From: Metasolibacillus sp.
GTDB lineage: Bacteria > Bacillota > Bacilli > Bacillales_A > Planococcaceae
Reading direction: 5' to 3'
NCBI RefSeq assembly: GCF_025291715.1
Contig: NZ_JAMBIZ010000022.1
Span: 1-59,534, forward strand
DNA length: 59,534 nt
The position numbers and the translations under genes are program-made. Below, one piece after another: positions 1 through 59,534 of this stretch (the first letter of the stretch is position 1; every line of letters starts with the position of its first letter). The notes beneath the pieces were generated by a model. It was not told the origin of the DNA. It did no database searches and saw nothing but the letters and a program-made list of their open reading frames with translations.

Positions 1-76
1 GCTCTTGGCTAACCTCTACTTCTGTCTTCGGGGTTCGGGACTTGCACCCTATAGTTCATGCGCATGCTGGGCGCAC
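1..76 (-). mobile_element. Group IIC intron, 5' end (partial)
   Basis: Read on the minus strand from position 76, the sequence begins GTGCGCCCAGC, the GUGYG start of a bacterial group II intron. It continues with TATAGGGTGCAAGTCCCGAAC, GACAGAAGTAG and GTTAGCC blocks, which I recognise as the start of domain I in group IIC introns such as the Oceanobacillus iheyensis one. The element runs off the left edge, so the rest of the ribozyme and any reverse-transcriptase/maturase gene are outside the window. It starts two bases after the stem of the terminator at 79-110, the insertion preference known for class C introns. The identity rests on remembered family sequence, not on a search. Confidence 0.85.
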
Positions 77-78
77 AC

Positions 79-110
79 AAAAAGCTGTAGGGTGCCTCCT
101 ACAGCTTTTT
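79..110 (-). terminator. Intrinsic terminator of the transporter gene
   Basis: A perfect 13-bp stem (79-91 with 98-110) and a 6-base loop, followed on the minus strand by a T run that forms part of the stem base. It ends transcription of the sodium-dependent transporter gene. The group IIC intron begins right after it. Confidence 0.9.
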
Positions 111-113
111 GCA

Positions 114-1466
114 TTAAAACTTCAACAGCCCAATCGCATCTAAAAAGACAATAATAATCGCAATTGGTGCTATATATTTAATAGCAATTAACCATATAGC
201 AAATATTTTTTTGGCATAGCTTGCCCCATCGCTAATTTCTTCTAGTAACACTTTGCGTGGAATTTTAAAGCCTGCGAATAAGGCGATTAATAATGCACCT
301 AACGGCATTAAAATATTGGATACAAGATAATCGGCAGCATCAAAAATCGTTTTATCGAAAATCGTAAAATCGCTTAACACCCCGTAAGATAAGGCAGAAG
401 GAATACCAACGATAAAGATTAGGATTCCCGTAATCCATGTTGTCCTTTTACGCTTTGTGCGATCTTGCTTCGTGACAGCTGCTACGATGATTTCTAGCAT
501 TGAAAAAGCAGATGTTAATGTCGCAAATAAGAACAAAATTAAAAAAATAAATAAGAAAAATACTCCAAACGGCATTTGATTGAACACAGCAGGTAACACA
601 ACAAATAATAGCCCAGGACCTTCAGTCGGCTCAAAGCCAAATGAAAATACTGCTGGAAAAATCGCTAGCCCTGCTAAAAGCGAAATAAATAAATTCATCA
701 TAACAATCATCAATGCTGATTTAGGCAAATCTTCATTTTTCGATAAATAGGAGCTGTATGTGACCATAACAGACACCCCGACACTAATAGCGAAAAAGGA
801 CTGTCCTAATGCAAATAAAATTGTCTTAGAGCTCATATTTGAAAAATCAGGATATAAGAAAAAGTGCAGCCCTTCCCCAACGCCATCCAATGTTAAAGAG
901 CGGATAATTAAAATAAGAAAGGAAATAAATAAAGCTGGCATCATCATTTTACCTGCGCGCTCAATCCCCTGCTGAACACCTTTTGCTACAACATAAATGG
1001 TAATCGCCATAAAAATAAATTGGAATAGGGTCGCATATATCGGATTGGCGATAAAATCATTAAATAGCGGTGCATAGGCGCTTTCTGAAAGCCCCGATAA
1101 ATTCCCAATAACAGCTTGAACCATGTAAAGAATAATCCAGCCACCAACAACACTGTAAAAGGATAATAAAATAAAGCATGTAACCATGCCAAGTATCCCG
1201 ACAAAATGCCATTTCGAATTAGGGGCAAATGTTAAATATGCTGAAACGGCATCCTTTTGTGAGCCTCGTCCAATAACAAACTCTGCAAGTAAAATTGGCA
1301 GACCCATAAATAATGTAAAAATTAAAAAGATGAGAAAAAATGCACCCCCACCAGAAATTCCAGCTATATAAGGAAACTTCCAAATCGCGCCTAATCCAAT
1401 AGCGGAGCCAGCTGTTGCTAAAATAAAGCCTAATCTTGATGTCCATTGTTCTTGCTGTTGACCCAT
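114..1466 (-). CDS. Sodium-dependent transporter, NSS/SNF family
   Basis: This 450-residue membrane protein belongs to the neurotransmitter:sodium symporter family. These proteins use the sodium gradient to import amino acids or related amines. The N-terminus has the family pattern [20 protein letters not shown] (about residues 8-27) followed by WKFPY, the unwound first-helix region that binds sodium and substrate. About eleven hydrophobic segments follow, as usual for bacterial members. An AAGGAG-like site precedes the ATG. It is monocistronic between the yutI terminator and its own terminator. The substrate cannot be read from the sequence; the nearest B. subtilis relatives are YocR/YhdH-type proteins. 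Confidence 0.9.
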
Positions 1467-1536
1467 AAATAAACTCCTTCATCGTAAAAAACTATATTAA
1501 AAAACACACCTATCCATTATACATGAAATGAACATA

Positions 1537-1579
1537 AAAAAGCGGAATTCGGAAACAGCTTGCTTCCAATTCCACTTTT
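1537..1579 (-). terminator. Terminator downstream of yutI
   Basis: An interrupted inverted repeat (AAAAGCGGAATT...AATTCCACTTTT) lies just beyond the yutI stop codon, with T residues at the 3' side on the minus strand. It separates yutI from the transporter gene. Confidence 0.7.
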
Positions 1580-1592
1580 CATATAAGCTATA

Positions 1593-1829
1593 TTAGAATA
1601 CTTGCTCTACTTCGACAATGCCTGGTACTTCTTCTAATAATGCACGTTCAATACCAGCTTTTAATGTAATTGTAGAGCTTGGGCAGCTACCGCATGCGCC
1701 TAGTAATCGTAATTTCACAATACCTTCTTCTACATCTACTAATTCGCAATCTCCACCGTCACGTAGTAAAAACGGACGTAATTTATCTAAAACTTCCTGT
1801 ACTTGTTCGCGTTGTTCTAATTCTGTCAT
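1593..1829 (-). CDS. yutI: NifU C-terminal-domain iron-sulfur scaffold protein
   Basis: A 78-residue protein made only of the NifU C-terminal domain. It has the CGSCPSS motif (CxxC, about residues 46-49) that binds a transient iron-sulfur cluster for transfer to apo-proteins. The length matches the stand-alone Nfu proteins of Bacilli. It starts at an ATG with AAAGGAGT upstream and is single-gene, with its own terminator. The full SUF assembly operon lies about 25 kb away, so YutI would act as a carrier downstream of SufBCD and SufU. The divergent neighbour is yuzD. Confidence 0.92.
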
Positions 1830-1913
1830 TTTTCTCGACTCCTTTCATTAAAATCATTATAATGTGAACAAGAGAAAAAAGCCAATATTGTATTACGAAA
1901 GGTCGGAATTTAT

Positions 1914-2249
1914 ATGACAACATCTAAAGCAGTAATCGAAATATACGGAGCAGACATTGTTTGTGCAAGCTGTGTCAATGCCCCGTCCTCTAAGGACACA
2001 TACGAATGGCTACAAGCCGCAATTGATCGCAAATACCCAAATCAGCCTTTTACAATTCGCTACGTTGATATTGAAGGAGACTTAAATGACGATCGAGATC
2101 TTGATTATGCCAATCGCATTCAAGATGATGAATTTTTCTACCCACTCGTTTTAATTAATGATGAAGTCATCGGCGAAGGCTATATTCAAATCAAGCCTGT
2201 CTACTCCGCCCTTGAAAAACTAGGCTATATCCCTGAAGAAAAAGCCTAA
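1914..2249 (+). CDS. yuzD: YuzD family protein (DUF1462), thioredoxin-fold
   Basis: A 111-residue protein of the YuzD/DUF1462 family found in Firmicutes. Residues about 12-18 carry DIVCASC, a CxxC pair placed at the end of the first strand as in thioredoxin-like folds. The rest is acidic and predicted soluble. It lies divergently from yutI, as in B. subtilis, with 84 bp between the start codons. It ends at a clear terminator. A redox or iron-sulfur role is plausible from the CxxC and the neighbours, but the function is unknown. Confidence 0.85.
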   Translation: MTTSKAVIEIYGADIVCASCVNAPSSKDTYEWLQAAIDRKYPNQPFTIRYVDIEGDLNDDRDLDYANRIQDDEFFYPLVLINDEVIGEGYIQIKPVYSALEKLGYIPEEKA

Positions 2250-2255
2250 TCCAAT

Positions 2256-2287
2256 GGAACGTGCCTTTTCAGACACGTTCCTCTTTT
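2256..2287 (+). terminator. Terminator of yuzD
   Basis: Perfect 8-bp stem GGAACGTG/CACGTTCC (2256-2263 with 2274-2281) followed by CTCTTTT, seven bases after the yuzD stop codon. Confidence 0.85.
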
Positions 2288-2300
2288 AATTCAGTGATTT

Positions 2301-2372
2301 GGCAATCTTACGGGCGAATTTCACAATTTCACGGGCGAATTCGACCACCTTACGGGCGATTCATTACTTTCA
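2301..2372. repeat. 21-bp-period array A, three units
   Basis: Three copies of ACGGGCGAATT-type core start at 2310, 2331 and 2352, exactly 21 bp apart. The bases between cores differ from unit to unit. On the minus strand the core reads AATTCGCCCGT, and the array begins a few bases after the stop codon of yutJ on that strand. It belongs to the same family as the arrays at 10997, 17689, 43131 and 49231. The open reading frame across it is a by-product of the 21-bp (7-codon) period. Confidence 0.85.
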
Positions 2373-2378
2373 CCAACC

Positions 2379-3446
2379 CTAATTGTTTTGGCGCTTATAC
2401 ATCCACAACAAGCCTGATTTCATTAAGCGTGCGATACGCCCTGTTACTGTTGTATCTGCTAAATGTACAAAGCCCTGTTTCTTTCCTAACGCGCCCATAA
2501 AGCCTTTTAATTTAATTTCTGGCATTGTTTCTGGTAGTGGCTCGTTATTCCAACGGTGACGCAATACTTTGACGATACGCTCGCCTTGCTCCTCCGCAAG
2601 CTGTGCTGTCGGTGGTAAATCTGAGGAAGCACAGTCCCCTACGACAAACACATGCTCATCATTTGGTAATGTGAAGTATTTTGTAACAATTGGGCGTCCA
2701 AATTTATCTTTCTCAACTTCCATATCGCGTACAATTTTCACAGGCTGTACACCTGCTGTCCAAACAACAGCATCTACATCAATTACTTGGTCATGATTAT
2801 AAATTTTATTTTCCTCAACCTTTGTAATATTAGACTCTGCAATTACTTCTACATCATGTTTAATAAACCATGACTTCACGTAATTGCTTAGCTTTTCAGG
2901 GAAATCGCGTAAAATTCGTGACGAGCGATCAAATAATTTAATTTTTAAATCTGCACGGCTTTCACGTAGCTCACTTGCCATTTCAATACCTGATAAGCCT
3001 GCACCAACGATGGCAACAGTTGAATCAGGTGGTAAGCTACAAAGCTTTTCAAATGTAATACGTGATTTTGCAATTGTTTGGATGCTAAATGTATTTTCTT
3101 TAGCTCCTGGTACGCCATGATATTTATCCTCACAGCCCAGACCGATTACTAAATCATCGTACTGTACCTCTTGACCACCCTCTAGGAAAACTGTTTTCTC
3201 TTCACAGTCAATGCGAATTACTTCACCAAAAACTGTTTTTAAGCGTGGGTGCTCTGGAAAGGCTACACGAATTTCTTTATCCGTTGAAGTACCTGCAGCA
3301 AGCGCATAAAATTCTGTTTTTAAGCTATGGAATGATGTGCGGTCAATTAAAATAATTTCTGTATCTTCCGGTAAATTATTCGGTAGTAGACGCAGCAATA
3401 TACGCATATTGCCATAGCCGCCACCTAATAGCACTAGTTTTTTCAT
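2379..3446 (-). CDS. yutJ: NADH dehydrogenase-like flavoprotein YutJ (NDH-2 family)
   Basis: A 355-residue pyridine-nucleotide-disulfide-oxidoreductase-fold protein. The N-terminal FAD-binding motif LGGGYGN is at about residues 7-13. A second dinucleotide motif VAIVGAGLSGIEMASEL is near residue 145, and the FAD-contacting VFVVGDCASS near residue 268. This is the layout of type II NADH:quinone oxidoreductases and the B. subtilis paralogues YumB/YutJ. It has a good GGAG site before the ATG. It lies next to yuzB and yuzD as in B. subtilis. No hairpin terminator was seen behind it; repeat array A occupies that place. Whether it transfers electrons to menaquinone is not shown by sequence. Confidence 0.88.
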   Translation of the reverse strand: MKKLVLLGGGYGNMRILLRLLPNNLPEDTEIILIDRTSFHSLKTEFYALAAGTSTDKEIRVAFPEHPRLKTVFGEVIRIDCEEKTVFLEGGQEVQYDDLVIGLGCEDKYHGVPGAKENTFSIQTIAKSRITFEKLCSLPPDSTVAIVGAGLSGIEMASELRESRADLKIKLFDRSSRILRDFPEKLSNYVKSWFIKHDVEVIAESNITKVEENKIYNHDQVIDVDAVVWTAGVQPVKIVRDMEVEKDKFGRPIVTKYFTLPNDEHVFVVGDCASSDLPPTAQLAEEQGERIVKVLRHRWNNEPLPETMPEIKLKGFMGALGKKQGFVHLADTTVTGRIARLMKSGLLWMYKRQNN

Positions 3447-3604
3447 ATGAAAATCTCCTTTTTTACTTATACGATTTATTTATCCAATACGAGTATAGCT
3501 CATTGTGATATATTTCACAATATATTTTGTGAAACATTTCACAAAATAGGATGTTTGACGAAATCGCTAAAAAAAAGTAGCATACAATTGTGAGGTGACA
3601 TGTT

Positions 3605-3841
3605 GTGAATCCAATGGTTGAATTTTGTATTAGCAATTTGGCAAACGGTGCACAGGAAACATATGAAGCACTTGAAAAAGATCCAAATATTGATGTGCTA
3701 GAATACGGTTGCTTGAGCTTCTGCACAAAATGTTCCGAATCCTTTTATGCACTTGTTAATGGAGATATCGTAGAAGCTGACTCTCCGAGTGAGCTAACGA
3801 AAAAAATATATGACTACATTGAGGAAAATCCTCTTTGGTGA
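3605..3841 (+). CDS. yuzB: YuzB family protein (DUF1450)
   Basis: A 78-residue protein of the YuzB/DUF1450 family. It contains several cysteines, including EFCISN near the N-terminus and GCLSFCTKC near residues 36-44. The start is GTG at 3605, placed seven bases after GAGGTG; an in-frame ATG at 3614 is less well positioned. It is divergent from yutJ. Function unknown; the cysteine pattern suggests a redox or metal site. Confidence 0.85.
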
Positions 3842-3870
3842 TCAATTACGCTGTAGCGTAATTGCGTAAT

Positions 3871-3915
3871 AAAATAGCTGTAGAGAAAGCATCCGCTCTT
3901 CCCTACAGCTATTTT
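3871..3915. terminator. Bidirectional terminator between yuzB and the MazG-like gene
   Basis: A 13-bp perfect stem AAAATAGCTGTAG/CTACAGCTATTTT (3871-3883 with 3903-3915) with A/T runs on both sides lies between two converging genes. A second small hairpin (ATTACGCTGTAGCGTAAT) lies just upstream. Confidence 0.85.
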
Positions 3916-3917
3916 TT

Positions 3918-4433
3918 CTATTTCATCTGTTTTAATACTTCTTCTTTAATAAATGGCTCAGGGCTATAAAAATCTGGTGATTTAATAATTTTGCCATCCT
4001 CGCGACATTTCGCATATTTATTGCCATTTTCATCTGTAAAAAGCTTTGACATATTTGCACCTTGCACAATATCAAAGACCGGCTCGATATCAACACCAAT
4101 CTCCACTGCTGAACCGAATGAAAAGTATAGCTGATCCGCTAAAGCATCTGCCTGTGCAATTACTTTTTCTTCAGCTGTTTGTGGGAATTCACCATTTAAT
4201 GATTTTTCATATGCTTTGTGAATACCTGCTAAAAATACTTCAAAGCTTGCTTCGAATTGTTCTTTCGTTGTACAAGAAGCAGCAATAAACTCAATTGCCT
4301 CCTCCGCTGTCCAAACGCTACGATTAATTGCTCGCTCGCGTTCCATCGGCACAAGCTGCTCAGGTGCGGGGTGACTAAATGCGACATGAAAGTCACGTAC
4401 ATGGTTTTGTAATTTGTTTGCAAACTGTTTCAT
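3918..4433 (-). CDS. MazG/PRA-PH-like nucleotide pyrophosphohydrolase family protein
   Basis: A 171-residue soluble protein. The central part has the helical pattern of the phosphoribosyl-ATP pyrophosphohydrolase-like all-alpha NTP hydrolases: EEAIEF (about residues 44-49) and KVIAQADALADQLYF (about 89-103) supply the acidic metal-binding residues. A downstream segment NMSKLFTDENGNKY is typical of the branch often annotated Cof-like or HAD-like in Firmicutes. Members hydrolyse nucleoside triphosphates to monophosphates plus pyrophosphate. The substrate is unknown. Single gene with convergent yuzB. Confidence 0.75.
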   Translation of the reverse strand: MKQFANKLQNHVRDFHVAFSHPAPEQLVPMERERAINRSVWTAEEAIEFIAASCTTKEQFEASFEVFLAGIHKAYEKSLNGEFPQTAEEKVIAQADALADQLYFSFGSAVEIGVDIEPVFDIVQGANMSKLFTDENGNKYAKCREDGKIIKSPDFYSPEPFIKEEVLKQMK

Positions 4434-4508
4434 AAAAACTTCTACTCCTCTTTCAATATAGTTTTAATCATACACGAACTAAGTTGAAAGAGAAACCATA
4501 TCCATTTT

Positions 4509-5177
4509 TTAAGAAAGCAATTTACTTAAAAATGCCGTTTGATTACGTCCTGCTTTTTTCGCTGTATAAAGTGCTTGGTCTGCCAAATCAATGTATTTTT
4601 CAAACTGCTCCAAGCTTTCAACCTCTTGCACGACATAGCCAAGGCTTATTGTGACATACGGAGCGACCACTGACCTTTCATGTGGTATTTGCAGTGCTTC
4701 AATTGCTAAACGAATTTCTTCAGCAATCATCGCCGCATCCTGCTCTGACATATTTAAGCCTACAACTAAAAACTCCTCTCCACCATAGCGACAAGCGAAT
4801 AAGCCTTTTTCTTCTACAAAATGGGTCAACGTTTCTCCGACAGCTTGCAGCACTTTATCCCCTTGTGGATGTCCATAAAAGTCGTTATACATTTTGAAGG
4901 AATCTATATCAAAAATAAAAATAGCCATCTGCCATTTTTCCGTTAACACTTTATTCATATGGCGCTCCAAATAATAGCGGTTCGCCAGCCTTGTGAGCGG
5001 ATCACGGTTGGCATAAAACTCTAAAGTTTGATTCATTGCAATTAATTCTTCATTTTGTTCGTTTAATAACAGCCCTTGTTTATAGTTTTTTTCGGTTTGC
5101 TTATACATAGACTGTGCGCCAATAATAATAAAAGTCCAAAAGAAGGAAATATTAAGGATATGTCCAATTAATATCAT
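4509..5177 (-). CDS. Membrane-anchored diguanylate cyclase (GGDEF)
   Basis: A 222-residue protein with one N-terminal membrane segment (about residues 4-21), a short linker and a full GGDEF domain. The active-site loop reads RYGGEEFLVVG (about residues 128-138), and the metal-binding IFDIDSFKMYNDFYGHPQGD is present, so synthesis of cyclic di-GMP is expected. No RxxD inhibitory site precedes the signature, so product feedback may be absent. The start is supported by GGAGGCGAG seven bases upstream of the ATG, so the short N-terminus is not a truncation artefact. It is one of three cyclic-di-GMP proteins in the window. Confidence 0.9.
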   Translation of the reverse strand: MILIGHILNISFFWTFIIIGAQSMYKQTEKNYKQGLLLNEQNEELIAMNQTLEFYANRDPLTRLANRYYLERHMNKVLTEKWQMAIFIFDIDSFKMYNDFYGHPQGDKVLQAVGETLTHFVEEKGLFACRYGGEEFLVVGLNMSEQDAAMIAEEIRLAIEALQIPHERSVVAPYVTISLGYVVQEVESLEQFEKYIDLADQALYTAKKAGRNQTAFLSKLLS

Positions 5178-5248
5178 CTACTCTCGCCTCCATTAGTAAA
5201 TACTATATGTTACTTTATTAATAGCCCTTTTAACTATACAACGTTAAA

Positions 5249-5284
5249 AGGGTAGCAAGAAGTTTTTTTACTTCTTGCTACCCT
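5249..5284 (-). terminator. Terminator of the nrd operon
   Basis: A 15-bp perfect stem AGGGTAGCAAGAAGT/ACTTCTTGCTACCCT with a T-rich loop lies just after nrdF. A second inverted repeat (CCCTTTTAAC/GTTAAAAGGG, 5225-5252) overlaps its distal arm. Confidence 0.85.
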
Positions 5285-5292
5285 ACATGTTG

Positions 5293-6273
5293 TTATTTTC
5301 CTAAAAAATCAAAGTTAAATGTATCATCTGTAATCGGCTGGACTTTTGCAAGTGCATATGTTGAGCCTTTTTGAGAGAAGAAATCGTATGTCGAGCCTTC
5401 ATTGCGAATACCGTTCATAACGATTGGGTTGACTTCCTCTTCTGGGAACATTGTGTCTAAGCCTAGGTTCATTAATGCTTTATTTGCATTAAAGCGCACA
5501 TATGCCTTCACCTCAGGCGATAGCCCTGTTTCCGCGTAAATATCTTCCGTATATTTCATTTCATTTTGATATAAGTCTAATAATAGCTCATAGCCCCATA
5601 CTTTTAACTCATCTTGCTTTTCTGGCGAGAACTTTCTAAAAATATTTTGTGCAAAGAAGCCGATAGCTACACCGTGAATTGATTCGTCACGTAAAATAAG
5701 TGAAATCACCTCTGCACTATTGCGTAAAGTACCTTGCCCACCTAAATAAAGTGGATAGAAGAAGCCTGAATAGAATAAAAAGCTTTCCAGCATAACAGAG
5801 GCGAACATCGCTTTCCACAATGATTCATCATCATTTTCTTGAATTGCTAAATATACTTCACTAATACGGTTTGCTTTATATTGTAAAAATTCATTTTTCT
5901 TTACCCATTCGAAAACGGCATCAATCTCATCATTATTACATAGCGTTGTGAAAATATATGAATAAGACTTGGCATGAATTGCTTCAAATGAGCCGAAAAC
6001 AGTTAACACTGCTTTTTCTTGCAGGTCATTGTTATATTTTGCAATTTCATTCATCCCAATATTTGTTTGCACTGTATCTAATAGCGTTAAGCCGCCAAAT
6101 ACTTTTTTGTACGTATCCTGGTGCTCAAAATCTTTCCATTGCTTAATGTCCTTTGATACAGCAATTTCCTCTGGCTGCCACATCTGCTTCCATTGCTGGT
6201 CCCAAAATACTTTTGCTAAATCACTTGTCGGCTTGTTCCAGTTAACCGCCTCATATTGTTTTAAATCGAGCAT
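5293..6273 (-). CDS. nrdF: Class Ib ribonucleotide reductase, beta subunit NrdF
   Basis: The R2F subunit that carries the dimetal-tyrosyl radical cofactor needed by NrdE to reduce ribonucleoside diphosphates. I chose the ATG at 6273 because GAGGAG lies seven bases upstream; the product is 326 residues. Metal ligands are visible in FGSFEAIHAKSYSYIF (Glu and His), in ESFLFYSGF and in RDESIHGVAIG. The start overlaps the end of nrdE by 13 bases, which suggests translational coupling. It is last in the nrdHIEF operon and is followed by a strong terminator. Confidence 0.95.
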   Translation of the reverse strand: MLDLKQYEAVNWNKPTSDLAKVFWDQQWKQMWQPEEIAVSKDIKQWKDFEHQDTYKKVFGGLTLLDTVQTNIGMNEIAKYNNDLQEKAVLTVFGSFEAIHAKSYSYIFTTLCNNDEIDAVFEWVKKNEFLQYKANRISEVYLAIQENDDESLWKAMFASVMLESFLFYSGFFYPLYLGGQGTLRNSAEVISLILRDESIHGVAIGFFAQNIFRKFSPEKQDELKVWGYELLLDLYQNEMKYTEDIYAETGLSPEVKAYVRFNANKALMNLGLDTMFPEEEVNPIVMNGIRNEGSTYDFFSQKGSTYALAKVQPITDDTFNFDFLGK

Positions 6274-8354
6274 GATACACACTCCTCTAAAGTTTGTAGT
6301 CGTTGGCGTACATAGTAAATTGTTTTAATGCCCTTCATCCAAGCATAAATATACACTTTCGCCAATTGCTCTGTCGTCCAGCGGTCCGTTACGTACAATG
6401 TCATTGAAATGCCTTGGTCGACATGCTTTTGTGCAGCTACATATAAATCGATTAAGCGGTATGGGTCTACTTCATATGCTTCCACATATAAATGTCTGTT
6501 GTCATTGTTTAAAAATGGCATTGGATAAATTGTACGGCTATCTGCATAGTCACGAATTTCCACACGCTCTGTACATGGTGCAAGTGAAGCAGTACTGCTG
6601 CGGATATAGGAAATGCTTCCCGTTGGTGCAACCGCTAAGCGATAGGCATTAAATACACCATGCTCCATCACTTGCTCCTTTAGCTCCTGCCACATTGCAG
6701 CTGTAATAACCGGCACATTGCCTAATGCTTCTTTTACAGTCGGTGATGGCTCTTTATCCTCTTTCGTTACGTACGAATCAAAATAATGACCATTCGCATA
6801 CTCGCTATCTTCATAGCGATAGAATGTCTCACCTTTTTCCTTTGCAATTTGCATTGATGCTTGTAGCGAATAGAAGTTCATTGCCTCCATAAAGTAATCA
6901 ACAAACTCAATTGATTCTGATGAGCCGTATAAAATGTTTGATTGCACTAAATGCCCATGCAAGTTCATCACACCGAGACCTACCGAATGCATTAATTTAT
7001 TAGCTTTTGCTACAGATGGCACATTCGTAATATTCGTCATTAATGATACGTTCGTTAATAGCTGCATGCTTGTCGTAATCAGCTCACCAAAGTGCTCGCT
7101 TTTCGTTGCGCGGTGAATGTCGATAGAGCCTAAATTACATGATACATCTAAGCCATAGTTGTTTGGCTGATCCATATCCGTAATTTCGCTCGTTGTTTGT
7201 ACTTGTAAAATTTCAGTACACAAATTCGACATTTTCACGCGGCCGATGCCTTTTAATGCATGGTTGTCATTGACGTTATCATCAAACACTTCGAATGGGT
7301 AGCCCGATTCGAATTGCGTTTTCTTAATTTCTGTATACAGCTTGCGTGCATTGACGCGTTTTAGCTTTCGGATATTTGGATTGTCTAGCAATTCATAATA
7401 CATTTCCGTCATGCTAATTTCTGACATGCGCTTGCCATATTCACGATAAATATCGTATGGGCTAAATAAAATAATATCTTTATCGCGCTTCATTAGCTCG
7501 AAGAAAATCGATGGAATAATAACCCCTGTTGATAATGTCGCTAAACGTATTTTTTCGTCTGCGTTTGGCTTTTTCGATGAAATAAATTCCTCGATATCGC
7601 CATGGAAAATATTTAAATAAACAACACCAGAGCCATTGCGTTGGCCTAGTTGGTTGGAATAAGAGAAGGAGTTTTCTAATAGCTTGGCAACAGGCATTAC
7701 ACCACTCGCACGATTTAAAATTCCTTTAATTGGATCACCTAATGGACGTAAATCGGTTAACAGCGTGCCGACACCGCCACCTAAGCGCGAAAGCTCTAAA
7801 CAGTAGCCGATATTTTCCGCAATGGAGTTCATCGTATCATCAACTGATAATTTAAAGCAGCTAACAAGCTCACCACGCGCCTTTTTACCGCTGTTTAATG
7901 CTGTTGGTGTCGCCGGCTGATACGCCTCCATAATGCTGCGCACAGCACGCTCTGCAAGGTCTTGATCACCTTGTGCTAAATATAAAGAAATAATTGTAAT
8001 ACGGTCCTCATATTTTTCTAATATTTCCTGACCGTCACGGCTCTTCATTGCGTAGCTTTCATAAAATTTGCTAGCACTCATAAAGGATGGGAAGCGGAAC
8101 TTATAGGAATAAGCGATTTTAAATAATTTTTTTATAAATTCGAATGGATACATTTCTAAAAAATCTTTTTCATAATACCCTTCATCGACTAAATATTCGA
8201 GCTTTTCCTCTAAATCGATATAGTAGCGCATTTTCACATTTACATTTTCCAAAAAGTATTTACGTGTTGCCTCTTTATCTTTATCTAAATCTAAAATACC
8301 TGTAGAGCTGTAACTATTCAATAAATCATTGTTGAGCTTTAAATACTCTTTCAA
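6261..8354 (-). CDS. nrdE: Class Ib ribonucleotide reductase, alpha subunit NrdE
   Basis: A 697-residue catalytic subunit reducing NDPs to dNDPs. It has the ALNSGKKARGELVSCF segment with an active-site cysteine, the SLRLGGGVG-type loop (ELSRLGGGVGTLLTDLRPLG), and LDVSCNLGSID near the middle. The C-terminus ends CVSCSI, the mobile cysteine pair re-reduced by NrdH. The start is TTG (TTGA overlap with the nrdI stop), with GGTGGGGA in good position; an ATG alternative is not nearby. No intein or intron interrupts it, although nrdE is a common target for both in Bacilli. Confidence 0.96.
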   Translation of the reverse strand: MKEYLKLNNDLLNSYSSTGILDLDKDKEATRKYFLENVNVKMRYYIDLEEKLEYLVDEGYYEKDFLEMYPFEFIKKLFKIAYSYKFRFPSFMSASKFYESYAMKSRDGQEILEKYEDRITIISLYLAQGDQDLAERAVRSIMEAYQPATPTALNSGKKARGELVSCFKLSVDDTMNSIAENIGYCLELSRLGGGVGTLLTDLRPLGDPIKGILNRASGVMPVAKLLENSFSYSNQLGQRNGSGVVYLNIFHGDIEEFISSKKPNADEKIRLATLSTGVIIPSIFFELMKRDKDIILFSPYDIYREYGKRMSEISMTEMYYELLDNPNIRKLKRVNARKLYTEIKKTQFESGYPFEVFDDNVNDNHALKGIGRVKMSNLCTEILQVQTTSEITDMDQPNNYGLDVSCNLGSIDIHRATKSEHFGELITTSMQLLTNVSLMTNITNVPSVAKANKLMHSVGLGVMNLHGHLVQSNILYGSSESIEFVDYFMEAMNFYSLQASMQIAKEKGETFYRYEDSEYANGHYFDSYVTKEDKEPSPTVKEALGNVPVITAAMWQELKEQVMEHGVFNAYRLAVAPTGSISYIRSSTASLAPCTERVEIRDYADSRTIYPMPFLNNDNRHLYVEAYEVDPYRLIDLYVAAQKHVDQGISMTLYVTDRWTTEQLAKVYIYAWMKGIKTIYYVRQRLQTLEECVSCSI

Positions 8355-8722
8355 GTCGTTTCCCCACCTTTAATTACTGTTTGATAATATTCTCGAATCA
8401 CTTCATAGTCGTGCGCAAACCCGCGAAGCTCTATTTTGCGAACAATTGGGATTTGATAAGCAGCACTTATTTTATCAGCGGAGCCACAAAAAACATGGTG
8501 TCCAAAATTGGAGTTACCACTTGCAATAACACCTTTACAATATACAGCATTGTCTTGCAAAAACTCCTCTACTATTTGTGGCACCGTTCCAAGCCCATCC
8601 GTATAAGTAAATAATAAATAGGGCTCAGTTACTTTGAGCCCCTTTGCTATCTCGATGTTTGGTAATTGGAGCTGATTAATAATAAAGCGCACATTGCCTG
8701 TTCGACTTGCAAAGACAATCAT
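8351..8722 (-). CDS. nrdI: NrdI flavodoxin-like protein
   Basis: A 123-residue flavodoxin-fold protein. The N-terminal IVFASRTGNVRFI is the FMN phosphate-binding loop, and GNSNFGHHVFCGSADKI contains the glycine-rich loop near the isoalloxazine ring. NrdI supplies an oxidant for assembling the dimanganese-tyrosyl radical in NrdF. It overlaps the nrdE start by four bases and the nrdH stop by four bases, so the genes are tightly coupled. Confidence 0.93.
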   Translation of the reverse strand: MIVFASRTGNVRFIINQLQLPNIEIAKGLKVTEPYLLFTYTDGLGTVPQIVEEFLQDNAVYCKGVIASGNSNFGHHVFCGSADKISAAYQIPIVRKIELRGFAHDYEVIREYYQTVIKGGETT

Positions 8723-8949
8723 CCAACTAGCTTGCTAATCTCTTCGTTAATTTGTGAAAAATCATGGATTAGCTGACCATCGATTTCTAAAATGGGCACA
8801 GTTAAAAAGCCTGCATTGACGATTTTTTCTTTTGCTTCTGCATCTACGTCAATATTTACCGTTTCATAGCGGCCTTCTAAACCCGCTTCATTTAGCTCCG
8901 ATTTAACAAACATGCATTTTGGACAAACTGTTTTTGTATACAAAATCAT
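8719..8949 (-). CDS. nrdH: NrdH-redoxin (glutaredoxin-like)
   Basis: A 76-residue thioredoxin-fold electron donor to NrdE. The active site is CPKC at residues 9-12. A TVPILEIDG segment supplies the cis-proline and substrate-binding loop. It has an AAGAGGT site eight bases before the ATG. It is the first gene of the operon, which fits its usual position; the leader and NrdR boxes lie upstream. Confidence 0.92.
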   Translation of the reverse strand: MILYTKTVCPKCMFVKSELNEAGLEGRYETVNIDVDAEAKEKIVNAGFLTVPILEIDGQLIHDFSQINEEISKLVG

Positions 8950-9177
8950 TATAATAACCTCTTCCCATTAATTTTTTATAAAGCATGTACCAACAAAATG
9001 CGTCATTCTTCATTTATTAGCATAATTAATTACGAACAATTCTTATAGTTTGAAAACTAAATTTCAAATTTTAATCATCCTTATCTCGTCAAATGCATTT
9101 ATATCTAAACAAAAAATATACATCGGTACCTGCCAAAACATGAGGAAAAGCCCTTCATATGGCTATTCTCGCTATAT
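8950..9177 (-). other. Long AT-rich leader of the nrd operon
   Basis: About 230 bases separate nrdH from the NrdR boxes with no convincing gene. If transcription starts at the boxes, this would be an unusually long 5' untranslated leader. I see two very short open frames on the minus strand (17 and 25 codons) without good ribosome sites, and no riboswitch class I recognise. Confidence 0.5.
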
Positions 9178-9193
9178 TTTCTATATGTAGTGC
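9178..9193. promoter_or_regulatory. NrdR box 2 (proximal to nrdH)
   Basis: TTTCTATATGTAGTGC matches the core CWATATATWG of the NrdR box (one G in place of A in the core). It starts 32 bp from the distal box, about three helical turns, the usual spacing of paired NrdR sites. NrdR is the ATP/dATP-sensing repressor of ribonucleotide reductase genes. Confidence 0.8.
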
Positions 9194-9209
9194 AAATCAA
9201 AACACCACT

Positions 9210-9225
9210 ACACTATATATAGTGT
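9210..9225. promoter_or_regulatory. NrdR box 1 (distal, perfect palindrome)
   Basis: ACACTATATATAGTGT is a perfect 16-bp palindrome and matches the known NrdR consensus at every fixed base. A possible minus-strand promoter lies between and over the boxes (TTGATT near 9200 and TATAGC near 9175, spacer 18), so repressor binding would cover it. Confidence 0.9.
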
Positions 9226-9378
9226 TTATTTTGAACTGCATTTATTGTAACATACCCGATTTTAAAAAAACAACTCTTGCATTTTTTTAATTTTCATGAA
9301 AACATATATTCCTTTTTGAAAATCCGCATAAATACCTATTGCATTCAATTTGTTTGTCATCAAATTTTAACAAATAAC

Positions 9379-9415
9379 AAAAAGCTATATTAAAATAATT
9401 TTAATATAGCTTTTT
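9379..9415. terminator. Terminator downstream of yutF
   Basis: Perfect 17-bp inverted repeat AAAAAGCTATATTAAAA/TTTTAATATAGCTTTTT. It lies 10 bases from the yutF stop codon and would work in both directions. Confidence 0.85.
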
Positions 9416-9425
9416 ATCTACTAAT

Positions 9426-10190
9426 CTATGCCCACTCAGCCATTGAAGAAAGACAGTATGTTGGCTGCTCCTGCTGCACTTGTACTTGGGCTGTAGATGT
9501 CACGCCTGTATTTACGTGAATCGTATCACAGCCGAAGCGAATACCGCATAAAATATCAGTTTGATAATTATCGCCAATCATCACCATTTCGTTTTTACTA
9601 TAATGATGCGCCTGTGCAATTGCCTCTAGCATAATTGGAGAGGGCTTGCCTATAAATAGGGGCTCAGTTTCTGTAACTGTTGCTACAAGGTGAACGAAGG
9701 AGCCATTTGCAGGAACAAAGCCTTGTTCTGTTGGAAACTTCATATCACCATTTGTTCCGATTAATTTTGCTCCGTTTTGAATCGCTAAACATGCGCTTGC
9801 AAGCTTCGCATAATTGATTTCACGATCCAATCCCATGACAACGGCACTCGCATCCTCATCATTCGTTATATGTATGCCTTTTTCTGCTAAAGCAACACGA
9901 ATGCCATCTGAGCCAATTACCTGCACCTTCATTTGTCGAAAATGCTGCTCAACATATGTCGCCGTGACAAGTGCGCTCGTATAAATATGCTGTAAAGGAG
10001 CCGCAATACCTAAAGCAGCTAGCTTTTGCTGCACTTGCTCAGGCGTTTTCGTTGCATTATTTGTAATGTAAAACGGTTCAATACCTTCTTGCTGCAATTT
10101 TTTGATAAAGGCAATAGCACTCGCAATCCCTTCATCGCCACGATAGACCGTACCATCTAAATCAAAACAATAAGCTTTATAACGTTTCAT
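9426..10190 (-). CDS. yutF: HAD-IIA phosphatase, NagD/YutF type
   Basis: A haloacid-dehalogenase-superfamily phosphatase of about 254 residues. Motif I is CFDLDGTVYRGDE (nucleophile and general-acid aspartates, about residues 9-14), motif II YITNNATKTP, and motif III/IV KPSP...MIGDNYQTDILCG. This is the layout of NagD/AraL-type enzymes that hydrolyse sugar phosphates and nucleoside monophosphates. Two tandem ATGs (10193 and 10190) are possible; I prefer the second because the GGAG site is only two bases from the first. The gene overlaps the end of yutE and forms an operon with it. Confidence 0.9.
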   Translation of the reverse strand: MKRYKAYCFDLDGTVYRGDEGIASAIAFIKKLQQEGIEPFYITNNATKTPEQVQQKLAALGIAAPLQHIYTSALVTATYVEQHFRQMKVQVIGSDGIRVALAEKGIHITNDEDASAVVMGLDREINYAKLASACLAIQNGAKLIGTNGDMKFPTEQGFVPANGSFVHLVATVTETEPLFIGKPSPIMLEAIAQAHHYSKNEMVMIGDNYQTDILCGIRFGCDTIHVNTGVTSTAQVQVQQEQPTYCLSSMAEWA

Positions 10191-10639
10191 CATTGCTCCT
10201 CTGGTAAAAATGCTGATACAGGACCAAGCTCATTTGTTAAATAACTTTGCACTTTGTCTGAGAACTGTTTTAAAGCGTGTAGAGAGCCTGTTAACACTTT
10301 TACGACTTCTTCATCATCCACTTGAATAAACTCGCGTACAAGCATTTTACGCAAGCCAACAACAGCCTTTAAAGGAGCATCCATCTCTGCTGTAATAACT
10401 TTTTCATCTACTAAAATATCAATAATGTCTTCATAGCTACCTGGATCGCGCATAATAAAGCCATCAATCATTAAATTGCCGACATCCATCATCGACTCCA
10501 TTACATTATGACCGATACGCTCAAGTGCTAGCTTTGTCACATCGCTTTCCAGCCAATTTTCTTGCCCTTCAAAAATAGCGAGCAATGTGTCTAAATGTTG
10601 TAAGTTTAATGAAATTTTATTTCGATCCACGAAATACAT
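10190..10639 (-). CDS. yutE: DUF86/HepT-like HEPN protein YutE
   Basis: A 149-residue helical protein of the DUF86 family. It shows the ERIGHNVMESMMDVGN segment (about residues 41-56) typical of HEPN-fold HepT-like proteins, although the classical RxxxxH RNase motif is not clear. In many genomes HepT toxins pair with a MntA nucleotidyltransferase antitoxin, but here, as in B. subtilis, the partner is yutF and no MntA is present. A housekeeping role is therefore likelier than toxicity. Function unknown. Confidence 0.85.
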   Translation of the reverse strand: MYFVDRNKISLNLQHLDTLLAIFEGQENWLESDVTKLALERIGHNVMESMMDVGNLMIDGFIMRDPGSYEDIIDILVDEKVITAEMDAPLKAVVGLRKMLVREFIQVDDEEVVKVLTGSLHALKQFSDKVQSYLTNELGPVSAFLPEEQ

Positions 10640-10729
10640 TCCAAACGCCTCCTAGTACCTAAAAAGTTGATAGTGTTTTCTTATCTATAGTAACATATTC
10701 TAGAGATACGGAAGGAGATAGAAATACAA

Positions 10730-10996
10730 ATGGAAAGATTTTTCTTATATGATGATGTAGAAGATACAAAAACACGCTTCGTTAGCTTTGCAGGAAAAAC
10801 GCAGCGCTATGATTTAGCTATCTTACAAAGCGGTCGTTTTTTTGGTAAAGTGCTTGTTTTAGATATTCAATTTGGTCGCTTTGCTATTATTGGTCCAGAC
10901 GATGTCGAGGAGCCAGGCTATTTAGAGCATGTGTACAACCGTAGCGAGGAAGAAACAGTAGATTTACGCGCTTATTTAACGGAGTTGCTAAGCTAA
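10730..10996 (+). CDS. DUF3055 family protein (SAV0927-like)
   Basis: An 88-residue soluble acidic protein of the DUF3055 family, known only from Firmicutes and of unknown function. The N-terminal FFLYDDVEDTKTRFVSF and the central FGRFAIIGPDDVEEPGY are the family hallmarks. GGAAGGAGA lies twelve to eighteen bases before the ATG. It is divergent from yutE and is followed directly by repeat array B and a bidirectional terminator. Confidence 0.85.
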   Translation: MERFFLYDDVEDTKTRFVSFAGKTQRYDLAILQSGRFFGKVLVLDIQFGRFAIIGPDDVEEPGYLEHVYNRSEEETVDLRAYLTELLS

Positions 10997-11069
10997 AACT
11001 TCGTTCGAAAGTCATGATTCGCACGTTAATGAAGACATTTCGCACGTAAGAGGCATGAATTCACACACA
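10997..11069. repeat. 21-bp-period array B, two to four units
   Basis: TTCGCACGT at 11018 and 11039, and the decayed TTCACACAC at 11060, are exactly 21 bp apart; a weaker TTCGTTCGA lies 18 bp before the first. The array begins immediately after the stop codon of the DUF3055 gene, with TTCGC on the coding strand. Same family as the other four arrays. Confidence 0.75.
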
Positions 11070-11106
11070 AAAAAGGGCTGTAGGAAAATTCCTACAGCCC
11101 TTTTTT
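11069..11106. terminator. Bidirectional terminator
   Basis: Perfect 16-bp stem AAAAAAGGGCTGTAGG/CCTACAGCCCTTTTTT between the converging DUF3055 and yutD genes. Its right arm overlaps the yutD stop codon. Confidence 0.92.
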
Positions 11107-11422
11107 ATAATTCCTCTACAACTTCTTCCATCGCCTCTTGCTGTGGTGCTCGCCCTGTTTTTTGAACGATAAAATAAGCACAGCCAAAATTACAGTATTC
11201 AAATAAATAATCTTCAAATGTGCTAATTTTCGTGTCGAATGTCGATTTATGATTTTTATCATCAAAAAATCCTTTTAAACGAAGCTGACCATAGCCCCAA
11301 TCACCTACGATGTAATCGTATTTTGTTAATATGTCGGAAAAGCGCTCCAAAAATACTTCTTCATTAAAGCCTTCTCGCACATTTTCGATTACCTCATACA
11401 TATAACCTTCCGCAACAATCAT
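11105..11422 (-). CDS. yutD: YutD family protein (DUF1027)
   Basis: A 105-residue protein of the YutD/DUF1027 family. The core has DYIVGDWGYGQLRLKGFF (about residues 36-53) and the conserved EYCNFGCAYFIVQK near residues 75-88. Family members are conserved in Bacilli, usually next to lipA, as here with 30 bp between the genes. The function is unknown. The C-terminal part is acidic and rich in glutamate. Confidence 0.88.
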   Translation of the reverse strand: MIVAEGYMYEVIENVREGFNEEVFLERFSDILTKYDYIVGDWGYGQLRLKGFFDDKNHKSTFDTKISTFEDYLFEYCNFGCAYFIVQKTGRAPQQEAMEEVVEEL

Positions 11423-11452
11423 TGAAAACCCACCTATCTATTTGCACATGCC

Positions 11453-12376
11453 TTAGGCGTTTACGTTTGCCTGTTCTTGACGTTCTTTTGTTGCTGCATT
11501 TACTTGCTCATCCGCATGATAGCTACTGCGCACTAATGGGCCTGCCTCACAATGACTAAAGCCTTTTTCCATCGCAATTTTACGCAGCTTGCCAAATTCA
11601 AGTGGCGAATAATATTTCTTCACAGCTAAATGCTTTTTCGTTGGCTGTAAGTATTGACCAATTGTCATAATATCTACATTGTTTGCGCGTAAATCATCCA
11701 TTACCTCTAAAATTTCATCCCATGTTTCGCCAAGACCAATCATTAAAGAAGATTTCGTTGGAATCTCAGGCTGCATTTCCTTAGAGCGACGTAAAAATTC
11801 TAATGAGCGATCATATTTTGCACGTGCACGCACTCTTGGTGTTAAACGGCGAACCGTTTCGATATTATGGTTTAAAATATCTGGCTTCGCATCCATAACC
11901 ATTTGCAAGTTTTCCTCAATACCACCTAAATCAGATGGCAATACTTCAACAGATGTTGCTGGACTTTTACGACGAATCGCACGAATTGTTTCCGCTAACA
12001 CTTCTGCGCCACCGTCTTTCAAATCATCACGCGCTACCATTGTAATAACAACATGCTTTAAATCCATGATTTTCACAGAATCTGCTACACGCTCTGGCTC
12101 CGCTAAATCAAGCTCTGTCGGTAAGCCTGTTTTTACTGCGCAGAAACGACATGCACGCGTACAGACAGACCCTAAAATCATCATCGTTGCTGTACGGCGT
12201 TCTCCCCAGCATTCATGAATATTTGGACAACGCGCTTCCTCACAAACTGTATGCAAGTTATTTTCACGCATTAATTTTTTTAAGCCTTTGTATTGATCAT
12301 TTGTGTTTAATTTTATTTTTAACCATTCCGGTTTACGTAAATGCTCTTCTTTTGCTGTAGGTTTACAAGATGTCAT
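11453..12376 (-). CDS. lipA: Lipoyl synthase
   Basis: A 307-residue radical-SAM enzyme that inserts two sulfur atoms into protein-bound octanoyl groups. The radical-SAM cluster motif CTRACRFC is at about residues 72-79. The auxiliary cluster cysteines lie in [13 protein letters not shown] (about 45-57), and the family RSSYHADE motif is near the C-terminus, including the serine that ligates the auxiliary cluster. It would modify, among others, the H protein encoded at 41.7 kb. AGGGGCGA precedes the ATG. It belongs to the conserved yutD-lipA-yunB block. Confidence 0.96.
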
Positions 12377-12497
12377 TCAAATTCGCCCCTATCAAAACTA
12401 TAGTACTTGTAGTCAATGTACCATATTCCATGCGCCACAACAACTCTTTATCTCGATTCAGCAGGAGCCGATGCTTATAAAACCTCTAGTTTTTCCT

Positions 12498-13244
12498 TTA
12501 ATCATAAGGCACTGGCACCTCTAATGATGGCTGTACACCTTCTCCTCCATTTGTGTAAATATGCGGGACAGAGCCTTGCACTAACCCGATGGCAACTGGG
12601 ATATATTGCTCTACAGTGGACGATTTGCTTGCAAACGGGACAATAATTTGAACATTTACCTCTAAATGAATATTTACTTCTACATAAGCGTTATTAATCC
12701 CAAATTCTCGAATTGTAGATTGTACATCACTATGCACATTGCCAATAATGTGAAAGCGTATCGGTATTTTTGGTCCTAAGTTTCCTAACAAAGGAAGGTT
12801 CGCTGCCTGACCGAGCGGTACAAAAAATACAATGCCATCGCCCGCCTCCATTTTTCCAACATCGTATTCGACATTTTCTAAGTTTGGCAAATGGGTTAGG
12901 TCGCCATTTTCCGCCTGCTGTAAATATTCCTTTACTAAAGCCTGTGTTTCTGCACGCACACGGTTAATAATTTCAGTGTTAAACTTTGTCGTAATCATTT
13001 CACTTGAGCCCGATGGCAAATTTTCAATAATATCATTGACGTCTAACACACTCGATGTGCGCGCATTAATCGCTTTATTGACAACGAATGAGGCCACTTT
13101 GTTTGTTTGCACCTCTGCATATTGTAAATAGGTGGGCATTAGACGAGCATTCAACCAGTATAAAAATAAAATAACTACAATGATTAGTGTTAAAATAACG
13201 AAAAAAGCTAAATTTCCTCTTTTTTTATACTTTCTAAAACGCAT
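12498..13244 (-). CDS. yunB: Sporulation protein YunB
   Basis: A 248-residue protein with an N-terminal basic stretch and one membrane segment (about residues 14-32), then an extracytoplasmic domain. The ARTSSVLDVNDIIENL and NVEYDVGKMEAGDGIVFFVPLG regions and the LVQGSVPHIYTNGG C-terminus match YunB, a mother-cell protein required for normal sporulation in B. subtilis. Its place next to lipA is conserved. It supports the view that the host forms endospores. Confidence 0.9.
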   Translation of the reverse strand: MRFRKYKKRGNLAFFVILTLIIVVILFLYWLNARLMPTYLQYAEVQTNKVASFVVNKAINARTSSVLDVNDIIENLPSGSSEMITTKFNTEIINRVRAETQALVKEYLQQAENGDLTHLPNLENVEYDVGKMEAGDGIVFFVPLGQAANLPLLGNLGPKIPIRFHIIGNVHSDVQSTIREFGINNAYVEVNIHLEVNVQIIVPFASKSSTVEQYIPVAIGLVQGSVPHIYTNGGEGVQPSLEVPVPYD

Positions 13245-13265
13245 TTTTCTTCGTTGTAAAAACAG

Positions 13266-13303
13266 AAAAATCCCCCTTGCTCTATTCGTATGAGCAAGAA
13301 GGG
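13266..13303 (-). terminator. Terminator of the HD-GYP gene
   Basis: Stem CCCTTGCTC/GAGCAAGAAGGG around a 9-base loop, with AAAAA (TTTTT on the minus strand) at the 3' side. It lies between the HD-GYP gene and yunB. Confidence 0.85.
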
Positions 13304-13307
13304 ATAA

Positions 13308-14417
13308 CTATTCGGAAGGAATAAATTCCGTGTCGACTTTTTCAATGATTTTAGCTGATTCAATTGCTAAATTGATTTCATATGTAGCAACAAGCATTTC
13401 ACCGTTTTCCTCAAAAATCCTTACATATGGCGTTGCAGGATGTAACTCATTTTGTCGTGAAACAATGCCGCGGCGATTATTAGACAAGGTAAGCACTGTG
13501 CCGTTCGGATAATGGACAACACATTTTTTCAATGCTTCGACAACATTTGCATCATACAATGTACCTGCCCCCTGTTCCAAAATGGCTACCCCTTCTGAAG
13601 GTAGTAGTTTATCTCGATAAACACGATTCGACGTTACCGCATCAAAAACATCCGCCACAGCGATGATTTTAGCAAATGGATGAATTTCAAATTCCACTAA
13701 TCCTCTAGGATAACCACTGCCGTCTAAGCGTTCATGATGTTGAAATGCACAATGCGCCACTAATAGGGAGATGGAATGTAAATTGCGTAATAAATCAAAG
13801 CCATAGCGAGTGTGCAGCTTCATTTCATTGTATTCCTCTTCAGTTAGTGCTCCTGATTTATTTAAAATTTCTGTCGGTATTAATAGTTTGCCAATGTCGT
13901 GCAATATTGCACCAATGCCAATTAAACGTAGCTCCTCATAGGAGTATCCTAGTTCCTTTGCAATCGCAATTGAATAGAGTGTGACTTGGAAAGAGTGGTG
14001 GTATAAGTATTGATCATATAAATATGCGTCAGATAAAATCGTTAAAAATTCATGACTATTTAAAATCGTATCTAAAAGCCCTTCGACTATACCACTAATC
14101 GCTTTCGATTGTTGGTCAATTATATATGAAGCTTGGGCGCCCTTTAACGTTTTAACCGTCTCAAACGTTTTAGTAATTTCTGTTACTACCCTATGACGTA
14201 CGACTGGATTTACCGTTTCCTCTATTTGAATGCCGTTAGATATTAAATCATCTATATAAATATATCGAATGTTTAATTGCCGTAATCTTTCAATTATTCT
14301 ATGATTGATGACAACGCCTTGGTGCAAGAGTGGATGACCTGCCTCATTCCATATCGTCTTGCCAACGACCATGCCTTCCTTCACAACATTTAATGATATT
14401 AGTCGCATATTTATCAT
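13308..14417 (-). CDS. HD-GYP domain cyclic-di-GMP phosphodiesterase
   Basis: A 369-residue soluble protein. The N-terminal 100 residues form a small sensor-like domain of unknown type (KEGMVVGKTIWNEAGHPLL...). An HD-GYP domain spans about residues 120-300: HDIGK near residue 167-171 is the metal-binding HD pair, and HHERLDGSGYP near 226-236 is the GYP signature. It should hydrolyse cyclic di-GMP to GMP. A C-terminal segment of about 60 residues (YPNGTVLTLSNNRRGIV) follows, as in other Bacilli members. It is inserted between yunB and yunD and has its own terminator. Confidence 0.92.
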   Translation of the reverse strand: MINMRLISLNVVKEGMVVGKTIWNEAGHPLLHQGVVINHRIIERLRQLNIRYIYIDDLISNGIQIEETVNPVVRHRVVTEITKTFETVKTLKGAQASYIIDQQSKAISGIVEGLLDTILNSHEFLTILSDAYLYDQYLYHHSFQVTLYSIAIAKELGYSYEELRLIGIGAILHDIGKLLIPTEILNKSGALTEEEYNEMKLHTRYGFDLLRNLHSISLLVAHCAFQHHERLDGSGYPRGLVEFEIHPFAKIIAVADVFDAVTSNRVYRDKLLPSEGVAILEQGAGTLYDANVVEALKKCVVHYPNGTVLTLSNNRRGIVSRQNELHPATPYVRIFEENGEMLVATYEINLAIESAKIIEKVDTEFIPSE

Positions 14418-14493
14418 TTAACCCCAATTCTACTATATACATTATTTTTTATTATATAAGTAATAAATCAAATAAGATAGATGTACAATAAAA

Positions 14494-14533
14494 AAATATC
14501 CTGTCTCACCATTATATGATAGACAGAATATTT
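14494..14533 (-). terminator. Terminator of yunD
   Basis: Interrupted inverted repeat AAATATCCTGTCT/AGACAGAATATTT with an A run (T run on the minus strand) beyond it, 18 bases after the yunD stop. Confidence 0.75.
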
Positions 14534-14550
14534 CACTTTTTCTCTTGCAT

Positions 14551-15912
14551 TTAATTCAATTTGTTTTGTCCATACCACTGCATGATATCGCGCAAAAATA
14601 AAGGGAGCTGATAGTGCTTTTTCGCATATTTAAAGCTTGGGAAAAAATAACCGAATGTAAATAAATCGAGCGTAACTAATTTATACGTGCGCTGTAAGTC
14701 TGCAACCTCACCATTTATGATAAGCTCACGCTGGGCATTTAAATTAAAATGATAGGTTAGCAGCTTGCCGAATACGATACCTCTAAAGCCTAGCCCTTTG
14801 AATTGCAGCTGTGGCCATTCTTCATTCATTGATTGTATATAAATTTCCTTTAGCTCTGTCCCCGTTAGCTCTATCGTACATAAATTAATGGGGTGTGGCA
14901 AAATGCGATGGAGGTCATATGCTGATACGTTGCCTTTGTGCAAATCCTCCAAAAAAATACCTGCATTGAATAAAGCGCAGTCTGCTGCTGTATAATCAAT
15001 AATTGCCTCTGCAAACAAATCGGATAGCTGCGAGTAATGAAACCATTCTTTATGATAAGTTTTCACGGTTGTAAAAGCAGGTTTATCGAGCTTTTGCTGC
15101 GCCTCTTTCAATAGATTTTGTAAAAACGGTAGCTCTTCTTTTGGGCTAGGGAGCAATGCACATTCAATGACTTTTTCCTGTCTCGTCAATTGTTTCGTCT
15201 GATGGTCAAACTCTATTATTAAATGTCCTATATATTGACCAAATTTGCCACAGCCTGTGAGTAGTACGTTGCCAACATATTCGCCTGTTTCAAATAAATG
15301 ATGCGTATGAGAGCCGAAAATGACATCAATTTCAGGACATTCCTCTGCAAGTAGCTCATCCTCTGTTTTTCCTAAATGAGATAAGCAAATAATAATATCC
15401 ACCTGTGTCTTTAGCTGCTCAACAATTTGAATAATGGCAATACGCGGCTCTGTCACCTGCCATTTTAATGAGCGATAAAATGCCTCAAATTGTGCCGTAG
15501 CACCAACAACGCCAATCTTTGTTCCATATTTCGTCGTTAAAATCGTATATGGCTTTAACCATGCAGGCTGGGGGCCTTCTGATGCCTGTAAATTAGCGAC
15601 AACCACTTCAAATGTAGCATGCTCATATAAGTCCATCAAATCTTCATGTGCAAAAGTAATGCCCTCATTATTGCCGATTGTCACGACATCATAATTGGCG
15701 TTATTCAGCATTTGCACATTGCCCTTCCCTTTTAACGCCTCTGTATAAATATGAGAGCGGTCAATATGGTCGCCAATGTCTAGTAAAAAGCTAGGCTCAC
15801 CTTGCTGTGCTAATAGTGTGCGTTGTGCATGGACATAGCTCTGCGTACGCATCCAAAATTCAAAATGACTATGTAAATCGTTTGTATGAAAAAAATGAAT
15901 TTTCTCTTGCAC
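14551..15912 (-). CDS. yunD: Metallophosphoesterase/5'-nucleotidase family protein YunD
   Basis: A metallophosphatase of about 453 residues with the 5'-nucleotidase layout. The metal ligands appear in FHTNDLHSHF (about residues 6-15), DIGDHIDRS, GNNEGI and the GSHTHHLFETG segment near residue 206. A C-terminal substrate domain follows. No signal peptide is visible, so it should be cytoplasmic, unlike UshA. I prefer the GTG at 15912 because the ATG at 15924 lies inside the AAGGATGG ribosome site. It is followed within 20 bases upstream by yunE in the same direction. Confidence 0.88.
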   Translation of the reverse strand: MQEKIHFFHTNDLHSHFEFWMRTQSYVHAQRTLLAQQGEPSFLLDIGDHIDRSHIYTEALKGKGNVQMLNNANYDVVTIGNNEGITFAHEDLMDLYEHATFEVVVANLQASEGPQPAWLKPYTILTTKYGTKIGVVGATAQFEAFYRSLKWQVTEPRIAIIQIVEQLKTQVDIIICLSHLGKTEDELLAEECPEIDVIFGSHTHHLFETGEYVGNVLLTGCGKFGQYIGHLIIEFDHQTKQLTRQEKVIECALLPSPKEELPFLQNLLKEAQQKLDKPAFTTVKTYHKEWFHYSQLSDLFAEAIIDYTAADCALFNAGIFLEDLHKGNVSAYDLHRILPHPINLCTIELTGTELKEIYIQSMNEEWPQLQFKGLGFRGIVFGKLLTYHFNLNAQRELIINGEVADLQRTYKLVTLDLFTFGYFFPSFKYAKKHYQLPLFLRDIMQWYGQNKLN

Positions 15913-15929
15913 AATGCACACCATCCTTT

Positions 15930-16751
15930 TTAAAATAATCCGTCGATAATTGAACGAATCCCTAATAGTAATAAAATAATTCTTAATGCGAGCACTAATG
16001 TTTCCGATTTTAACTTTTTATTTAATTGCGCCCCAAATTTCGCTCCAATATATGCCCCTGGAATGACTGGCAACGTATAGAGCCAAGGCACGTGCCCTAA
16101 ATAAATATGCGAGGCAGAGTTAACAATTGACGTTAAAAATACTAAAAACATCGATGTGGCAATTGCCACATGCGGTGGGAATAAAAATAAAATAAGCATT
16201 GCTGGCACAATCATCGAGCCGCCACCGATGCCAAACAGCCCCGACATACAGCCAATAACAAATGTTAATATGAAAGCAAACCAAATCGGATAACCGTACA
16301 CATATTCCTTACCTTCACTATCAACATATGTATGCTTTGTTCCATGCTCCACAAACCAACGTACAGGCTTTAATTTATCACGCACTAATAAAATGATAGA
16401 TAAAATAATTAATAAAATGCCAAAATATAAATTAAATGATGGTAAATCTAAGCCTTTGTTAATCCATGCCCCTAGCATCGCACCTGGGATACTACCAGCA
16501 AAAAAAATAAAGCCTGTTTTATAATCAACGGTCTTCGATTTCATTTGTGATAATGTAGAAGCAAGCCCTGTAAAAATCATCATCACAACAGATAACCCGA
16601 CAACCGTTTGTGGGGTAATATCTGGAATATAGCCTAAGTTAATTCCTATAAATAAGGTAGCCGGTACTAAAATAACGCCGCCACCTAACCCTACGAGCGC
16701 TCCGACGATTCCTGAAGCTGCCGCAATAATAAATAGCAGTATAAATTCCAT
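15930..16751 (-). CDS. yunE: TauE/SafE family sulfite/anion exporter YunE
   Basis: A 273-residue membrane protein with about eight hydrophobic helices in two similar halves. Each half carries a glycine-rich GLxGxGGG motif: VGALVGLGGGVILVP near residue 17 and SGLFGIGGGSMIVP near residue 170. This is the TauE/SafE/TSUP family, which moves sulfite, sulfonates or other small organic anions across the membrane. The start overlaps the stop of yunF by one base (TAATG), so the two are coupled. The substrate is not known. Confidence 0.9.
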   Translation of the reverse strand: MEFILLFIIAAASGIVGALVGLGGGVILVPATLFIGINLGYIPDITPQTVVGLSVVMMIFTGLASTLSQMKSKTVDYKTGFIFFAGSIPGAMLGAWINKGLDLPSFNLYFGILLIILSIILLVRDKLKPVRWFVEHGTKHTYVDSEGKEYVYGYPIWFAFILTFVIGCMSGLFGIGGGSMIVPAMLILFLFPPHVAIATSMFLVFLTSIVNSASHIYLGHVPWLYTLPVIPGAYIGAKFGAQLNKKLKSETLVLALRIILLLLGIRSIIDGLF

Positions 16752-17608
16752 TAAACTTCTCCTTCAAAAATATTTAATTGCTTTGGTGATAAATTGTCAA
16801 AATGCAAGCCTAATATTTCCTTTAAACGTTGTGCGTTCGGTGCTGCATGGTAATCTGAATTATTGTTAAACAGCACGTAAACATCCTTCGCTTGCTGTTG
16901 CAGCTGCCGAATATGTACAGCTAAGGATTGCAGCTCGTCCTCATTATAATCGTATAAAAAGCGAACTTTGCGCCAATTATGTGCATTGCCGCTATTGCGC
17001 CAGCCATGAATATTGCGTCCATGTATGCGTAAAAGCGCTTTATTAGCTGTCGCAATCGGCACTAACGGAACGGAGCCAACCCCTGCCTGCGGCTCATCAC
17101 AAACTGTATGAATAAAGCTATGCTCCCGTAAAAATTGCAGCGTTTTTTCACGCATCGCTGCCGCATACCAAGTTTGATTGCGAAACTCAATTGCTAATGG
17201 TAAATCTGGCAATTGCTCTTTAACATATCGAATATAATTAACATTTTTAGTTGTACAATCAAACCACGGTGGAAATTGTACCAACACCATTGCTAGTTTA
17301 TTAAAGCGTTGGAATGTATGTGCACATTGCAAAAAAGCTTCAAACATATCATTGCGCGTCTCATATGGTAAATCCTCACGTAAATGTCCTGTCATTCCTT
17401 GATAAGCCTTTAATATAAATTGAAAATTATCAGGTGTATCACGGCACCATTTCTCTACATGTTGATTATTTGGAATTGCGTAGAAAGATGTATCCACTTC
17501 TACGATTGGAAAATGCCCGCTATAGTCAAATAATTTATCACGAGCAGTCGTCACTGTTGAATATAGCGCAGGGTGATCTCCCCAGCCAGTTAACCCAATC
17601 GAAATCAC
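16751..17608 (-). CDS. yunF: DUF72 family protein YunF
   Basis: A soluble DUF72 protein of about 285 residues. It starts with IGLTGWGDHPALY and has the conserved EVDTSFYAIP (about residues 38-47), FILKAYQGMTGH, VQFPPWF, LAIEFRNQTWY and VYVLFNNNSDYHA segments of this TIM-barrel-like family. The function is unknown. I chose the GTG at 17608 because a GAGGAGGGAGAGG ribosome site lies directly upstream; a longer reading from 17680 would run through that site. It heads the yunF-yunE-yunD operon. Confidence 0.85.
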   Translation of the reverse strand: MISIGLTGWGDHPALYSTVTTARDKLFDYSGHFPIVEVDTSFYAIPNNQHVEKWCRDTPDNFQFILKAYQGMTGHLREDLPYETRNDMFEAFLQCAHTFQRFNKLAMVLVQFPPWFDCTTKNVNYIRYVKEQLPDLPLAIEFRNQTWYAAAMREKTLQFLREHSFIHTVCDEPQAGVGSVPLVPIATANKALLRIHGRNIHGWRNSGNAHNWRKVRFLYDYNEDELQSLAVHIRQLQQQAKDVYVLFNNNSDYHAAPNAQRLKEILGLHFDNLSPKQLNIFEGEV

Positions 17609-17688
17609 GACCTCTCCCTCCTCACTACTATCGTATCCTTTATCATAACATATTTTCAAATATGGCATATATCCATTCAAAAGTCCCT

Positions 17689-17741
17689 ATTCGCCCAACG
17701 ACGCTTTAAATTCATCCATCCGATATGCCCTTTCACCCAGC
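17689..17741. repeat. 21-bp-period array E, three decayed units
   Basis: ATTCGCCCAAC at 17689, ATTCATCCATC at 17710 and TTTCACCCAGC at 17731 are exactly 21 bp apart and share the pattern wTTCrYCCAnC. They lie between the yunF start and the end of the M20 gene. The spacing ties them to the other four arrays, although the cores have drifted. Confidence 0.6.
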
Positions 17742-17746
17742 AAATT

Positions 17747-17774
17747 GGAAAAAGCTGTCCGAATTTAGACAGCC
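17747..17774 (-). terminator. Terminator overlapping the end of the M20 peptidase gene
   Basis: On the minus strand GCTGTC, eight bases, GACAGC, TTTTTCC. The left arm is made of the last two sense codons and the stop codon lies in the loop, so coding and termination signals overlap. Confidence 0.75.
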
Positions 17775-18877
17775 GATTCCTTCTCTCTTTGCAATGTGCG
17801 CAAACAAACATCTGTTAAAATCTCAATTCCGTTAAAAATCGCCTCATGATTAAACAGCATATACGGATCGTGCAGCCCTGGCGTTACATCTGCTCCTAAG
17901 CCAAGCATCGTCGCCTTTAAATATGGTCGCTCAATCGTATAAAAATGAAAATCATCTGCGCCTGGTGTGACAATCGTCGGTAATGCTGGACATCCTAGTA
18001 CATGTTCAATCGACTGTGCCATCAATGCAGCCGCCTCCTCATTTACTGCTGCCGCTGGAACGTAATCGAAAAATTCAATATCAATCGGCACTTGATGCAT
18101 CGCACTTAGTTGTGCACAAACTGTTTTTACTTGATGCTGCAATTCATCCATAACTGCATTTGTTTGTGCACGTAAATCTAAGCCGAAAGTTGCTTTACCT
18201 GGAATAATATTAAAATTTTCCGTTCCCGCATGTAAATTCGTCATTTTCACCGTTGCCGCAACATGTGGGTCTGTGTACGTTAATCCTAAATGATGCACAA
18301 TCGAGGCAGCTACTTCAATCGCATTAACGCCTTTATGTGGTCTCGCACCGTGATGATCCAATCCGCCAATTTGCCCTTTAACAAAGACACAGGAGCCATG
18401 CTGAATACCTTGTGCACAATTTGGGAAAGCCATTTCATCAAATGGGCGTAAATGAACGCCATAAAAATAATCTAAATCATCGATAACGCCCTCTTGAATA
18501 ACGCTTAATGAGCCGTTACCAAGCTCCTCCGCTGGCTGAAACACGGCGCGTACTGTGCCACCTATATCACCGATTTCCTTTAATTTATGCATCACGCCAG
18601 TGACAATCGCCATATGTGCATCATGTCCACATGAATGGTTGGCCTTCATTTCTCCATTCACTTCCTGCCATAGTGCATCCATATCTGCACGCATCCCTAC
18701 TTTCGGTGAGCCAGAGCCAATCTCTACTGAAAAGCCTGGGCAATTTTGAAAACGCTTTGGCTGAAAACCAGCTTCCTCAAATAATGCTACAAGATAATTT
18801 GTCGTTTCAATCTCTTTCCAGCTTACTTCACCATGTGCATGTAAATGCTCAAAAATTTGCATTACTTTTTCTTTCAT
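17765..18877 (-). CDS. M20 family metallopeptidase/amidohydrolase
   Basis: A 370-residue M20D-type hydrolase. Visible motifs are GMRADMDALW (about residues 60-69), NHSCGHDAHMA with the metal-binding Cys/His/Asp (about 80-90), QPAEELGNG with the catalytic glutamate, GVHLRP, and a C-terminal GLHDPYMLFNHEA histidine. Family members cleave N-acyl amino acids, hippurate-like amides or dipeptides; the pattern is close to B. subtilis AmhX-type aminoacylases. One base separates it from the upstream transporter gene, so the two form an operon, which suggests it acts on what the transporter brings in. Confidence 0.87.
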   Translation of the reverse strand: MKEKVMQIFEHLHAHGEVSWKEIETTNYLVALFEEAGFQPKRFQNCPGFSVEIGSGSPKVGMRADMDALWQEVNGEMKANHSCGHDAHMAIVTGVMHKLKEIGDIGGTVRAVFQPAEELGNGSLSVIQEGVIDDLDYFYGVHLRPFDEMAFPNCAQGIQHGSCVFVKGQIGGLDHHGARPHKGVNAIEVAASIVHHLGLTYTDPHVAATVKMTNLHAGTENFNIIPGKATFGLDLRAQTNAVMDELQHQVKTVCAQLSAMHQVPIDIEFFDYVPAAAVNEEAAALMAQSIEHVLGCPALPTIVTPGADDFHFYTIERPYLKATMLGLGADVTPGLHDPYMLFNHEAIFNGIEILTDVCLRTLQREKESAV

Positions 18878-18878
18878 T

Positions 18879-20282
18879 TTAAGAAACTCCTAACATAACA
18901 GCAGCAACTAAAGCAATTGCCGCAATAATTAACCAAATGACAATCAGCTTCCAAATAAATTTCACCCAGCGCTCATACGGAATACCTGCAATCGCTAAAT
19001 AACCCATTAAAGCTGCGGACGTCGGAATAATCGAGTTCGTAATCGCATCACCGTATTGGAATGCTAAAACGGCTATTTGACGTTCCATTCCAAGTAAATC
19101 GGCAATCGGTACCATAATTGGCATCGTTGTTGCAGCTTGCCCACTCCCTGAAGGAATAAAGAAGTTAATAATCACTTGTACACCAAACATACCAACAGCA
19201 TTCAATGTTTGTGGCAAGTGTGAAATTAATTGCACTAAGCTATAAACAATTGTATCAATAATAACACCTGATTCAAGTACGACTAAAATCGCGCGAGCAA
19301 AACCTACAATTAATGCCCCGAAGGCTACGATTTTCATGCCATCCACTAAAGCATCAAATAATTTATTAATGTTCAAACCACCTAATATTCCTGCTACAAA
19401 GCCGACAATAATAAAGTTTGCTGCTAGTTCATCTAAAAACCAGTCCAGTTTAAATACGCCATACATATTTACTAAAATTCCAGTAAGCAATGTTAACAGC
19501 ACTAAAATGTGACGTGTTGTAAATTTATCAAACGTATCAATATCTGAAACCTTTACTAGCTTTATCTTTTGCTCAATATCATACATAATACTTTTCGTTG
19601 GATCTGCTTGAATTTTTTTTGCATAGCGCATTACATATGTTATAGCTATGAGCAAAATAAATACATAGACAACCGAGCGGAAGCCAATACCTGAAAACAG
19701 CTTTACTTCTGCTATTTCTTGCGCTATCCCAACCGTAAATGGATTGAGCATCCCACCAATAAAGCCGCTTGCAGCCCCCGTTGAAACCATCGCTGTCCCA
19801 ACAAGCGCATCATAGCCTAGTGCTCTCGCAATCGCTATACCAATTGGTACGAAAATAATTGTTTCCTCACTCATCCCTGTTGAAAAGCCTAAAATAGAAA
19901 AGACAGTCATGGAAATGGGAATAAGCCATATACCTGAGCCTTGCATTTTTTGTACGAGTGCATTAACACCTGATTCAATTGCCCCTGTTGCTCGAATAAT
20001 ACCGAACGCTCCTCCTACGAGGAAAATATAGAAAATAATACGCGCCCCTGCCTGCATACCAAGCGGAATCGCTTTAAACATTTCAAAAATAGAGACAGGG
20101 CTTTGTTCTACCTGTGCATAACTATTTTCAACAACAATCGTGCGCCCTGCTTCTTCCATTCTTTCATATTGTCCTGCTGGTAAAAAATAAGTCGCTAACG
20201 TCGCAATAATAATAATTGAAAAAATAATTGCATATGTATGCGGAATTAAAAACTTCTTTTTCTTCTCTGTAATTTGTCCCAT
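18879..20282 (-). CDS. YfcC/DcuC-like C4-dicarboxylate or amino-acid transporter
   Basis: A 467-residue membrane protein with about twelve hydrophobic segments. The N-terminal KKKFLIPHTYAIIFSIIIIA and the motif IPSGSGQAATTMPIMVP (about residues 375-391) belong to the YfcC family of the ion-transporter superfamily, near DcuC and ArcD-like exchangers. GFSTGMSEETIIFVPIGIA is another family segment. Members are often fused or linked to peptidases of the M20 family, as here. The substrate is unknown but is likely a peptide-derived or N-acyl amino acid. A promoter with a direct-repeat operator lies about 85 bp upstream. Confidence 0.85.
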   Translation of the reverse strand: MGQITEKKKKFLIPHTYAIIFSIIIIATLATYFLPAGQYERMEEAGRTIVVENSYAQVEQSPVSIFEMFKAIPLGMQAGARIIFYIFLVGGAFGIIRATGAIESGVNALVQKMQGSGIWLIPISMTVFSILGFSTGMSEETIIFVPIGIAIARALGYDALVGTAMVSTGAASGFIGGMLNPFTVGIAQEIAEVKLFSGIGFRSVVYVFILLIAITYVMRYAKKIQADPTKSIMYDIEQKIKLVKVSDIDTFDKFTTRHILVLLTLLTGILVNMYGVFKLDWFLDELAANFIIVGFVAGILGGLNINKLFDALVDGMKIVAFGALIVGFARAILVVLESGVIIDTIVYSLVQLISHLPQTLNAVGMFGVQVIINFFIPSGSGQAATTMPIMVPIADLLGMERQIAVLAFQYGDAITNSIIPTSAALMGYLAIAGIPYERWVKFIWKLIVIWLIIAAIALVAAVMLGVS

Positions 20283-20347
20283 CCGATCACTCCTATAATT
20301 CTTTTGTTTACCCTTGACTTCATCCTATTTGCTTTGTACGATACAAT

Positions 20348-20401
20348 TAACGACTATCTAACGACATCTTTTATTGTAAAAAAATTTTTTGTTATATGCA
20401 A
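20348..20401 (-). promoter_or_regulatory. Sigma-A-type promoter with 11-bp direct repeat operator
   Basis: On the minus strand TTGCAT (20401-20396), a 17-base spacer and TACAAT (20378-20373) form a promoter for the transporter-peptidase operon. Right behind it, over the expected start point, GTCGTTA occurs twice 11 bp apart (forward TAACGAC at 20348 and 20359). This is a good candidate site for the regulator encoded next door. Confidence 0.6.
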
Positions 20402-20417
20402 GGAATTTTCTGAAAAT

Positions 20418-20453
20418 AAAAAAAGAGCCGTCTGAAAAATTTCAAGACGACTC
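20418..20453 (-). terminator. Terminator of the regulator gene
   Basis: Stem GAG-CGTCT/AGACG-CTC (20425-20433 with 20445-20453, one mismatch) followed on the minus strand by a long T run. Confidence 0.8.
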
Positions 20454-20454
20454 C

Positions 20455-20479
20455 TTTGCGACAAATCATCGCAGGAGCA
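20455..20479. repeat. TTTGCGAC...CGCAGGAGCA element, copy 1
   Basis: TTTGCGAC at 20455 and CGCAGGAGCA at 20470 flank a short variable middle, so TGCG and CGCA can pair. It abuts a terminator hairpin. The same two blocks recur at 24489-24515 and 37968-38013. Confidence 0.6.
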
Positions 20480-20483
20480 AATA

Positions 20484-21710
20484 TTATTTCTTTAAAGCAG
20501 GAAGCTCCAAGCGATAAAGTGCTGACGGACGACCCTTTTGATGGGCAGACTGCTCGCCAATAATCATTACATAGCTAGCATCATGCAGCTTTTTTAGCAT
20601 GCGCTCTGCGGTCCTTCTCGTTACTTGTAAAAACGTCGCTAATTGTGCAGCAGTAAAAGGCTCATTATATTGTAAAGCAGCATATGCAAAAATACGCGAC
20701 ATATTTTGTGTGCTTATATGTACTTGCTGTGCAAGTGCTACGAGTTGTGGATGCTCTATCGAATGTATGGATTGATGTGTGAAAATTGGATAAGGGCCAT
20801 GCAATATTTGCTTTGCATCCATAAAGTAAAACTGCTTTGATTGTGTAAAGGAGCTTGCAACAAGTGCATTGTTATACGCTGCTTCCATCGAATGCCCACT
20901 ACCAAAGGAAATTCGCATATTTGGATGCAAAGCATTGTGCCACTTTGTAAACAATGGATGGGCAATAACCGCCTTTACTTTGCCAACTGTGGAATACGCC
21001 GCAAGCCCATGTGCAGTTTCCGTTAATGTCGCACCCATTAGCTGCGCAAATTCAGCGAGCTCCCCTTGTGAGCAATGTTGACCTTGGATAAGCCCGACAG
21101 CAACTTGAGCTGCTTGTGCTTTTGCTAATAATGCCTGCTCCTTTGCCTTTGTTAATGTATGTAGGATGTCGTTATCTGTATCTACAATGCGCATCGCTGG
21201 ATAGCCCTCCTCACATAGCTGATCATAGACGGCATGAATACTCGTAATGGCAAAATCCACTTGTCCACTGTCTAATGCCCTACGATGAAATGTCAATACA
21301 GGCTGAGATGGCTGTGCGCTTTGTAAACATAGCGTATGCTCTGTTGGTGGGTGATGCAAATCTTTGCACAAGCTTTGCCACTCTTCCTCATGGCGATAGT
21401 CAAGGGAAATACGCATTAAAGAATAGCCTAGCTGTGCAGCCTTTAATAGCGTAATCGCTAATGCTTGCACATCTTGACGTAAATAAATGACAGGTATTTG
21501 TAGCTGCTCAAGTTGTTGCTTTGAAAAATCATATGGCAGCGAGCCTGAAAACATTAATGCATCACAGTACTCAATCGTTTTTACGAGCTGTGGTGCCTCA
21601 GCTGCCTCTTTATATTCGTAGCATACTAGCTTGTATGAAGCATCTTGTACAGCAAGAGCCTGCGCTTTTTGGCAAAAGCTTGCTGAGCCGATTAAAGCAA
21701 TTGTTACCAT
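20484..21710 (-). CDS. Transcriptional regulator with PrpR-like sensor and C-terminal HTH
   Basis: A 408-residue protein. Residues about 1-190 resemble the PrpR N-terminal sensor fold (IALIGSASFCQKAQAL at the start). Residues about 195-320 look like a degenerate GGDEF-like domain (RISFGSGHSMEAAYNNALVA). Residues about 345-400 hold a winged helix (EPFTAAQLATFLQVTRRTAERMLKKL). It is placed between the transporter-peptidase operon and the divergent epimerase gene, so it probably controls both. AAAGGGGG lies eight bases before the ATG. The family assignment is tentative; no close named relative is recognised. Confidence 0.7.
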   Translation of the reverse strand: MVTIALIGSASFCQKAQALAVQDASYKLVCYEYKEAAEAPQLVKTIEYCDALMFSGSLPYDFSKQQLEQLQIPVIYLRQDVQALAITLLKAAQLGYSLMRISLDYRHEEEWQSLCKDLHHPPTEHTLCLQSAQPSQPVLTFHRRALDSGQVDFAITSIHAVYDQLCEEGYPAMRIVDTDNDILHTLTKAKEQALLAKAQAAQVAVGLIQGQHCSQGELAEFAQLMGATLTETAHGLAAYSTVGKVKAVIAHPLFTKWHNALHPNMRISFGSGHSMEAAYNNALVASSFTQSKQFYFMDAKQILHGPYPIFTHQSIHSIEHPQLVALAQQVHISTQNMSRIFAYAALQYNEPFTAAQLATFLQVTRRTAERMLKKLHDASYVMIIGEQSAHQKGRPSALYRLELPALKK

Positions 21711-21743
21711 AAAGAAAAACCCCCTTTGAAAGGATGTAGAACG

Positions 21744-22853
21744 ATGAAAATTGAAAAAATTGAATTATTCGCTATTGAATTACCATTAAAGGAACCATTT
21801 ATTATTAGCTATGCTACCTATTATACGATGCCTTCCTTAATCGTCAAAGTGACTTTAGATAATGGAGTTGTTGGCTATGGTGAAGGTGTAGCAGATGAGC
21901 ATGTAACAGGCGAAAGCATGTATGGTGCCTTCGAAATTATTGAGAAAATTTTAGCACCACGCTTAATTGGTATGAATCCGTTAAATATGGAGGCTATTCA
22001 TGACGTAATGGATCGCGCTATTTTAGCTGCACCAACAGCAAAGGCTGCACTAGATATTGCATGCTATGATGCTGCCGCAAAATCACTAAATGTACCTGTT
22101 TATGATTTACTAGGCGGACGCTTCCATGAGGAATTTCCGATTACCCATGTATTAAGCATTCAAGAGCCTGCTGTCATGGCACAGGAAGCGCTCGATAAAA
22201 TGGCAGAGGGCTATCGCTCCTTCAAGCTGAAGGTTGGTGCGAAAATGCTAGAGGATGTCAAACGCATTCAAGCAGTAAGAGCAGCAGTTGGACCTGAAAT
22301 CGCTATTCGCGTCGATGTCAACCAAGGCTGGAAAAACAGCGCAACCGCCCTACAAGCACTTGCCCTGCTTGAAGATTGTCACCTTGATTGGATTGAGCAG
22401 CCAATTGTAGCACACGACTTTGATGGCATGGTTGAAATTAAACAAAAAACGTCAACGCCTGTGATGATTGATGAGGGGCTTGTTGGCATGACAGAAATGC
22501 GCACAATCATCCAAAAGCAGGCCGCGCATAAAGTGAATATTAAGCTGATGAAATGTGGCGGTATTTATAAGGCAAATAAGCTCGCTATTATGGCTGAAAT
22601 GGCCAATATTGAATGTCAAGTAGGCTCCATGGTCGAATCATCTATCGGTTCAGCTGCAGGTTATCATGTCGCTTTTTCTAAAAAATCAATGACGAGTGTA
22701 GAATTAACAGGTCCGTTAAAATATAGCGTCGATGTAGGCAACCTACAATTCGATATCCCATTTATTCGTTTAAATGATAAACCGGGTTTAGGTATTGATG
22801 TGGATGAAGCTCAGCTTGCTAAGCTAACAGTGAAACAAAGCATAATAAGCTAA
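21744..22853 (+). CDS. Enolase-superfamily dipeptide epimerase or N-acylamino acid racemase
   Basis: A mandelate racemase/muconate lactonizing enzyme family protein of 369 residues. The second catalytic lysine is in FKLKVG (KxK, about residues 158-162). Metal ligands are in RVDVNQGW, DWIEQP and MIDEGL, and the opposite-face lysine is in VNIKLMKCGG. This set of two lysines is typical of epimerases such as L-Ala-D/L-Glu epimerase and of N-succinylamino acid racemase. I chose the ATG at 21744, seven bases after AAAGGATG. Only 33 bp separate its start from the divergent regulator start. With the M20 peptidase it suggests use of a D-amino-acid-containing dipeptide or N-acyl amino acid. Confidence 0.85.
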   Translation: MKIEKIELFAIELPLKEPFIISYATYYTMPSLIVKVTLDNGVVGYGEGVADEHVTGESMYGAFEIIEKILAPRLIGMNPLNMEAIHDVMDRAILAAPTAKAALDIACYDAAAKSLNVPVYDLLGGRFHEEFPITHVLSIQEPAVMAQEALDKMAEGYRSFKLKVGAKMLEDVKRIQAVRAAVGPEIAIRVDVNQGWKNSATALQALALLEDCHLDWIEQPIVAHDFDGMVEIKQKTSTPVMIDEGLVGMTEMRTIIQKQAAHKVNIKLMKCGGIYKANKLAIMAEMANIECQVGSMVESSIGSAAGYHVAFSKKSMTSVELTGPLKYSVDVGNLQFDIPFIRLNDKPGLGIDVDEAQLAKLTVKQSIIS

Positions 22854-22865
22854 GTGCTTAAATTT

Positions 22866-22918
22866 GAAAGCGTCTAAAAGCCACATAATTGCTGGCATTT
22901 TAGATGCTTTCGTTTTTT
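22866..22918 (+). terminator. Terminator of the epimerase gene
   Basis: Long interrupted stem GAAAGCGTCTAAAAGCCA/TGGCATTTTAGATGCTTTC followed by GTTTTTT. Confidence 0.88.
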
Positions 22919-23480
22919 AACTTATTAGCGGGCACCGAAAAAGTCGATTTGTCACAAAATACGTGATATAAATCGACTTTTTTATGTTTAAATTTGTCGG
23001 AATACAAAGTTCTATTACAATAAATTCACTTCTAGTTTTTAGTACTCTCCGATAACTTTTTGAAACACAGACTTTTTCTAAAAAGTCATTGGGGCTGTCC
23101 AAAAAGCCGTGCATAGCCGTCATTTTGGACAGTAGCGAGGATGTTTCACAAAATGTTGATTCATATAAACAGAAAACGCCTCTTTTAAAAAAGGGATGAA
23201 CATTGGCTTTAGCGGCGTGATCCTTCAGTAAAAGGGAAGCGATGAAAACATTGATTTCAATGCGGTGCAAATCAAAATGGACTTTTCGGACAACTCCGCA
23301 AGTGACAGAAACTTCGCTTTCAATATTGGCTACCAGCGTCAAAAACAGATAATCTATAGTTAAATTTCTCTATAAAAATCCATTTACCCCCTTTTAAAGC
23401 CTTATTTTTACTCTCTTGTAACAAGTTATTTAATCAATTACTATTATTTTAGATAATGTATTTTTCTAAATATTCCATAT
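22919..23480. other. Gene-poor stretch with two hairpins
   Basis: This 560-base stretch holds no gene I trust. It has a hairpin at 22939-22981 (AAAGTCGATTT/AAATCGACTTT followed by T) and another at 23093-23132 (CTGTCCAAAA/TTTTGGACAG). A 141-codon open frame on the minus strand (22917-23342) has only a TTG start without a ribosome site and no family resemblance I recognise. The right part is AT-rich and should contain the promoter of the lipoprotein gene. Confidence 0.5.
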
Positions 23481-23497
23481 AAGGAGTGTGTTTTATA

Positions 23498-24295
23498 GTG
23501 AAAAAGCTGCTAGGACTGCTTTTTTTAATGTTGCTATTATTAGCCGCGTGTGGCAATAATACACCAAAAGAAAGCTCGACAGATCATAGCGAAACAGAAA
23601 ATAAAGAAGCTGTTGCTTCTGAAAATGAGAATGAAGAAGTAGAAACGGAAGCAGATGAAGAAGCCACTGTTAGCCTAAGCTCACTAGCCTCTTGTGAAGG
23701 TATTTTATTAGAGGTTGGGAAAATTATTGAAGGAAAGCAGCTGGCTGCATGTATGGCAGATGCAATGATTGCAGCAGGTAGTGGCTCGCATAAAATTATT
23801 TCATCGACTGGTACTACAAAGGTTGATTTTCAATGGAATCCCGATTTTTCGATGCATGTTGAAAGCGAACATAGCACTGTTATCGTTGATGGTGATACAG
23901 GGTGGATGAATATACCAGGCAGAGGCTGGGTTGAGGAAACAGATAACCCGAATGATACCGATGAAGTCATCGCATCAAACGTTGTACAATTAACGCGCGC
24001 TTTAGGGCATCCAATAGCCATTGCTGAGAATTTTGCACAATCCCCTACTTGGCATGTTATTGCACAAGGTCCTGTACCTGATGCAGACGCTTTCGTTGAT
24101 ACAGCCTGGCACCTGGCCCCAGAAGGACCGATTAATCTTGGTGACGCTATACTTACAGATGTCCAACTATGGGTAACTCAAAATTATTTAGGAGCCTATT
24201 ACATTTCAACAGCAACAATTAGTGGACTAACTGATACAACGAGCAATACATTTTTACAATGGGGAGAGCCTGTTGATATTCCAAGCCCTAAATAA
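23498..24295 (+). CDS. Lipoprotein of unknown function
   Basis: A secreted lipoprotein of about 265 residues. The signal peptide KKLLGLLFLMLLLLAAC ends in a lipobox (LAAC, cysteine near residue 18), followed by an acidic, serine-rich linker with many Glu residues (about 20-60). The mature domain has alternating strands (KVDFQWNPDFSMHVES, STVIVDGDTGWMNIPG), somewhat like the LppX/LprG lipoprotein fold, but that is a guess. The start is GTG at 23498 after AAGGAG. A tiny broken frame follows directly. Confidence 0.8.
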   Translation: MKKLLGLLFLMLLLLAACGNNTPKESSTDHSETENKEAVASENENEEVETEADEEATVSLSSLASCEGILLEVGKIIEGKQLAACMADAMIAAGSGSHKIISSTGTTKVDFQWNPDFSMHVESEHSTVIVDGDTGWMNIPGRGWVEETDNPNDTDEVIASNVVQLTRALGHPIAIAENFAQSPTWHVIAQGPVPDADAFVDTAWHLAPEGPINLGDAILTDVQLWVTQNYLGAYYISTATISGLTDTTSNTFLQWGEPVDIPSPK

Positions 24296-24310
24296 TAGGA
24301 GCTTAGCTTT

Positions 24311-24375
24311 ATGAAAAAAGTTCGCTTATTTTTTAGCATGCACTTTATTCATTTCAGCTTATGGTAAAAAATAAT
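24311..24375 (+). pseudogene. Frameshifted remnant of a signal-peptide gene
   Basis: After the lipoprotein stop codon, TAGGAG and an ATG at 24311 open an 18-codon frame (MKKVRLFFSMHFIHFSLW). Shifting frame after codon 8 gives LACTLFISAYGKK, which continues a typical exported-protein start. It looks like the surviving 5' end of a decayed second lipoprotein-type gene; nothing recognisable follows. Confidence 0.4.
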
Positions 24376-24423
24376 TCTTAACAGCTCAAAACGACTTAAT
24401 TTAAAATACTTCAAGCCCACCAT

Positions 24424-24466
24424 AAACGTCTGAAAAGCATGTTGAAGCACAGCTTTTCAGACGTTT
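24424..24466. terminator. Strong hairpin terminator
   Basis: Perfect 15-bp stem AAACGTCTGAAAAGC/GCTTTTCAGACGTTT (24424-24438 with 24452-24466). It is downstream of the lipoprotein gene and its remnant. The arm sequence resembles those of other terminators in the window (20425, 25301). Confidence 0.75.
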
Positions 24467-24484
24467 ATCCCGTATTAACAAATT

Positions 24485-24700
24485 TGTTTGCGACGAGTAA
24501 CCGCAGGAGCACAGACCTCCACTTCAAAACAGCAGGTAAAATCAAGATGTTTAAGTGGGGGATCCAACAGCCTGCAAAAACTAAGAATGAGGCCAACACG
24601 ATGTTGGTCACACAAGCGTTTTCGCAGAATGCGAAGATCCTAGCTTGTGTACCTCTATCACCAATCAGTGGGGGATGTGCGAAAATCCCCACTGATTGAT
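24485..24700. repeat. Multi-hairpin intergenic element
   Basis: It starts with a copy of the TTTGCGAC...CGCAGGAGCACA element (24489-24515). Three further hairpins follow: GGCCAACACGATGTTGGTC near 24593, CAAGC...GCTTG around a TTCGCAGAATGCGAA inner stem (24615-24649), and a 12-bp perfect stem CAATCAGTGGGG/CCCCACTGATTG (24662-24673 with 24687-24698). Overlapping open frames on both strands lack ribosome sites. It could be a small mobile palindromic element or a structured RNA. Confidence 0.55.
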
Positions 24701-24757
24701 AGTTTCACTTTATTAGCAATTTATTAACTTCCATTTTTCTGAAACGAATATCTCGAA

Positions 24758-25201
24758 CTAATTCGCTTCATTATCCTCTAATATTTGTACGCGCTCCTCA
24801 AAGCTAACTACTCTATGCATCTCATGCAGCATCCAAAGATAGCCGAATTCATCACTGAATACAGCATTCGATATGCCAAAATCAGGCAGTTCAGTAACTG
24901 CTTGTACTTCCTTACAGCCTGCCTGCATTGCTTTTTCATATGTGTCTGCAATATTTGGCACTAATATATTAAACCAAATCGGCTTCGGATCATCTGGCTT
25001 AGGTGCAATCATTTGATATGCAGGATTTTCATCTAATAAATGAAACCTAACATCATATAATTTAAAAACTGCTTCATTTTTGCCAACAGGGAAATCTGTT
25101 ACTTCCACACGCTCTATATCAAAAATTCTCTCATATAATGCCAGCGCCTTCAAACTATCCGTCACAACCATATCGATTTCTACACCAACCATTTTAGACA
25201 C
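24758..25201 (-). CDS. VOC family (glyoxalase/PhnB-like) protein
   Basis: A 147-residue vicinal-oxygen-chelate fold protein with the two paired beta-alpha-beta-beta-beta modules. The first runs from VGVEIDMVVTDSLKALALYERIF, the second from WFNILVPNIADTYEKAMQAGCKEV to DEFGYLWMLHEM. Metal-binding candidates include Glu in VGVEID and in LHEM. PhnB-like members are the nearest match in layout, but substrates of this family cannot be told from sequence. It is a single gene, with AGGAGTG before the ATG. Confidence 0.8.
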   Translation of the reverse strand: MSKMVGVEIDMVVTDSLKALALYERIFDIERVEVTDFPVGKNEAVFKLYDVRFHLLDENPAYQMIAPKPDDPKPIWFNILVPNIADTYEKAMQAGCKEVQAVTELPDFGISNAVFSDEFGYLWMLHEMHRVVSFEERVQILEDNEAN

Positions 25202-25289
25202 TCCTTTAATTTTAATGAAATCCTATTATTAGAGTACCACAATGACCGTTAATTATTACATCATTCACATTCGAGTTATTGCGATATGC

Positions 25290-25337
25290 AAAAAAAAGAC
25301 GTCCGAAAAGCAGTGCTTTGCATGCTTTTTGGACGCC
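25290..25337 (-). terminator. Terminator of the suf operon
   Basis: Stem GTCCGAAAAGCA/TGCTTTTTGGAC (25301-25312 with 25323-25334) followed on the minus strand by an eight-T run, 13 bases after sufB. Confidence 0.9.
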
Positions 25338-25349
25338 CTGAGTAATCTA

Positions 25350-26747
25350 TTAACCGATAGAACCTTCCATTTCGTAGTTGATTAAACGGTTCATTTCTAC
25401 TGCATATTCCATTGGTAATTCTTTTGTGAATGGCTCGATGAAGCCCATTACGATCATTTCTGTCGCTTCCACTTCTGAAATACCACGGCTCATTAAGTAG
25501 AATAATTGCTCTTCTGATACTTTTGAAACTTTTGCTTCGTGCTCTAATGACACGTCGTCATTTAAAATTTCGTTGTATGGAATTGTATCTGAAGTTGATT
25601 GGTTATCCATAATTAATGTATCACACTCGATGTTTGCACGTGCGCCAGTCGCTTTTGGACCGAAGCGGACGATACCGCGGTATGATACTTTACCACCATG
25701 GTGTGCAATTGATTTCGATACGATTGTTGAAGATGTGTTTGGTGCAAGGTGAATCATTTTTGCCCCTGCATCTTGGTGCTGACCTTTACCAGCCAAAGCG
25801 ATTGATAATGTCATACCACGTGCACCCTCACCACGTAAAATACATGCTGGGTATTTCATTGTTAGTTTTGAACCGATGTTGCCATCAACCCATTCCATCG
25901 TGCCGTTTGCATCTACAACTGTACGCTTCGTTACAAGATTGTAAACGTTATTTGCCCAGTTTTGGATTGTTGTATAACGGCAATATGCGTCTTTACCAAC
26001 GATAATTTCTACTACTGCTGAGTGCAATGAGTTTGTTGTGTAAACAGGTGCCGTACAGCCTTCTACATAGTGTACATGTGCGCCTTCGTCTACGATAATT
26101 AATGTACGCTCGAATTGACCCATGTTTTCAGAGTTAATACGGAAGTACGCTTGTAAAGGAGTTTCTACCTTTACGCCTGGTGGTACGTAGATGAATGAGC
26201 CACCTGACCATACTGCTGAGTTTAATGCTGCAAATTTGTTGTCTGCGTAAGGAATAACAGTACCCCAATATTTTTTGAAAATGTCTTCATTTTCTTTTAA
26301 TGCTGAGTCTGTATCTTTGAAGACGATACCCAAGTCTTCTAAATCCTTTTTCATGTTGTGGTAAACTACTTCAGATTCGTACTGAGCAGATACACCAGCT
26401 AAATATTTTTGCTCTGCTTCTGGAATACCTAATTTATCGAATGTTGCTTTGATTTCTTCAGGCACTTCATCCCATGAGCGCTGTGTTGCTTCAGATGGCT
26501 TTACGTAATACGTAATTTCATCGAAGTCTAATGCTGAAAGGTCGCCGCCCCATTGAGGCATTGGCATTTTATAAAATTGTTCAAGAGCTTTTAAGCGGTA
26601 GTCAAGCATCCACTGCGGCTCTTCTTTCATATTTGAGATTTCTCGTACGATTTCTTCTGTTAACCCACGTTTTGAACGGAAAATTGATACGTCCTTATCG
26701 TGGAAGCCATATTTGTAATCGCCGATATCAGGCATTTTTTTAGCCAT
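25350..26747 (-). CDS. sufB: Fe-S cluster assembly protein SufB
   Basis: A 465-residue SufBD-type scaffold subunit that builds iron-sulfur clusters in the SufBC2D complex. The family segments [21 protein letters not shown] and [26 protein letters not shown] are present, as is the C-terminal [22 protein letters not shown]. The ATG at 26747 is fixed by CGGAGGAG just upstream; a reading from 26828 would run back through the sufU end region and is not supported. It is last in sufCDSUB. Confidence 0.96.
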
Positions 26748-26770
26748 TAGTTCTCCTCCGTTCATTACAA

Positions 26771-29737
<2,967 letters not shown>

Positions 29738-29756
29738 CTTGTTCGTCCTCCTCTAA

Positions 29757-30536
29757 TTATGCTTCTGCTTCTACAGTTTCTTCTTCGATACCTAGCTCTT
29801 GCTTAATCCAGTCGTAACCATCTGCCTCTAAGCGTTGTGCAAGCTCTGCACCGCCAGATTTCACAACTTTACCTTGCATCATTACGTGTACATGGTCTGG
29901 TGTGATGTAGTTTAATAAGCGTTGATAGTGCGTAATCATTAAGCAGCCGAAGCCTTCGCCGCGCATTTCGTTAATGCCTTTAGATACCACTTTTAATGCA
30001 TCGATATCAAGACCTGAGTCAATTTCATCAAGAATTGCGAATGTTGGCTTAATCATCATTAATTGTAAAATTTCGTTACGCTTTTTCTCACCACCAGAGA
30101 AGCCTTCGTTTAAGTAACGTTGACCCATTTCCTCTGGCATTTCTAAAAAGTCCATCGTTTTATCTAATTCGCGGATAAATTTCATTAAAGAAATTTCATC
30201 GCCTTCTTCGCGACGCGCATTGATTGCTGAGCGTAGGAAGTCTGCGTTTGTTACACCAGCGATTTCAGATGGGTATTGCATTGCAAGGAATAAACCAGCT
30301 TTTGCACGCTCGTCAACTTCCATTTCTAACACATTTTCACCATCTAATAATACTTCGCCTTGTGTTACTTCATATTTAGGATGACCCATAATTGCAGATG
30401 CTAACGTAGATTTACCAGTACCGTTAGGACCCATAATTGCGTGTACTTCATTTGTATTGATTGTTAGGTTTACACCTTTTAAAATCTCTTTTCCGTCGAT
30501 TTCAACGTGAAGATCTTTAATTTCTAAAGTTGCCAT
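29757..30536 (-). CDS. sufC: Fe-S assembly ATPase SufC
   Basis: A 260-residue ABC-type ATPase that powers the SufBC2D complex. Walker A is GPNGTGKST (about residues 34-42), the signature is NEGFSGGEKKRNEI, and Walker B is PTFAILDEIDSGLD. The ATG at 30536 is preceded by TGGAGG; an upstream in-frame reading from 30575 crosses that site. First gene of the operon. Confidence 0.96.
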   Translation of the reverse strand: MATLEIKDLHVEIDGKEILKGVNLTINTNEVHAIMGPNGTGKSTLASAIMGHPKYEVTQGEVLLDGENVLEMEVDERAKAGLFLAMQYPSEIAGVTNADFLRSAINARREEGDEISLMKFIRELDKTMDFLEMPEEMGQRYLNEGFSGGEKKRNEILQLMMIKPTFAILDEIDSGLDIDALKVVSKGINEMRGEGFGCLMITHYQRLLNYITPDHVHVMMQGKVVKSGGAELAQRLEADGYDWIKQELGIEEETVEAEA

Positions 30537-30597
30537 TAAATTACCTCCATAATGTTCATTGCATGGGTATCCCATTGCATAATTATTGTCATGTACA

Positions 30598-30626
30598 ATC
30601 TTAACTGAAAAGAGCTAGTGTTGCAA
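30598..30626 (-). promoter_or_regulatory. Candidate promoter of the suf operon
   Basis: On the minus strand TTGCAA (30626-30621), a 17-base spacer and TAAGAT (30603-30598), about 60 bases before the sufC start. Sigma-A type by eye. The rest of the 30540-30815 gap is AT-rich with no gene seen. Confidence 0.45.
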
Positions 30627-30815
30627 ATAGTTTAGAATAATTTTAATTAAATAATTGTAAAAAAAGATAGTAGCCAGTATGCAACAATTCATAATTTATT
30701 AATAATGCAGTAGCAACAATTATCAATTAGCTCATTGTCAATAAGAATTATGACTCAAGTAATAGTCAGAGTGCATATAAAGTTTTAATTTGCTTTATCC
30801 GCATTTTTAACAAAT

Positions 30816-30846
30816 AAAGGAGCGCTCATAATTAGAACGCTCCTTC
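30816..30846 (-). terminator. Terminator of gltBD
   Basis: Stem AAGGAGCG/CGCTCCTT (30817-30824 with 30838-30845) lies eight bases after gltD, with T residues on the minus strand. Confidence 0.75.
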
Positions 30847-30854
30847 ATTTATTA

Positions 30855-32339
30855 TTATTGCGAAATCGCTAGTTCTTTCATTAAATAGGCATCCACACTC
30901 GCTGCGACAGAGCGTCCCTCTTTAATCGCCCAAACAATTAAGCTTTGCCCTCTGCGTGCATCACCTGCCGCAAAAACACCTGGTACATTTGTAGAGAAGT
31001 CTTTGATAGATGCTTGAATACGATTGTTGGCAATCGTCACACCAAAATGTTCAGGTACTGTGTGCTCTACACCCTCAAAGCCAATCGCTACAAAAACGTG
31101 CTGAGCTGGCCATATTTTTTCAGTGCCAGGTAGCTCCTTAAAATAATAGAAGCCATCATCCCCTAGCACTTTTTCCATTTGAATTGTATGCAATGCTTTC
31201 ACACAACCACTCACATCCTTTTCAATTTTCGTTGTTTGAATGCAATATTCACGCGGATCATGTCCTTGCGCTGCCTCCACCTCTGCATAAGCGTAATCTA
31301 GCGTATAAACATTCGGATCTTTCGGCCAAGGTGTCTCCTCTGTACGTCCTGTCGGTAGCTTTGGATGCTTACCAAATTGGTAAACCGAATTGCATTTTTG
31401 GCGAATAGCTGTTGCCACACAGTCAGCCCCTGTGTCGCCACCACCAATAACGATGACATCCTTCCCCTCTACATTCAATGCTTGCCCGTCCTCAAAGTTT
31501 GAGTCTAATAAGCTTTTTGTGACATCTGTTAAATAATCCATCGCTAAATGAATCCCGTTTGCGTCGCTGCCCTCCATATGAAGCAAGCGCTGCTTTTGTG
31601 CACCTACACATAAAATAACAGCATCATAGGTGCTCTGTAGCTCATCGGCAGTAATATCTTTCCCTACCTCTGTATTGACAATAAATTCAATGCCCTCTTG
31701 ACTCAAAAGGTCAACACGACGCTCAATAATATCCTTTTCTAGCTTCATATTCGGAATACCGTACATGAGCAAACCACCAAGGCGATCAGCTCGCTCAAAA
31801 ACTGTCACAGCATGCCCTGCCTGATTTAATTGGTCAGCCGCTGCTAAGCCTGCTGGACCTGAGCCAACAATCGCTACTTTTTTACCAGTGCGCTGTGCTG
31901 GAATACGAGGTATTACCCAGCCATTTTCAAAGCCTTTATCAATAATGGTACGTTCAATCGACTTAATGGCAACAGCGGGGTCTGTAATCGCTAATGTACA
32001 AGACCCTTCACATGGTGCTGGACAAACACGCCCTGTGAATTCTGGAAAATTATTCGTCATATGCAAGCGCTCTAGTGCTTCCTTCCATTGCCCGCGATAA
32101 ACTAAATCATTCCATTCTGGAATTACATTTTGAATTGGACAGCCCGCTGCTGTACCACGAATTTCAATACCCATATGGCAAAATGGTGTGCCGCAGTCCA
32201 TGCAGCGTGCGCCTTGTATTTGCAATGCTTCATCTGTTAAGCGAGAAGCATACTCCTTCCAGTTTGTGATACGCTCTAGTGGCGCGATTTCCTTTGTTTT
32301 TTCTCTTTTATATTCCATAAATCCTGTCGCTTTTCCCAT
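30855..32339 (-). CDS. gltD: Glutamate synthase small subunit
   Basis: A 494-residue NADPH-dependent subunit that feeds electrons to GltB. The N-terminal domain has two cysteine clusters for 4Fe-4S centres (CMDCGTPFCHMG near residue 42 and CPAPCEGSCT near 106). FAD- and NADPH-binding glycine motifs follow: VAIVGSGPAGLAAADQL (about 154) and VIVIGGGDTGADCVATAIRQ (about 290). It follows gltB by 14 bases, so the two are co-transcribed. Confidence 0.95.
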   Translation of the reverse strand: MGKATGFMEYKREKTKEIAPLERITNWKEYASRLTDEALQIQGARCMDCGTPFCHMGIEIRGTAAGCPIQNVIPEWNDLVYRGQWKEALERLHMTNNFPEFTGRVCPAPCEGSCTLAITDPAVAIKSIERTIIDKGFENGWVIPRIPAQRTGKKVAIVGSGPAGLAAADQLNQAGHAVTVFERADRLGGLLMYGIPNMKLEKDIIERRVDLLSQEGIEFIVNTEVGKDITADELQSTYDAVILCVGAQKQRLLHMEGSDANGIHLAMDYLTDVTKSLLDSNFEDGQALNVEGKDVIVIGGGDTGADCVATAIRQKCNSVYQFGKHPKLPTGRTEETPWPKDPNVYTLDYAYAEVEAAQGHDPREYCIQTTKIEKDVSGCVKALHTIQMEKVLGDDGFYYFKELPGTEKIWPAQHVFVAIGFEGVEHTVPEHFGVTIANNRIQASIKDFSTNVPGVFAAGDARRGQSLIVWAIKEGRSVAASVDAYLMKELAISQ

Positions 32340-32353
32340 TCTAGAACCCCCCT

Positions 32354-35300
32354 TTACTTGGAAATAGCTAGCTCTTTTATGCTCGTTGCTTCGACAAATG
32401 CCTGCATTGCTGCTAAATCAGTTGTTAACCCCTGTGCCTCATGCTGAGCAATTTTATTCAGCATCGCCTGATAATCTGTTGGCACAACTTTGATCAAGCG
32501 CTGAACAGTTTGCTCCCAATTTTCTAACACCTCATAAGCCTTTGAGCTATTTGTATAATCAAAGTGCTGTGTAATCATTGCATGTATGATATCCATCTCC
32601 TGTTTTTCTTCAAGCTTCGCAAATTCAATCATTTCCATATTGCACTGCGCTTTAAATGCCGCCTCGTCTGTTGGCAGCACATAGGCAATACCGCCTGACA
32701 TCCCAGCAGCAAAGTTTTGTCCTACATCGCCTAGCACAATAATTTTGCCACCTGTCATATATTCACAGCCATGGTCTCCAATGCCTTCAACGACGATATG
32801 TGCACCTGAATTACGAACTGCAAAGCGATGCCCTGCTCGCCCATTAATAAATGCCTGACCACTTGTTGCGCCATATAAACAAACATTGCCTGCAATGACA
32901 TTGCGCTCTTGCTGTCCTTTAATCGGTGCAATCGCAAGCACTTTGCCACCTGATAAGCCTTTCCCAAAGTAATCGTTGACATCTCCTACACAGCTTAACG
33001 TCATACCACGAGGCGTAAACGCGCCAAAGCTCTGTCCTGCATGTCCTGTGAAATTTAGGCGAATCGTATGCTCTGGTAAGCCTTGCTCTCCATAGCGGCG
33101 AGATATTTCACTACCGATAATTGTGCCGACAACACGGTCTGTATTTTTAATTGGATAGTGTAATGTAATAGGTGTTCTGCTTGCAATGCTCTGTTCCACC
33201 TTTGGCAACAGCTCACGCATATCAAAGCTTTCTGCAATTTTATGGTCTTGCTCCTGCTCTTTCGTACGCACGCCTTGCACCTGATATAGCAACGCTGTTA
33301 AATCGAGCTGTCCTGCCTTCCAATGCGCCTTCGCACGTTTAGACACTTCAAGGACATCTGTGCGTCCAACCATTTCCTCTACTGTGCGGAAGCCTAGCAA
33401 TGCCATATACTCACGCATTTCCTCTGCTACAAAGCGGAAATAGTTCACAACATGGTCTGCATTCCCCATAAACTTCGCACGTAGCTCTGGATTTTGCGTT
33501 GCTACACCTACCGGGCATGTATCTAAATGACAAACACGCATCATCACACAGCCTAAAACGATTAATGGTGCTGTCGCAAAGCCATATTCCTCAGCTCCAA
33601 AAAGTGCTGCCATAATGACATCTTTTCCTGTCATTAGCTTGCCATCTGTTTCTAATACGACACGGTCACGCAAGCCATTTAACATCAGCGTTTGATGTGC
33701 CTCCGCTAAGCCTAGCTCCCATGGTAAGCCTGTATGCTTAATTGATGTTTTCGGTGAAGCACCTGTACCGCCATCGTAGCCTGAAATAACGATGACATCT
33801 GCCGCTCCTTTTGCTACGCCAGCTGCAATTGTACCAACGCCTGCCTTTGCCACAAGCTTGACAGAAATTCTTGCATAGCGATTGGCATTTTTCAAATCAT
33901 GAATGAGCTCAGCCATATCCTCAATAGAATAAATATCGTGATGTGGTGGTGGAGAAATTAAACCAACACCTGGCGTGGAGCCACGTACCTCTGCCACCCA
34001 TGGATATACTTTATTGCCCGGCAATTGTCCGCCTTCACCAGGCTTTGCCCCTTGTGCCATTTTAATTTGCAATTCCTCTGCATTCACTAAATAATGCGAT
34101 TTAACACCAAAACGTCCTGAGGCAATTTGCTTAATCGCACTGCGACGGCTATCACCGTTTGCGTCTTGTATATAGCGAGCAGGGTCTTCGCCACCTTCTC
34201 CAGAATTTGAGCGTGCACCAAGGCGATTCATCGCAATCGCCAATGTTTCATGAGCTTCTTTCGATAATGAACCAAATGACATTGCCCCTGATTTAAAGCG
34301 TTTAACAATTGATTCCACCGATTCCACTTCCTCTAAAGGCAAACGCTTCTCCGCCTTTTTAAAGTCGAATAAATTGCGTAAAAAGCCGATGCGCTCTTCA
34401 TTTGCCATTTCGGCATACATACGATATAAGCCGTAATCATTTTTACGTGTTGCCCATTGCAATGTATGAATTGTTTTTGGGTTGAAGGCATGATGCTCAC
34501 CGTTTGCACGCCACTGGAAGTCACTGCCTGAATCAAGCTCCTGCTGCTTCATTTGTAGTGCAGCTTGATGGCGCTTTTTCGTTTCTTCACCGATCGTTTC
34601 TAAATCAATGCCATCAATTTGCGAGGCTGTTCCTGTGAAATGCTCCTCAATAACAGCTTTACTAATCCCTACAGCTTCAAATATTTGCGCACCACGATAG
34701 GATTGCACTGTTGAAATACCCATTTTTGACATCACTTTGACAACGCCATCCGTTATGCCCTTACGGTATTTTTGAATCGCTGTTTGATAATGGAGTGGAA
34801 TATGCCCTTTCTGAATTGCCTGCTCAATCGTTGCATATGCTAAATATGGATAAATTGCATCAACACCAAAGCCAATTAATGCAGCAAAGTGGTGCACCTC
34901 TCTCGCCTCGCCACTGCTAACAATAATGCTTACCTTAGTGCGTAAGCCTGTTCGCACTAAATATTGATGTAAGCTACTTGCAGCTAATAAAATTGGCACT
35001 GTCGGTATTGTGATATCCTCATTTTGATCTGTTAAAATTAACAATGTTGCACCATGCCCAATCGCCTTTTTCGCTTGCTGCTGTATACGCTGTAATTCTT
35101 CCGCTAAGCCTTCCTTAAATGTTAATTCCATCACAGTGTGCTGGAAATCTGATTGTTTTAGTAGCTCGGTATATTCCCCATGCGTTAAAATTGGTGTATC
35201 AAGGAAAATTCTACGTGCATTTGCTGCTGTCGGATGCAATAAATTACCTTCAGCGCCAAGCAACGTCATGGTCGATGTGACAACATGCTCACGTATGGAA

Positions 35301-36865
35301 TCAATCGGTGGATTTGTTACTTGCGCAAATAGCTGTTTAAAGTAATTGAACAGCGATTGTGGGCGCTCAGATAGTACAGCAAGCGGTGTATCATTGCCCA
35401 TAGCACCAAGTGGATCCTTCCCTTCCTTCGCTAAAGGCACAATATATTTTTGAATATCCTCAAATGTATAGCCATAAATTTGCTGCTGACGTGTAATATT
35501 TTGCACTTGTACAGATGGCTCTTCCTTTGCTTCAAGCTTGACCATATGCTCCTCTAGCCACTCTGCATATGGATATGCTACGGCCATTTCAGACTTTAGC
35601 TCATCATCTGAGATGATTTTCCCTTGCTCTAAATCAACAAGCAGCATTCGCCCTGGGCTAAGACGGTCCTTATATAAAACATTTTCCTCTGCTATATCAA
35701 TAACACCTGTTTCAGAAGAGAAGATAATATGGTCGTCCTTAGTTACATACAAGCGACCTGGACGTAAGCCATTGCGGTCTAAAATAGCGCCAATTTGCTT
35801 GCCATCTGTAAAGCAAATTGCTGTTGGCCCATCCCAAGGCTCCATTAAGCTTGCATGATATTGATAAAATGCTTTGCGCTCTTTTGCAATGCGTGGATTT
35901 TCTGTCCATGGCTCAGGAATTAGCATCATTGCTGTATGTGCAGGTGTGCGTCCTGCTAGTACGAAAAACTCAAAGGCATTGTCTAACATTGATGAGTCTG
36001 AGCCTGTCGTATCGATAATCGGTAAGATTTTTTGTAAATCTTCCCCGAAAGCCTCTGAAATAAATTGCTGTTCACGTGCTTGCATCCAGTTAATATTGCC
36101 ACGCAACGTATTAATTTCACCATTATGAATAATGTAGCGATTTGGATGTGCTCGCTCCCACGATGGGAATGTATTTGTAGAATAGCGTGAATGGACAAGT
36201 GCTAATGCGGAAACAAAATGCTCATCTTGTAAATCTAAATAAAATTCACGTACTTCCTCAGGTGCTAGCAGCCCTTTGAATACAATTGTTTGACTGGACA
36301 TACTTGGACAATAAAAGGTATAATTTTGCGCTTTTGCCCAATGCTCTGCCTGTTTGCGAATTAAATATAGCTTGCGTTCAAAGGCAAGATTATCTGTTGT
36401 ATTAGCTGCGATAAATACTTGACGAACAATCGGTGCTGTCGCTTTTGCCACCTCGCTTAAACATTCTTTATTAATCGGTACTGTACGCCAAGCAATTAGT
36501 TGCTGCCCCTCTTGCGCAATCAATTCGTTTATTTTTTCTTCGATTGCCTTGCGCTGTTCCTCATTATTTGTAAAAAATAATTGCCCAACACCGTACATCC
36601 CTTTATTAGGTAATTGTAGCTCTGGACATTGCGTTTTAAAAAAGGTATCTGGAATTTGCACCATCAGCCCTGCACCATCCCCAGTTTTCCCATCGCTTCC
36701 ACGCCCTGCACGATGCTCTAAGCGACATAGCATTTCTAAACCATTTTTGACAATATCATGAGAAGGTTGCCCTTTAATATTTGCGTACATGCCAATACCA
36801 CATGCATCATGTTCAAACTCTGGTGAATAAAGACCTTGTGTGACTGGCAATTGATGAAATGTCAT
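32354..36865 (-). CDS. gltB: Glutamate synthase large subunit
   Basis: A 1503-residue glutamine:2-oxoglutarate amidotransferase (gltA in B. subtilis nomenclature). After a short propeptide, DACGIGMYANI supplies the N-terminal nucleophile cysteine of the class II glutaminase. The central and FMN domains follow, with PGEGGQLPGNKVYPWVA, SGYDGGTGASPKTSIKH and the 3Fe-4S cysteines in CVMMRVCHLDTCPVGVATQ. The C-terminal GXGXG beta-helix domain is present. The ATG at 36865 follows TGGGGGAA. It is divergent from gltC. Confidence 0.96.
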   Translation of the reverse strand: MTFHQLPVTQGLYSPEFEHDACGIGMYANIKGQPSHDIVKNGLEMLCRLEHRAGRGSDGKTGDGAGLMVQIPDTFFKTQCPELQLPNKGMYGVGQLFFTNNEEQRKAIEEKINELIAQEGQQLIAWRTVPINKECLSEVAKATAPIVRQVFIAANTTDNLAFERKLYLIRKQAEHWAKAQNYTFYCPSMSSQTIVFKGLLAPEEVREFYLDLQDEHFVSALALVHSRYSTNTFPSWERAHPNRYIIHNGEINTLRGNINWMQAREQQFISEAFGEDLQKILPIIDTTGSDSSMLDNAFEFFVLAGRTPAHTAMMLIPEPWTENPRIAKERKAFYQYHASLMEPWDGPTAICFTDGKQIGAILDRNGLRPGRLYVTKDDHIIFSSETGVIDIAEENVLYKDRLSPGRMLLVDLEQGKIISDDELKSEMAVAYPYAEWLEEHMVKLEAKEEPSVQVQNITRQQQIYGYTFEDIQKYIVPLAKEGKDPLGAMGNDTPLAVLSERPQSLFNYFKQLFAQVTNPPIDSIREHVVTSTMTLLGAEGNLLHPTAANARRIFLDTPILTHGEYTELLKQSDFQHTVMELTFKEGLAEELQRIQQQAKKAIGHGATLLILTDQNEDITIPTVPILLAASSLHQYLVRTGLRTKVSIIVSSGEAREVHHFAALIGFGVDAIYPYLAYATIEQAIQKGHIPLHYQTAIQKYRKGITDGVVKVMSKMGISTVQSYRGAQIFEAVGISKAVIEEHFTGTASQIDGIDLETIGEETKKRHQAALQMKQQELDSGSDFQWRANGEHHAFNPKTIHTLQWATRKNDYGLYRMYAEMANEERIGFLRNLFDFKKAEKRLPLEEVESVESIVKRFKSGAMSFGSLSKEAHETLAIAMNRLGARSNSGEGGEDPARYIQDANGDSRRSAIKQIASGRFGVKSHYLVNAEELQIKMAQGAKPGEGGQLPGNKVYPWVAEVRGSTPGVGLISPPPHHDIYSIEDMAELIHDLKNANRYARISVKLVAKAGVGTIAAGVAKGAADVIVISGYDGGTGASPKTSIKHTGLPWELGLAEAHQTLMLNGLRDRVVLETDGKLMTGKDVIMAALFGAEEYGFATAPLIVLGCVMMRVCHLDTCPVGVATQNPELRAKFMGNADHVVNYFRFVAEEMREYMALLGFRTVEEMVGRTDVLEVSKRAKAHWKAGQLDLTALLYQVQGVRTKEQEQDHKIAESFDMRELLPKVEQSIASRTPITLHYPIKNTDRVVGTIIGSEISRRYGEQGLPEHTIRLNFTGHAGQSFGAFTPRGMTLSCVGDVNDYFGKGLSGGKVLAIAPIKGQQERNVIAGNVCLYGATSGQAFINGRAGHRFAVRNSGAHIVVEGIGDHGCEYMTGGKIIVLGDVGQNFAAGMSGGIAYVLPTDEAAFKAQCNMEMIEFAKLEEKQEMDIIHAMITQHFDYTNSSKAYEVLENWEQTVQRLIKVVPTDYQAMLNKIAQHEAQGLTTDLAAMQAFVEATSIKELAISK

Positions 36866-36983
36866 AGATGATTCCCCCAATTTTTTCAATAACGTATTTA
36901 CATTTTATATTTTTGAGAATAATATAAACAATATATAGTTTGGATATAATCTATCTAAAAATCAGATGAATGGGGTGGAAACG
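36866..36983. promoter_or_regulatory. Divergent gltB/gltC control region
   Basis: This 118-base AT-rich region should hold both promoters. ATCTAAAAATCAGAT (36953-36967) is an inverted repeat with the T-N11-A form used by LysR regulators and is a candidate GltC box. A TATAAT at 36945-36950 would serve gltC. I do not see a clear TnrA site. Confidence 0.5.
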
Positions 36984-37886
36984 TTGGAGTTACGTCAATT
37001 ACGTTACTTTGTTGAAGTGGCTGAGCGCGAGCATATTTCAGCAGCAGCAGAGCATTTACATGTGGCACAATCAGCAATTAGTCGGCAAATTGCCAATTTA
37101 GAGGAGGAATTAGGTACCCCACTTTTTGAGCGTGTTGGTCGCAATGTCAAGCTGACACCAGTTGGGAAAATCTTTTTAGAGCATAGCTTAACCGCTTTAA
37201 AGGCGATAGATTTTGCTACAAAGCAAGTTGAGGAATATTTAGACCCACAAAAAGGGGTCATTAAAGTGGGCTTCCCAACAAGCTTAGCAAGCTATGTTTT
37301 ACCAACTGTGATTTCCGCCTTTAAACGCCAATATCCCGATGTCGCCTTTCAGCTGCGTCAAGGGTCTTATAAATACTTAATTGAAGCTGTAAAAAATCGA
37401 GAGCTCAATTTAGCTTTATTAGGGCCGATTCCACCCAAGGATGAGTTAATTGATGTCCGTGTGCTTTTTAGCGAAAATATGTATGCACTGCTGCCAACAT
37501 CACATCCATTAGCTAAAAATGAATCGATTAATTTAATTGATTTACGTCATGAAAACTTTGTACTCTTTCCTGAGGGCTATGTTTTGCAAAAGGTGGTCGT
37601 CGATGCATGTCGTTCAGTAGGCTTTTTGCCAAACATTACATCTGAGGGTGAGGATATGGATGCATTGAAGGGGCTTGTTGCAGCTGGTATTGGTATTACA
37701 CTATTACCTGAGAGCTCGCTCTATGACTCCACACCGCGCTTAACCGTCAAAGTACCTATTGCAATGCCTGTTATCCGCCGCACAGTTGGTGTCATTTATC
37801 CGACAACTCGCGATTTAGCACCATCAGAGCAAATCTTTTTATCGTTTGTTGGCGATTTTTTCTCAAGGCTGACGCAGTTTCAGTAA
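36984..37886 (+). CDS. gltC: LysR-type activator of glutamate synthase, GltC
   Basis: A LysR-type regulator of 300 residues. The N-terminal winged helix is ELRQLRYFVEVAEREHISAA with HVAQSAISRQIANLEEELG as the recognition part. An effector domain follows. I chose TTG at 36984 (GGGGTGG five bases upstream), which gives the usual GltC start; an ATG at 36966 is an alternative but overlaps the candidate operator. GltC activates gltBD in response to 2-oxoglutarate versus glutamate. Divergent placement is as in B. subtilis. Confidence 0.93.
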   Translation: MELRQLRYFVEVAEREHISAAAEHLHVAQSAISRQIANLEEELGTPLFERVGRNVKLTPVGKIFLEHSLTALKAIDFATKQVEEYLDPQKGVIKVGFPTSLASYVLPTVISAFKRQYPDVAFQLRQGSYKYLIEAVKNRELNLALLGPIPPKDELIDVRVLFSENMYALLPTSHPLAKNESINLIDLRHENFVLFPEGYVLQKVVVDACRSVGFLPNITSEGEDMDALKGLVAAGIGITLLPESSLYDSTPRLTVKVPIAMPVIRRTVGVIYPTTRDLAPSEQIFLSFVGDFFSRLTQFQ

Positions 37887-37890
37887 AGAA

Positions 37891-38013
37891 TGTGGATGGT
37901 GACCCCCACAGGAGCACACAATATGTAATGTAAAAGCAAAAGGGGGCGTCCTGTTGGGACGCCCCCTTTGCGACGAGGATGGTGACAATTGATCGTGACC
38001 ACCGCAGGAGCAC
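37891..38013. repeat. Two CAGGAGCACA-type elements around the gltC terminator
   Basis: GGATGGTGACCCCCACAGGA begins the first partial copy (37894-37920). A second copy starts with TTTGCGACGAGGATGGTGAC at the terminator end (37967) and closes with CCGCAGGAGCACAAT at 38002. GGATGGTGAC and CAGGAGCACA are shared by both, so this looks like a local duplication of the element also found at 20455 and 24489. Confidence 0.6.
37936..37971 (+). terminator. Terminator of gltC
   Basis: Near-perfect 16-bp stem GCAAAAGGGGGCGTCC/GGGACGCCCCCTTTGC, one of the most stable hairpins in the window. Its 3' end runs into the TTTGCGAC repeat. Confidence 0.8.
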
Positions 38014-38047
38014 AATTTTAATCAAAAATTTATTATGCAAAAAAGCG

Positions 38048-38081
38048 GAGCTGTTCAGAAAGTGAACTTTCTGGACAGCCC
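38048..38081 (-). terminator. Terminator of the met operon
   Basis: Stem GCTGTTCAGAAAGT/ACTTTCTGGACAGC (38050-38063 with 38066-38079, one mismatch) with a T run after CCGC on the minus strand. It is about 60 bases after metQ. Confidence 0.75.
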
Positions 38082-38137
38082 CTCTGTTTTAAGGGAGAAC
38101 TTTCATAATAGTTGTAAGCGATTTAGAAAGTTATCTA

Positions 38138-39010
38138 TTATTTTTCAACTGGCACAACAGCGCCTTCCCATTCCTCTAAAATAAAGTCTTGGATTTCTTT
38201 TGATGTTAATACTTCTACTAATTTTTTGATCGCATCGCTATTTTCATCGCCTGTACGTGTAGCAATAATGTTTACATATGGAGAATCTGAGCTCTCAATT
38301 GCGATTGAATCGTTAATTGGGCTAATGCCTGCATCGATAGCGAAGTTTGAATTAATGACAACAACGTCACCTTCACCATTTTCAAAATAAGTAACTAACA
38401 TTTCTGGTGCAGAGTCTGCATCAAATACAAGATTTTTTGGATTTTCTACAATATCCTCTAAACGCGCCTCAGATTTTACAACGCCTTCTTTTAAAGTAAT
38501 TAAACCTAAGCTTTCAAACAATGTTAAAATACGACCTTGCTCTGTTACAGAGTTTGAAATAATAATTGTTGCGCCGTCTGGTAATTCATCAAGTGATTTA
38601 TATTTTTGTGAGTAAACGCCGATTGGCTCGATATGAATACCACCTGCATTCGCAAAGTCATAGCCTTTTTCCTTCATTTCATTTTCGAAATATGGAATCG
38701 TTTGGAAATAGTTCGCATCTAATTCACCAGAATCTAAATCTTGGTTTGGCAATATATAATCTTGGTATGGACGAACTTCAATTTCAACGCCTTGCTCAGC
38801 TAAAATTGGCTTCGCTTTTTCTAAAATAATATCATGTAAACCGTATGATGCACCTACTACTAATTTTGTTGGCTCTGCTGTTTCTGTTGTACCATTGTCA
38901 CCTTCTGTGTTGCTACCTGTTGTTTCTTGCTCTTTATCTTCTTTAGCACCACAAGCTGCTAATACTAGCGCAAGTGCTGAGAATAATAAGATTGATAACC
39001 ATTTTTTCAT
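38138..39010 (-). CDS. metQ: Methionine ABC transporter, substrate-binding lipoprotein MetQ
   Basis: A 290-residue NlpA/MetQ-family lipoprotein. The signal peptide ends LVLAAC, with the lipidated cysteine at about residue 20, followed by a Thr/Glu/Asn-rich linker. The binding domain has KLVVGASYGLHDIILEKAKP and DLDSGELDANYFQTIPYFEN, the methionine-pocket segments of the family. Last gene of metNIQ, controlled by the SAM-I riboswitch upstream of metN. Confidence 0.94.
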   Translation of the reverse strand: MKKWLSILLFSALALVLAACGAKEDKEQETTGSNTEGDNGTTETAEPTKLVVGASYGLHDIILEKAKPILAEQGVEIEVRPYQDYILPNQDLDSGELDANYFQTIPYFENEMKEKGYDFANAGGIHIEPIGVYSQKYKSLDELPDGATIIISNSVTEQGRILTLFESLGLITLKEGVVKSEARLEDIVENPKNLVFDADSAPEMLVTYFENGEGDVVVINSNFAIDAGISPINDSIAIESSDSPYVNIIATRTGDENSDAIKKLVEVLTSKEIQDFILEEWEGAVVPVEK

Positions 39011-39068
39011 GTTTTTTCTTCCTCTCTTTTTTCACTTTCTATATGTCAACAAGTTACCTTGTAAAGAC

Positions 39069-39743
39069 CTAACGTTTATCTACTTTGACTGTCAAAATAT
39101 CACCAATCCATTGAATAATAAAGACGATGACTAAAATAAAAATTGTTGCTACTTGTGTTACATCGCTACGGCTACGTTGGAAGCCATCGATATAGGCAAG
39201 CTGACCTAAACCACCTGCACCGATAATCCCTGACATGGCTGTATAGCCAACAAGTGCAACGGCTGTTACTGTAATACCTGAAATTAAAGCTGGCAATGAT
39301 TCAGGAATCAAGACCTTCCAAATAATCGTCGATGTTTTCGCCCCCATTGAACGTGCTGCCTCGATAACACCTTTATCAATTTCACGCAATGCAATAAGTA
39401 CCATGCGCGCATAAAACGGTGCTGCTCCAACAATTAAAGCTGGTAGAGCAGCATTCGTTCCACGAATTGTTCCCACGATGAATAGCGTAAAAGGAATTAA
39501 TAAAATAATTAAAACGACAAATGGAATGGAACGAAAAATATTCACAAGTGACCCAGTAATAAAATTGACGATTTTATTTGCCCACAGCTGATGTGGGCTT
39601 GTTAAAAATAGTACAATACCGATTGCTAGCCCTAAAATAAATGTAATTACAGTAGAAATTGTTGTCATATAAATCGTTTCATAGGCTGCTTGCCACATTT
39701 TGTCCCAATTGACGTTCGGAAATAATTGCTCAACCACGTTCAA
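39069..39743 (-). CDS. metI: Methionine ABC transporter, permease MetI
   Basis: A 224-residue inner-membrane permease with five predicted helices. The EAA loop that contacts MetN reads EIDKGVIEAARSMGAKTSTIIWKV (about residues 125-148). The gene is called metP in B. subtilis. Its start overlaps the end of metN by 14 bases, which indicates coupled translation. Confidence 0.94.
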   Translation of the reverse strand: MNVVEQLFPNVNWDKMWQAAYETIYMTTISTVITFILGLAIGIVLFLTSPHQLWANKIVNFITGSLVNIFRSIPFVVLIILLIPFTLFIVGTIRGTNAALPALIVGAAPFYARMVLIALREIDKGVIEAARSMGAKTSTIIWKVLIPESLPALISGITVTAVALVGYTAMSGIIGAGGLGQLAYIDGFQRSRSDVTQVATIFILVIVFIIQWIGDILTVKVDKR

Positions 39744-40755
39744 TCACCTCCGCTTGAATATTGTTTGTTGCTAATAGCTGCAATGCACTTTCAATACTTT
39801 CTTTACCTCCATCAATATGCACGATGAGCGTACCGTAAGGACCATTTGCCGTATGTGAAATAGCACCATGCAAAATATTAATATCAACATCGAATTGTTT
39901 AATTAGCTGCGACATAATGGGCTCTTTTGTTGATTGACCTACAAAGGTCACGCGCACAATTTTGCCAGTCGGATAGTTAGCTACAATTTGCTCGATGGAT
40001 TCCTTCGTCTCACTTGAATCAGAAACTTGTGACACGAAGTTTTTCGTAATCGTTGCCTGCGGATTTTGGAACACCTCAAGCACTTTGCCTTGCTCGACAA
40101 CTTGTCCAGCTTCCATCACTGCAACGCGATGACAAATTTTACGAATAACATGCATTTCATGTGTAATTAAAACGATTGTCAGCCCTAGCTTTTGATTAAT
40201 ATTCAAGAGTAGCTCTAAAATAGCATCCGTCGTTTCAGGGTCTAGCGCTGAAGTTGCCTCATCACAGAGCAATACTTCTGGGTTATTTGCTAATGCACGG
40301 GCAATGCCAACTCGCTGCTTTTGCCCTCCTGATAGCTGTGAAGGATATGCTTTCTCCCTTCCGTTTAAACCGACTAGCTCCACTAGCTCCTGCACACGGT
40401 TTGCTCGCTCGCTTTTACTAACACCCGCAATTTCTAATGGAAATGCGATATTTTCCTCAACCGTACGTGACCAAAGCAAATTAAAATGTTGAAAAATCAT
40501 GCTTATTTTCTGACGTGCTTGGCGTAAGCTTGCACCAGAAGTATGCGCAATATCCTCACCATTGACAATGACTTCTCCAGTTGTTGGCTTTTCCAAACCG
40601 TTAAGCAAGCGAATCATTGTACTTTTTCCTGCGCCACTGTAGCCGATAATGCCAAATATTTCGCCTTGATTGATTGTTAAATTAACATCACGAACAGCGG
40701 TCAAATCGCCATTTTTCGTTTTGTAAACTTTCGTTATATTAGATAATTGAATCAT
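39730..40755 (-). CDS. metN: Methionine ABC transporter, ATPase MetN
   Basis: A 341-residue ATPase with Walker A GYSGAGKST (about residues 38-46), signature LSGGQKQRVGIARAL and Walker B EVLLCDEATSALD. The last 90 residues form the NIL/C2 domain (GKIVRVTFVGQS...) that binds methionine and inhibits transport. The ATG at 40755 follows AAAGGAG; a longer frame from 40848 only reads back through the riboswitch. First gene of the operon. Confidence 0.95.
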   Translation of the reverse strand: MIQLSNITKVYKTKNGDLTAVRDVNLTINQGEIFGIIGYSGAGKSTMIRLLNGLEKPTTGEVIVNGEDIAHTSGASLRQARQKISMIFQHFNLLWSRTVEENIAFPLEIAGVSKSERANRVQELVELVGLNGREKAYPSQLSGGQKQRVGIARALANNPEVLLCDEATSALDPETTDAILELLLNINQKLGLTIVLITHEMHVIRKICHRVAVMEAGQVVEQGKVLEVFQNPQATITKNFVSQVSDSSETKESIEQIVANYPTGKIVRVTFVGQSTKEPIMSQLIKQFDVDINILHGAISHTANGPYGTLIVHIDGGKESIESALQLLATNNIQAEVIERG

Positions 40756-40778
40756 CGTTATTCTCCTTTTAAAAATCA

Positions 40779-40946
40779 AAAAAACCTTTCCACTTTGAGC
40801 AAGCAGAAAGGTTTTACATAATGAATTTATGTTGAACCATTCTCTCATCTTTCAAAGTGTATACTTTGTGTGACTTGGCACCTTTTCACATTCGTGATGG
40901 TTGCCGGGCTTCATAGGGCACTTCCCTCCGCCGCTCTTTATAAGAG
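40779..40946 (-). ncRNA. SAM-I riboswitch (S-box) with terminator
   Basis: Read on the minus strand: P1 CTCTTATAAAGAG (40946-40934), then GCGGAGGGAAGTGCCCTATG, GAAGCCCGGCAACC, GGTGCCAAGTC and CACA segments, all canonical S-box blocks. A terminator stem AAAACCTTTC.../...GAAAGGTTTT with a T run (40815-40778) ends it just before the metN ribosome site. High S-adenosylmethionine would stop transcription of metNIQ. Confidence 0.95.
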
Positions 40947-41004
40947 GATTTATTTAATTTGTAAATTTAGTATGAATGTACTTTATCACGATATAAAAAG
41001 TGCG

Positions 41005-41310
41005 TCAACTACTTTTTAATATTTCATATAAATTTAGTACGGATTGAAAGGCATAAATTTTTTCCATTGTGCCGTCATCCCTTGCTATTACTAGGCATGG
41101 AACACTTTCTACTTGCAACTCCAAGGCTAATTTTTCAGAATAGTTTAAATTCATTTTTCCTATTGGCATAGTAGGTAATAGCTGTTCCACGACATCCATC
41201 ATTTTCGATGCGATGGCACATGTTCCACATATTGGCGTATATAAATATAGCGTGACAACATCATTATTAGTTAACTGCTGTTGCCACTGCTCGATTGTCC
41301 ATTCTTCCAT
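41005..41310 (-). CDS. yusE: Thioredoxin-like protein YusE
   Basis: A thioredoxin-fold protein of about 101 residues. The active site is ICGTCAIA (CxxC near residues 27-30), and the cis-proline is in VESVPCLVI, where a cysteine follows it. The ATG at 41310 gives better spacing from GTAGG than the one at 41316. It is adjacent to yusF and gcvH, as in B. subtilis. Its partner is not known. Confidence 0.87.
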   Translation of the reverse strand: MEEWTIEQWQQQLTNNDVVTLYLYTPICGTCAIASKMMDVVEQLLPTMPIGKMNLNYSEKLALELQVESVPCLVIARDDGTMEKIYAFQSVLNLYEILKSS

Positions 41311-41320
41311 TATCATTGTC

Positions 41321-41638
41321 CTACTTTGTACGTATATTTGCTTTTTTCAAAAGTGTAGCTAACACAGTTGTTGGGGTTGTTGCAACCTCTTTATATTGTG
41401 CAGGTATTTCGAGCTGAATAGCCTCTGAATAAACTCGCTTCATTAGCTTACGCATTTTTTGCCCTGATACATCCGCATCAAAAAGCGTATAAAATTTAAG
41501 ATACTCATATGGTGCTAAAAGTTCAAGCAAATTGTCTTCACTCATCGTTCCGTTTGTACATAATATAATCGCATCCTCGGCAATTACTTGCTCCAGCTTT
41601 AATTTATCCGAACGCCCTTCTACAACCATACAAATCAT
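41321..41638 (-). CDS. yusF: Toprim-domain protein YusF
   Basis: A protein of about 105 residues with a small Toprim fold: VVEGRSDKLKLEQVI carries the glutamate (about residue 6), and LFDADVSGQKMRKL carries the DxD pair. The family relates to RNase M5 and primase Toprim domains, but the function of YusF is unknown. The ATG at 41638 follows AAAGGAG; an upstream frame from 41704 crosses this site. It ends four bases before yusE's first possible ATG. Confidence 0.86.
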   Translation of the reverse strand: MICMVVEGRSDKLKLEQVIAEDAIILCTNGTMSEDNLLELLAPYEYLKFYTLFDADVSGQKMRKLMKRVYSEAIQLEIPAQYKEVATTPTTVLATLLKKANIRTK

Positions 41639-41658
41639 CAAAATTCTCCTTTCATACG

Positions 41659-41712
41659 CAAATGGGGTGCCAGGAAAGCAGATCAATATCTGTTTTACCG
41701 ACACCCCCTTTA
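41659..41712 (-). terminator. Hairpin between gcvH and yusF
   Basis: An imperfect inverted repeat (GGGGTGCC...AGAT / ATCT...CACCCC) forms a long hairpin after the gcvH stop. The following T tract is weak, so it may attenuate rather than stop transcription. Confidence 0.45.
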
Positions 41713-41720
41713 TATTTGTT

Positions 41721-42101
41721 TTACTCAGCAGTCATTTCGTCGTATTGCTCCGAAGTCATTAACTCATCTACTTCAGATGGGTTCGATAGCTCAACAACAA
41801 CCATCCATGCTTGCTCATATGGAGATTCGTTCACGAATTCTGGGCTATCACCTAACTCTTCGTTTACTTCTACAACTTTGCCTGATACGGGCGCATATAG
41901 CTCCGATACAGTTTTAACTGACTCAACGCTACCAAATGGCTCGTTCAACGTTAATTCGTCGCCTACTTCTGGTAGTTCAACGAATACGATATCGCCTAGT
42001 TCATTTTGTGCAAAATGCGTAATACCGATACGCGCCTTGCCGTCTTCAACTTTTACCCATTCGTGCTCTTTAGAATAACGTAATTCTGTTGGTGTGCTCA
42101 T
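41721..42101 (-). CDS. gcvH: Glycine cleavage system H protein
   Basis: A 126-residue lipoyl carrier protein. The lipoylation lysine is in [15 protein letters not shown] (about residues 57-71). It carries the aminomethyl group between the P and T proteins, and in Bacilli it is also the donor for lipoyl relay to other complexes. LipA at 11.4 kb would complete its cofactor. The ATG at 42101 follows GGAGGGG. The other gcv genes are not in this window. Confidence 0.95.
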
Positions 42102-42178
42102 GAAAACCCCTCCAAATATGTAATACATTCATTTTCAGTTTGCCATATTTCTTACGTAAAAACAAGCTACTATTCACG

Positions 42179-42535
42179 TTATTTCCACGATTCTAAGAAG
42201 TCAGACTCCTTGAAGCCTAACGTCACTTTTTTGCCATCCGTTACAAGCGGTCGCTTAATCAGCATACCATCAGACGCCAGCAAGGCTAATTGCTCATCCT
42301 CTGTCATTTCTGCTAGCTTATCCTTCAAGCCTAGCTCCTTATATTTCATCCCAGATGTATTAAAAAATTTCTTCAACGGCAGCCCGCTCGCCTCATAAAT
42401 TGCTTGCAGCTGCTCCTTTGTCGGTGTTTCTTCTACAATATGTATCGACTCATACGTAATATGCTGATCATCCAACCATTTTTGCGCTTTTTTACATGTT
42501 GAACATTTTGGATATTGATAAATTTGAATTGTCAT
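42179..42535 (-). CDS. yusI: ArsC/Spx family protein YusI
   Basis: A 118-residue protein of the ArsC/Spx thioredoxin-like family. CSTCKKAQKWLD at residues 11-22 holds the CxxC, and LIKRPLV near residue 93 is the family's RP motif. It lacks clear Spx RNA-polymerase-contact features, so it is more likely a reductase-like protein of unknown substrate. Conserved next to gcvH as in B. subtilis. Confidence 0.88.
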   Translation of the reverse strand: MTIQIYQYPKCSTCKKAQKWLDDQHITYESIHIVEETPTKEQLQAIYEASGLPLKKFFNTSGMKYKELGLKDKLAEMTEDEQLALLASDGMLIKRPLVTDGKKVTLGFKESDFLESWK

Positions 42536-42649
42536 TTGCCAGTCGCTCCTTTTTCATTGCTTCTTAAAAATCATATCATAAATTCTTTTAAAAAGACCTT
42601 GAAAAACATTTTATATCATATTACCTTGTTCTAGAAAGGGGACTGAAGT

Positions 42650-43099
42650 ATGAACATGACAATTGAACAACTACCCTCATCAAAAATCGCCTATTTCCGA
42701 AGCATCGGGGAGTATGGAGGAGAGAAAAACCAAGAATTGATGGAAGCTTTTAAAGAATGGGCAAAATTGCAAAATATATTTGAGCAATCTATTATTTTAG
42801 GCATACCACAGGATAATCCACAAATTGTTCTGAAAGAGGAATGTCGTTATGATGTTTGTGCTATTGTAAGTGAAGATTTTAACGTCACAGCGCCCGCTCA
42901 AGTTGGTAAATTTTCAGGTGGCAAATATGCTGTTTTCTTACTTGACCATACCAAAGAAGCTGTTAGTGAATTTTGGAAAAATATTTTTAATATGATTGAA
43001 AAAAATCATTTATCTATTAGGGAGCAGCCGATTATTGAAAGGTATACGGCTCAAATGATTAATCAGCATTTATGTGAAATATTAGTGCCTATTCAGTAA
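42650..43099 (+). CDS. GyrI-like small-molecule-binding domain protein
   Basis: A 149-residue stand-alone GyrI-like (AraC effector-binding, SOUL-like) domain. It begins MTIEQLPSSKIAYFRSIGEYG, with the typical second half FSGGKYAVFLLDHTKEAVSEFWKNIF. Such proteins bind drugs or other hydrophobic small molecules; some hydrolyse them. There is no DNA-binding domain. AAAGGGG precedes the ATG. It is inserted in the otherwise conserved yusI-fad interval. Confidence 0.85.
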   Translation: MNMTIEQLPSSKIAYFRSIGEYGGEKNQELMEAFKEWAKLQNIFEQSIILGIPQDNPQIVLKEECRYDVCAIVSEDFNVTAPAQVGKFSGGKYAVFLLDHTKEAVSEFWKNIFNMIEKNHLSIREQPIIERYTAQMINQHLCEILVPIQ

Positions 43100-43130
43100 A
43101 GGGAAGTGCTGTTATTTTTTAATTCAAAAG

Positions 43131-43172
43131 TAACAATTCGCCCGACCAAGTGGCGAATTCGCTCTACCAAAC
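43131..43172. repeat. 21-bp-period array D, two units
   Basis: AATTCGCCCGACCAAG at 43135 and AATTCGCTCTACCAAA at 43156 are 21 bp apart. They lie about 35 bases after the stop codon of the GyrI-like gene, TTCGC on its coding strand. Same family as arrays A, B, C and E. Confidence 0.75.
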
Positions 43173-43182
43173 ATAAATAGAA

Positions 43183-43207
43183 GGCTATCCAAAATATTTG
43201 GATAGCC
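43183..43207 (-). terminator. Terminator of the fad operon
   Basis: Perfect 11-bp stem GGCTATCCAAA/TTTGGATAGCC with a 3-base loop, eight bases after the fadE stop codon. Confidence 0.75.
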
Positions 43208-43215
43208 CCACAATA

Positions 43216-44988
43216 TTAAACGATGTACTTCTCTGCCTCGATTAATTTCTCAGCAGCTTCACGTTTTTTTGTGATTAAGTTGTATGGGTTGTTGCGTGTT
43301 AATTTGCGCAGTGCTGATAATGTCATACGACCTGCATCACCTTCAACTGACGCAAGCAATGTATCCTTTGCTTCTTTTTCGATTTCTGCAAATGCTTCTT
43401 GACAGAAAATTTGCGTATATAGAAGCTTTTGTGCTGCTTTTTCTGCACCATCACGCTCGATTGCTTTTTGCGTGCGGATAACTGCTGATTCCATTGCGTA
43501 TAATTGGTTGGCGATGTTGGCGATTTTCACCAATACCTCTTGCTCCGCCTCTAATTTCACACCAAAACGCTGAGCTGCTGCGCCTGCTGCTAATACGCCA
43601 ATTTTTTTGGCGTTTTTCACTAAGTATAGCTCTTGTGCTAATGGCTCATCGCCCACTTCTTCAGGCATCATCATTAATAGCTCTGATTGCAGGTTTTGCG
43701 CAACTTGTAATAATGGTAGCTCACCTTTTAACGCCTTTTTCATAAATGTGCCTGGTACGATCATACGGTTGATTTCGTTTGTACCCTCGAAAATACGGTT
43801 AATACGAGAGTCGCGGTAAATGCGCTCCACCTCGTATTCTGCCATGAAGCCATAGCCGCCGTGTAATTGCACTGCTTCATCTGCCACATAGTCCAATGTT
43901 TCAGAGCCGAATACTTTAGCGATCGAGCACTCAATTGCATATTCAGCTACTGCACCAGCAATTGCTTTGCCATCCTTTTGTTCTTCAGCTGATAATTGAC
44001 CTAGACGATCTTCGAAGTAGCCTACTGTACGATAGTTTAACGATTCAGATGCATAAATATGTGAAGCCATCGTTGCTAGCTTTTCTTTCGTTAAATTGAA
44101 GCTTGAAATTGGCGTATTGAATTGCTTACGTTGGTTGGCATATTGTACAGCTAATTCAAAGGCACGCTTTGAGCCACCTACAGTACCTACACCTAATTTA
44201 TAGCGTCCGATATTTAAAATGTTGAAGGCAATAATATGACCGCGTCCTACTTCACCTAATAAGTTTTCAACAGGTACTTCTGCATCCTCTAAAATTAATG
44301 TACGTGTTGAAGATGATTTAATCCCCATTTTCTTCTCTTCAGGACCTACAGAAACGCCTGGATATGAGCGCTCTACGATAAATGCAGAGAATTTGTCGCC
44401 ATCAATTTTAGCGTAAACAACGAAGACATCCGCAAAGCCTGCGTTCGTAATCCATTGCTTTTCACCATTTAATACGTAGTGTGTGCCTGCATCGTTTAGC
44501 TTTGCTGTCGTTTTTGCGCCCAATGCATCGGAACCTGAGCCTGGCTCTGTCAAGGCGTATGCTGCAATTAATTCACCTGAAGCAAGCTTTGGTAAGTATT
44601 TTGATTTTTGCTCATGGTTTCCGAACAATACGATTGGTAATGAACCGATACCAACATGGGCACCGTGTGTGATTGAGAAGCCACCTGCTACAGACATTTT
44701 TTCTGCGATTAGTGCAGAGGAAATTTTGTCTAAGCCTAAGCCTTCGTATTCTTCTGGTACGTCTGCTGCTAAAAGACCTAATTCACCTGCTGTTTTTAAT
44801 AAACGTACAGAGTGGTCGAATTCATGGTTTTCTAAATTTTCTACAACTGGTAGTACTTCGTTTGCTACATACTCCTCTGTTGTTTTCGCAATCATTTTTT
44901 GCTCATCCGTGAAATCCTCTGGCGTAATGACGCGATTAATATCTACTTCTTCTACTAAAAAGCTTCCACCTTTAATAATGTTTGTCAT
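43216..44988 (-). CDS. fadE: Acyl-CoA dehydrogenase FadE
   Basis: A 590-residue acyl-CoA dehydrogenase catalysing the first step of beta-oxidation. FAD and substrate segments are visible: AYALTEPGSGSDALGAKTTA (about residues 145-164) and the C-terminal ADEAVQLHGGYGFMAEYEVERIYRD. The extra C-terminal domain of about 180 residues is typical of the long YusJ-type enzymes. The ATG at 44988 follows AAGGGGGAA; the in-frame codons upstream are not supported. Last gene of fadN-fadA-fadE. Confidence 0.94.
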   Translation of the reverse strand: MTNIIKGGSFLVEEVDINRVITPEDFTDEQKMIAKTTEEYVANEVLPVVENLENHEFDHSVRLLKTAGELGLLAADVPEEYEGLGLDKISSALIAEKMSVAGGFSITHGAHVGIGSLPIVLFGNHEQKSKYLPKLASGELIAAYALTEPGSGSDALGAKTTAKLNDAGTHYVLNGEKQWITNAGFADVFVVYAKIDGDKFSAFIVERSYPGVSVGPEEKKMGIKSSSTRTLILEDAEVPVENLLGEVGRGHIIAFNILNIGRYKLGVGTVGGSKRAFELAVQYANQRKQFNTPISSFNLTKEKLATMASHIYASESLNYRTVGYFEDRLGQLSAEEQKDGKAIAGAVAEYAIECSIAKVFGSETLDYVADEAVQLHGGYGFMAEYEVERIYRDSRINRIFEGTNEINRMIVPGTFMKKALKGELPLLQVAQNLQSELLMMMPEEVGDEPLAQELYLVKNAKKIGVLAAGAAAQRFGVKLEAEQEVLVKIANIANQLYAMESAVIRTQKAIERDGAEKAAQKLLYTQIFCQEAFAEIEKEAKDTLLASVEGDAGRMTLSALRKLTRNNPYNLITKKREAAEKLIEAEKYIV

Positions 44989-45008
44989 TATTAGTTCCCC
45001 CTTATTTT

Positions 45009-45042
45009 GAGTGCCAGGCACTCACACAATTCTCACACAATT
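45009..45042. repeat. Small palindrome and 11-bp direct repeat
   Basis: GAGTGCCAGGCACTC (45009-45023) is a 7-bp inverted repeat, and CTCACACAATT occurs twice 11 bp apart (45021 and 45032). Both lie between fadA and fadE. The hairpin lacks a T run and may affect mRNA processing. Confidence 0.5.
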
Positions 45043-45057
45043 TCCAATCTAGCCTTG

Positions 45058-46233
45058 TTATAGTATTTCGAACACACCAGCAGCACCCATACCGCCACCG
45101 ATACACATTGTCACAACGCCATATTTGCCGCCACGACGCTTTAGTTCGTGAATTAATTTCAATGTTAAAATCGTGCCTGTTGCACCAAGTGGATGCCCCA
45201 ATGCAATCGCTCCACCATTGACGTTTACTTTTTCTTCATCAATGCCTAAATGACGTACAACCTGCAATGATTGTGAGGCGAACGCTTCGTTGATTTCCCA
45301 TAAATCAATTTGCTCCTGCGTTAAGCCAGCAATTTCTAACGCTTTTGGCACAGCGACAATCGGACCAATGCCCATTACTTCTGGCGCTACTCCACCAACC
45401 GCAAAGCCTAAAAACTTTGCAAGTGGCTTTAAGCCTTGTGCCTCTGCCTCTTCTTTATCCATCACCAAGACTGCGGCTGCCCCGTCTGATGTTTGTGAAG
45501 AGTTGCCTGCTGTTACAGAGCCTTTAACATTAAAGGCTGGACGTAATTTAGCTAAACCTTCCACAGAAGTGCCTGGACGCACACCCTCGTCTGTATCGAA
45601 AATAAATTTCTTTTCCTGTAATTTGTTTTTCTCGTCTACATAATGCTGGACAACTTCAACAGGTACGATTTCATCCTTAAATTTGCCCTCTTTAATCGCT
45701 TTTTCAGCTAATTCATGTGAGCGTACCGCAAATTTATCTTGGTCTTCACGGCTCACTTCATAGCGCTGTGCTACTTCCTCTGCCGTATGTCCCATGCTCA
45801 TATAATACTGTGGTGCTTCCTCTGCAAGCTTCGGATTCAAGCGAATCGTATTTCCTGTCATCGGAATCATACTCATCGACTCAACGCCACCTGCTAGTAT
45901 CGCCTTGGAATGTCCTAGCATAATGCGCTCTGCAGCATAGGCAATTGTTTGTAAGCCTGATGAACAGAAACGGTTGACTGTTAATGCAGGTGTTGTATCT
46001 GGTAACCCTGCTAATGCTCCAATATTACGTGCTATATTCATGCCCTGCTCTGCTTCTGGCATCGCACAGCCCATAATTAAATCATCAATCGGCCCTTCGT
46101 AACCTGCTCGATTCAATGCTTCTTTGACAACAAGTGCACCGAAATCATCTGGACGGACTGTTGCTAACGACCCCTTCTTTGCTTTCCCAATCGGTGTACG
46201 AGCACCTGCTACAATGACGGCTTCACGCATCAT
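45058..46233 (-). CDS. fadA: Acetyl-CoA C-acyltransferase FadA
   Basis: A 391-residue thiolase that cleaves 3-ketoacyl-CoA. The nucleophile cysteine is in NRFCSSGLQTIAYAAE (about residue 89), the catalytic histidine in NVNGGAIALGHPLGATG (about residue 350), and the second cysteine in TMCIGGGMGAAGVFE (about residue 379). It follows fadN by 19 bases and has a GGGGGATA ribosome site. Confidence 0.96.
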   Translation of the reverse strand: MMREAVIVAGARTPIGKAKKGSLATVRPDDFGALVVKEALNRAGYEGPIDDLIMGCAMPEAEQGMNIARNIGALAGLPDTTPALTVNRFCSSGLQTIAYAAERIMLGHSKAILAGGVESMSMIPMTGNTIRLNPKLAEEAPQYYMSMGHTAEEVAQRYEVSREDQDKFAVRSHELAEKAIKEGKFKDEIVPVEVVQHYVDEKNKLQEKKFIFDTDEGVRPGTSVEGLAKLRPAFNVKGSVTAGNSSQTSDGAAAVLVMDKEEAEAQGLKPLAKFLGFAVGGVAPEVMGIGPIVAVPKALEIAGLTQEQIDLWEINEAFASQSLQVVRHLGIDEEKVNVNGGAIALGHPLGATGTILTLKLIHELKRRGGKYGVVTMCIGGGMGAAGVFEIL

Positions 46234-46252
46234 TCATATCCCCCTTCTATGA

Positions 46253-48637
46253 CTAGTTACGTAATGGCTTTCCTTTTACAAGCATGTGCTGCATACGCAT
46301 TTGCGATTTTGGATCAGCAACTAATTGTAAAAATGCCTCTTTTTCTAAGTTTAATAAGTATTCCTCTGTCACTTCTGTTCCATATGGTACTAAGCCCCCT
46401 GCAATTACATATGCAAGCTTTTTGGCTATTTTTAAATCATGCTCACTAATATAGCCTGATTGGAACATGCCCTGTGCACCTAACAGCAATGTTGCATAGC
46501 CTGGTGCCCCAACAACCTTCACCTTTTGCTTTAACGGTGCAGTATAACCCGTCTCATATAATGCTAGCGCTGCTTGCTTCGCATCATAAAGTTGATGATC
46601 TGCATTAACAGAAATACCATCCGCAAAGTTTAAGAAATTGTTTTCACGCGCTTCCTCACCAGATGTTGATACTTTCGCCATCGCAATTGTTTCAAATACT
46701 TTTGTTGCAATTGCTTGGTAATCGATTTCTACCCCATTTGGCAAGCCTTTTAAGAACTTTTGATAAAGACCGATATTACCGCCGCCCCCTGGAATTAAGC
46801 CAACGCCTACTTCTACAAGACCCATATATGTTTCAGCAGATGCTTGAATATGCGCTGCTGGTAAGCACACTTCCGCTCCGCCACCTAAAGCCATTTGGAA
46901 AGGTGCTGCGACAACTGGCTTTGTGCAATATTTAATGCGGCGCATCGCCTTTTGGAATGCGCTCACGACGAAGTCTAGCTCGAAAATATTATCATCCTGT
47001 GCTTCCATTAAAATCATGCCTAAGTTCGCCCCAACACAGAAGTTCTTGCCCTGGTTACCAATAACTAAGCCTTTATAATTTGCTTCTACTTCGTCAATTG
47101 CGAAGTTCAGCATTTGAATAATGTCTAAGCCAATGGCATTTGATTGTGAGTGGAATTCTAATAATGCAATGCCATCGCCTAAATCAATTAAGCTAGCACC
47201 CGTATTTGATTTAATGACACCATGCTTTTTCTTATAGCGCTTTAAATCAATTACTTTCGGATTCGTTGGCACTTTTTCATATTCTGTCCCATTATAGAAG
47301 GCTAAATCGCCATCAATTTCTGAGTAGAATGTATCAAAGCCTTTTTCTAATAAACCTTTCACGAATGCTGGCACTTCTCGACCTTCTGCCTCCATTTTTG
47401 CAACAGAGTCTTTCACACCAATTGCATCCCACATTTCAAATGGCCCTTGTGCCCAGCCGAAGCCCCATTTCATCGCATTGTCGATTGCCACAATGTCATC
47501 TGCAATTTCGCCATGTAGCTGTGCTGAATAAATCAATGTCGGTGCAAAAACATTCCATAATAACTCGCCTACACGGTCATTTGCATAAACCAGTGTTTTT
47601 ACTTTATTGGCTAAGCCTCTAGCTTGCTTTGCCATTTCCATAGAAGGCGTTTTCAGCTTTTTCACTGACTCATATTCAAATGTTTGTAAGTTTAGCTCAA
47701 GAATTTCCTTGCCTTGCTTTAAGAAGAAGCCTTGACCTGACTTCGCACCTAGCCAGCCATTGTCAATCATCTTTTTCACGACTGCTGATTCTGCAAATAC
47801 TTGTTGCTCTTCACCTGTCGTATTGTCATAAACGTTTTTAGCAACATGCGCAAATGTATCTAACCCTACAACATCTAACGTACGGAAAGTTGCTGATTTT
47901 GGGCGACCGATTAAAGGACCTGTTACGGAATCAACTTCACCGATTGAATAGCCACGCTCCTGCATTTCACGCATCGTTACAAGTAAACCGTATGTACCGA
48001 TACGATTTGCAATAAAGTTTGGCGTATCTTTTGCGATAACAACCCCTTTGCCAAGCACATCTTCACCGAATTCACGCATAAATGCGACCACTTCTGGTGC
48101 AGTTGTATTTGCTGGGATAACTTCTAAAAGCTTTAAATAGCGCGGTGGATTGAAGAAATGCGTTCCTAAGAAATGCTTTTGGAAATCCTCTGAGCGTCCC
48201 TCTGCCATCGCATTAATGCTAATACCTGATGTATTTGATGTAATAATTGTGCCAGCTGTTCTCACAGCATCAATTTTTTCATATAAGCTCTTTTTAATAG
48301 CTAAATTTTCAACAACAACTTCAATAATCCAATCCACATCTTTTAGCTTCTCTAAATCATCCTCAAAATTCCCTGGTGTGATTAAAGCTAAGTTTTGCTT
48401 CGAAGATAGTGGTGCTGGTTTTTGTTTTAATAGTTTTTGCATTGCCCCTTGTGCAAAACGATTGCGTACTACAGGATGCTCAAGCGTTAACCCCTTCGCT
48501 TGCTCCTCCGCCGTTAATTCCTTCGGTGCAATATCCAACAATAATGTCGGAATACCGATATTCGCTAAATGTGCTGCAATACCTGATCCCATAACCCCTG
48601 AGCCTAAAACGGCTGCCTTTTTAATGCTGTAAGCCAC
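46253..48637 (-). CDS. fadN: Enoyl-CoA hydratase/3-hydroxyacyl-CoA dehydrogenase FadN
   Basis: A bifunctional beta-oxidation enzyme of 794 residues with the dehydrogenase first, as in B. subtilis YusL. The NAD motif AAVLGSGVMGSGIAAHLAN is near the N-terminus, and HFFNPPRYLKLLEVI follows. The hydratase part has FCVGANLG (oxyanion hole) and LVEVGVGLIPGGGG in the C-terminal third. I chose the GTG at 48637 (AAGGGGG eight bases upstream); the ATG at 48682 overlaps the FadR operator and has no ribosome site. First gene of the operon. Confidence 0.93.
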   Translation of the reverse strand: MAYSIKKAAVLGSGVMGSGIAAHLANIGIPTLLLDIAPKELTAEEQAKGLTLEHPVVRNRFAQGAMQKLLKQKPAPLSSKQNLALITPGNFEDDLEKLKDVDWIIEVVVENLAIKKSLYEKIDAVRTAGTIITSNTSGISINAMAEGRSEDFQKHFLGTHFFNPPRYLKLLEVIPANTTAPEVVAFMREFGEDVLGKGVVIAKDTPNFIANRIGTYGLLVTMREMQERGYSIGEVDSVTGPLIGRPKSATFRTLDVVGLDTFAHVAKNVYDNTTGEEQQVFAESAVVKKMIDNGWLGAKSGQGFFLKQGKEILELNLQTFEYESVKKLKTPSMEMAKQARGLANKVKTLVYANDRVGELLWNVFAPTLIYSAQLHGEIADDIVAIDNAMKWGFGWAQGPFEMWDAIGVKDSVAKMEAEGREVPAFVKGLLEKGFDTFYSEIDGDLAFYNGTEYEKVPTNPKVIDLKRYKKKHGVIKSNTGASLIDLGDGIALLEFHSQSNAIGLDIIQMLNFAIDEVEANYKGLVIGNQGKNFCVGANLGMILMEAQDDNIFELDFVVSAFQKAMRRIKYCTKPVVAAPFQMALGGGAEVCLPAAHIQASAETYMGLVEVGVGLIPGGGGNIGLYQKFLKGLPNGVEIDYQAIATKVFETIAMAKVSTSGEEARENNFLNFADGISVNADHQLYDAKQAALALYETGYTAPLKQKVKVVGAPGYATLLLGAQGMFQSGYISEHDLKIAKKLAYVIAGGLVPYGTEVTEEYLLNLEKEAFLQLVADPKSQMRMQHMLVKGKPLRN

Positions 48638-48663
48638 GAGCAATTCCCCCTTGTGCAATTCTT

Positions 48664-48681
48664 TGAATGAACAGTCATTCA
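48664..48681. promoter_or_regulatory. FadR-type operator of the fad operon
   Basis: TGAATGAACAGTCATTCA is a perfect inverted repeat with 7-bp arms and a 4-bp centre. It agrees with the FadR (YsiA) consensus of Bacilli. FadR represses beta-oxidation genes until long-chain acyl-CoA releases it. It lies 27 bases before the chosen fadN start. Confidence 0.85.
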
Positions 48682-48871
48682 TTTTGTAGCGAAAAAAAAT
48701 AGCTCACTACTAAAATATTTTTTTCACATTATTTCTGTTTTTAGTGTAGTGTATTTCTTTTATTAAAGCAATATTTTTTTCACAGTATTTTCAAAATTTT
48801 TTCTATCGACAAGCAAATTGCTTTCGTTCACATTTGAAAATCGGTACACTAATCATAAAGGAGTGAGATCA

Positions 48872-49189
48872 ATGGAACAAATAACAACATTAGAGCAATT
48901 TAACGAATTAACTTCAACAGAGCAAGCAGTCATCATTAAATTTTTTGCAGGCTGGTGCCCTGATTGCACACGCATGGATATGTTTATTGACCCAATTATC
49001 GAGGAATACAACCAATATAAATGGTATTCTATCAACCGCGATGATTTCCCAGAGCTAGCTGAAAAATATCAAGTAATGGGCATCCCGTCATTATTAATCT
49101 TCAAAAATGGTGAAAAATTAGCACACTTACATAGTGCCAATGCTAAATCACCTGCACAAGTAACTGAGTTTTTAGACGCACAAGCATAA
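48872..49189 (+). CDS. Thioredoxin-like protein with CPDC site
   Basis: A thioredoxin-fold protein of 105 residues. AGWCPDCTRMDMF holds the active site (CPDC, about residues 28-31), and VMGIPSLLIF holds the cis-proline. The CPDC centre differs from the CGPC of true thioredoxin. The ATG at 48872 follows AAAGGAGTG. It is divergent from fadN; the fad operator lies between them. Confidence 0.88.
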   Translation: MEQITTLEQFNELTSTEQAVIIKFFAGWCPDCTRMDMFIDPIIEEYNQYKWYSINRDDFPELAEKYQVMGIPSLLIFKNGEKLAHLHSANAKSPAQVTEFLDAQA

Positions 49190-49190
49190 A

Positions 49191-49226
49191 AAAACAAGCT
49201 CCCGCTTGGTCGGGAGCTTGTTTTTT
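49191..49226 (+). terminator. Terminator of the thioredoxin-like gene
   Basis: Perfect 14-bp stem AAAACAAGCTCCCG/CGGGAGCTTGTTTT with a 6-base loop followed by TT. Confidence 0.92.
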
Positions 49227-49230
49227 GCGT

Positions 49231-49313
49231 TTCGATGAGCGAATTTTACATTTGGTTGAGCGAATTTGCCGTTTGGTTGAGCGAATTCCACCATTCGTTG
49301 AGCGAATCTCTAC
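49231..49313. repeat. 21-bp-period array C, four units (clearest copy)
   Basis: TGAGCGAATT/C starts at 49236, 49257, 49278 and 49299: three intervals of exactly 21 bp. GGTTGAGCGAATT is shared by the middle two, and the other bases of each unit vary. On the minus strand the core reads AATTCGCTCAA and lies eight bases after the stop codon of the gene at 49316. Confidence 0.92.
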
Positions 49314-49315
49314 TT

Positions 49316-49912
49316 TTAAACCAATTCTTTCATTAACTGCTGTCCCTTTTCAACCGATGTTTCAATATAGCCGATGATTTGTGGCAAGGTGAAAACCTGT
49401 AAATTTTGCTTTAGCATATCCTCATCATACACCATGTCACCTTGTACATAAGGTAAAAACTGCATAACCTCCTGTTCAGTTACTTCCTCTAAATTCACAA
49501 TGGTTGCTTTAGATGGCAATATAGATTCATTGAAGCCGTAATATGCTAATAGCTGCCCATTTAGTAGCATAAAATCTTGATGATAAAGCCTTCCTAGATT
49601 TTGGTCATTTTCCATACGATTTTTTAGCCAAGGTAGATAAAAGCCTTGCAACCATAAATCATCTGCAATTAAATGCGTATAGTAGCCGAGTATGTATGAC
49701 TGTTCTTTGTGTGTATTATATTTTTCTAAAAAACCTGTATAATCAATTTTTCGTGTATAATCTTCCTGTTGACCAATATAAAAATGCGAGCGCTCTTTGT
49801 CTAATGCAGCATCCGGTGCGATGCCACCTGCTAAAAAGCTCGCTTTGTCCTTTATTTCGATCCGTTCTGCTATCTTCTGTGAGATAATCAAATGCATAAT
49901 TCTTGAACCCAT
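49316..49912 (-). CDS. Zinc-dependent phospholipase C family protein
   Basis: A 198-residue protein of the PF00882-type (zinc-dependent phospholipase C/S1-P1 nuclease-like) helical fold. Histidine and aspartate ligands are visible in MHLIISQKI, GGIAPDA, KERSHFY and LGYYTHLIADDLW. No signal peptide is seen, so it is probably cytoplasmic and not a secreted toxin. The substrate is unknown. It is monocistronic; array C lies where its terminator would be. Confidence 0.78.
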   Translation of the reverse strand: MGSRIMHLIISQKIAERIEIKDKASFLAGGIAPDAALDKERSHFYIGQQEDYTRKIDYTGFLEKYNTHKEQSYILGYYTHLIADDLWLQGFYLPWLKNRMENDQNLGRLYHQDFMLLNGQLLAYYGFNESILPSKATIVNLEEVTEQEVMQFLPYVQGDMVYDEDMLKQNLQVFTLPQIIGYIETSVEKGQQLMKELV

Positions 49913-50021
49913 TTCTTGCCCCCCTTTTCTTTTCCAAAATCACAACGTTTTTCCTGCCCTATAAGTTGCAGCTTTACCTATACAAAACTTCTTAATAAGA
50001 TAATAGAAGGGGGCTTTAAAG

Positions 50022-50360
50022 ATGAAAAAGAATATTACATTCATCATTTTAATAACCAGCTCTATTCTCCTCATCGCTTTTTCACAAATGATTATGAATA
50101 ATGCAGCTTCTCCTACAACAAATAATGAGGAATTGCTTGTTATTACTGGAGAAATTATAGAATTAGAGAGTGGTAGGTTTTTACTCCAAGGTAGCTCCTC
50201 TGAATCAAATCATCAGCCATTTGATAAAGTTTGGATTTCTAGCAATTCAATGGATTCTTTGAAAATTGGTCAAACTGTCTCTGTGTGGGTAAATTTCGTT
50301 GAGACAAGTGATCCTGCACAGGCAAGTGCAACTAAAATTGAAATTAACACAGCTGACTGA
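50022..50360 (+). CDS. Secreted DUF3221 family protein
   Basis: A 112-residue exported protein with an N-terminal hydrophobic stretch (residues 5-24), no lipobox cysteine, and a small beta-rich DUF3221 domain. GQTVSVWVNFVETSDPAQASATKIEI near the C-terminus matches the family hallmark G-V-W...PAQA. The function is unknown. AAGGGGG precedes the ATG. Its last codons and stop form one arm of the palindrome that follows. Confidence 0.75.
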   Translation: MKKNITFIILITSSILLIAFSQMIMNNAASPTTNNEELLVITGEIIELESGRFLLQGSSSESNHQPFDKVWISSNSMDSLKIGQTVSVWVNFVETSDPAQASATKIEINTAD

Positions 50361-50383
50361 AAAGATGATATCTTTTCAGTCAG
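50352..50383. terminator. Palindrome over the end of the DUF3221 gene
   Basis: Perfect 15-bp arms GCTGACTGAAAAGAT/ATCTTTTCAGTCAGC with a 2-base centre (50352-50366 with 50369-50383) include the stop codon. No long T run follows, so termination could serve either of the converging genes only weakly. Confidence 0.6.
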
Positions 50384-50388
50384 CCATT

Positions 50389-52980
50389 TCAACGGACTAA
50401 ATTCATTTCACGAAAATATTTGTGCGGCTCTGTATAAATAAAGAGCGTATTCGGAATTGCCTCCATTTTTCGCTCATAGCGACTTAATTTATTTATCGTT
50501 GCGGCTAGTCGATTTTCTACATTTATATTTGTCATAAAGTGAATGCCGTAGCCGAATACATCGAGCTTTTTCTCCTCCCACCAACGCAGCTGTCCTGCCA
50601 CTTCAAAATGCTCGCCCATAATATTAAATGTCACATTAAACTTCATATCCTGATGGACTGGTAGCTTTAAATTAGATAAAATTTTCACGCCACCTAAGCT
50701 TATATTTTCAATTAACACAGGTGTTTTCCCAAGCGTTATCGCTTGTCCATTGAACTCAGTAATTGTTAAAAACCCTTGTAATAGATGCTGGAAACGATAG
50801 CGGTAATATTGCCGTCTCTCTACAGTGACTGCTCTTTTATATTTGCTTTTTGGTATAACATAGCCTGTTTTTAAAATGGCTTTAAATGTCGATTCTTTTG
50901 CAGGCTTTGAGAAAATATATCCTTGGACAGCATCACATTCCAATTGCTTTAAAAATTCGAGCTGCTCTACCGTTTCCACCCCCTCTGCAATCACCTCCAT
51001 CGAAAGCGACTTTGCTAAATAGATAGTCGATTTAATAATCGCATCATCAATGCTATTTTCTTCAAACAAATTTTGAACGAACACTTTGTTTACTTTCAAA
51101 ATATTCGGTCTTATTTTTCGAATATAATCTAATGAGGAATGTCCTTTGCCAAAATCAGCAACAACCACTTGAATGCCTAGCTGTTTAAATGCTTCTATTG
51201 ATTCATGAATAATGTCTTCATGTAAAAATGTATTTTGATTCATTTCAAAGCGTAAGAAGGCTGGATTTATATTGTACTGCTCAAGCAATCGAATAACTAA
51301 ATCATAAAAGCCCTTTTTCAATAGTCGAAGCGCTGGAATAATGACCGTAATAGGCTTTAATGACAGCTGTTCAGCCTGCCACTCCTGCATCGATTGCAGC
51401 ACTTTTTCTAGTAGCCAGTCGGTAATGGGATTAATTAAATGATTTTCTTCTGCCAATGGGAGAAACTCATCTGGCATGACAAGTCCCCAGTCTGGATGAT
51501 TCCAGCGAATAAAAGCTTGTGCCCCCGTCAACAGCCCTTTTCTCGTATCAACTTGCGGCTGATAAAAAACGGCAAATTGCTTTTCAGTAATAGCTTTTCT
51601 CATATCTCGCTCTAGCATATATTGCTTAAATGTTGAAATACTTGCAACATGTGATGAAAGCTCATACGTATTCTTTCCTTTTTTCTTTGCCTCCTGTAAA
51701 GCATTATATGCTTTTTCAAGCAATGTTCTTTCGTCTCCTGCCTCTGCTGGATAAAATGAAATTCCTATGCTAGCTGTCACATTCAATTCAAATTCTTGAA
51801 TCGTAAAAGGCTGCTGAATTGTTTTTAAAATTTGTTCCGCTAATGTGATGATCTCTTTTTGCCATATGTGAGGCACAAGCATTAAAAAGTTATTATTGCT
51901 CATACGGGCAATTTCACCATTTTGAGGTGTTATTTGTTTCAATCTTTGTGCTAATATTTTCAATGCTTCATTACCTGTTGAATAGCCTAATGAATTGTTA
52001 ATAACATGGAACCGGTCGATATCAATGTTTAAAATAGTGAAAGGCTCTTGCTTTGTTGTATATTGCCCCAATACTTTTCTCATTTTCGTTTGATTCGGCA
52101 AACCTGTTAATGCATCATATTGCGCTAAATATAATAATTCCTGCTCCATTGCAATTTCCCTTGTAATATCAAGCACAAGTCCAAAAACATTTGTGACATC
52201 TCCCTGCTGATTAAAGCGTGGTATAATTTGCTCAAGCAGCCATTTTTTCTCGCCATTTTGACAAGTAATTGCATAGATTTCCTGTATTTTTTCTCCTGCC
52301 ACAACACGTGCCTTTGCTTTATTCATCACATCAATATACTCTTCATTAACAAGCTCAAACCAAGCTTGCTCATTTTCATAAAGTGTATTAGTTGGAAGGT
52401 TTAATATGTCCTCCAGCCCTTTTGAAGTGTAAATAAACGGCCCATCCATTGATTCTCGCATCCAAATTCCCGAAGTCAAATGATCGAAAATATATTGATA
52501 TTCATCGCGACTTTGCTTTAACGTAAGCTGCTGCTTAAGTAAATATTTCTCTAAATTGCTGCTTACCTTCACATAGACACTCGTTATTTGATCGCCCTCT
52601 TTAATTGGCACAAATGATAAAGTAAGCGGTAGCTCCTCTAGCTGTTTATTGCGAACAGTAATATCAACTTGTGTCGTTATTCCTTTTAATGCATTGATAA
52701 AGCTAATTTTTAATTGTTTCAATGTTTCAGGGGAAGTAAATTTTCGAAAGTCATTTGTCGATGTAATTTCCGTTCCAAAAAACGCTTCCATTTTCTCTCT
52801 GTTTGCAACATATAGCTCACCTTGACGTGAAAAAACAAAGACGATTTCTGGATCATTCGTTACAAGTGAAGTATAAATTTGCAGTAAATCATCATGTGTT
52901 GTTTCCATTACATACGTGCTATCGCTCTTTCTTTTAGAAAAAACATTGAAAAAACGGTTTTTATTGTACATTTCTTTCAT
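50389..52980 (-). CDS. PAS-PAS-GGDEF-EAL-PilZ protein, catalytic sites degenerate
   Basis: An 863-residue soluble signalling protein. Two PAS domains (about residues 30-130 and 155-275) precede GGDEF (about 285-440), EAL (about 455-700) and PilZ (about 715-840). The GGDEF signature is replaced by SNNNF (about 361-365). In the EAL domain the signature reads QAFIRW (about 487), DDFG has become ADFG (about 607), and KxD has become KVN. AEGVET is kept. The PilZ part keeps RRQYYR (RxxxR, about 721) and NISLGG (NxSxxG, about 757), so it should still bind cyclic di-GMP. GGGAGGG precedes the ATG. It is likely a receptor or scaffold rather than an enzyme. Confidence 0.88.
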   Translation of the reverse strand: MKEMYNKNRFFNVFSKRKSDSTYVMETTHDDLLQIYTSLVTNDPEIVFVFSRQGELYVANREKMEAFFGTEITSTNDFRKFTSPETLKQLKISFINALKGITTQVDITVRNKQLEELPLTLSFVPIKEGDQITSVYVKVSSNLEKYLLKQQLTLKQSRDEYQYIFDHLTSGIWMRESMDGPFIYTSKGLEDILNLPTNTLYENEQAWFELVNEEYIDVMNKAKARVVAGEKIQEIYAITCQNGEKKWLLEQIIPRFNQQGDVTNVFGLVLDITREIAMEQELLYLAQYDALTGLPNQTKMRKVLGQYTTKQEPFTILNIDIDRFHVINNSLGYSTGNEALKILAQRLKQITPQNGEIARMSNNNFLMLVPHIWQKEIITLAEQILKTIQQPFTIQEFELNVTASIGISFYPAEAGDERTLLEKAYNALQEAKKKGKNTYELSSHVASISTFKQYMLERDMRKAITEKQFAVFYQPQVDTRKGLLTGAQAFIRWNHPDWGLVMPDEFLPLAEENHLINPITDWLLEKVLQSMQEWQAEQLSLKPITVIIPALRLLKKGFYDLVIRLLEQYNINPAFLRFEMNQNTFLHEDIIHESIEAFKQLGIQVVVADFGKGHSSLDYIRKIRPNILKVNKVFVQNLFEENSIDDAIIKSTIYLAKSLSMEVIAEGVETVEQLEFLKQLECDAVQGYIFSKPAKESTFKAILKTGYVIPKSKYKRAVTVERRQYYRYRFQHLLQGFLTITEFNGQAITLGKTPVLIENISLGGVKILSNLKLPVHQDMKFNVTFNIMGEHFEVAGQLRWWEEKKLDVFGYGIHFMTNINVENRLAATINKLSRYERKMEAIPNTLFIYTEPHKYFREMNLVR

Positions 52981-53085
52981 CTTCTATCCCTCCCTATGAG
53001 AAAGTACATGCTTGTTATTATTAATTATAGTATAAAAGAACTTTTTATTTAATGGGTATTTAGAATTGTTTGAATATTTTTTAAA

Positions 53086-53126
53086 TAAAAAAGGTACTAG
53101 AAGAATGAGCTCCTCTAGTACCTTTT
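53086..53126 (-). terminator. Terminator of the sigma factor/EamA operon
   Basis: Stem AAAAGGTACTAG/CTAGTACCTTTT (53089-53100 with 53115-53126), right after the EamA stop codon, with a T run on the minus strand. Confidence 0.88.
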
Positions 53127-53128
53127 CA

Positions 53129-53998
53129 TTAAGCTTTCACTTTATTTCCTACAGTTAATACGATAATTCCAGCAAAAATCAGCACAACACCTAGCCATGA
53201 TGTCCACGCTAAATATTCATTCAAGAAAAACGCACCGAGTAGTGCTGCTGTCAATGGCTCCGCTAAGCTTAACGTTACTGCCGCAGAGGATGGAACCGCC
53301 CGCAAGCCTGTTAAAAATAAAATATAGGCAATGCTTGTCGCTGCTATTCCCATATAGCCCATTGTCAATAGGTTTGTCGTTTCTCCTAGCCAGCTCCAGC
53401 CATCAGACCATGCAAGCGGTACTAAAAATAATGCGCTTAATGTAAAGGTCATGGCTACTGCAGGCAATGTCGCAGCATGCTCCGTCAAACGTTTGCTAAC
53501 ATTCGTATAAAACGCAAACATTATGCCACCACATAGTGCAAGCAGCACCCCAAAGCCATTGACTGTCGTATCACCACCAATTGCAAAAAGCAACACACAG
53601 CCAACAATAGCAAAGCTTGTAGAAATTGCCCAAACACGTGTCGGCTTAACCTTCCAAAGAAGCCATTCAATAATGCCTGCAAAAACTGGGGCACTGCCAA
53701 TTGTTACAACCGTTCCAATGGCCACACCAGTATAGCGTATAGAAGAAAAAAACAAGCATTGGAAAAGTGCAATGGATAGCGCCGCCAGTAAATTCCATTT
53801 CCAAGGCCATGTTTTCCATTGAATGCTCCTTGCTAAAAGTGCAAAAATTAATAACGTACCGCCACCAATAGCTGAGCGCACACATGCGACCGCAAATGGT
53901 GAAATATTCCCCTGTAAAAATGTTTGTGTTGTTCCTGTCGTTCCCCATAAAACAGCAGCAAGTAGCACTGCGATATATGGTAATAGATTCATTTTCAT
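53129..53998 (-). CDS. EamA/DMT family transporter
   Basis: A 289-residue membrane protein with ten predicted helices in two EamA halves. VLLAAVLWGTTGTTQTF opens the first half, and the AVTLSLAEPLTAALLGAFFLNE segment is near the C-terminus. Family members export amino acids, nucleotide derivatives or other small metabolites. ACGGAGG lies before the ATG. It is the last gene behind the ECF sigma factor, anti-sigma and mini-ORF, with no terminator between, so it is probably part of that regulon. Confidence 0.86.
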   Translation of the reverse strand: MKMNLLPYIAVLLAAVLWGTTGTTQTFLQGNISPFAVACVRSAIGGGTLLIFALLARSIQWKTWPWKWNLLAALSIALFQCLFFSSIRYTGVAIGTVVTIGSAPVFAGIIEWLLWKVKPTRVWAISTSFAIVGCVLLFAIGGDTTVNGFGVLLALCGGIMFAFYTNVSKRLTEHAATLPAVAMTFTLSALFLVPLAWSDGWSWLGETTNLLTMGYMGIAATSIAYILFLTGLRAVPSSAAVTLSLAEPLTAALLGAFFLNEYLAWTSWLGVVLIFAGIIVLTVGNKVKA

Positions 53999-54024
53999 AT
54001 CCTCCGTCTAATTAAAATATAATA

Positions 54025-54075
54025 TTAGCGAAGGTTTACTGGTACATCCTGTTCAAATAATGGCTTCCAAAGCAT
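54025..54075 (-). CDS. 16-codon mini-ORF in the sigma operon
   Basis: ATG at 54075 lies about seven bases after AGAGGAGG, one of the best ribosome sites in the window. The site touches the stop codon of the putative anti-sigma gene. The frame encodes MLWKPLFEQDVPVNLR and then stops. EamA starts 26 bases later. It may be a real micro-protein or a coupling/leader peptide for EamA. No relative is known to me. Confidence 0.45.
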   Translation of the reverse strand: MLWKPLFEQDVPVNLR

Positions 54076-54089
54076 TAAAATTCCTCCTC

Positions 54090-55340
54090 TCACTTCATTG
54101 ATGCTTCCTCTAAGGAGTGTAAATAATAATAAGGCGTTGACCTTTCCGTATATAGCTCTTGATACTGGATATCAAAAACCTCTCCACCTACCATACGCAC
54201 TGCTAATAGCTCTTTCAGCAATAAAGGCATATCCATTGCATCTAAAATATTAATTTGCTTTAATGTCCCGTCTTGAACAAAGGCAATATTTGCATGAGCT
54301 CCATCAAAAGTATATAAAGGCTCCTCTGTCAAATTTGTTTGAAAAGAAGCTGGACCATTCGTTTTGCTCAACTGCCCTTTGACAGATTGGAAATTATCGA
54401 TATGCTCATTATAGTATATTAATTCGTAGTCTACATCTTTTAAAGAATCTCCTATTGGTTCATTCATTACATGAATTGTGTTCATTCTTTCTACAATAGA
54501 ATATTGTGTTTGTGGATCGTCTCTGAAAGAAGTAATTTCATAGTAGTCCCCATCTTTTTCAAGTATTAAAAATATTCCGCTATATCCAATCGTATTATTG
54601 CCTTGTTCAATCATGCGCTTTTTCATAAAATGAACAATTACATTGCTATTATTTAGCTTTTGTGGTGATGGCACATTGCTAGCTACAGGCTGATAGTCAT
54701 CAATTTGAACAATTTGCGCTGTTGGAGCATCCTCGGGTGTTAGCTGCAACGCCTTTGGTGCTTCAAACTGTTCAAAAACGAGCCAATCCTCATATATATC
54801 TTCCAGTACTTTAAAGTCATTTGATCCCCATCTACCAACCTTTAAAGTATGAATATATATTTCTCCATCTGTTACATCCTTGTGCGCTATATAAATTTGA
54901 TACAAATTACCTGCGTCCAGTGACTGTACTTTAATCATTTTTAATGTTGTGAAATCAACGTTTTCATATTTTAAAATTATTTCTTTATTTGATGCGGTGA
55001 CATCAGTTAATGAAACTTGCCCCAGTGCCGCATAATCCTGTTGTGCAATTGCCTGCAAATAAGCCTTGAGTGCTTCAGTAGCTAGCTTTGGTAACCCTTC
55101 TGCGAATCGCTCTATATTTAACTCATTTGCTGGATGTATCGGCTCGCTCGTAGGTGGCAGCAAATAAATGATAAAGGCTAGGCAGGCGATAGCAACAACT
55201 GCAAAAATAGGCTGAATGATTGGTATTAAACGGCGTTTTTTTGGTTTCCTGAGCATTTTTTGTACTTTTTCCTCTGTCAGCCAACGCTCCTCACCAATTA
55301 CTGCATCAATTCCTTTTTTAATTTGTGAATCGCTCATCAT
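54090..55340 (-). CDS. Putative membrane anti-sigma factor
   Basis: A 416-residue protein with a short cytoplasmic N-terminus (about 38 residues, including RKPKKRR), one membrane helix (about 40-61) and a long external domain. Its start overlaps the sigma factor gene by 23 bases, the standard arrangement for a cognate anti-sigma. No zinc HxxxCxxC motif is seen, so it is not a ZAS-type factor. The external domain (YLQAIAQQDYAALGQ...) has no close named relative that I recognise and would be the sensor. Assignment rests on context and topology. Confidence 0.68.
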   Translation of the reverse strand: MMSDSQIKKGIDAVIGEERWLTEEKVQKMLRKPKKRRLIPIIQPIFAVVAIACLAFIIYLLPPTSEPIHPANELNIERFAEGLPKLATEALKAYLQAIAQQDYAALGQVSLTDVTASNKEIILKYENVDFTTLKMIKVQSLDAGNLYQIYIAHKDVTDGEIYIHTLKVGRWGSNDFKVLEDIYEDWLVFEQFEAPKALQLTPEDAPTAQIVQIDDYQPVASNVPSPQKLNNSNVIVHFMKKRMIEQGNNTIGYSGIFLILEKDGDYYEITSFRDDPQTQYSIVERMNTIHVMNEPIGDSLKDVDYELIYYNEHIDNFQSVKGQLSKTNGPASFQTNLTEEPLYTFDGAHANIAFVQDGTLKQINILDAMDMPLLLKELLAVRMVGGEVFDIQYQELYTERSTPYYYLHSLEEASMK

Positions 55341-55833
55341 ATCCGCTCCCCTCTAAATTATATTTGAGCTTTTCTCGCCCTCTACGTAGCCGTGTTTTCA
55401 CCGTGTTAATAGAGCAATTTAAAATTTCCGCAATCGTTTCAACTTTCATATCCTTGTAATAATAAAGCACGATGACTTCGCGATATTTAATTGGTAATGC
55501 AAGTACCGCATGACCAATTTGTTGCTGTTCATTATTGCGTAGCATCTGCTTTTCTGCAGAGCTCTCTCCTTGAAAAATCGTCTGAATTTTCATTGTCAGC
55601 ACGGTGTTTTTGTAGCTCCAGCTTCGTAAATAATCGTAGCTGCGATTAATTGTCATGCGATATAAATAAGTTCGATAGCTCGCAGCACCGCGAAAATCCT
55701 GCTGCTTTTCAAATGCTTTTAGTAGCACATCCTGTACAATATCCTCTGCTATTTCCTTGCTTTTGACATATGTAAAGGCGAGCCGCAGCAGCTCCTCACC
55801 ATGCTCACGAATAAATTGCTCTAGCTGTGACAA
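55318..55833 (-). CDS. ECF-family RNA polymerase sigma factor
   Basis: A 171-residue ECF sigma factor. Region 2 has EIAEDIVQDVLLKAFEK (about residues 27-43), and region 4 has LPIKYREVIVLYYYKDMKVE with the helix-turn-helix AEILNCSINTVKTRLRRGREKL (about 135-156). The start is TTG, seven bases after AAAGGGGGG; no ATG in the right frame is close. It is of the SigV/SigW/SigX/YlaC general type. An ECF-type promoter lies upstream, so it probably activates its own gene. Confidence 0.92.
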   Translation of the reverse strand: MSQLEQFIREHGEELLRLAFTYVKSKEIAEDIVQDVLLKAFEKQQDFRGAASYRTYLYRMTINRSYDYLRSWSYKNTVLTMKIQTIFQGESSAEKQMLRNNEQQQIGHAVLALPIKYREVIVLYYYKDMKVETIAEILNCSINTVKTRLRRGREKLKYNLEGSGYDERFTN

Positions 55834-55861
55834 CGGCCATCCCCCCTTTGTTGTTTCACGT

Positions 55862-55890
55862 TAGACGGAGCACTTGTTCATTTGGTTTCA
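55862..55890 (-). promoter_or_regulatory. ECF-type promoter of the sigma operon
   Basis: On the minus strand TGAAAC (55890-55885), a 17-base spacer and CGTCTA (55867-55862). This agrees with the TGAAAC-N16/17-CGT form of extracytoplasmic-function sigma promoters in Bacilli. The -35 is one half of the palindrome at 55885-55900. Confidence 0.75.
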
Positions 55891-55894
55891 AATT

Positions 55895-55920
55895 TGAAAC
55901 TATATGTTATTTTAAACGTA
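55895..55920 (+). promoter_or_regulatory. ECF-type promoter of the C39-like gene
   Basis: TGAAAC (55895-55900), a 16-base spacer and CGTA (55917-55920), the exact spacing of SigW-type promoters. The -10 runs into TATAAT at 55919, so a sigma-A promoter cannot be excluded. It faces the promoter of the sigma operon. Confidence 0.72.
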
Positions 55921-55942
55921 TAATAACCGAGGAGTGATGACA

Positions 55943-56452
55943 ATGCGCATAATGCTAAATAATATAGAAGGAATGTCACAATACGATACAAGCGTTCATC
56001 CCAACTATCAAAACTCCGCATGTGGACCAACAACGCTGCATGTCATTTTGCGCTATTTTAATATAGACAAAAATGTCAATGACTTATATAAACAGCTCGG
56101 CACAACGAAAATTGGCTTGTTTAAATGGCGCTTAATCAAAAGGCTTCGCCATATGCTAGGCAGTCATTTTACAATTAACAGCTGCTCACTTGCTGAAGCT
56201 TTAGCACAATTGGACCGTGGCAATCCCGTTGCACTCAAATTTGACCAATATTTCCGCTTTCAATGGCGCTCAAAAAAGAAGCCTTTATTTAAATATCATT
56301 GGGTTCCGTTAATTGGCTATGAGCGCAAAGATGGGGAGCTTTATTTCATTATTCACGATAATGGTGGACGAGGGCGGAGCAGTCAAATACGTACATTTCG
56401 CTATGAGGATCAAAAGCATGTACTTAGCTTTGTGAAGGTTGAGAAAAAGTAA
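55943..56452 (+). CDS. C39-like cysteine peptidase family protein
   Basis: A protein of 169 residues with the peptidase_C39-like layout. NSACGPTTLHVIL carries the catalytic cysteine (about residue 26), YHWVPLIGYE the histidine (about 119), and IIHDNGG the third residue (about 136). No signal peptide or transporter domain is present, so it is a stand-alone cytoplasmic enzyme or inhibitor. I chose the ATG at 55943, eight bases after GAGGAG. Divergent from the ECF sigma gene, with facing ECF-type promoters. Substrate unknown. Confidence 0.82.
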   Translation: MRIMLNNIEGMSQYDTSVHPNYQNSACGPTTLHVILRYFNIDKNVNDLYKQLGTTKIGLFKWRLIKRLRHMLGSHFTINSCSLAEALAQLDRGNPVALKFDQYFRFQWRSKKKPLFKYHWVPLIGYERKDGELYFIIHDNGGRGRSSQIRTFRYEDQKHVLSFVKVEKK

Positions 56453-56498
56453 AAACGTGAATAATCAATTTTTCACACATTGATTGTTCACGTTTTTT
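56451..56498. terminator. Bidirectional terminator
   Basis: Interrupted stem AAAAACGTGAATAATCAA/TTGATTGTTCACGTTTTTT between the converging C39-like gene and the meta-cleavage genes. Confidence 0.85.
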
Positions 56499-56542
56499 CT
56501 CTATTCGTAATGAAGCAACAGACTAGCTGTCTTCTTACTGGC

Positions 56543-57337
56543 TCACTTGCAATACATCGCCACACTGCCTAAACTATCAAATTGTGCAGTAACAGCATCA
56601 CCTGCTTGAAAGGTAATCGCTTCTGACATCGCACCACTTAATACAATATCACCTTTTTTAAGCCCTTTTCCTCTAGCACCCAATTCGTTTACTGCCCAAG
56701 CGATAGCATTTGCAGGATGCCCTAGAACAGCTGCACTCGAGCCCGTTTGTGCCACTTCTCCATTTTTAGATAGCACCATGCCGATATTTTCTAAATCAAT
56801 TGCATCTGGTGAGACCCATGTACTGCCAATAATAAATTTGGCAGAGGAACAATTATCTGCTATAACATCAACTAAAGTGAAACGGAAATCTTTATAGCGG
56901 CTATCAATCACTTCAAGAGCAGGTGCTACATATTTTGTGGCGCGCAGTACATCTGCTGCTGTAACATTGGTGCCCTGTAAATCTTCTGCCATTAAAAAGG
57001 CAATTTCTGGCTCAACCTTTGGATGAATAAGTGCAGTATATTGTATAGCCTCCCACTCAAAAGCGAGCATATCGCTTTGTAAAAATCCGTAAATTGCCTT
57101 ATCAACACCCATCATTTCCTGTTTTACCTTGCTCGTCAGCCCTAGCTTTACACCAATGAACCTCACATCTTTCTCCACTTGTCTACGCACTAGTAATTGC
57201 TCTTGAATTTCATAGGCTTGTGGTAATGTTAGTTCAGGAAAGTCATCTGTTACCTTGATAACTTCGCAGACATTTTGTTCAGCAGCCAACAAATAATTAA
57301 TAATCTCTATTTCTTTTTCCGGCACTAGTTTCATCAT
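56543..57337 (-). CDS. 2-keto-4-pentenoate hydratase (meta-cleavage pathway)
   Basis: A 264-residue enzyme of the fumarylacetoacetase-fold hydratase/decarboxylase family (DmpE/MhpD, or DmpH). Metal-site segments are visible: KVEPEIAFLMAEDL (ExE, about residues 100-113), and GVKLGLTSKVKQEMMGV in the first third. GDIVLSGAMSEAITFQAGDAV near the C-terminus is typical. It converts 2-hydroxypenta-2,4-dienoate to 4-hydroxy-2-oxovalerate, the substrate of the aldolase encoded next to it. Start codon directly after the aldolase stop. Hydratase versus 4-oxalocrotonate decarboxylase cannot be settled by eye. Confidence 0.85.
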   Translation of the reverse strand: MMKLVPEKEIEIINYLLAAEQNVCEVIKVTDDFPELTLPQAYEIQEQLLVRRQVEKDVRFIGVKLGLTSKVKQEMMGVDKAIYGFLQSDMLAFEWEAIQYTALIHPKVEPEIAFLMAEDLQGTNVTAADVLRATKYVAPALEVIDSRYKDFRFTLVDVIADNCSSAKFIIGSTWVSPDAIDLENIGMVLSKNGEVAQTGSSAAVLGHPANAIAWAVNELGARGKGLKKGDIVLSGAMSEAITFQAGDAVTAQFDSLGSVAMYCK

Positions 57338-58354
57338 CTATCCCCTCACCTTCATGCTTTTCGCCATATCAGCCGCTACATCAAGAATCATATCTTCTTG
57401 ACCACCTACAACCTTCATTCTGCCTAACTCCATTAAAATATCCCTTGCATCCAGTCCAAACCTTTTTGCTGCTCGCTCTGCATGTAATAAGAAACTTGAG
57501 TAAACACCTGCATAGCCTAGTACGAGGCTACCTTTGCGAATTTCCTGTGCAACTGGTAGGATAGGCGCCACAATGTCTTCTGCTAAATCCATCATCTTAT
57601 ATAAATCAATCCCCATATTTATCCCCATTCGTTCTAACACAGCAAGTAAAACCTCTGTTTGTGTATTGCCTGCCCCTGCCCCCAAACAACGCACACTGCT
57701 ATCAATACGTGTAGCACCTTCTTCAATTGCCGCTACTGTATTTGCAACGGCTAGAGATAAGTTATTGTGTGCATGAAAGCCTACTTCAATGTTCAAGGTG
57801 TCGCGCAGTGCTTTTACTCGCTCACGTACTTCATTTGGCAATAAAGCGCCAGCCGAATCTGTTATATAGACAGCCTCTGCCCCATAGCTCTCCATTAATT
57901 TTGCTTGCTCTACTAGCTTCTCAATTGGTACGGAATGGGCCATCATTAAAAAGCCCAATGCCTCCATCCCAAGTTCTCGCGCTTTATCAATATGCTGAGC
58001 CGAAACATCTGCCTCGGAAGCATGTGTAGCCACCCTTACTAGCTGTGCTCCTAGCTTGTTTGCTTGCTTTAATTCATTTACCGTACCAATACCAGGGATT
58101 AATAATACTGCAACTTTTGCCTTTGTGCAGACATCAGCCGCAGCTTCAATCAAGGTCATTTCATCGACCAAAGATTTCCCATATTGAATAGTAGAGCCAC
58201 CTAGCCCATCTCCGTGACTTACTTCTATATAGTGCATCCCTGCATCATCCAGTGCACGAGCTACAGCCCGTACTTGCTGTTCTGTAAATTGATGTGCTAC
58301 AACATGGCTACCATCACGCAAACAAACCTCTGTTAGCTTAATTGATTTCTCCAT
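57338..58354 (-). CDS. 4-hydroxy-2-oxovalerate aldolase
   Basis: A 338-residue HMG-CoA-lyase-like aldolase (DmpG/MhpE type). LRDGSHVVAHQF (about residues 12-23) carries the metal aspartate and a conserved histidine, and GFHAHNNLSLAVANTVAA (about 192-209) the metal histidines. It cleaves 4-hydroxy-2-oxovalerate to pyruvate and acetaldehyde and normally channels acetaldehyde to the dehydrogenase encoded just upstream. Order and spacing (16 bases) fit a complex. Confidence 0.94.
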   Translation of the reverse strand: MEKSIKLTEVCLRDGSHVVAHQFTEQQVRAVARALDDAGMHYIEVSHGDGLGGSTIQYGKSLVDEMTLIEAAADVCTKAKVAVLLIPGIGTVNELKQANKLGAQLVRVATHASEADVSAQHIDKARELGMEALGFLMMAHSVPIEKLVEQAKLMESYGAEAVYITDSAGALLPNEVRERVKALRDTLNIEVGFHAHNNLSLAVANTVAAIEEGATRIDSSVRCLGAGAGNTQTEVLLAVLERMGINMGIDLYKMMDLAEDIVAPILPVAQEIRKGSLVLGYAGVYSSFLLHAERAAKRFGLDARDILMELGRMKVVGGQEDMILDVAADMAKSMKVRG

Positions 58355-58370
58355 TTCACAAACCCCTTCC

Positions 58371-59255
58371 TTATTTAATGGAAGCTCTTTTTTTCAACAT
58401 CGCTTGTGCAAAATCTTCACCTACACGTACAGCAGCGGCGGTCATAATATCTAAGTTTCCCGCATATGTAGGAAAATAATCGCCGGCTCCCTCTATTTCT
58501 ACAAAAATCGTAACGCGATTTCCATCAAATATTGGAGACTGCCTTAATTTATAGCCTGGTACATATGCCTTTACTTTTTCAACCATATCCATAATGGCTC
58601 CTTGAACGACGTGTTCATCCATCTTTTTCACTTCGCAATAAATCGTATCGCGCATAAGAATAGGTGGGTTGGCAGGATTTAAAATAATCAAGGCCTTTCC
58701 TCGCTCCGCACCGCCTACTTCTTCTATCCCTCGCCGGGTTGTATAGGTGAACTCATCAATATTCGCTCGTGTCCCTGGTCCCGCACTCAAACTAGAAATG
58801 GTTGCAACAATTTCCGCATATGTAACATCTGCTACTTTATTGACAGCAGCAATGAGTGGGATTGTTGCTTGCCCACCACAAGTAATCATATTGACATTTT
58901 CTAAATCGGTTGTGGAATTTACGTTAACGGCTGGGCAAAAGAACGGTCCGATTGCAGCAGGTGTTAAATCAATTGCTAAAATACCCAGCTCTTGTAAAAC
59001 CTTTGCATGATGCTTATGTGCCTTTGCTGAAGTGGCATCAAAGACAATTTCCGCTATATCAGGATTTTCTATAATAGCTTCAATGCCATTTGAAAATGTT
59101 TGATAGCCTTTTTCCTTAGCGCGCTTCAGCCCATCAGAATCCGCATCAATCCCTATAACGGCAGTCACTTCTATAACAGCGCTTCTTTCTAATTTATAAA
59201 ATAAATCGGTTCCTATATTGCCAGAGCCAACAATGGCTGCTTTAATTTTCTTCAC
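58371..59255 (-). CDS. Acetaldehyde dehydrogenase (acylating)
   Basis: A DmpF/MhpF-type enzyme of 294 residues converting acetaldehyde, CoA and NAD to acetyl-CoA. NAD motif [13 protein letters not shown] is at the N-terminus, and the catalytic cysteine is in [13 protein letters not shown] (about residue 125). [14 protein letters not shown] is another family segment. I chose GTG at 59255, seven bases after GGAGG; the ATG at 59261 is too close to that site. Partner of the aldolase. Confidence 0.94.
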
Positions 59256-59269
59256 TGTCATTCCTCCTA

Positions 59270-59534
59270 TCAATCGAAATGAACGGTCACCGTGCCAATT
59301 TTCCCGAAGCTTGCCACTATTTTATCCCCAGCAGAAACGGCTACTGCACTAGACAATGCCCCTGGTAAAATCAGCTCACCCTTTTTTAACGTAATACCAT
59401 ATTCCACTAGCGTCGCATAAATTTTAACTGAATTTTCTGTTTTCTTGTTTTTACTCATGAGAAGAAAAACAAAGACATTTGAATAGAGGTAGTTAACATC
59501 CATTTTTTCACTATAACCTTTGACGAGTGCAACA
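59270..59534 (-). CDS. Hydratase/decarboxylase C-terminus (partial, runs off the right edge)
   Basis: The last 88 codons of a second fumarylacetoacetase-fold protein. [21 protein letters not shown] and [16 protein letters not shown] match the C-terminal part of 4-oxalocrotonate decarboxylase/2-oxopentenoate hydratase. The reading frame stays open to the edge of the window, so the ATG at 59503 is internal. Ahead of that part the sequence [21 protein letters not shown] differs from the usual NANKLA-type segment. By position and pathway it would be the decarboxylase that precedes the dehydrogenase. Confidence 0.7.

Follow-up and report, generated by a model that had tools for sequence, protein, structure and literature searches.

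ECF sigma factors share several hallmarks, namely an AAC in the -35 and a CGT in the -10 element of their promoters, a co-transcribed anti-sigma factor and autoregulation, as outlined in passages of PMC8103513. The autoregulated ECF operons of the Bacillales (SigV, SigM, SigX and SigW types) consist of a sigma gene overlapped by a second gene, which encodes a putative membrane protein, behind a TGAAAC/CGTC promoter; the Metasolibacillus locus described here is built in the same way, but its putative anti-sigma factor has no credible Pfam family and its sigma factor scores under the model cut-offs. For the promoter of the divergent peptidase gene, the nearest described system is the SigW regulon of Bacillus subtilis, with which the genus shares the TGAAAC-N16-CGTA motif, an orthologous SigW with the same self-promoter and several regulon families behind the motif; unlike here, no C39-like peptidase is named in the portions of PMC3498285 consulted, where the sigma-W operons include ydbST, xpaC-yaaN, sppA, yqeZ and yknW. 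The SigB general-stress promoters, with the consensus GTTTAA-N15-GGGTAT (given in part of PMC9847131), form a third point of comparison, their motif being found on sister-genus orthologues of the peptidase gene and absent in Metasolibacillus. Finally, pseudo-symmetric DNA that loads polymerase in two orientations is described for the bidirectional promoters of E. coli (sections of PMC12825309); there, the symmetry resides in a shared -10, whereas here it resides in abutting -35 elements probably served by two alternative sigma factors, and the definition used in those sections leaves out separate divergent promoters. A narrow keyword search of one open-access library returned no report of back-to-back ECF promoters; PMC9304148, from the available part of its text, concerns CarH operators.

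The window, i.e., the whole stretch of 59,534 nucleotides that was analysed (contig NZ_JAMBIZ010000022.1), belongs to a Metasolibacillus genome of 3.83 Mb and contains the following features:

53129..53998, minus strand: EamA/DMT-family transporter whose gene ends the putative sigma operon (EamA, E=1.2e-41)
54025..54075, minus strand: 16-codon ORF MLWKPLFEQDVPVNLR with a ribosome-binding site, in 5/5 Metasolibacillus genomes
54090..55340, minus strand: putative membrane anti-sigma factor of 416 aa whose gene overlaps that of the sigma factor at the latter's end (proposed from position and layout)
55318..55833, minus strand: ECF sigma factor, 171 aa, TTG start (Sigma70_r2 and Sigma70_r4_2)
55859..55867, minus strand: -10 region CGTCTAACG of the leftward promoter, invariant in 22/22 loci
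55885..55890, minus strand: -35 TGAAAC of the leftward promoter, with N17 spacing in 22/22 divergent sigma loci
55885..55900, no strand: 16-bp palindrome GTTTCAAATTTGAAAC made of the two abutting -35 elements, flanking hexamers invariant in 5/5 Metasolibacillus, inner bases variable
55895..55900, plus strand: -35 TGAAAC of the rightward promoter, in 5/5 Metasolibacillus, 0/16 genomes of genus g14 and 0/1 of genus g16
55917..55926, plus strand: -10 region CGTATAATAA of the rightward promoter, CGTA of SigW type with a sigma-A-like TATAAT inside
55929..55934, plus strand: GAGGAG, predicted ribosome-binding site of the peptidase gene
55943..56452, plus strand: C39-like papain-fold cysteine peptidase, 169 aa (Peptidase_C39_2, E=2.2e-11)

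The sigma factor has the group IV ECF layout, with regions 2 and 4 only (Sigma70_r2 at residues 8-71 and Sigma70_r4_2 at 104-156 of the 171); among NCBIfam models, its best match is PRK09415, and it falls below the cut-offs of the SigV, SigW, SigM, SigZ and PRK09415 models. The genome gives 39 Sigma70_r2 matches, seemingly a large sigma set for 3.8 Mb. The putative anti-sigma factor matches no Pfam family at a credible E-value and no known anti-sigma domain. Its structural model (pLDDT 73.9, 7 sequences) comprises a short N-terminal part of low confidence, a helix at 42-60 and a large β-rich C-terminal part, and a fold search against the PDB gave TM-scores of at most 0.18 among the 50 matches listed; a scan of named genomes returned one locus, in Metasolibacillus meyeri, on the same contig as G036. 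Among nine sister-genus loci, the putative anti-sigma factor is 24-31% identical in seven, with no match in G100 and G113, and the sigma factor is 67-72% identical in all nine. The putative anti-sigma factor evolves much faster than its sigma factor, as if its outer part tracked a changing signal. Across the family, the peptidase is detected in 148 of 151 genomes and the anti-sigma factor in 14 of 151 (E<=1e-10), the latter count being low partly because of this fast divergence.

Downstream, the original prediction of a four-gene set is borne out in the window (sigma factor, putative anti-sigma factor, 16-codon ORF and EamA transporter), but its last two members were not found outside the genus in the loci and genomes searched. 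The transporter gene adjoins the operon in the window and in the four other Metasolibacillus loci, and lies beside it in none of the nine sister-genus loci examined. The small ORF (16-17 codons, M(L/F)WKPLFEQDVP(V/A)NLR) lies between the anti-sigma and transporter genes in all five Metasolibacillus genomes; its exact core motif was found in five of the 151 family genomes, these being the Metasolibacillus ones, and in none of the other 146. It has a good ribosome-binding site and is present even where the sigma gene is broken (genomes G018 and G065, below), where the transporter gene is likewise kept despite the deletions; it might encode a leader peptide or a small protein particular to the genus.

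The peptidase shows an invariant C27, H119 and D139 in 30 of 30 sequences, which would make up its catalytic set. Its AlphaFold2 model (pLDDT 90.3) adopts a papain-like C39 fold, and the best PDB matches of the model are a putative C39-like peptidase followed by the peptidase domains of peptide exporters; the domain scan found no transporter domain fused to it. The sole profile match of the peptidase in PDB sequences, a de novo barrel at E=0.00087, was taken as chance.

Both promoter motifs were confirmed in the sequence. The leftward one, TGAAAC-N17-CGTCTA, lies on the minus strand (TGAAAC at 55890-55885, CGTCTA at 55867-55862) and occurs once in the window against none in 60 dinucleotide shuffles; the rightward one, TGAAAC-N16-CGTA, lies on the plus strand (TGAAAC at 55895-55900, CGTA at 55917-55920, continuing as CGTATAATAA) and occurs once against 0.07. 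A conserved pairing of the sigma, anti-sigma and peptidase genes had been proposed as something to look for in relatives, and for sigma and peptidase it does exist: in 20 genomes, an unbroken sigma orthologue of at least 67% identity is divergent from the peptidase gene, and two further genomes (G018 and G065) hold it as a remnant in the same position, giving 22 loci in three genera.

In these loci, TGAAAC-N17-CGTCTAACG precedes the sigma gene in 22 of the 22. Genome-wide, TGAAAC-N17-CGTCTA has three sites in the window's genome (reversed control, 0), all three just upstream of ECF sigma genes belonging to this subfamily, and 14 sites in the five genomes of the genus (reversed control, 1); 12 of these 14 were looked at, 10 of them standing before intact subfamily sigma genes and two before broken remnants. 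The upstream regions of 20 other subfamily members, including two already counted in the window's genome, contain an exact TGAAAC-N17-CGTC in 10 cases and CGTCTA in 19, and TGAAAC-N16-CGTA in none. Judged from these sequences, the exact motif is largely confined in this genus to such sigma genes. Autoregulation of the sigma operon from the leftward promoter, as originally proposed, is thus well supported by genome comparison. A third TGAAAC (55854-55859, minus strand) follows directly after the leftward -10 in 5/5 Metasolibacillus and 0/17 sister loci.

The rightward promoter has a much narrower distribution. For 90 of the 148 genomes in which a peptidase match was found, the region upstream of the gene was read, and TGAAAC-N16-CGTA stands before the gene in all five Metasolibacillus genomes, in none of the 17 sister genomes that share the divergent arrangement and in none of the 68 remaining regions, about 190 bp before the start codon being searched in each case; among these 90 regions, the SigW-type promoter of the peptidase gene is specific to one genus. 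Within the genus, its invariant positions comprise six of six in the -35, four of four in the CGTA and eight of 16 in the spacer, and TAATAA follows the CGTA in four of the five genomes. In G052, the promoter is located about 100 bp from the peptidase start codon, compared with 22 in the window. Rightward and leftward promoters differ in both spacing and -10 (N16-CGTA vs N17-CGTC). Discrimination at the -10 between the SigW and SigX factors of B. subtilis was reportedly addressed by Qiu and Helmann in 2001.

The class that the rightward promoter resembles is well represented in the genus. SigW is present in all five genomes (TIGR02948 above cut-off); sigW itself has a TGAAAC-N16-CGTATA promoter at the three loci that were read, the same layout as the rightward promoter, and in the other two genomes a TGAAAC-N16-CGTA site lies, by coordinates, about 40 bp before sigW. 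The window's genome contains 38 TGAAAC-N16-CGTA sites vs 10 for the reversed control, and the rightward form (N16, CGTATAA) is that of its SigW-type sites. Twenty of the 38 were chosen by eye as likely promoters; by a mechanical rule, applied with no random-site control, each is followed within 18-218 nt by an ORF that has a ribosome-binding-like site, and this range includes the 22 nt from the rightward CGTA to the peptidase start codon. Ten of the 20 downstream proteins were scanned and belong to the bPH_2, TelA, S49 (SppA type), NfeD, Yip1, FxsA, EcsC, DUF456, DUF1232 and ArsC families, the last read as Spx-like; the first five of these we take to match B. subtilis sigma-W operon genes. One of the ten unscanned ORFs (L162) resembles a transposase. 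A matrix of 21 SigW-type sites (the 20 chosen ones and sigW's own promoter), biased to T-rich spacers because the 20 were picked by eye as likely promoters, gives the five rightward promoters 15.3-22.3 bits, compared with 12.6-28.9 for the class itself by leave-one-out scoring; all five lie inside the class range and below its median of 24.1, and they lack the usual T run after TGAAAC. Of the 16 unchosen sites other than those of the peptidase and sigW, 14 were scored, and the spacer scores of 12 of these 14 fall below all five rightward promoters.

Two natural losses of the sigma gene bear on the relation between the promoters. In G018, a genome of the window's species (locus L141), sigma residues 1-31 are fused in frame to the C-terminus of the anti-sigma factor; in G065 (L142), the sigma reading can be followed to about residue 39, and stops interrupt what remains of the anti-sigma gene. 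The two deletions have different breakpoints; both remove most of the sigma gene together with the N-terminal membrane-spanning part of the anti-sigma factor. The peptidase gene is nevertheless unbroken in both (95 and 85% identical), and TGAAAC-N16-CGTA is intact; the peptidase is retained without the sigma factor in two genomes. These losses do not prove the independence of the peptidase, because the leftward promoter is likewise intact in both; they may be recent, or a paralogous sigma factor may read the promoter.

On this evidence, the locus probably consists of two independent ECF promoters, the leftward one autoregulatory and the rightward one driven mainly by SigW, with a palindrome that is not an operator. 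The membrane anti-sigma factor would release the local sigma factor, which would then transcribe its own operon from TGAAAC-N17-CGTCTAACG, while the SigW orthologue, encoded elsewhere in the genome, would read TGAAAC-N16-CGTATAAT and place the peptidase in an envelope-stress response. Under such stress, the peptidase may act on peptides that are damaged or antimicrobial. The 39 Sigma70_r2 matches make other ECF sigma factors possible readers of the rightward promoter as well.

The original prediction had a single ECF sigma factor switching on both its own operon and the peptidase, through recognition of both -35/-10 pairs. Its autoregulatory half is supported by the comparison; the peptidase half has been demoted to a weaker reading and not rejected outright, and we regard it as unlikely, though the most serious of the competing explanations. 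The two -35 elements are identical, sigma and peptidase genes are divergent neighbours throughout the 22 loci of three genera, and the ECF regulons of B. subtilis overlap (according to part of PMC3498285), so that the local sigma factor could also read CGTA. However, all 22 sigma promoters are of the N17-CGTC type, none of the 17 sister genomes has the N16-CGTA counterpart within the region searched, and the rightward promoter survives in the two genomes without the sigma factor. Moreover, for an ECF sigma factor of Thermoanaerobacter, every base of CGTC, also the fourth, is reported to matter for binding and transcription (part of PMC3397946).

In the sister genomes with the same gene pair, a SigB-like GGGTAT or GGGTAA is found in 12 of 17; lying 38-44 bp before the peptidase start, it occurs in 11 of 16 g14 genomes, the single g16 genome and two of three in genus g19, for a chance frequency of 0.11 per 100 bp in shuffles. 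With the looser GGGWAW at 35-46 bp, the count is 14 of 20 g14, g16 and g19 genomes vs 2 of 65 regions of other genera (11 of these 65 when GGGWAW is allowed anywhere in 100 bp), and AGGTAT is found in two further g14 genomes, G119 and G125. The sister GGGTAT matches the -10 of the SigB consensus; a -35-like match at allowed spacing, by a criterion that is loose in such T-rich DNA, accompanies it in 9 of 16 g14, 0 of 1 g16 and 1 of 3 g19 genomes. Of the 20 g14, g16 and g19 genomes read, 18 gave a match to SigB. Its presence explains the motif only partly: G032 lacks both SigB and GGGWAW, but G015 has GGGTAT without SigB, and G073, G100, G119, G125 and G019 have SigB without GGGWAW. All five Metasolibacillus genomes encode SigB; in none of them does GGGWAW occur in the 100 bp before the peptidase gene, and SigB was rejected as the present driver of the peptidase in this genus. 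The peptidase tree (30 sequences, five genera) separates four genera from genus g11 at 0.85 support and places Metasolibacillus (g1) weakly, its grouping with g19 having a support of 0.61. These patterns are most simply read as the exchange of a SigB-like promoter for a SigW-like one in the Metasolibacillus lineage.

The housekeeping factor sigma-A might also drive the peptidase, with or without ECF input, from TTGAAA-N19-TATAAT, since CGTATAAT contains a sigma-A -10; TATAAT is found inside CGTATAATAA in four of the five genomes and TTGAAA in all five. G073 and G032, sister genomes with no GGGWAW in the peptidase promoter, have TGTGTATACT or TGTGTATAAT there, presumably an extended sigma-A -10. 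A spacer of 19 bp is unfavourable for sigma-A, however, and G018 reads CGTATATT, in which CGTA is kept and TATAAT is not; we consider this explanation decidedly doubtful.

The palindrome itself is as predicted: the letters and coordinates of the perfect 16-bp GTTTCAAATTTGAAAC at 55885-55900 are correct, and its halves are the two divergent TGAAAC elements. As a palindrome alone, it is not significant because the window holds three perfect palindromes of at least 16 bp vs a mean of 1.6 in the 60 shuffles; both promoter motifs are far rarer by chance in the shuffled window. The bases between GTTTCA and TGAAAC are AATT in the window's genome (G000) and in G065, AAAT in G018, AACT in G036 and AATTT in G052. 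A perfect 16-bp dyad between divergent genes would suit an operator bound by a dimer, either repressor or activator, that covers both promoters, but dyads of this length are expected by chance, this one is perfect in two of the five genomes of the genus, its half-sites are 4 bp apart in four genomes and 5 bp in G052, and the 17 sister loci keep the sigma-side TGAAAC while none has the peptidase-side TGAAAC-N16-CGTA, for which reasons an operator was rejected as highly improbable. The palindrome looks like a by-product of two TGAAAC boxes abutting at 4-5 bp, rather than one shared switch.

Competition between the promoters, as raised in the original prediction, is plausible from their geometry. 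The starts of the two -35 boxes are separated by 10 bp (11 in G052), roughly one helical turn, which places the boxes on one face, and two polymerases probably exclude each other for this reason; at E. coli promoters with a shared -10, competition is shown only at high activity (in the relevant part of PMC12825309). It is conceivable, though we think it rather improbable, that the abutting boxes form an either/or switch, in which the released local sigma factor would shut off the SigW-driven peptidase and vice versa, and which would have been built by the replacement of the SigB-like peptidase promoter. The locus is a small natural example in which the -35 boxes of two alternative-sigma promoters abut, and in which a gene seems to have moved from one stress regulon to another while the promoter of its neighbour stayed fixed; the existence of natural strains without the sigma gene makes ECF sigma crosstalk and competition testable at a single site.
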